DNA of 22,639 nt. It comes from a virus. Numbering within the stretch: position 1 is the first letter of the stretch; every line of letters starts with the position of its first letter. Below are positions 1 through 22,639 of the stretch, one piece after another. The stretch covers positions 1-22,639 of IMG/VR virus record IMGVR_UViG_3300024317_000017; one strand, 5' to 3'. The translations under genes were made by a program, and so were the position numbers. A model generated the notes under the pieces. The model saw nothing but the letters and a program-made list of their open reading frames with translations, did not search any database and was not told the DNA's origin.

Positions 1-387
1 CAATTCAGAGCAATTGCTGATGCAGCAACGGTTGCAGGAACTGTTACAGTTCAAATTCAAACCATTAATGGTGTAGGATTAGTTTGGGCTCAAAATCAAA
101 ACCAAAACTTGAATAATACTATCCAAGCAGGTATGACAGTGACTCCACTTCCTTCGCATCAGGCCGGTTGGATGGATGCAGGTAATAGTTTCTATTTAGC
201 AATGCCTAAACTTCCCGATCAATCACCTTTCGAAACTGTATTCTTTAAAGATAAAGAATCAGGTGCTGCATTGAGGCATTATTGGGGTGCTCAATTTGGA
301 TTAGATAACCGGGCTTATGTTAGAGACTGTGTATGGGGTTCTACATTAGTAGCTGAAGATTCTATGCGATTAATTATCCCTATGTAA
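1..387 (+). CDS. Major capsid (coat) protein, C-terminal part
   Basis: The frame is open from the first base, so only the last 128 residues are present and the start lies outside the window. The fragment contains a run of aromatic and charged segments (HQAGWMDAGNSFY, FKDKESGAALRHYWGAQFG) and ends RLIIPM. No diagnostic motif is visible. The call rests on position: it lies directly upstream of a virion protein and of gp4-like and gp10-like genes, where P22-type phages carry the coat gene. The last residues, with a tyrosine-rich strand followed by VRDCVWGSTLVAEDSMRLII, look like the beta-rich end of a coat protein. Another structural protein is possible. The next gene starts 27 bases later with its own ribosome binding site. 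Confidence 0.6.
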   Translation, partial: QFRAIADAATVAGTVTVQIQTINGVGLVWAQNQNQNLNNTIQAGMTVTPLPSHQAGWMDAGNSFYLAMPKLPDQSPFETVFFKDKESGAALRHYWGAQFGLDNRAYVRDCVWGSTLVAEDSMRLIIPM

Positions 388-413
388 TCTAACCCTCTAA
401 TTGGAGATTTTAA

Positions 414-1175
414 ATGACAACTTATAAATCCTATGCAACAGCCCCATTCGCATTCGTGAATGGGCTTGGCATAAGTAACAATGTAGCTACACCGGATACG
501 AAGGTAAATATTGCTGCGGGTTCCATTCTTGATTCAACAGGAACCTATCAATTAACATCTACTTCTTCAATAACAATTAATGCCGCATCAAATGGTCTTA
601 ATGGGTTGGATACAGGGACTTTTTTAGCTTCCAAAGTTTACGCTGTATTTTTGGTTGCCGATCCCGTCACTCTGCAACCTATAGGCGCTATGATTTCCTT
701 AAGTTATACAGCACCATTAATGCCATTTGGTTACAGTGCTTTTGCTTTACTGGGATTCATTACAACCGATTCAAGTGTGCATTTCCTTAAAGGTTATTGG
801 ACAGATACAGACAGTGCCTCAAGATTATTTATGTACGATGCGCCACAAATTACAGCTGTATCAGCAGGTAATGCAACTTCTTATGCAAGTGGCGGCATTA
901 GTTTGGCGGCCTTTTCGCCAGCAATAGATAATCTTCCTGTTTGGATCTATTCGGACTTTACTCCCGGTGCTGCTAGCCGTACTTTATCTATGCAACCCGG
1001 TGGCGCCACAGGCGATGCTATTATTATTACAGGTCAAGTAACTTCAGTCCATGTAACAAGTAATAGTTATTTAATGTCTAGATTAGTAACCGCTGTTCCT
1101 ACTATTGCTTATAAAGTAGCAAATTCAGGAGACGCAGTAGCAATTAGTGTTGCTGGTTACCAATATAGTTTATAA
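414..1175 (+). CDS. Beta-rich virion appendage or decoration protein
   Basis: A 253-residue protein rich in Ser, Thr, Ala and Gly with few charged residues and no signal peptide, typical of a beta-sandwich virion surface protein. The segment around residues 60-110 (GLDTGTFLASKVYAVFLVAD, then LMPFGYSAFALLGFI) resembles a domain recurring in phage fibre or spike proteins, where a GLDTG turn is followed by a YxVFLI strand. This resemblance is from memory. It lies between the coat gene and the gp4-like adaptor, so a head decoration or head-fibre protein is plausible; a tail appendage is the alternative. The start has TTGGAG nine bases upstream. The next gene follows after 12 bases, so it is part of the morphogenesis operon. 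Confidence 0.6.
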   Translation: MTTYKSYATAPFAFVNGLGISNNVATPDTKVNIAAGSILDSTGTYQLTSTSSITINAASNGLNGLDTGTFLASKVYAVFLVADPVTLQPIGAMISLSYTAPLMPFGYSAFALLGFITTDSSVHFLKGYWTDTDSASRLFMYDAPQITAVSAGNATSYASGGISLAAFSPAIDNLPVWIYSDFTPGAASRTLSMQPGGATGDAIIITGQVTSVHVTSNSYLMSRLVTAVPTIAYKVANSGDAVAISVAGYQYSL

Positions 1176-1187
1176 GGAGTTTATACT

Positions 1188-1892
1188 ATGGCTTATACTG
1201 CGTTACAATTAATTACGAGAGCGTATTATTTATCGCAAGTTGTAAGCCGTAGTTTGCAAGTAGTAAGTGGTGAGCAGATAACAGATGGTTTGTTTCTGCT
1301 CAACTCATTATTAGATTTTAAATCCACTGATTTACGATTGATCCCTTATTTTCAACAATATAATTTCAATACCATCCAAGGACAAGAGGTTTATGATATT
1401 CCTAATTTATTATCAGTGGAGACATTAACTTTTAATATTGGCGATGTGCGATTTTCGTTAGAAGATATGTCTCGATTTGGTTATTTTCAACCTTATCGTG
1501 TTGATAGCATTCAAAGTTTACCTTACCAATATCGCGTTGAAAGGAAACTTGGTGGTTCTAATGTTTATTTGTATTTTCTTCCTTCACAAATATTTCAAAT
1601 GAAGTTATGGGGAAAATTTGCATTAACAGAAGTGACTCTTGCTACAGATATGACCACATTGTATGATTTATATTACCTTGAATATTTACGATATGCACTC
1701 GCTGAATATATATGCAGTGATTGGGGTGCTACTTTTCCCGATCAGTCTCAAAGAAAATTTGAACAAATCCAGAAAAAAATCATGGATGTAAGTCCTCCTG
1801 ATTTATCAGTCCATAATCAAAATTATTTTGGAAGTACACCGGGTCTTGACTGGCAGGTGGTGAATTTGTCGAATGGTTATTTGCCTTATTAG
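1188..1892 (+). CDS. P22 gp4-like head-tail adaptor / DNA stabilisation protein
   Basis: A 234-residue protein resembling the P22 gp4 family, which forms the ring joining the portal to the tail hub and closes the head after DNA packaging. The N-terminal part has a helical pattern seen in this family (residues 1-50: AYTALQLITRAYYLS, then GLFLLNSLLDFKS). A YDIPN segment and a long helical region with DLYYLEYLRYALAEYIC lie near the middle and C-terminus. P22 gp4 is 166 residues, so this version is longer, mainly at the C-terminus. It is directly followed, after 9 bases, by a gp10-like gene, which is the P22 gene order. A good ribosome site (AAGGAG) lies nine bases upstream of the ATG. Confidence 0.75.
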   Translation: MAYTALQLITRAYYLSQVVSRSLQVVSGEQITDGLFLLNSLLDFKSTDLRLIPYFQQYNFNTIQGQEVYDIPNLLSVETLTFNIGDVRFSLEDMSRFGYFQPYRVDSIQSLPYQYRVERKLGGSNVYLYFLPSQIFQMKLWGKFALTEVTLATDMTTLYDLYYLEYLRYALAEYICSDWGATFPDQSQRKFEQIQKKIMDVSPPDLSVHNQNYFGSTPGLDWQVVNLSNGYLPY

Positions 1893-1901
1893 AGGATAAA
1901 G

Positions 1902-3503
1902 ATGCCCGCACCTAATCTTCAGCAAAGTGTCCAGGAAATACCGCTTAAAATTGTAGGTGGCAATAAATTTGGACGTTACCCAAAAATATCGGATGAACAG
2001 ACCTGGAATATGATTGTTAGTGAAACCGGCTTAGTTCCTTATGCGGGTTATAAAAATGTGTTGACTCAATCATCCTCGGCTGTAGGTCGTGGCGTCTATT
2101 CCAGTTCCCGCGGGGCATTAATATTAGCAGTTTGGGGTCCTCAAGCATATATTATTAAACAAGGTGTAAATACCTTGGTCGCTACATTTATTGGTAATTT
2201 AGTGACATCTATTGGAGATGTATTCATTGCTGAAAATAATAATGCGGAACTGGCTTTCACAGATGGCGTGAGAATTTATGTTTATAATTATCTTTTAAAT
2301 ACATATAAAGTCTCAGGTACTGATTTTACTGTACCTGCCGCATTAAACAATCCGGGTTATATTTCTTTTCAAAATGGTCGATTAATCGTTGCTGATACCG
2401 ATTCAACTAATTGGTATCTATCGGGCGCGAATGCGGCAACTACCTGGACAAGTGACCCCAATAGCGTTGGATCATTACAAAGTAAACCGGATAAAATACA
2501 GGCCGCCGTTCCATCTCCAGGAGGCGGGAATAATTTGTATGTATTTGGCCATAATGTAGTTGAGCAATGGCAGGATGTGGGAGCTGCCATATTTCCCTAT
2601 CAACGTTCTAGCACATTTAATGTTGATTATGGCACATTGAATGCTTCCAGTATTTCAGCATTGGATAATTATGTCGTCTGGTTGGCTGCTAATGAACAGT
2701 CAGGCGCTACATTAATGATAGTATCGGGTAACAAGGCTACTTCCATTAGTACGGATGGGATGGATTTTAAATTAGCAAAGCTAACCGATCCAAATAATTG
2801 CACAGGATTTCTATTTAGGCAAGATGGACATTTAATATACCAGTTCACTTTTCCTGACGACAACTTAAGTTACGCTTATGACTTTAATACACAATTATTT
2901 TTTACAGTTAGTGATGAAAATCTTAATTATCACGTGGCTAGAAATGTTATTCTGTTTAATAATCAATATTATTTCGTTTCATTGAATACAGGTAATCTTT
3001 TTGAGTTTAGTACGGATATTACAGACATCGTTTATGGGCCTGATAATATTCATGAGATTCCAAGAATTAGAGTTTGCCCTCCTTTTAGGCTGCCAACCCA
3101 ACGCATGTTTATTCTTAAAAGTTTAGGATTTACTGTTGAAAATGGTCAGCCAAATAATATAACTAATGTCACTAATTTAACTTCTTTGATAGTAGGAAAT
3201 CTCTCCACTGAAGATTCTGTATCTATTACAACAGAGGATGATTTTATTTTAATTGTTGAGTCAGAAATAGGGCCAACTTATGCTTATCAATTAGCCTCTG
3301 AAGCTATCGATTTATCTATAGCGCGAGACGGTGGAGAGAGTTTTGGCAATTCTTTTCGAATTCCGATGAATGCAATAGGAAAGCGAACTAGTCGTCTTAT
3401 ATGGCAGCAATTAGGACAGGCTAATGATATGACGCCGCAGTTAAGATTTTCTGGATTTGGTCGATTTGTAGCCTTTGATGGTATAATGGAGATTTATCAA
3501 TAA
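1902..3503 (+). CDS. P22 gp10-like packaged DNA stabilisation / tail hub protein
   Basis: A 533-residue protein with the character of P22 gp10, the tail hub that binds beneath gp4 (P22 gp10 is 472 residues). Visible features are an N-terminal segment starting with a structural-protein motif (DEQTWNMIVSETG, then YAGYKNV), repeated strands suggesting a beta-propeller-like body (GRLIVADTDSTNWYLSG; LYVFGHNVVEQW; FRQDGHLIYQFTFP), and a C-terminal region with SIARDGGESFGN and TSRLIWQQLGQ. The last resembles the end of gp10, where a similar DGI..G segment precedes KRVLWKRVGR. It acts in the assembled virion as part of the DNA exit path. The stop overlaps the next start (TAATG). Confidence 0.78.
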   Translation: MPAPNLQQSVQEIPLKIVGGNKFGRYPKISDEQTWNMIVSETGLVPYAGYKNVLTQSSSAVGRGVYSSSRGALILAVWGPQAYIIKQGVNTLVATFIGNLVTSIGDVFIAENNNAELAFTDGVRIYVYNYLLNTYKVSGTDFTVPAALNNPGYISFQNGRLIVADTDSTNWYLSGANAATTWTSDPNSVGSLQSKPDKIQAAVPSPGGGNNLYVFGHNVVEQWQDVGAAIFPYQRSSTFNVDYGTLNASSISALDNYVVWLAANEQSGATLMIVSGNKATSISTDGMDFKLAKLTDPNNCTGFLFRQDGHLIYQFTFPDDNLSYAYDFNTQLFFTVSDENLNYHVARNVILFNNQYYFVSLNTGNLFEFSTDITDIVYGPDNIHEIPRIRVCPPFRLPTQRMFILKSLGFTVENGQPNNITNVTNLTSLIVGNLSTEDSVSITTEDDFILIVESEIGPTYAYQLASEAIDLSIARDGGESFGNSFRIPMNAIGKRTSRLIWQQLGQANDMTPQLRFSGFGRFVAFDGIMEIYQ

Positions 3504-3871
3504 TGGCGAATCCACCACCTGTTATACGGATCCCTAATTTACCGAATGGCCAATTGGTTGATGACGAAGGTAACGCGACAGATGACGAATTAACTTTTCG
3601 GCATGCATTAATTTCCCAATTACAAAAGAATTTTGGAAATGAAGGTTGCGTTATACCAACTCAATATGAACAAACAGTTCCATTTGATGATGTAACTAAA
3701 ATACAAAATAATCAAAATGGCCAAGGACAATTTACTTGTCAATTAGGTACTATGCTTTATGTTATTCGTGATCCAGCAGATTATACGCAAGATTCAGTAA
3801 TGATAGCTGTGCGAAATGACAATAGTTATCCATTAACCGCCCCATTATTTAAAACCGTAACATTGGTATAA
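3503..3871 (+). CDS. Hypothetical virion-module protein
   Basis: A 122-residue soluble protein, acidic in its first half (VDDEGNATDDELTF), with a short helix (RHALISQLQKNFG) and then beta-type sequence. It starts on the last base of the gp10-like stop codon, so translation is probably coupled. The position corresponds to P22 genes 26 and 14 (tail needle and an assembly factor), but no coiled-coil trimer like the gp26 needle is present, so the function is not assigned. It probably contributes to the tail or to assembly. No membrane segment or enzymatic motif is visible. Confidence 0.6.
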   Translation: MANPPPVIRIPNLPNGQLVDDEGNATDDELTFRHALISQLQKNFGNEGCVIPTQYEQTVPFDDVTKIQNNQNGQGQFTCQLGTMLYVIRDPADYTQDSVMIAVRNDNSYPLTAPLFKTVTLV

Positions 3872-3881
3872 GGAGTTAGCA

Positions 3882-4475
3882 ATGAATGTATTTGACCCAT
3901 TTGGAATTTTCTCAACGAAGAAGACACCTAATCCTGCTGACGCGGCCAATGCGGAATTAAATAAAATACCAGGCGCTACGTCTCCTTATTACGATCCGTA
4001 TATTAATGCAGGAAAAGAAGCCTTAGGTACATTAAAAGATGAATATGGTAATTTACTGCAAGATCCTGGTTCAATTTATGATCGCTTAGGAAAAGGATAC
4101 AAAGAATCCCCTGGATATCAATTTGCACTAAAACAAGCATTAGGCGCAGGGCAAAATGCATCTGCCGCAGGTGGGATGTTAGGAACACCTGCCGATCAAC
4201 AACAACAAATGGGATTAGCGCAAGATGTCGCATCCAAAGATTTTCAGAAATATCTCGATAGCGTGACAGGTCTTTATGGAAAAGGATTATCAGGAACCGA
4301 AGGGCTTAATAAACAGGGATTTGATGCATCCACTGAATATGGGAAAATGCTTGCTGATATATTTGGTCAAAAGAGCTCAAATATATACCAAGGAACGGCT
4401 GGACAAAATGCAGCGGGTGGCAATAAACAAGCACAGTTAATGCAAATGATAAGTACGTTCCTGCCTTTTTACTAG
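3882..4475 (+). CDS. gp7-like DNA transfer / ejection protein
   Basis: A 197-residue protein rich in Gly, Ala and Gln, with a helical middle and a C-terminal repeat-like region around residues 115-165 (LDSVTGLYGKGLSG, then GFDASTEYGKML). This character is common in phage DNA transfer proteins of the P22 gp7 type, which are 200-230 residues long and leave the virion with the DNA. In P22 the order gp7, gp20, gp16 follows the tail hub genes, and the same place holds here. The family assignment is from sequence texture and gene order, not from a catalytic motif. The ribosome site AAGGAG lies 8 bases before the ATG. Confidence 0.65.
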   Translation: MNVFDPFGIFSTKKTPNPADAANAELNKIPGATSPYYDPYINAGKEALGTLKDEYGNLLQDPGSIYDRLGKGYKESPGYQFALKQALGAGQNASAAGGMLGTPADQQQQMGLAQDVASKDFQKYLDSVTGLYGKGLSGTEGLNKQGFDASTEYGKMLADIFGQKSSNIYQGTAGQNAAGGNKQAQLMQMISTFLPFY

Positions 4476-4484
4476 GAGCCTAAA

Positions 4485-5990
4485 ATGGTATTAAATTTTC
4501 ATGCGCCAAGACAACTTACACCGGAGGATTTTGGTCAATATGATTTAGGCAAAGCGATTCGATCAGGCTTTGATACATTCAATAAATTTCAAGAAGCGCG
4601 ATATAAGCCTAAAACATTAGCTGAAAATCTTTTATCTAGTCAATTGGCCAATAAAATAAATTCAGCGAAAGCAAAATACGCTGAAAAAAATGAAGAGACC
4701 AATTCAAATATATTAAGTGAAAGGCTTAAAGAGCTTGGGATCACTAATGAAAATCTCCCTGAAAAATTAAAATACGCGCTCCAACAAGAACAAAGAAAAG
4801 CAGAACATCCTGAACTTTCATATACTGGAGGTGTAGGCGATCTGGCTCGATTAAATGATTATGCTTCTAAAAATCCTGATTTATTTGACTATCAATCAAA
4901 ACAAGTTCAGCCATCAGCTCCTGAAGAGAAGCAACCTGAATTAGGGCAAATACCGAGCTATATTGCTTCTTTAAGAAAGCCCATTGAGCAACCACTTAAT
5001 CAAGCACAAGAGCCGTCTTCTCAATTAGAGAATATGCGAAAACATATTTTGTCAAAATTGCAAGGGCAATCAGGCCCATTAACAGGTGCTGCAAGAGATG
5101 CGCAATCATTGCAAATGCTTGGCGAACAATACGGGAAAGACAGTGAGATCTATAAAGATGCTAGAAAAGCCTATGATGCACAAACAGGTGCTAGAGAAGC
5201 ATTGGCTCGCCAAAGAAGCCTTTCCCCATTAGCTAAAAAATTAGCTGAAATGAAAGAAGTTGACGAAGGATTTATCCCAGGAACCAATAAAACACAGCAA
5301 TTCGATTCACCTGAGCAAAGAGATGCCTGGAAAAATGCATTAGTGGAAGATATTGAGAATCTTAAGAAAGGTCAGCATTATGTTTACGATCCAAAAACAC
5401 ATGAAAGAATCGGCGTTAAAAGACCATTAGATAATGAAGAAAAGAAAGTGGAGCGTGGACGCATCATCTTTAATGATACGTTCCCCATCGTTAACACAGG
5501 TTTATCTGAATTCAGTGGAAAAGATTCTATTCGAAAATTTGATAAATACGTTGGAGAATATGGGAAAAACCCTGAAGCGACACAGAAGATTGACGATCTC
5601 TTATTGGCCTTAAAATTAACTACTGTTACAGCAGTTAATGAACAAGGAACTATAGGCGCTGGAAAAACAAATGTCACTTATCGCGCATTGCTCAATTCTA
5701 TAGCCCAAAGTGATTTGCCTAAAATAGTAATGAATTATGAGAAAAACTTTAGGTTGCCAGCAGAAGCCAACATTAAAGCGGGATTACGTTTTCAAGAGAT
5801 ATTAAACAGAACCTCTAAAAAGGCAGCTTCGCAATTGCCGGCATATAAAACAGAGTACTTTAAACCACAAAGTCAGAATGAAAGTGGGAAGACCCATTAT
5901 AGCGATCAAGATATTACAGATACCGCTAAAAAATATAATATTGGCGAGGAAGAAGTACGTAGACGAATTGCTTCGGCTGGGGGAAAATAA
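4485..5990 (+). CDS. Probable internal virion / ejection protein (gp20 position)
   Basis: A 501-residue, highly charged and largely helical protein. Residues 50-110 (NKINSAKAKYAEKNEETNSN onward) and 180-260 look like extended or coiled-coil helices. A proline- and glutamine-rich linker lies around residues 140-170 (QPSAPEEKQPELGQIPSY). No enzymatic motif is seen. It sits second of three consecutive genes at the place of P22 gp7-gp20-gp16 and its size is close to P22 gp20 (471 residues), so a role in DNA ejection is inferred. Its stop overlaps the start of the next gene (TAATG), indicating coupled translation. Another internal scaffold-like role cannot be excluded. Confidence 0.6.
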   Translation: MVLNFHAPRQLTPEDFGQYDLGKAIRSGFDTFNKFQEARYKPKTLAENLLSSQLANKINSAKAKYAEKNEETNSNILSERLKELGITNENLPEKLKYALQQEQRKAEHPELSYTGGVGDLARLNDYASKNPDLFDYQSKQVQPSAPEEKQPELGQIPSYIASLRKPIEQPLNQAQEPSSQLENMRKHILSKLQGQSGPLTGAARDAQSLQMLGEQYGKDSEIYKDARKAYDAQTGAREALARQRSLSPLAKKLAEMKEVDEGFIPGTNKTQQFDSPEQRDAWKNALVEDIENLKKGQHYVYDPKTHERIGVKRPLDNEEKKVERGRIIFNDTFPIVNTGLSEFSGKDSIRKFDKYVGEYGKNPEATQKIDDLLLALKLTTVTAVNEQGTIGAGKTNVTYRALLNSIAQSDLPKIVMNYEKNFRLPAEANIKAGLRFQEILNRTSKKAASQLPAYKTEYFKPQSQNESGKTHYSDQDITDTAKKYNIGEEEVRRRIASAGGK

Positions 5991-7300
5991 TGGCAAGAGA
6001 CTTATTTGAAGAATATGGCATTGTCAAAAAGCCTAAGAAAAAAGAAGTAGATATATTTCGAGAAGAAGGAATAACCACTCCAGAGGAAGAAAAAGAACAA
6101 TTTCATCAAAAATTTACGGGTAAGGTACAATCCGGATTAGAAGATTTTTTAAGACAAGCTTTTAGTGGGGTTATTAATAAAGGCTCTTACGCCTCCCCTT
6201 ATCCTGAATCATTGCGCCCAACCGCTAAAGGCGCTGCGATAGGATTAACACAAGGATTAGGCGATATAGGTGCTTCTATTGGAAATTTCGGTTTAGAAGG
6301 TTTAGAAAATGCAACAGGTGCCGATTATGGGCGAATTCCTCATTCGGATATAAGAAACCCAAATCCAGAGACAACAGGCGAAGATTTAGGACAACGAGGC
6401 GGCGAAATAGCAGCCCCTTTTCTCTTACCTGGATTTGGAATGTATAAAGCGGCCTCAGCTGCTAAAACGCCATTAACTAAATTATTGGCATCTAGTGGTG
6501 CCGGAGGATTATTAGGAGCTGCTGAAAATGAAGGCAATCGTGAAATTGGGGCTAGTATTGGGGCTGCTATTCCTTTTGGTGCTAGTCTCACTAAATCCGT
6601 TATAGGAAAGCAAGCAGCTAATATTTATGAAAAAAATAAAGAAAAATATCAAAATTTATATAATGATTTTTTTAAAGAAGTAAAAAGTCAAGGAATAGAA
6701 GATAAATTAACCATTCCCTCCGCGTTAAAAAAAGATTCGGAAGGCATTAAATCCTTATATAAAAATACTTCACATAATGAAAACTTACGTATTAAACGTT
6801 TTGCAAATAATCCAACACTTGAAAATGCGCATCACGCACAATCTGATTTAGCAAAAATTGCACGTGAATTAAAAGATAAAAAGGAATACAAAGGCGTTAA
6901 ACTATCAGCAGGTGAGGAAGAAGCATTATTAGAAGCTAATAATCTTCGAAAACGCATTAAAGGTTCTTTACAACAGCATTTTGTTAAAGCAGATAAAAAA
7001 GATTTTTCAAAAGAATACAATGCTATTACGCAAGGATATTCTAAAGAAGTAGCACCTTTTCTTTCGTCTAAAGAACTTACCAAAAAGAATGGTCGCGCTA
7101 GTAAAATTGGCAAAGAATTATTAATGAATCCTAAATTTCATGAATCAGAAATAGCTAAATCTATTCCTGGGTTTGGTATTCGACATAAAATAGGACAAAC
7201 TCCTAGATGGGTGCAAGGGCTAGCAGGAGGAGCTTCAATCCCTATATTAACGGCTGCTGGCGTTCCAATTCCGGCATATTTGCAAAAAATATTTAGCTGA
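5990..7300 (+). CDS. Probable ejection protein with amphipathic/hydrophobic segments (gp16 position)
   Basis: A 436-residue protein combining a charged N-terminus (residues 1-45), Gly/Ala-rich hydrophobic stretches around residues 80-105 (GAAIGLTQGLGDIGASIGNF), 135-200 (LLPGFGMYKAASAA; GGLLGAA; GASIGAAIPFGASL) and at the C-terminus (LAGGASIPILTAAGVPIPAYL), with a lysine-rich helical middle (residues 205-390). Hydrophobic Gly/Ala segments alternating with charged helices are typical of ejection proteins that insert into the host envelope, such as P22 gp16 or the T7 internal core proteins. It overlaps the previous gene by one base. P22 gp16 is 609 residues, so this one is shorter. No peptidoglycan hydrolase motif is visible. 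Confidence 0.6.
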   Translation: MARDLFEEYGIVKKPKKKEVDIFREEGITTPEEEKEQFHQKFTGKVQSGLEDFLRQAFSGVINKGSYASPYPESLRPTAKGAAIGLTQGLGDIGASIGNFGLEGLENATGADYGRIPHSDIRNPNPETTGEDLGQRGGEIAAPFLLPGFGMYKAASAAKTPLTKLLASSGAGGLLGAAENEGNREIGASIGAAIPFGASLTKSVIGKQAANIYEKNKEKYQNLYNDFFKEVKSQGIEDKLTIPSALKKDSEGIKSLYKNTSHNENLRIKRFANNPTLENAHHAQSDLAKIARELKDKKEYKGVKLSAGEEEALLEANNLRKRIKGSLQQHFVKADKKDFSKEYNAITQGYSKEVAPFLSSKELTKKNGRASKIGKELLMNPKFHESEIAKSIPGFGIRHKIGQTPRWVQGLAGGASIPILTAAGVPIPAYLQKIFS

Positions 7301-7353
7301 TGCTTGTTTTTTAATCCAATATAGAATAGTATATTTCTTTTTTGGAGAAAAAT

Positions 7354-7476
7354 ATGTTTATATTATTTTGTACTATTATTGGTTTAATATTTCAGGTGAG
7401 CGATCTTGAAAGTAAATTAAAAAATTCCCAGCAAAGATTGCGTGAAGATAGTTTTGAAGAAGAAGAATATTATTAA
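7354..7476 (+). CDS. Small single-pass membrane protein
   Basis: A 40-codon reading frame starting at ATG 7354, preceded by TTGGAG 7 bases upstream. The product starts with a 13-residue hydrophobic stretch (FILFCTIIGLIF), which is followed by a charged amphipathic helix (SDLESKLKNSQQRLRED) and an acidic tail EEEEYY. This layout, a short membrane anchor plus a charged helix, resembles small phage membrane proteins such as spanin- or holin-like peptides, but no family is recognised. The good ribosome site, the fit in an otherwise empty gap, and the codon usage like its neighbours support a real gene. Confidence 0.5.
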   Translation: MFILFCTIIGLIFQVSDLESKLKNSQQRLREDSFEEEEYY

Positions 7477-7535
7477 TTTATATTATCTTAGATCAAATAA
7501 TCCCGGAATGCTCTTTTTATAACATTATAAGCAAA

Positions 7536-7565
7536 TTGAGGTCAAATAAATACAGATTGTATTAT
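7536..7565 (+). promoter_or_regulatory. Candidate sigma70 promoter of the tail-fibre block
   Basis: TTGAGG (7536-7541) and TATTAT (7560-7565) are separated by 18 bases. The -10 box matches the consensus at five of six positions and the -35 at four. Transcription would start near 7572, giving a leader of about 44 bases before the fibre gene at 7616. The octamer TCAAATAA occurs within this promoter and again about 50 bases upstream, which could be a paired activator or repressor site. The rest of 7477-7615 shows no other gene. Confidence 0.4.
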
Positions 7566-7615
7566 TGAAAAATTGGAGTAAAATATCAGGTAATCATTCG
7601 TCTATAGGGTATTGA

Positions 7616-9799
7616 ATGGCCTTACCTGATCCAAGATTTATAGAATCACCTAGCCTTCAAAATATCTTTTTAAATAAAGACGATGGGACTTTATTATCAG
7701 GCGGCGCTGTTTATTTCTATGAAGATGTAGCTCGTACCGTTCTAAAGAATATCTATCAGCAAGTGCGCCTTCCAAATAATACTTATACTTTCGTTGCATT
7801 AAATAATCCGGTAACTCTCACTTCAATAGGAACTTACGGCGATAACTCGGGTAATGATATCAATGTCTATCTGTATCCTTATACAGGTCTGCCAACAGAT
7901 ACAATTCAAGGCGACGTTGATTTATATTTTATCCAGGTTTTTTCCAGTACGGGCGTATTTCAATTCAGTCGTGAAGCATGGCCGCCTAATTTTCGACCAG
8001 CATCTGGATCCAGCGTTTTCCAAGATTCAGATAATCAGATAGAGAATCCACAATTCGTTGAGGTAAATTTTGTTCCTCCACCTGGATCAACTTCTTATGC
8101 AGCAGTAGTCACAGGATCTGGAACCGTAACGAATATAGCACCTGATTGGGATTTATTGACCGATGGCTCGGGTACGGTACATCTCACTCAGCTTGCTATT
8201 AATGTTAATGCGCCATCAGGGTTTCCTTATGCACTTGAAGTTTCTTCTACAGGCATAACAAGTCTTAAGTTAAGGCAAAGGATAACAAATAGCCCTAGAA
8301 TTTTAGGTGATGGATTTATATCTGGCAGTTTTGTAGCCAATAGCTTTCTAGCAACCGCAGTTCATTTGACGATGGATTACATCGCCTCTAATGGATACTC
8401 AGTTAATTTAGTTAATAGTTCAACATCAGCGGATGGCTTATATACGACACTAAAAAATGCAAACGCTACTCCTGTCGCTACAACAAATGTGGATGCGCCT
8501 CCAATAGGCTATGTAGATATAGTTATAACCATTCCAGTAGGGGCAGATGTAGGCATTTCGAGCGTTCAAATTGTAAGTGTTCCGGATGCCAATTCAGTCG
8601 CAGAATTTTTTCAAGAATCTGTTCCCCGACAAAAAGATCACCTTTTTCATTATTATGAAACAGAATTAATCATAAAACCCAAACAATCTATTTTAACAGG
8701 CTGGAACTTTAGATTGAATCCCTGGCAATTTTACCCCCGCGCCTTAACAACGCTTGTAAGTACCGGAGGATATATTGCAGATCAAACCGTTTTGATAGCC
8801 GAAGTAGCAGCAAGTTTACAGACTTCCGGTAGTAATACACCCACACAAGATGAGGCATTTGTAGTAAAAGCCTTAACAGGTGTAACACAAGGCAGGTTTG
8901 CATTAATTCAATATATTGATGCGACTACCGCAAGACCTTATTTATTTCAAACGCTTTCCTCCTTAATTAGAGCATCTATTGTTACAAGCCATAATACCAA
9001 AGTGGGTTTAAAAGTAAGATTACTTTCTTCAGCCATTCCACCAGCTACGGTTAATCAAGTAACGAGCTGGGATGCTAATGGCCCTGTATTTAATCCAGCA
9101 GATTGGGCGACTTCATTGCCATTAAACGATCCCGCTTATACATTGACATCGAATGTTGCAGCTTTTGGATACAGTGATGTCTATTCCTATAATCAAATAT
9201 TAAATCTACCTTCTACAACAACCACTCAAACATTAGCCTTGGTTGTCTACACAACAGCGGCCATGGATAATACAGCAGGAACCGAAGATTATATTACTTT
9301 TTCTTCCGTTTCTTTAGTACCTAATGAATTCGCCGTAGAATCTAATCCACAAACATTTGATCAAGTATTACGTGAATGCCAATATTTTTATGAGCAAAGC
9401 TACAATGTAGGTACAGTAGGCCCAGCTATTACCGCAGTAAATGAACGTTCCGCTCAGATGAATAATTTAATAGTGGGTGGCGATAGTCATTTTTATACAC
9501 AATCATTTAATCTTACCTATCAACAAAAACGTGTGAACCCTACTATTGTTTTTTATTCCCCTACATCCATCACTGCGAACCAAGTTGAGATAGCTATCAA
9601 TAGAAATAATACTTATCCCACTGCAATTTCCACTTTGGCGTCGACTAATTGGACAGCAGAAGGCCAAGGTCTTTCCAGTATTTTTTATAGAGCCAACACT
9701 AATACAACCAATCAAATGACTATATCTCCTGGAGTAGTAGGTGATGAAGCATATATATTGTATCATTTTACAGCAGATGCCCGATTAGGAGTCGTATAA
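7616..9799 (+). CDS. Tail fibre / tailspike protein
   Basis: A 727-residue adhesin, the largest protein in the fibre block. The first 130 residues (LPDPRFIESPSLQNIFLNKD, GGAVYFYED, then FSREAWPPNF) look like the N-terminal virion-attachment domain found on fibres of many podoviruses and siphoviruses. The middle is Ser/Thr/Asn-rich beta sequence, which may include a carbohydrate-binding beta-sandwich (residues 140-330). The C-terminal 140 residues start with a pattern common in fibre tips (FDQVLRECQYFYEQSYNVGT) and end in strands with NPTIVFYSP. It probably binds the host surface. The start ATG has only a weak ribosome site (AGGG) eight bases upstream. It abuts the next gene (TAA, then ATG immediately). 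Confidence 0.75.
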   Translation: MALPDPRFIESPSLQNIFLNKDDGTLLSGGAVYFYEDVARTVLKNIYQQVRLPNNTYTFVALNNPVTLTSIGTYGDNSGNDINVYLYPYTGLPTDTIQGDVDLYFIQVFSSTGVFQFSREAWPPNFRPASGSSVFQDSDNQIENPQFVEVNFVPPPGSTSYAAVVTGSGTVTNIAPDWDLLTDGSGTVHLTQLAINVNAPSGFPYALEVSSTGITSLKLRQRITNSPRILGDGFISGSFVANSFLATAVHLTMDYIASNGYSVNLVNSSTSADGLYTTLKNANATPVATTNVDAPPIGYVDIVITIPVGADVGISSVQIVSVPDANSVAEFFQESVPRQKDHLFHYYETELIIKPKQSILTGWNFRLNPWQFYPRALTTLVSTGGYIADQTVLIAEVAASLQTSGSNTPTQDEAFVVKALTGVTQGRFALIQYIDATTARPYLFQTLSSLIRASIVTSHNTKVGLKVRLLSSAIPPATVNQVTSWDANGPVFNPADWATSLPLNDPAYTLTSNVAAFGYSDVYSYNQILNLPSTTTTQTLALVVYTTAAMDNTAGTEDYITFSSVSLVPNEFAVESNPQTFDQVLRECQYFYEQSYNVGTVGPAITAVNERSAQMNNLIVGGDSHFYTQSFNLTYQQKRVNPTIVFYSPTSITANQVEIAINRNNTYPTAISTLASTNWTAEGQGLSSIFYRANTNTTNQMTISPGVVGDEAYILYHFTADARLGVV

Positions 9800-10156
9800 A
9801 TGAGTTCTTCAAAATTTTTAATGACGCGTGATTTAGGTGGATATAATGGATTTGGGGTATCTTTTGTTCAAGATGCTAGGAGTCTTATATTAACAGCAAC
9901 AATAGAACAACATTTTACTGTACCTTCTAATTTCCCTAATTGGTTAGCAATATTTAGTTTTTCTCCAGGCACTAATGTATGGGTAGATGGAATCAACACG
10001 GCTGTTGTCCCAACAGGCGCAGTAAGTGCGACAACAGCTATATTAAATCCTGCGGCACGATCTGTTAAAGCAGGACAAGTAATTTCCATGATAACAACTG
10101 ACTCTACACTCCCTCAAGTAGGAATTGAATTGTTTGTTATCTCACCTGAGAGTTAA
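9800..10156 (+). CDS. Small beta-sandwich fibre-associated protein
   Basis: A 118-residue protein starting directly after the fibre stop codon. It is beta-rich, with the segments FVQDARSLILTATIEQHFTV and VSATTAILNPAARSVKAGQV. The latter resembles a small virion protein type often encoded next to phage fibres, where an LNP.AR.VKAGD segment recurs; this is from memory. There is no signal peptide or membrane segment. It probably decorates or caps a fibre. Function in detail is unknown. Confidence 0.6.
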   Translation: MSSSKFLMTRDLGGYNGFGVSFVQDARSLILTATIEQHFTVPSNFPNWLAIFSFSPGTNVWVDGINTAVVPTGAVSATTAILNPAARSVKAGQVISMITTDSTLPQVGIELFVISPES

Positions 10157-10158
10157 AA

Positions 10159-10338
10159 ATGGGATTATGGAATATATCACTGGGCGTAGGGATAACTAAT
10201 AATCCATTATTAATAAGCCCAGTAATTATAACGGTAGATCTCGCCACAATTCATGTGCCGCCTGGTGGAGATGGACTATTGACGGAAGGTGGATCTTTTA
10301 TATTAACAGAAGATGACGACTTTCTAACGACGGAGTGA
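10159..10338 (+). CDS. Short fibre-associated protein with acidic repeats
   Basis: A 59-codon frame from ATG 10159 to TGA 10338, filling the gap between two fibre genes. It starts two bases after the previous stop, with TGAGAG as a modest ribosome site. The N-terminal half is hydrophobic (ITNNPLLISPVIITV); the C-terminal half has LLTE, FILTEDDD and FLTTE, a degenerate repeat of a type seen in small phage structural proteins. It is too short for any enzymatic role. Its stop is five bases before the next ATG, and the GGAG near its end is the ribosome site of that gene. Confidence 0.6.
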   Translation: MGLWNISLGVGITNNPLLISPVIITVDLATIHVPPGGDGLLTEGGSFILTEDDDFLTTE

Positions 10339-10342
10339 TGAA

Positions 10343-11455
10343 ATGCCCCAAATTAAAATTTCCCAATTGGCGACTGGCGTTCCAAAAGGAACCGATGAAA
10401 CACCAGCCACCGATCCAACCGATACTTCCCAAGCCGCATCAGGAACCACAAAAAAATACATTAGGACTGATGAGTTTAATTATTATGCTGGATTATTAGG
10501 TTATACGAATGTTGCTCCCGTTAGAGTCACAACATTTACATCTCCCCTAACTGTTGTTTATGCAAATGGCGCAGCCGGTGTGGGGGCTACACTAACTAAT
10601 GCGGGCGTTCAAGCAGCTTTAGTAATTGATGGCGTATCCTTAGCTGTTAGTGACAGAGTTTTAGTAGCCTCACAAGCCGCTCAACTACAAAATGGTGTTT
10701 ATACCGTCACTAACATTGGCTCTGGTGCCACTAACTGGGTAATGACAAGAGCCACTGATTATGATCAACCTGCTGAAATTATTCAAGGCCAATTAATTCC
10801 TATTAATCAAGGAACGCTTTATGGCGGACATTCCTTACAAGAAACAGGCGCCGGACCCTGGACAATTGGGGTTACTTCTATTATTTTCGGTGCTCTTAAT
10901 TCTTTCCCAGTATCACCGACCAATGGCGGAACGGGAGTTTCAAATCCAACAGCACACGGGGTTCTAATCGCTGAAGGCGCATCACCAATGACCTCTTTAG
11001 TATTAGGCGCTGGACAAATATTAATTGGTACAACAGCAAGCGATCCTGCTGTCGCCACATTAACGCCAGGAACAGGGATATCAATAAGCTCCGCTTCAGG
11101 CTCTATAACCATCTCATCTTCTGGTGCTACGACTTGGATCGATCAAACAACCGCATCAGTAAATATGGCGGTTAATGCGGGATATGTAGCTAATGCTGGC
11201 GCATCTCTAATAACCTTTACATTGCCAGCGGTGGCCGCGATTGGAGATTCTATAGAGATATTAGGACTTGCAGCTGGACTTTGGTCTATTGTTGAAAATG
11301 CCGGTCAAACAATGCATTTAGGAAATCAACCCACTACTATAACTACAGGGTCATTGTCTTCTACAAATCAATTTGATTGTATTAAATTACGTTGCATGAC
11401 AGCTAATACTGTTTGGACAGTGGTAAGTGCAGTTGGAAATATAACCGTGGTTTAA
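10343..11455 (+). CDS. Tail fibre protein, first member of duplicated cassette
   Basis: A 370-residue fibre protein in two parts. Residues 1-185 include an N-terminal KISQLATGVPKGTDETPATD attachment-type segment and a domain with the pattern VYANGAAGVGATLTNAG, DRVLVASQAAQLQNGVYTVT and TRATDYDQ, which recurs in many phage fibres. Residues 191-370 carry the motif NGGTGVSNPTAHGVLIAEG and GQILIGTTASDP, followed by a beta-rich C-terminus ending VVSAVGNITVV. These last 180 residues are paralogous to the whole of the gene at 12997. The ribosome site GGAG lies seven bases before the ATG. Role: host-surface recognition or fibre shaft. Confidence 0.72.
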   Translation: MPQIKISQLATGVPKGTDETPATDPTDTSQAASGTTKKYIRTDEFNYYAGLLGYTNVAPVRVTTFTSPLTVVYANGAAGVGATLTNAGVQAALVIDGVSLAVSDRVLVASQAAQLQNGVYTVTNIGSGATNWVMTRATDYDQPAEIIQGQLIPINQGTLYGGHSLQETGAGPWTIGVTSIIFGALNSFPVSPTNGGTGVSNPTAHGVLIAEGASPMTSLVLGAGQILIGTTASDPAVATLTPGTGISISSASGSITISSSGATTWIDQTTASVNMAVNAGYVANAGASLITFTLPAVAAIGDSIEILGLAAGLWSIVENAGQTMHLGNQPTTITTGSLSSTNQFDCIKLRCMTANTVWTVVSAVGNITVV

Positions 11456-11893
11456 TGAGGGTTTATAATGGCTACAAACAATTCAGTCAATGTAACACTT
11501 TCCGGACAAACGGGAACCAGTAATTTTGTTGGGTCAACCTCGCCAACCATTATAACGCCTAAAATTGCACAAATTAATGATAGTAATGCATTAGCAGTAA
11601 TGACATTTAATCCAACAGCAACAGCCGTTAATTATATAGCCGTTACTAATGCAGCCACTTTAGGTGTTCCTTTAATTCAATCTTCCGGCACAGATAGCAA
11701 TGTATCTTTATCATTAGCAAGCAAAGCGACTGGATTAATTTCATTTTTTACCACTAATACTACAACACCTATAGTGTTTAGCACAGGAACAACATACCAG
11801 CACACTACGATTTTTAACTTCCCAAACACCGCTGCATCAAGAACTGCCACATTTCAAGACGCCGATGGCACCGTGGCCTATTTAGCCGATATT
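10913..11893 (+). repeat. Duplicated fibre cassette, copy 1
   Basis: This segment codes for the last 180 residues of the fibre gene at 10343 and the first 142 residues of the gene at 11468. The same pair, in the same order and with a similar short intergenic spacer, recurs at 13036-14014. The copies are diverged at the DNA level and are recognised mainly from the proteins. Confidence 0.75.
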
Positions 11894-12517
11894 ACATCGG
11901 CTGGCTCCCTTAAAAACATTCAAGTTTTTACAGGAAACGGAACTTATACCGCAACTTCTGGCACAAATAAATTGATCGTCTATTGTACTGGAGCCGGAGG
12001 CGGAGCTGGAGGAGCTGGCTCAGGTATTGCAGGAACAGGTGGCGGCGGAGGCGGCGGAACAGCGATCCTCTATACTACAAATGTTTCAAGTCAAACTGTT
12101 ACAATTGGGACAGGTGGTACAGGCGGAAGTGGTGGCGGAACTAACGGAAATCCCGGTGGAACAAGTTCTTTTGGTGCATTATGTACAGCAACGGGTGGCT
12201 CAGGCTCTACAGCTACTAGCACCGCTTCGCAAGTAACAGTCGGTGCCAATGGTGGTGTAGGCTCAAGTGGGACTATTAATTTTGTTGGCGGCTGTGGTGG
12301 CATTGGCGCACTTAATAGTACAGTCACTACACAATATTCCGGTGGATTTGGTGGGAGCTCTTTCTTTGGAGGGAATGCTAGTGCTGTTATTAATGGCCAA
12401 GGAGCTAATGGCAGTAACTATGGTGTTGGTGGCGCAGGAAGTTCAGGGATGCCATCCACTTCAAGAGCAGGCGGGACCGGTGCTAATGGTGTAATTGTTG
12501 TTTATGAATTTGCATAA
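11468..12517 (+). CDS. Fibre adhesin with polyglycine tip domain
   Basis: A 349-residue protein. Residues 1-142 form a shaft or attachment domain (NVTLSGQTGTSNFVGSTSPT, then TTYQHTTIFNFPNTA and DADGTVAYLADI) that is paralogous to residues 1-141 of the gene at 13592. Residues 147-349 are a glycine-rich domain: it starts FTGNGTYTATSGTNKLIVYC, continues with many GG-rich stretches (GAGGGAGGAGSG, TGGGGGGG, GGTGGSGGG) and closes with GANGVIVVYEFA. This arrangement matches the Gly-rich fibre tip domains that fold as polyglycine-II bundles, as known for the S16 gp38 adhesin. Receptor binding through the tip is therefore likely. Confidence 0.75.
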   Translation: MATNNSVNVTLSGQTGTSNFVGSTSPTIITPKIAQINDSNALAVMTFNPTATAVNYIAVTNAATLGVPLIQSSGTDSNVSLSLASKATGLISFFTTNTTTPIVFSTGTTYQHTTIFNFPNTAASRTATFQDADGTVAYLADITSAGSLKNIQVFTGNGTYTATSGTNKLIVYCTGAGGGAGGAGSGIAGTGGGGGGGTAILYTTNVSSQTVTIGTGGTGGSGGGTNGNPGGTSSFGALCTATGGSGSTATSTASQVTVGANGGVGSSGTINFVGGCGGIGALNSTVTTQYSGGFGGSSFFGGNASAVINGQGANGSNYGVGGAGSSGMPSTSRAGGTGANGVIVVYEFA

Positions 12518-12526
12518 GGAATAAAA

Positions 12527-12964
12527 ATGTTTGCATTAGTATTTCAAAACAAAGTCATACAGATAGAAATGCAATCTTTCCCTGTCTGCGATGAAATGAT
12601 ATGGATTGATTGTACTAATTTGCCAGATTGTGATATTGGATGGGACTGTTATAACAATATTTTAACGCCGCCACTAATACCCATTCCTACTTATGAAGAA
12701 ATATTTTTTACTTACCAAAGTAATATTCGAGGTCTTTTCGATCAAAAAGCAAATGAAAGAAGATATGATTCAACATTACATTGCCTTAGTTATTTAAATA
12801 GCTCAAATGATAACTGGAAATCTGAAGCACAAGTTTTTAATATTTGGCGCGATCAATCAGTAGAATATTTGATTAATGTAGAGACTGAAGTTTTAGAAGG
12901 GCATATGCCCATTCCAAGTTATGAAGATTTAATTGCAGGTCTTCCTGTATTAAATTGGCCATGA
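12527..12964 (+). CDS. Probable tail fibre assembly chaperone
   Basis: A 145-residue protein with the layout of phage fibre-assembly chaperone-like proteins. Residues 1-55 give a beta region (FALVFQNKVIQIEM, MIWIDC, DIGWDCYNN) ending in a TPP linker. Residues 65-145 form a helical domain with NIRGLFDQKANERRYDSTLH, a variable loop, then KSEAQVFNIWRDQSVEYL, and end SYEDLIAGLPVLNWP. The pattern of a helical domain with ERxYDS, EA.AF..WR and a closing LPxxxWP is common in small proteins encoded next to fibre genes. It lies between the two copies of the duplicated cassette, directly after the Gly-rich adhesin that it may help fold. Confidence 0.65.
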   Translation: MFALVFQNKVIQIEMQSFPVCDEMIWIDCTNLPDCDIGWDCYNNILTPPLIPIPTYEEIFFTYQSNIRGLFDQKANERRYDSTLHCLSYLNSSNDNWKSEAQVFNIWRDQSVEYLINVETEVLEGHMPIPSYEDLIAGLPVLNWP

Positions 12965-12996
12965 ATCAATGTTAAATTTTATAAGGATTATATAAA

Positions 12997-13578
12997 ATGG
13001 CAACTAATAACGCAGTCAATGCACCTTTCCCTTTATCTGCCACGCAAGGCGGTCTAGGAATAGCCTCACCTACAGCACACGGTGTATTAGTTGCCGAAGG
13101 TGCTAGTGCAGCAACACCTATTGTTTTAGGTGCCGGGCAAATTTTAATAGGAACTACTGCAAGCGATCCTTCTGCCGCAACATTGACAGCCGGTGCTAAT
13201 ATTAATATTACTTCAGCTACTGGCGCCATCACTATTGCTGCAACAGGATTTGGTGCATTTGCATGGAATGATGTTTCTGGAACTTCACAAGCTGCTGCTA
13301 TTAACAATGGCTATATTATTTCCAATGCTGGGCAAACCACTGTGACTATTCCGGCTACTTCCGCAGAAGGATCGGTATTTGCAGTTCAAGGTAAAGGGAC
13401 AGCAGGATGGATCTTGCAAATGAATACTGGACAAACTTTGCATTATGGGAACTCACCAACAACTTCGGCTGGATCGCTTACTTCAACTAATCAATGGGAT
13501 TCAGTATTTATCGTTTGTGTGACTGCAAATACAACTTTTGCTGTGGTTAGCTCAATTGGTAATTTAACAGTCGCTTAA
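12997..13578 (+). CDS. Fibre protein, second copy of cassette (short form)
   Basis: A 193-residue protein. Apart from the first 13 residues it is a full-length paralogue of residues 191-370 of the fibre gene at 10343: both segments are 180 residues and share PTAHGVL, AEGAS, LGAGQILIGTTASDP, GQT..HYGN or GQTMHLGN, and TANT near the end. It lacks the N-terminal attachment half of the longer paralogue. Its first residues (MATNNAVN) resemble those of the adhesin at 11468, suggesting that the start was joined from the other cassette gene. Ribosome site AAGGA lies eight to twelve bases before ATG. Confidence 0.68.
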   Translation: MATNNAVNAPFPLSATQGGLGIASPTAHGVLVAEGASAATPIVLGAGQILIGTTASDPSAATLTAGANINITSATGAITIAATGFGAFAWNDVSGTSQAAAINNGYIISNAGQTTVTIPATSAEGSVFAVQGKGTAGWILQMNTGQTLHYGNSPTTSAGSLTSTNQWDSVFIVCVTANTTFAVVSSIGNLTVA

Positions 13579-14014
13579 AAAAGGATTTGGTATGACAACA
13601 AATAATGTTGTGAATGTAACTTTAGCCGGGCAAACTGGCACTGGCGCATTTGTTGGAAGCGTTTCTCCCACTATTACGACACCTAAAATTGCACTAATCA
13701 ATGATGCATCCGGAAATAGTGTTTTAGCGTTAGGGTCTAATGCTTCAGCAGTAAATTTTATTACATTATCTAATGAACCGGCAGCTACAGCTCCTCGAAT
13801 TGCCGCAAGTGGACCCGCTGCCGATATAGGAATGGATTATTACACTAAAGCCTTGGGCGCACATATATTCAATTCAACATCTAATCAACCATTTAGCATT
13901 TTCAGCGGAACAAGTTATCAGCATCAATCTTTATTTAATTTTGCAAATACCGCTCAAACTCGTAATATAACATTTCAAGATTCTGATGGAACATTAGCTT
14001 ATCTTTCGGATATA
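13036..14014 (+). repeat. Duplicated fibre cassette, copy 2
   Basis: Codes for residues 14-193 of the gene at 12997 and residues 1-141 of the gene at 13592, paralogous to copy 1 at 10913-11893. The first gene of this copy has lost the N-terminal attachment half, and the second has a different C-terminal domain. Confidence 0.75.
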
Positions 14015-14434
14015 TCGGGCGGATCTATTATTACTTCTTCTGTTTCTTTAACATCAGCTGACATTCTTGCGTTAGCTACGGTTCCTATTACTATTGTTGC
14101 GGCACCTGGATCCAATAAATATATCGCTCCTATTATGATTACTTCCAATCTATTTTTTAATACAACACCTTACTCAATAGACACGACAGCTAATTTTTAT
14201 TATGGAACGAGTTCGGGCGCTCCTTTAGTAATATTATTTAATGCGCAAAATTTCCTAACTCAACCACAAAATGCGATAGAATTATCAATAGGCTCCGTAT
14301 CTGGCCCAACAGATTTTGATAGTACATTGCTATTAAATCAACCCATAATATTAGAAGCACCTGGTGCGACTATTGCGGATGGGGATAGCCCTATTACAAT
14401 TAAGGTGCAATATCTGGTAATCGATTTTAATTAA
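13592..14434 (+). CDS. Fibre adhesin, second copy with a different tip
   Basis: A 280-residue protein. Residues 1-141 (NVTLAGQTGTGAFVGSVSPT, SYQHQSLFNFANTAQ, DSDGTLAYLSDI) are paralogous to the N-terminus of the gene at 11468. The C-terminal half is unrelated to the Gly-rich tip of that gene: it is a beta-rich domain with SVSLTSADILALATVPITIV, AAPGSNKYIAP and IKVQYLVIDF, resembling a domain used in other phage fibres and virion proteins. The pair thus shares a shaft but carries different ends. It follows its cassette partner by 13 bases with an AAAAAGGA ribosome site. Confidence 0.7.
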   Translation: MTTNNVVNVTLAGQTGTGAFVGSVSPTITTPKIALINDASGNSVLALGSNASAVNFITLSNEPAATAPRIAASGPAADIGMDYYTKALGAHIFNSTSNQPFSIFSGTSYQHQSLFNFANTAQTRNITFQDSDGTLAYLSDISGGSIITSSVSLTSADILALATVPITIVAAPGSNKYIAPIMITSNLFFNTTPYSIDTTANFYYGTSSGAPLVILFNAQNFLTQPQNAIELSIGSVSGPTDFDSTLLLNQPIILEAPGATIADGDSPITIKVQYLVIDFN

Positions 14435-14455
14435 AATTCATTAAAAGGAACTCTT

Positions 14456-15619
14456 ATGCCAATTTTAAATGCAACAACAAGTCAAACCGGAACAGTAGGC
14501 GTTTTTCCTAGCTTAGCTTATATTGATACAAATGATACCTTAGCCACCATTTTAACTACAGGGTATTTAAATTTATTAGTTCAAAGTGGCACTACTTTTC
14601 AAATGCCTTGTATAGCGGCTGTTTCTACGCGCACAACGCCTTCCGCTCAACCTGATGTAGGCTGGTTTCAAGTCGATCACACAGGTGCTAATTGGTCGCT
14701 AGTAGTGGCCGAAAGCCCCGGTGAAGTGGTATTGCCAACTATTACCAATCATATTATTGTAAGTACAGATACATTAGGAACATTGGCCAATCTAACCGGA
14801 ACAGCTATTAATAATGGCTCTATACAGGCTGGATTAAGTGGAACTGCCGGTACATTAATCTCTTTTCCAGCAACTGGTAGTAAGGGTTCCTTAATTATCG
14901 CAGGTGTTGCTAATACAGGAAATACTAATACTACTTTATCTAATGTGGCTATGGGACAAGCATCAGTCGTAAGTATTCCTGACCCAGCTAATGCAATTGG
15001 TCGTTTTTTAGTAGGCGCTACAGCAACTCCTTTTGTTTCAGGAAATTTCCCACAAAACTCAGGAACAGCCGGATTAATGATTGATTCAGGGATAGCTGTA
15101 TCTGCATTAGCAACCACATCAACCGCAGTATTATTGACCCCTTCAGCAGATCAAAGCATTACTATTCATAATTTATCTGTGGCACAAGGTAATTTGATTG
15201 CAGGTTCCTCTGGGCACGCAGGAACCGTAAGTTCTTTTCCATCTACAGCAGCAAATGGTTCGTTATTATTAGCTGCAATTAATGCCGGCGGCGCATTTAA
15301 CACCACCATTTCAAATGGTACAATGGGACAATCTACTGTCTATACCATTCCTGATATCGGGGCAGCCACAGGGGATATCGTAGTATCAACGGCAGCTGTT
15401 CGAATGAAGACGGTAGCTGCTGCGGCGGCTGCTGGGGGAAATGCTGCACAATCTTTCTCCGATGCATTCTGTACTTCGGGAAGTGTTGTTATAGGAAACT
15501 GGGTAACACAAACAACACCTGCCGAAGTCATTACAATTGTTCCTGGTAATGGAAGTTTTGTAGTAACCAGTACAGCCGATGCGGGCGCCGGAACATTTAG
15601 CTACATAATCACAAAATAA
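14456..15619 (+). CDS. Fibre protein with two internal 59-residue repeats
   Basis: A 387-residue Ser/Thr/Gly/Ala-rich fibre protein, last in the block. It contains two equal-length repeats (residues 118-176 and 242-300), each built on G.AGT..SFP.T...GSL, NTT.SN..MGQ and IPD. The C-terminal part (residues 330-387) has a pattern seen at the ends of phage fibre proteins: SFSDAFCTSGSVVIGNW, VPGNGSFVVTS and FSYIITK. The N-terminal 100 residues (TLATILTTGYLN, FQMPCIAAVS) are a separate domain. It is probably a trimeric fibre subunit. AAGGAAC lies seven bases upstream of the ATG. Confidence 0.65.
   Translation: MPILNATTSQTGTVGVFPSLAYIDTNDTLATILTTGYLNLLVQSGTTFQMPCIAAVSTRTTPSAQPDVGWFQVDHTGANWSLVVAESPGEVVLPTITNHIIVSTDTLGTLANLTGTAINNGSIQAGLSGTAGTLISFPATGSKGSLIIAGVANTGNTNTTLSNVAMGQASVVSIPDPANAIGRFLVGATATPFVSGNFPQNSGTAGLMIDSGIAVSALATTSTAVLLTPSADQSITIHNLSVAQGNLIAGSSGHAGTVSSFPSTAANGSLLLAAINAGGAFNTTISNGTMGQSTVYTIPDIGAATGDIVVSTAAVRMKTVAAAAAAGGNAAQSFSDAFCTSGSVVIGNWVTQTTPAEVITIVPGNGSFVVTSTADAGAGTFSYIITK
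14807..14983 (+). repeat. Internal fibre repeat 1
   Basis: Codes for a 59-residue unit of the fibre protein at 14456. It aligns without gaps to the unit at 15179-15355, with 29 of 59 residues identical by hand count. Confidence 0.7.
15179..15355 (+). repeat. Internal fibre repeat 2
   Basis: Second 59-residue unit of the fibre protein at 14456, 372 bases downstream of the first. Shared core: GTxxSFP, GSL, NTT, MGQ and IPD. Confidence 0.7.
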
Positions 15620-15625
15620 TGATTT

Positions 15626-15696
15626 ACACTAATAGCTTAATAGGTAGAGTTCTAGATATTTTTCTGGCGATGTGGGTTCGAATCCCACTTAGTGTT
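15626..15696 (+). tRNA. tRNA-like gene, anticodon undetermined
   Basis: A cloverleaf can be drawn. The acceptor stem ACACTAA/TTAGTGT (15626-15632 with 15689-15695) is perfect. The D stem GCTT/GAGT has two G-T pairs and the loop AATAGGTA contains GG. The T arm GTGGG-TTCGAAT-CCCAC (15672-15688) is canonical. The anticodon stem CTAGA/TCTGG (15652-15656 with 15663-15667, one G-T pair) encloses only six bases, TATTTT. If the closing A-T pair opens, the loop has eight bases. A normal seven-base loop cannot be formed, so the decoded codon is unclear. CCA is not encoded. It lies between the last fibre gene and the lysis genes. It may be a degenerate tRNA or an unusual decoder. Confidence 0.65.
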
Positions 15697-15714
15697 TTAT
15701 TGAAGGATTAGATT

Positions 15715-15861
15715 ATGAATAAAGTGGAATTAATAGTAAGACGCGATGCATTAATCGCAGCGATAAACGAATCTGCGGCAAATCATAATTTGTTAATTGG
15801 TCGTTTAGAAGAGATTAAATTTGTCATTGAACAAATAGAGAAGTCAGAAAATCAAATGTAG
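15715..15861 (+). CDS. Small helical protein upstream of the endolysin
   Basis: A 48-codon gene with a good ribosome site (AAGGA, seven bases before ATG 15715). The product is nearly all helix: RRDALIAAINESAANHN, then GRLEEIKFVIEQIEKSEN, a heptad-like pattern suitable for a coiled coil. Similar tiny coiled-coil proteins (an RR.xLI.. helix followed by a second helix) occur next to phage lysis genes, but their role is not established. No signal sequence or membrane segment is visible, so it is not itself a holin. Confidence 0.6.
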   Translation: MNKVELIVRRDALIAAINESAANHNLLIGRLEEIKFVIEQIEKSENQM

Positions 15862-15913
15862 AATCATTTGATTGCATTGAAAATTAGCCATACTATGTTA
15901 AATTAGACAGATA

Positions 15914-15930
15914 AATACCCGGGGGGTATT
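15914..15930. promoter_or_regulatory. Perfect hairpin in front of the endolysin
   Basis: AATACCC (15914-15920) and GGGTATT (15924-15930) form a perfect 7-bp inverted repeat with the loop GGG. The run of six G is striking in this AT-rich genome and lies eight bases before an in-frame ATG at 15935. A weak promoter-like pair (TTGCAT 15872-15877, 16-base spacer, TATGTT 15894-15899) lies just upstream. There is no T run, so it is not a clear terminator. It could be an operator or an RNA element controlling a longer endolysin start. Confidence 0.45.
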
Positions 15931-15962
15931 GCGTATGGCTCTTATTATGTTAGTCTGGATAT

Positions 15963-16014
15963 GCGGTGTGGTTTCTCCATACCTCATTTCCACTTTCCAC
16001 ACCGCCCCGAGGTG
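15963..16014 (+). promoter_or_regulatory. Candidate translational control hairpin of the endolysin
   Basis: GCGGTGTGG (15963-15971) and CCACACCGC (15997-16005) are a perfect 9-bp, GC-rich inverted repeat with a 25-base loop. The loop contains ACCTC (15981-15985), perfectly complementary to GAGGT (16009-16013), the ribosome site of the ATG at 16019. The RNA could therefore form a hairpin-type pseudoknot hiding the ribosome site. Such a structure is an inference from complementarity only. Confidence 0.45.
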
Positions 16015-16018
16015 TTGT

Positions 16019-16555
16019 ATGATGCAAAATGATAAATTTGATGCAGCCATAAAAGTTGTATTGGAACACGAAGGACAATTATCGGATAACCGTTTAGATC
16101 CTGGTGGCGTTACTAATTTTGGTATTTCTCTGCGCTTTCTTATTGAAAACCACATTGATATTAATTTAGATGGGAAATCTGACCGAAAAGATATTTTATC
16201 CATGACTAAAGAAGATGCTATTTGTCTTTATAAAGAAGATTTTTGGGATAAGTATAATATTGATGAGATAGATTCTCATTCATTAGCTATTAAATTATTT
16301 GATTTATGCGTCAATTTAGGCGGTAAACAGGCAATTAAATTATTACAAATTTCTATCAATCAGATGAATGAACTACCTATAGAGGTGGATGGAGATTTGG
16401 CTAATATTACTTTATTTAAAGTGAATCACTCTGATCCCAATAAATTATTATATCGATTAAAAGTTAATGCAGAACATTTTTATATTAATTTAGTTGCCGA
16501 TCATCCCAATTTGGCGCCGTTTCTTCCCGGATGGCTTAATCGAGCTAAATCATGA
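16019..16555 (+). CDS. Endolysin, glycoside hydrolase family 108
   Basis: A peptidoglycan hydrolase that frees progeny phage by cutting the cell wall. From ATG 16019 it has 178 residues, normal for GH108 endolysins. Residues 7-40 show the family signature: FDAAIKVVLEHEGQLS with the probable catalytic Glu18 in EHEG, then DPGGVTNFGIS. The C-terminal region, ending in HPNLAPFLPGWLNRAKS, matches the small peptidoglycan-binding domain normally found after GH108. The start was chosen from GAGG at 16009-16012 and the usual N-terminus. The frame is open upstream to ATG 15935 (or TTG 15929); that extension would add a hydrophobic MALIMLVWICGVVSPYLIS segment resembling a signal anchor. No holin is recognised next to it. 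Confidence 0.85.
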   Translation: MMQNDKFDAAIKVVLEHEGQLSDNRLDPGGVTNFGISLRFLIENHIDINLDGKSDRKDILSMTKEDAICLYKEDFWDKYNIDEIDSHSLAIKLFDLCVNLGGKQAIKLLQISINQMNELPIEVDGDLANITLFKVNHSDPNKLLYRLKVNAEHFYINLVADHPNLAPFLPGWLNRAKS

Positions 16556-16896
16556 ATGCTGAGCAAATAGAACAAGTTAGGTTATTTGATTGGATTCGAA
16601 CGCGCCCAGACATAGAACCTTATGCCTTCCATATAGCTAATGAACGTAAATCGACCCCTCAAGCAGGTTATTTATTAAAGCGAATGGGAGTTAAGGCAGG
16701 CGTAAGCGATTTATTTATAGGCATTCCAAAAAAAGAATGGCATGGACTTTTTTTGGAATTAAAGGCTGGAAAGAATAAACCTTCCGATGTACAGGAAAAT
16801 TTCTTAATGAATATGTCATCAAAAGGTTATTACTGTATCTGGGCAAAAGGATATGAAGATGCAAAACAAATCATTGAAGATTACATGCGTCTTTAA
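16552..16896 (+). CDS. VRR-NUC domain nuclease
   Basis: A 114-residue stand-alone VRR-NUC protein, the PD-(D/E)XK-type nuclease fold also found in FAN1. Visible motifs: EQ at residues 4-7, HIANER at 27-32, GVKAGVSDLFIG at 46-57 with Asp53, LELKAGK at 68-74 with Glu69 and Lys71, and Gln81 in the SDVQ helix. All expected active-site positions (D, E-x-K, Q) are present. Its ATG overlaps the endolysin stop (ATGA), so it belongs to the same transcript. Phage VRR-NUC proteins are thought to act on branched DNA during replication or packaging. The 3' end overlaps the convergent helicase gene by 26 bases. Confidence 0.85.
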   Translation: MNAEQIEQVRLFDWIRTRPDIEPYAFHIANERKSTPQAGYLLKRMGVKAGVSDLFIGIPKKEWHGLFLELKAGKNKPSDVQENFLMNMSSKGYYCIWAKGYEDAKQIIEDYMRL

Positions 16897-18592
16897 ATAT
16901 TTTTTTACTAATGACAAATTTATTGGCTTCCCATTTTAATAACAGAGTATGAGGAGTCGAGACCAATTTAATCATATTTTTAACAATTTCCACCATATCT
17001 AGCATATAGAAATAACGCGATGGATTTTTTATTTGAATCTTTACAAATTTATAATAGAAAATATTTTTGGCCTTTAAAGAATTTGGATAATAAGATTCGG
17101 AAACAGAAAAAGGAAAATGCGAAGTGCAGTCATAAATTGCATGAAATACATACCCTCCTCCGGGAAGCTCATTGATCCAATATTTAGCGCCAATAACATC
17201 CGCTTCAATTAATTCTGGAGGCTCAGACTTAAGGCTTAGTTTTGCATTGGGATCGATTAATTCCACATCACATTCTCGACAAATTCTCGCTACTTTATCA
17301 TTTACAGCATTACATTTATGACAATTTTTCCAATCAAAAAAGTGCTCGCATCGTTTTTTTTCGTTTAGTCCAATACATCGTCTTCCATAAATTGTATTGT
17401 AGGTCCCGCAATCAGAACAGGGAATACAATAATCAGGATTATTCTCAGCTAAATTTTTAAGTGCTGAATTAATAATTGGATTATCAATGTCACCATGCCT
17501 ATCAAGATTTCCTGCATAATCTAAAATAAGGCAATCTGATTTTAATGGGCTCAAGCGTAATCCTCGTCCTATAGCCTGCGTATAAAGAACTAATGATTCA
17601 GTTGGTCGAACAAATACCACTGTATCAAAATTAGGAACATCTACGCCGACTGTTAGCACATTAACATTGACTAAATATTTTATTTTACCGGCTCTTGCTT
17701 TTTCGATAATATCAATACGTTCATTTATAGGTGTATCGCCCGTTATAATTTTCGTTAATTCTTTAGGAAGCGCCTCCAGGCACTCTTGGCAATGTCTTAT
17801 GGTGCTTGCGAAAATGAAAGCGCCATTTCGGCACGTAACTATCTTTGACACAGAGCGCATTATTTTACCAGTTAATCGAGTATTTTTATCCAGGACATTT
17901 TGTAGATCTTTATGATTAAATAGGCCCGTACTTGAAATTCTTACTTTAGAAAAATCATAAATAGTTTCTTTTGGAATACCAAAGAACGGCTTAACCAGAT
18001 AATTATTTTCTATTAGCCAAGCGGTCGTTATTTCACAGACAGATTCTTTAAAATAGCAATTCTCTCCAAAAATGATATGTCCTTTCCCTCGATAGGGCGT
18101 TCCAGTTAAACCAACCACTCTAAAACTATATCCTTTTTCTTGTGACAAAAGTCCATAATGATTAAGTAATTGAATATACATTGATTTTTTATCATTTGGA
18201 TTTACATTATGCGCCTCATCAATCACAATAAGATTAAAATTAATAGCTTGTAATTGACTATTCTTTTTTAATCCAAAATGAATTGAGTGAGGGGATGCAA
18301 AGACAATAGGCAATGAACAATCTTTCTCTTTTAAAGATGCGCAATAAATGGAAGCTTTTCCGCCTTGGTTTTGATATACAGCTACATTCTGCCTTATTAG
18401 CTCACTATTTAAAGTGAGACAAAGCGCTCGCCATCCAGCCCGTTCTATCATCAGCAATAACTCGGCTATTAGAAGCGATTTCCCGCTTCCTACGGACGCA
18501 TTAACAAGAAGGGGATACTTAACTTCTTTAAGGCGCTTTTTTAATTTTCCAAAAACTTCTTCTTGATAAGGTCTTAGTTGCTTTCTCGACAT
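16871..18592 (-). CDS. Superfamily 2 DEAH-box helicase with cysteine-rich C-terminus
   Basis: A 573-residue helicase, probably acting in recombination or replication. Motifs: Q-motif-like LRPYQ at 6-10, Walker A VGSGKS at 34-39, DEAH at 125-128, TGTP at 163-166, and motif VI QAIGRGLR at 339-346. The ATPase core is therefore complete. After it, residues 389-441 hold nine cysteines: C389, C392, C395 and C406, then C415, C424, C427, C438 and C441. The pairs CxxC and CxxC suggest one or two zinc ribbons. The last 130 residues are unassigned. It starts inside the end of the upstream nuclease gene (19-base overlap). GGAAG lies shortly before its ATG. Confidence 0.85.
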   Translation of the reverse strand: MSRKQLRPYQEEVFGKLKKRLKEVKYPLLVNASVGSGKSLLIAELLLMIERAGWRALCLTLNSELIRQNVAVYQNQGGKASIYCASLKEKDCSLPIVFASPHSIHFGLKKNSQLQAINFNLIVIDEAHNVNPNDKKSMYIQLLNHYGLLSQEKGYSFRVVGLTGTPYRGKGHIIFGENCYFKESVCEITTAWLIENNYLVKPFFGIPKETIYDFSKVRISSTGLFNHKDLQNVLDKNTRLTGKIMRSVSKIVTCRNGAFIFASTIRHCQECLEALPKELTKIITGDTPINERIDIIEKARAGKIKYLVNVNVLTVGVDVPNFDTVVFVRPTESLVLYTQAIGRGLRLSPLKSDCLILDYAGNLDRHGDIDNPIINSALKNLAENNPDYCIPCSDCGTYNTIYGRRCIGLNEKKRCEHFFDWKNCHKCNAVNDKVARICRECDVELIDPNAKLSLKSEPPELIEADVIGAKYWINELPGGGYVFHAIYDCTSHFPFSVSESYYPNSLKAKNIFYYKFVKIQIKNPSRYFYMLDMVEIVKNMIKLVSTPHTLLLKWEANKFVISKKIFKDACNLQ

Positions 18593-19245
18593 ATCTTCCT
18601 ATAGCCACACATTCGGCAGGCATAATATAAACTAGATTCATTAATGCGCTTTAAAGGCTCTTTTGATTCAAATATCTTTTTTGCCTTCATTCTTAATTTA
18701 TAAAAATAATCTGAATCAAAAGCAACCCATTCATCATGAAATTCACTGGTATCTTTATTTAATGCGAGGACAACGGCTTCTTTGTATCCGCTAAGACCCA
18801 TATACGACTGTACTTGTGCAAAATAATTAGGATTCCATTGCTGAAGGCCATTTTTTTTAAATAAATTAAAGCTGGCATCTTTCGCCGTCTTTATTTCCAG
18901 CAACGTAAATGATTTATCTGCATTTTCAATTAATGCATCAATATTTCCTCTAAAATAAGGGAATTCTTTATCAAAAAATTCAAATGTTTTAAAGTCATCA
19001 TAAGTTCTAATTACATTTATACCAGAATTTCTGAGGCAATTTATAATAAGTAATTCCAGTGATTTTCCAATATCTAATGTTCGTCTTTGTTTCGCATTGA
19101 ACGGCTCGCATAATTTTTGATTGAATCGATACCATAATTTTCTTTCGCACGATTCACCTACGGAAGAAGCGCCTATATAATTCCTAGGCGCTTCTTCTTC
19201 AATTTTCATTGAATCAAGTAATTCAGTTAATATTCCCTTCTTCAT
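18574..19245 (-). CDS. Cas4/RecB-like PD-(D/E)XK nuclease with Fe-S cysteines
   Basis: A 223-residue nuclease. The active-site residues are visible: Asp103 in RGNIDALI, Glu117 and Lys119 in LLEIKTAK, and a QxxxY motif at 144-148 (QVQSY). Four cysteines fit a 4Fe-4S cluster of the Cas4/AddB type: Cys33 in SVGESCERKLWYRF, then Cys210, Cys213 and Cys219 in CRMCGYRKIC. In this family the cluster locks the nuclease domain and aids DNA binding. Within the operon it is the likely end-resecting exonuclease, working with the ATPase and SSB-like protein upstream. No CRISPR array or cas genes are present, so a phage recombination role is preferred. It follows the SSB-like gene after 14 bases. Confidence 0.85.
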   Translation of the reverse strand: MKKGILTELLDSMKIEEEAPRNYIGASSVGESCERKLWYRFNQKLCEPFNAKQRRTLDIGKSLELLIINCLRNSGINVIRTYDDFKTFEFFDKEFPYFRGNIDALIENADKSFTLLEIKTAKDASFNLFKKNGLQQWNPNYFAQVQSYMGLSGYKEAVVLALNKDTSEFHDEWVAFDSDYFYKLRMKAKKIFESKEPLKRINESSLYYACRMCGYRKICRESN

Positions 19246-19259
19246 TTTGCCAGCCCTTC

Positions 19260-19850
19260 CTAAAATGGAATGTCATCTTGCATTGCCTTAAATTCTTGTA
19301 ATGCCGGCGTTGCATTTCTGCTAAATGCGGAATCTAATTTGTCAATAACAGGCTCAATTTTAACTCCTATTTCGCATGAAAATTCCGAGCTTTTAGGGTC
19401 GTGTACTTCAGAAACAGTGTTACCAAACATCATTCCTGTGCCATCATTTTTAGGCATTGACCATTCTCGAATCTTTATCCCTAGAACCTTTCTAAACATA
19501 GGCTTTAAATCTTCATTAATGGGCGCCTCAGAATGAGCGGGCTTAAACTTACATAAGTCCATCACTAATTTCATCATATTCAAAGCTCTATTTACCTGCT
19601 CTGGTTTTTCGGCAAAAGCTTTTATTTTTTGCGTTACTTCTCTATTCTTGAAATCATTAGAAGTTATCTTCCATATTATTTCATAGTATTTTTGATGCCC
19701 AAGATACTCGCTTTCTTTTTGAATCAAAACAAAAGATTTAATTTCTGCCAAAGCAGTGGTTCCATCAGGAATTATAGAAAAATCCTGTATGAAAGCTTTT
19801 TTCGGATCGCCTGTAATTTCTTCGCCATTTGGGGATGTCCAGAATGTCAT
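19260..19850 (-). CDS. Probable single-stranded DNA-binding protein
   Basis: A 196-residue protein that ends QDDIPF, the acidic tip with terminal Pro-Phe typical of bacterial and phage SSB proteins, used to recruit partners. The N-terminal 110 residues are beta-rich (FWTSPNGEEI; LAEIKSFVLIQ; YYEIIWKITS) followed by a helix, compatible with an OB fold. It lacks an obvious match to canonical E. coli SSB, so it may belong to one of the divergent phage SSB-like families. Its place between a RecA-fold ATPase and a nuclease fits a role in annealing or recombination. Its start is two bases after the upstream stop, and GAGGAG in the end of that gene is its ribosome site. Confidence 0.68.
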   Translation of the reverse strand: MTFWTSPNGEEITGDPKKAFIQDFSIIPDGTTALAEIKSFVLIQKESEYLGHQKYYEIIWKITSNDFKNREVTQKIKAFAEKPEQVNRALNMMKLVMDLCKFKPAHSEAPINEDLKPMFRKVLGIKIREWSMPKNDGTGMMFGNTVSEVHDPKSSEFSCEIGVKIEPVIDKLDSAFSRNATPALQEFKAMQDDIPF

Positions 19851-19852
19851 TA

Positions 19853-20518
19853 TTAATTCTCCTCATTATCGTAGTTATTAATTTTATGGATTATCTCATT
19901 TAAATCATTATCAATATGCAAAGTATCAAACATTCCCATAGAGGACTTTGCCATATGAACGCCATCATTATTAGTCAAAAATTTATATTCTCCATCAATA
20001 ACAAGGGAATGAAAAACATAAGTAAATTTCCCTTCTATGGTTACATTTTGGTCTATCATTTTACCGATAGTTTTTGGTTTATAAGTGCCATGTGTATCTA
20101 TTTCGGTATGCATCATAACAAAGCAAAATAAATCATCACGTAATAGGCTAATGGCTTCAAAAACATGAAATGCATTGACACCAATATCAGTGAATTTTTG
20201 ATATCCTTTTTCATTCGCTTTTCGCATGAAAGAATTCATAAAAGTATATCCAAAGTCATCAATAACAAGGTATTTAATATCTAATCGTTTTTCATTAACT
20301 AATTTTATTAGTCGAAGAATAGATGAGGAATTATCGGTTGAATAGTAATTACCTGTTAATCCGTCAGGGCTTAGATTAGAATATTTTTTCTTCGATCCCC
20401 TGAATGGTAATGGCTTTCCAATAACATTAATAATCAATGTTTCTTGACAGGGAAGATTTCTAATGCTTGTTGATTTTCCAGTTCCTGATTCGCCTAAAAT
20501 CAATATTGAATTACTCAT
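19853..20518 (-). CDS. Sak4-like RecA-fold ATPase (AAA_24 type)
   Basis: A 221-residue P-loop ATPase. Walker A is GESGTGKST at 9-17, right at the N-terminus. Walker B is YLVIDD at 83-88, followed by the FGYTFMNSF segment typical of the phage AAA_24 / Sak4 group. A sensor-like hydrophobic strand (LFCFVMMHTEID) comes after a long helix. Sak4-type proteins are phage-encoded, RecA-core annealing/recombination proteins that work with an SSB. The neighbours here (SSB-like protein and Fe-S nuclease) fit that well. GGAG lies nine bases before its ATG. A more general AAA role is possible. Confidence 0.78.
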   Translation of the reverse strand: MSNSILILGESGTGKSTSIRNLPCQETLIINVIGKPLPFRGSKKKYSNLSPDGLTGNYYSTDNSSSILRLIKLVNEKRLDIKYLVIDDFGYTFMNSFMRKANEKGYQKFTDIGVNAFHVFEAISLLRDDLFCFVMMHTEIDTHGTYKPKTIGKMIDQNVTIEGKFTYVFHSLVIDGEYKFLTNNDGVHMAKSSMGMFDTLHIDNDLNEIIHKINNYDNEEN

Positions 20519-20530
20519 TTTATTGTCTCC

Positions 20531-20992
20531 TTACACATTTAACGTCAATGTTATTGCTGGTTTTGAGTAATCTAAGATTAAAAAAGATTCAACTAAATCT
20601 TGATCTACGGTCGAAGCATATGCTCTAATAGTCTCAAGCACTTTCTTATCGACACGATAGCTAATTGATTTTTTAATTGGATTGAACTCTTTAGATAACT
20701 GGGATTGGACTATTTCATATTCTTTAGTATCAACCTTATATAAGGAAGGCGTTTTAACTTTTACTTTAAATTTTCCAACCACTCTAGTCTGTTCACCGTC
20801 ATGAACAACAGAGGTGACATGTCCTTTTTCGTCATAATTAGCTAGTTTCATATCCGAAACTATTTTGCGTTCTACACGCTCCTTAATCATCTTTAGCTCA
20901 GCTATTTGATAATTAATCGTATTCAGATTAGTAATATCTTCAATCAATCGTTCTTCAGCAACGATATTCTCATCTATATCAAATTCAAACAT
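20531..20992 (-). CDS. Helical protein of the recombination operon, unknown function
   Basis: A 153-residue protein starting at ATG 20992 (MFEFDIDENIV), chosen because AAAAGGTGAAG lies directly upstream. A further in-frame start at 21049 has no such signal and would fall at the transcription start region. Residues 15-60 form a charged helical stretch (EERLIEDITNLN, ELKMIKERVERKIVSDMK), then a beta region (GKFKVKVKTPSLYKVD), then helices and a closing SKPAITLTLNV. No motif of a known enzyme was found. As first gene of the leftward operon, ahead of the Sak4-like ATPase, it may help loading or act as an accessory recombination factor. Confidence 0.6.
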   Translation of the reverse strand: MFEFDIDENIVAEERLIEDITNLNTINYQIAELKMIKERVERKIVSDMKLANYDEKGHVTSVVHDGEQTRVVGKFKVKVKTPSLYKVDTKEYEIVQSQLSKEFNPIKKSISYRVDKKVLETIRAYASTVDQDLVESFLILDYSKPAITLTLNV

Positions 20993-21039
20993 TTCTTCAC
21001 CTTTTAGTGTATGTACTCGGCGGATTTGCCGTAAGAAGA

Positions 21040-21068
21040 ATAATAACAAAGTGATTGACTAAAGTCAA
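21040..21068 (-). promoter_or_regulatory. Leftward sigma70 promoter of the recombination operon
   Basis: On the - strand, TTGACT (21068-21063), a 17-base spacer, and TATTAT (21045-21040). Both boxes match the consensus at five of six positions. Transcription would start near 21033 and give a 40-base leader to the ATG at 20992. The leader can form a small hairpin, CGGC/GCCG (21018-21031). Confidence 0.75.
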
Positions 21069-21083
21069 GTAATTTTATACACT
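21055..21083 (+). promoter_or_regulatory. Rightward sigma70 promoter of the regulator operon
   Basis: TTGACT (21055-21060), 17-base spacer, TACACT (21078-21083). It lies 23 bases before the ATG of the Cro-like gene, with AGGGGG as ribosome site. Its -35 box and that of the leftward promoter are the two halves of the palindrome TTGACT-AA-AGTCAA (21055-21068), a likely operator. Confidence 0.75.
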
Positions 21084-21105
21084 ATTTTTAATTAGGGGGA
21101 TAATA

Positions 21106-21465
21106 ATGACGATTGAAGAATTAAAAGCAATGTTTGCAAATGGCAATGATTTTCAAATTAGAACGGGTATACCGCATACGAGTTGGCATAATTGGAAGAG
21201 AATGGGTTATATTCCTATTAGATCGCAAATTCGATTAGAGTCGATCACAGGGGGTGAATTAAAAGCTGATTTAGGTCATGTTCCAGAGGAGCCTGTAAAG
21301 ATTAAAGATAAACCGCTCTTTGAATTATCTTCTACAGCACATTTATTTGAAGATTTTATTAATTCGAAATCGATGCAAAATTTGTTTACTCACGTAAGCC
21401 GAGATTACATCAATGAGCAAATAAATTGGATGTTAAGAAAACTTAAAATTTTACGTATAAAATAA
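21106..21465 (+). CDS. Cro/YdaS-like repressor with C-terminal extension
   Basis: A 119-residue DNA-binding protein. The first 55 residues resemble the Cro/YdaS helix-turn-helix type: MTIEELKAMFANGNDFQIRT as first helix region, then PHTSWHNWKRMGYIPIRSQI, where W-x-x-W and IP..Q..LE mark the recognition part, and RLESITGGELKADL after it. The following 60 residues are helical (LFEDFINSKSMQNLF and INEQINWMLRKLKILR) and may mediate dimerisation. It is expressed from the promoter whose -35 box lies in a palindrome shared with the leftward promoter. It is likely to control both. Exact family is not certain. Confidence 0.75.
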   Translation: MTIEELKAMFANGNDFQIRTGIPHTSWHNWKRMGYIPIRSQIRLESITGGELKADLGHVPEEPVKIKDKPLFELSSTAHLFEDFINSKSMQNLFTHVSRDYINEQINWMLRKLKILRIK

Positions 21466-21479
21466 CTTAAGGAAAAAGG

Positions 21480-21662
21480 ATGAACGAGGACGAAAAAAAC
21501 AGCCGTATTAAAACTGCCATTATATCTAATTTATGCATTTACAATGGGATGGTTTTGAGTCCTTATATCATTGAAGAAATAGCTACGGAACTTGTGAAAT
21601 GTGTTTTAGATCTTAAGCAATTTAAAATGGATGGAGAAATTAAAAATGAATCCCCGAACTAA
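21480..21662 (+). CDS. Small hypothetical early protein
   Basis: A 60-residue protein beginning 14 bases after the repressor gene, with AAGGAAAAAGG directly upstream. Residues 8-45 look like two short helices (RIKTAIISNLCIY; YIIEEIATELVKCVLDL), the ends are charged. No known motif. It overlaps the next gene by 17 bases and is probably co-transcribed with the repressor. Confidence 0.55.
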   Translation: MNEDEKNSRIKTAIISNLCIYNGMVLSPYIIEEIATELVKCVLDLKQFKMDGEIKNESPN

Positions 21663-21885
21663 ACGAAAAGTAATACAATCCGTTGGTTTTTTTCTAGCTT
21701 TTTCTTTTGCTACATTATTGGTTTATTGTATTGTATCCGCTGTTATTTTGGATGATGAGGATGAAATGAGTTTAAGTCAATATGGTCAAATGGTTGATTT
21801 AGATGAATATGATATGGACGATCCTACCGAAGAGGAAGTAAGGATTTATGAAGAAAAACCAATCTCTGGCGGGGAAGAAATATAA
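21646..21885 (+). CDS. Small membrane protein with acidic cytoplasmic or periplasmic tail
   Basis: A 79-residue protein from ATG 21646, chosen because TGGAGAAAT lies nine bases upstream; an in-frame ATG at 21631 lacks a ribosome site. A basic N-terminus (NPRTKRK) leads into one membrane segment (about residues 9-33: VIQSVGFFLAFSFATLLVYC), followed by a strongly acidic tail (LDDEDEMS, YDMDDPTEEEV). Such single-pass proteins expressed next to a repressor can serve in superinfection exclusion or host membrane effects, but no family is recognised. The tail could sit on either side of the membrane; the basic N-terminus favours the inside. Confidence 0.6.
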   Translation: MNPRTKRKVIQSVGFFLAFSFATLLVYCIVSAVILDDEDEMSLSQYGQMVDLDEYDMDDPTEEEVRIYEEKPISGGEEI

Positions 21886-21929
21886 TTGCTTGGTTGGCCT
21901 TGCGAGCTTAACATTTCTACCAAGGGACG

Positions 21930-21945
21930 TCTTTAATATTAAAGA
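21930..21945. promoter_or_regulatory. 16-bp perfect palindrome, candidate operator
   Basis: TCTTTAATATTAAAGA reads the same on both strands and covers the -10 box of the leftward promoter at 21936-21964. A repressor dimer bound here would block that promoter. A looser inverted repeat CTTGGT/ACCAAG (21889-21894 with 21919-21924) lies just to the left, after the stop codon of the membrane protein gene. Confidence 0.5.
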
Positions 21946-21964
21946 GATATTTATCTAGTGTCAA
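21936..21964 (-). promoter_or_regulatory. Leftward sigma70 promoter, consensus -35
   Basis: On the - strand: TTGACA (21964-21959), 17-base spacer, TAATAT (21941-21936). The -35 is a perfect consensus. The -10 lies inside a perfect 16-bp palindrome. Transcripts would run left from about 21929 across the three small regulator genes in antisense, toward the recombination operon. Confidence 0.6.
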
Positions 21965-21965
21965 C

Positions 21966-21988
21966 AAAAAAGCCCCGTACAGGGGCTT
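21966..21988 (-). terminator. Intrinsic terminator, leftward
   Basis: AAGCCCC/GGGGCTT (21970-21976 with 21982-21988) with a five-base loop forms a 7-bp stem. On the - strand it is followed by a run giving six T in total (21971-21966). On the + strand the bases after the stem are AATCGC, so it is not an efficient rightward terminator, although some bidirectional activity is possible. Confidence 0.75.
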
Positions 21989-22049
21989 AATCGCATCTCA
22001 GGAGTAATTTCTTGCGTAAATTACAGGCGGTATTATATCCACGGATTCA

Positions 22050-22078
22050 TTGAATGTATAGGGTTTTTAGATTAAGAT
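22050..22078 (+). promoter_or_regulatory. Candidate rightward promoter
   Basis: TTGAAT (22050-22055), 17-base spacer, TAAGAT (22073-22078); each box matches four of six consensus bases. The long inverted repeat at 22079-22114 begins directly after the -10 and would overlap the start site, as an operator might. It would drive the small gene at 22162 and the operon at 22300. Confidence 0.35.
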
Positions 22079-22161
22079 CTGACACAAGGTAATATCGAGT
22101 TACCACTGTGTCAGTGCGCGAGGCGCTTTGGCTATTTCAACGCATAAAAGGTGCGTAAAAT

Positions 22162-22260
22162 ATGAACAAAAGTATATCAAGATTTAATTTAATATGCAAT
22201 AGTAGGCGTTATGAATTTTTTAGATGGCCACTCCGGGCCGACCCTTTAGTTCTGAGTTAA
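22162..22260 (+). CDS. Possible leader peptide (32 residues)
   Basis: A short frame from ATG 22162 to TAA 22260 with AAAAGGTG ten bases upstream, a good ribosome site that sits in the loop of the hairpin ACGCA-TAAAAGG-TGCGT (22140-22156). The product (MNKSISRFNLICNSRRYEFF and WPLRADPLVLS) is basic and of no known family. The end of the frame carries two more inverted repeats (GGCC/GGCC at 22226-22239; CCTTTA/TAAAGG at 22243-22263). It may be a translated leader regulating the operon behind it rather than a working protein. Confidence 0.4.
   Translation: MNKSISRFNLICNSRRYEFFRWPLRADPLVLS
22171..22199 (-). promoter_or_regulatory. Candidate leftward promoter of the structured RNA
   Basis: On the - strand: TTGCAT (22199-22194), 17-base spacer, TATACT (22176-22171), with TG one base before the -10 (extended -10). 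The -35 is weak (three of six), the -10 is good (five of six). The start would be near 22164. Confidence 0.42.
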
Positions 22261-22299
22261 AGGTTTACATCATGCACAACAAGAGAGGACAATTATACC

Positions 22300-22521
22300 A
22301 TGAATGACAAATATTTGTATAATAAATATTTTGCTTTTTTAATGAATGAGATAAAGCGGTGTTCTAACAAACCCTTCCGTTACAACGAAATAAACGATTT
22401 TATAAATTCTCCTCTTGGCCAAAAAGGTTATCATCAATTCTGTTCGCTCGAAACTTTTCAAAAAAGAGGCACTAATACATTTCAACATATTTCAGAAGTT
22501 TTAAATGGAGTTAGCTTATGA
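22300..22521 (+). CDS. Hypothetical small protein before the replication gene
   Basis: A 73-residue soluble protein (NDKYLYNKYFAFLMNEIKRC, then NEINDFINSPLGQKGYHQF) with mixed helical character and many aromatic residues. GAGAGGA lies ten bases upstream of ATG 22300. Its stop overlaps the next start (ATGA), so both are co-translated. No known motif is seen. By position it may be an accessory factor of replication initiation. Confidence 0.6.
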   Translation: MNDKYLYNKYFAFLMNEIKRCSNKPFRYNEINDFINSPLGQKGYHQFCSLETFQKRGTNTFQHISEVLNGVSL

Positions 22522-22639
22522 TTAATAATATAGAAAAATTTGAAGGTTCTTTTTCCAGGGAAGAATCGGGATGCACCATTATGCTCAATCAAACAATTCA
22601 GTTTATCAAGGATGTAGATGTTCTAGGATTGTATGTTTA
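22518..22639 (+). CDS. Probable HTH replication/DNA-binding protein, N-terminal part
   Basis: The reading frame starts at ATG 22518, overlapping the previous stop, and is still open at the end of the window (about 40 codons). The visible part (EKFEGSFSREESGCTIMLNQ, then FIKDVDVLGLYV) resembles the beginning of phage replication initiation or DnaD-type proteins, in which such a DVxxLGLYxYL segment opens the winged-helix domain. The rest lies outside, so the call depends on this similarity and on the operon position. Confidence 0.45.
   Translation, partial: MINNIEKFEGSFSREESGCTIMLNQTIQFIKDVDVLGLYV

Follow-up and report, generated by a model that had tools for sequence, protein, structure and literature searches.

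Plasmid ColE1 encodes RNA I and RNA II, perfectly complementary RNAs that lie by the replication functions, form three hairpins, and are transcribed from promoters that face each other at a distance of about 100 bp. A loop whose partner is its own complement is free to drift, as plasmid incompatibility RNAs illustrate; a seed directed at a fixed target is not. Antisense control of replication is textbook matter for plasmids and, to our knowledge, scarcely documented for phages, the nearest cases being OOP RNA and the RNA-based origins of mycobacteriophages. In the CopA system of plasmids, a constitutive antisense RNA prevents the leader peptide Tap, coupled to RepA, from being translated (PMC12779154). 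In phage lambda, replication is tuned through the promoter pO, which is convergent with pR (PMC3985674). The phage RNA C4 works around a ribosome site, probably through its loops (PMC12197685).

The window considered here is an IMG/VR virus record of 22,639 bases with lambdoid gene order and a structured element near its right end. The window contains leftward recombination genes (Sak4-like at 19853-20518, an SSB-like protein, and a Cas4-type exonuclease) and a rightward series of a Cro-like gene, two small ORFs, the structured gap, a 73-aa ORF, and the start of an initiator-like gene. The genes that frame the element are:

21106-21465, + strand: Cro-like regulator, first gene of the rightward operon (phrog_409 transcriptional regulator, E 2e-4)
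22300-22521, + strand: small ORF of 73 aa that separates the element from the replication gene (ORF list)
22518-22639, + strand: beginning of a replication-initiator-like gene that runs off the contig (22523-22580 matches, as DNA, the first part of the initiator gene of the related locus L005)

The L005 initiator protein matches PHROG replication initiation proteins; for the 73-aa ORF that begins at 22300, neither a family search nor a search for relatives returned a match. The Cro-like gene is adjoined by an uncharacterised leftward protein (20531-21049, - strand), which occupies the position where a CI repressor would be expected and has homologues in about 38 Sak4-bearing loci. A tRNA gene (15626-15696, + strand; Rfam tRNA, 52 bits) lies elsewhere in the window, between tail-like ORFs and the ORF at 15929.

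The initial annotation of this DNA, made from the letters alone, described five hairpins, a leftward extended -10 promoter candidate, and a leftward intrinsic terminator in a stretch without a long reading frame. Hairpins, terminator, and extended -10 are all present there, and no ORF of at least 50 aa overlaps the structured stretch. The minus strand of 21960-22210 folds with -60 kcal/mol and a z-score of -4.5, equalled or bettered by 0 of 200 shuffles, and the plus strand with a z-score of -3.1; the core at 22080-22165 gives -3.5 on the minus strand versus -2.6 on the plus strand, and the 117 nt downstream give -3.1. The parts of the predicted leftward RNA are:

22080-22165, - strand: conserved three-hairpin core of the leftward RNA (covariance models R1 and R2; 26 distinct members; covariation equalled in 0 of 500 shuffles)
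22133-22162, - strand: hairpin A, 11 bp with one bulge and the 7-nt loop CCTTTTA at 22145-22151 (MFE fold)
22116-22126, - strand: hairpin B, GCGC-CTC-GCGC (conservation and covariation)
22079-22114, - strand: hairpin C, a long stem with a bulge, pairing kept and sequence variable (fold and covariation)
21970-21988, - strand: intrinsic terminator AAGCCCC(TGTAC)GGGGCTT-TTTT with a T run to 21964, the sole leftward terminator in 20400-22639
21963-22166, - strand: predicted leftward transcript of about 200 nt, starting at about 22164-22166 and ending past the terminator (promoter and terminator positions)

Hairpins A, B, and C are kept in related phages together with the leftward promoter; no counterpart of the two weaker hairpins that separate hairpin C from the terminator was detected in other members, and the terminator belongs to the window only, the other members having no leftward intrinsic terminator near the element.

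Relatives were gathered by Sak4 searches of IMG/VR, which led to phages with the same layout, and BLASTN revealed syntenic similarity at about 1 kb downstream of the Cro-like gene. A structural pattern was applied first, followed by covariance model R1, built from eight members. R1 recovered members outside its seed set (E 6e-13 to 1.5e-4), with L026 at E 0.015 under R1 and 4e-4 under model R2, and two DNA-pattern scans added more members. The family comprises 26 distinct members, all from uncultivated phages, with a single copy per genome in the 14 records checked. The element is on the leftward strand in every member found beside Sak4, and a homologue of the Cro-like gene is present on the opposite strand in 20/20 non-window members of the first set.

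The family is a structured RNA family absent from Rfam: the window and ten related loci gave no match at the gathering score, and relaxed searches returned nothing relevant for the window at E<=10 or for seven members at E<=5, in line with the suggestion that no described RNA family is represented here. Locus L105 contains, at 3904-4274, a sub-threshold match to the Rfam cspA thermoregulator (33 bits; gathering score 78), with a weaker one in L120, and the L105 phage encodes cold-shock-like proteins. BLASTN of the region against named phages gave short chance matches only, an exact-hairpin scan of IMG/VR gave no match, and a Sak4 protein scan of genome contigs gave distant matches only; no named phage or plasmid with the Cro-like gene was found, nor any DNA near-identical to L007 in phages and plasmids.

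When the eight seeds are folded singly, each forms hairpin A with 9-11 bp and a 6-7-nt loop, hairpin B with 4 bp and a triloop (consensus GNGC-NNC-GCNC), and hairpin C with 13-17 bp. Compensatory changes in homologues, the check set in advance for the structure, were found. In an alignment of 20 sequences, 87.8% of pair cells are paired and both-side changes number 101 versus 36 in shuffles (0/500); with 26 sequences, 92.7% of cells hold standard pairs versus 34-40% in slid controls, the paired fraction being somewhat inflated because the alignments were fitted to the covariance model, and both-side changes rise to 165 versus 53 in shuffles (0/500). RNAalifold's own prediction from the first alignment contains hairpins B and C with 13 covarying pairs; helix A was not recovered. 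In hairpin B, three of the four pairs are invariant, the remaining pair covaries among CG, GC, UA, and AU, and the loop is mostly UAC.

Pair cells that read G-U on the leftward strand outnumber those that read A-C by 53 to 10 (p 3e-8, from cells that are non-independent because the sequences are related). These counts identify the leftward strand, as first proposed, as the one under structural selection. A rightward-strand reading drawn early in the analysis from BLASTN synteny was dropped after both strands had been folded and the G-U and A-C cells counted.

Promoters were sought by a positional scan over 21 members, using a sigma70 matrix with hexamer frequencies from general knowledge. The sites in the window are:

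22171-22176, - strand: predicted leftward -10 hexamer TATACT, with TGA before the hexamer in the extended -10 TGATATACT (sequence and positional scan)
22194-22199, - strand: predicted leftward -35 hexamer TTGCAT, spacer 17 (sequence)
22050-22055, + strand: rightward -35-like TTGAAT, TTGATC in many members (positional scan)
22073-22078, + strand: rightward -10-like TAAGAT, spacer 17, at the outer end of hairpin C (positional scan)

The two sites are the top peaks of the scan, one per direction. At the leftward peak the -10 ends 4-5 nt before the element, 18/21 members are above threshold, and the mean score is 7.2 versus a profile mean of -0.8. The leftward promoter candidate of the initial annotation is thereby found at a fixed position across the family, and TTGCAT with its 17-nt spacer adds a -35 to it. 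The rightward peak, TTGATC-17-TARGAT at the outer end of hairpin C, is present in 16/21. In L145 and L198, which lack a promoter beside the core, hairpin A is tandemly duplicated (about 2842-2979 and 2675-2810, respectively), and promoter and ATG precede the outer copy. The two predicted promoters appear to face each other across the element with about 80-90 bp between start sites, an arrangement that would make the two transcripts complementary along all three hairpins, about 80 nt.

The rightward site, which precedes the structure, and the good fold of the plus strand would suit a structure that belongs to the rightward leader RNA (riboswitch-like or put-like), with no leftward RNA made. Set against the 53:10 ratio of G-U to A-C on the leftward strand and the conserved leftward promoter, such an arrangement seems remote. 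Attenuation was considered as well, and the hypothesis was dropped because no conserved rightward terminator lies between the element and the genes. The conserved converging promoters also raise the prospect that leftward transcription alone matters, by interference that tunes transcription of the replication region; in lambda, pO lowers pR transcription and affects replication from ori-lambda (PMC3985674). Interference would work without any RNA structure, yet three hairpins show strong covariation on one strand, and we regard it as very unlikely to be the whole explanation.

Variation within the structure bears on how the RNA may act. The loop of hairpin A is distinct in 20/20 members compared and carries 0.35 bits per position, versus 1.6 in helix B; the loop of hairpin C carries 0.43 bits, so that the A and C loops are the most variable parts. 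A YUNR motif is present in 11/20 A loops versus 6.6 from shuffles (p 0.03). Were the RNA a trans-acting or protein-binding sRNA, with a host target or with Hfq, CsrA, or RNA polymerase as ligand, and its position opposite the leader incidental, the nearly fixed helix B would resemble a ligand site and the strong, constitutive-looking predicted promoter would fit. The variability of the A and C loops is unlike a fixed-target seed, and neither the facing rightward promoter nor the constant position before replication genes would be expected, which leaves this account unlikely. Drift in loop A beside a fixed helix B is what a self-complementary pair predicts, since both partners drift together.

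The initial annotation further held that the RNA would be complementary to the start codon of the rightward operon. The reading frame concerned is:

22162-22260, + strand: putative leader ORF (32 codons) whose ATG faces the leftward RNA's 5' end (sequence comparison)

The antisense geometry holds. The ATG is found in 20/21 members, and the frame tends to be open (median 35.5 codons; the other frames give 5 and 11.5). The excess openness weakens from codon 14, where the sequence constraints of the promoter no longer apply (p 0.08 and 0.017), and the CAT/ATG conservation could partly reflect a start-site preference of the leftward promoter. Exceptions are the short frames of L002 (13 codons), L121 (1), and L217 (6), and L145, in which the ATG stands before the outer copy of hairpin A. 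The leader stop overlaps the start of the next gene in five members (L035, L105, L101, L112, and L005), and coupling of the leader ORF to the operon is plausible. The peptide itself is not conserved among members, so the supposed start codon of the operon is likely that of a leader ORF at most; a conserved leader protein was rejected because the downstream DNA shared by L035 and L105 is read in a different frame in each. A second conserved plus-strand stretch lies 45-90 nt right of the element in most members (GGNGGGATTTTTTGCG, AGAGGGATTTTTATCATG, and variants), with TTATGAATTTTTTAGATGG at 22209-22227 as the window copy. In several members it serves as the next gene's ribosome site, and the different frames in which L035 and L105 read it indicate that it is conserved as DNA or RNA.

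The element is probably an antisense RNA encoded by the phage, a countertranscript that curbs the rightward replication operon. This reading draws on what comparison of the members brings out: a leftward three-hairpin structure, a predicted leftward promoter at hairpin A, a facing promoter-like site, and a neighbourhood of replication genes. Counting against it, the first real gene starts 75-270 nt past the 5' end of the RNA, which places its ribosome site outside the cover of the RNA.

Because of the opposed geometry, a rightward leader transcript, whether from its own promoter or from the Cro operon, would include a sequence perfectly complementary to the antisense RNA. The variable 7-nt loop A, and probably hairpin C too, would be the first to touch the complementary leader of its own phage, while the nearly fixed helix B may be a common structural or protein-binding part. 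Pairing would cover a purine-rich stretch and the ATG of the leader ORF and so block leader translation; alternatively, the leader may be cleaved (by RNase III) or terminated, or transcription affected. As a result, expression of the replication module would fall as phage copies accumulate, and a second phage of like kind would be affected by the RNA as well, in trans.

Wherever the neighbourhood is readable, the element lies between the Cro-like operon and the replication module. The genes downstream include DnaD/O-like initiators in L005, L007, and L120 and VapE-type primase-helicases in L002 and L121; the first gene block right of the element is thus either an initiator plus a DnaB-like gene or a VapE-type primase-helicase, which are unrelated kinds. 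The same RNA before unrelated replication genes implies that the RNA has been kept while the replication genes were exchanged, and suggests a site of module exchange right of the element. The location directly before replication genes would also suit hairpins that themselves serve replication, as a minus-strand single-strand initiation site or origin, or as a primer like ColE1 RNA II. T-G pairs form in single-stranded DNA too, and RNA-based prophage origins are known (PMC7157519). A promoter placed for a start at hairpin A would be superfluous for a DNA-only site, however, and these phages encode their own initiator and DnaB-like or primase-helicase proteins; a replication site of this sort is accordingly given little credence.

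Despite the lambdoid gene order, member contigs G000-G019 (<=46 kb) showed no integrase of the tyrosine or serine type, no ParA, and no S24-type repressor, an absence that is suggestive only, because most records are metagenomic fragments. A wider proposal, put forward tentatively as a possibility that we do not favour, is that the countertranscript family represents a widespread plasmid-style class of antisense RNAs in phage replication modules. It would stay in place while replication genes swap, and its hypervariable loop would set specificity groups, limiting genome copy number and excluding like phages where no integrase, ParA, or S24-type repressor is found. A conserved, covarying RNA, present in 26 phages ahead of unrelated replication genes and with predicted facing promoters, makes for a testable claim, namely that phages may use loop-specific countertranscripts to set replication and perhaps to exclude relatives; the covariance model, member set, and promoter map are supplied for direct tests.

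Compared with known systems, the locus shares with ColE1 RNA I/RNA II the three hairpins, the facing promoters, here predicted from sequence, and RNAs that would be complementary over the hairpin region. It differs in belonging to a phage with its own replication proteins and in giving no sign that the rightward RNA is a primer, and neither sequence nor Rfam searches gave a match. Provided that the leader ORF is real, the arrangement also resembles CopA/CopT-tap-repA of IncFII plasmids, where an antisense RNA lies across from a leader ORF that precedes the replication genes; the differences are three hairpins in place of the two of CopA, a leader peptide that is not conserved, coupling seen in five members only, and a phage location.

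Lambda OOP/pO (also annotated in P22) likewise combines a short leftward RNA, lambdoid gene order from a cro/cII-like operon to the initiator, and a promoter converging on rightward transcription (PMC3985674). An OOP-like predicted promoter and position are found here; a cII homologue as such was not identified. Against the lambda cII-O region, covariance model R1 scored below 2 bits with filters off, and neither P22 nor HK620 gave a match. OOP pairs as an antisense RNA with the 3' end of cII, whereas the window RNA, with its predicted end at about 21963, stops short of the upstream ORF (at least 50 aa; 21631-21885), which ends before it. Also unlike OOP, three hairpins covary here and a facing promoter is predicted at the far end. 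The element would thus stand in the place of lambda oop without sequence kinship to it.

The RNA-based prophage origins of cluster A mycobacteriophages similarly combine a noncoding RNA directed against neighbouring genes with a tie to replication (PMC7157519). They lie by parABS and without repA, whereas here there is no ParA match and initiator or primase genes follow. C4 of P1/P7 and sar of P22 are, like the predicted RNA, phage antisense RNAs on early genes (PMC12197685); their target is the antirepressor gene ant, whereas here no ant gene is present, the neighbours are replication genes, and Rfam gives no match. The likeness to C4 and P4 CI RNA drawn in the initial annotation therefore extends to the phage antisense layout and not, as far as tested with Rfam, to kinship; closer working analogues would be RNA I, CopA, and lambda pO/oop.
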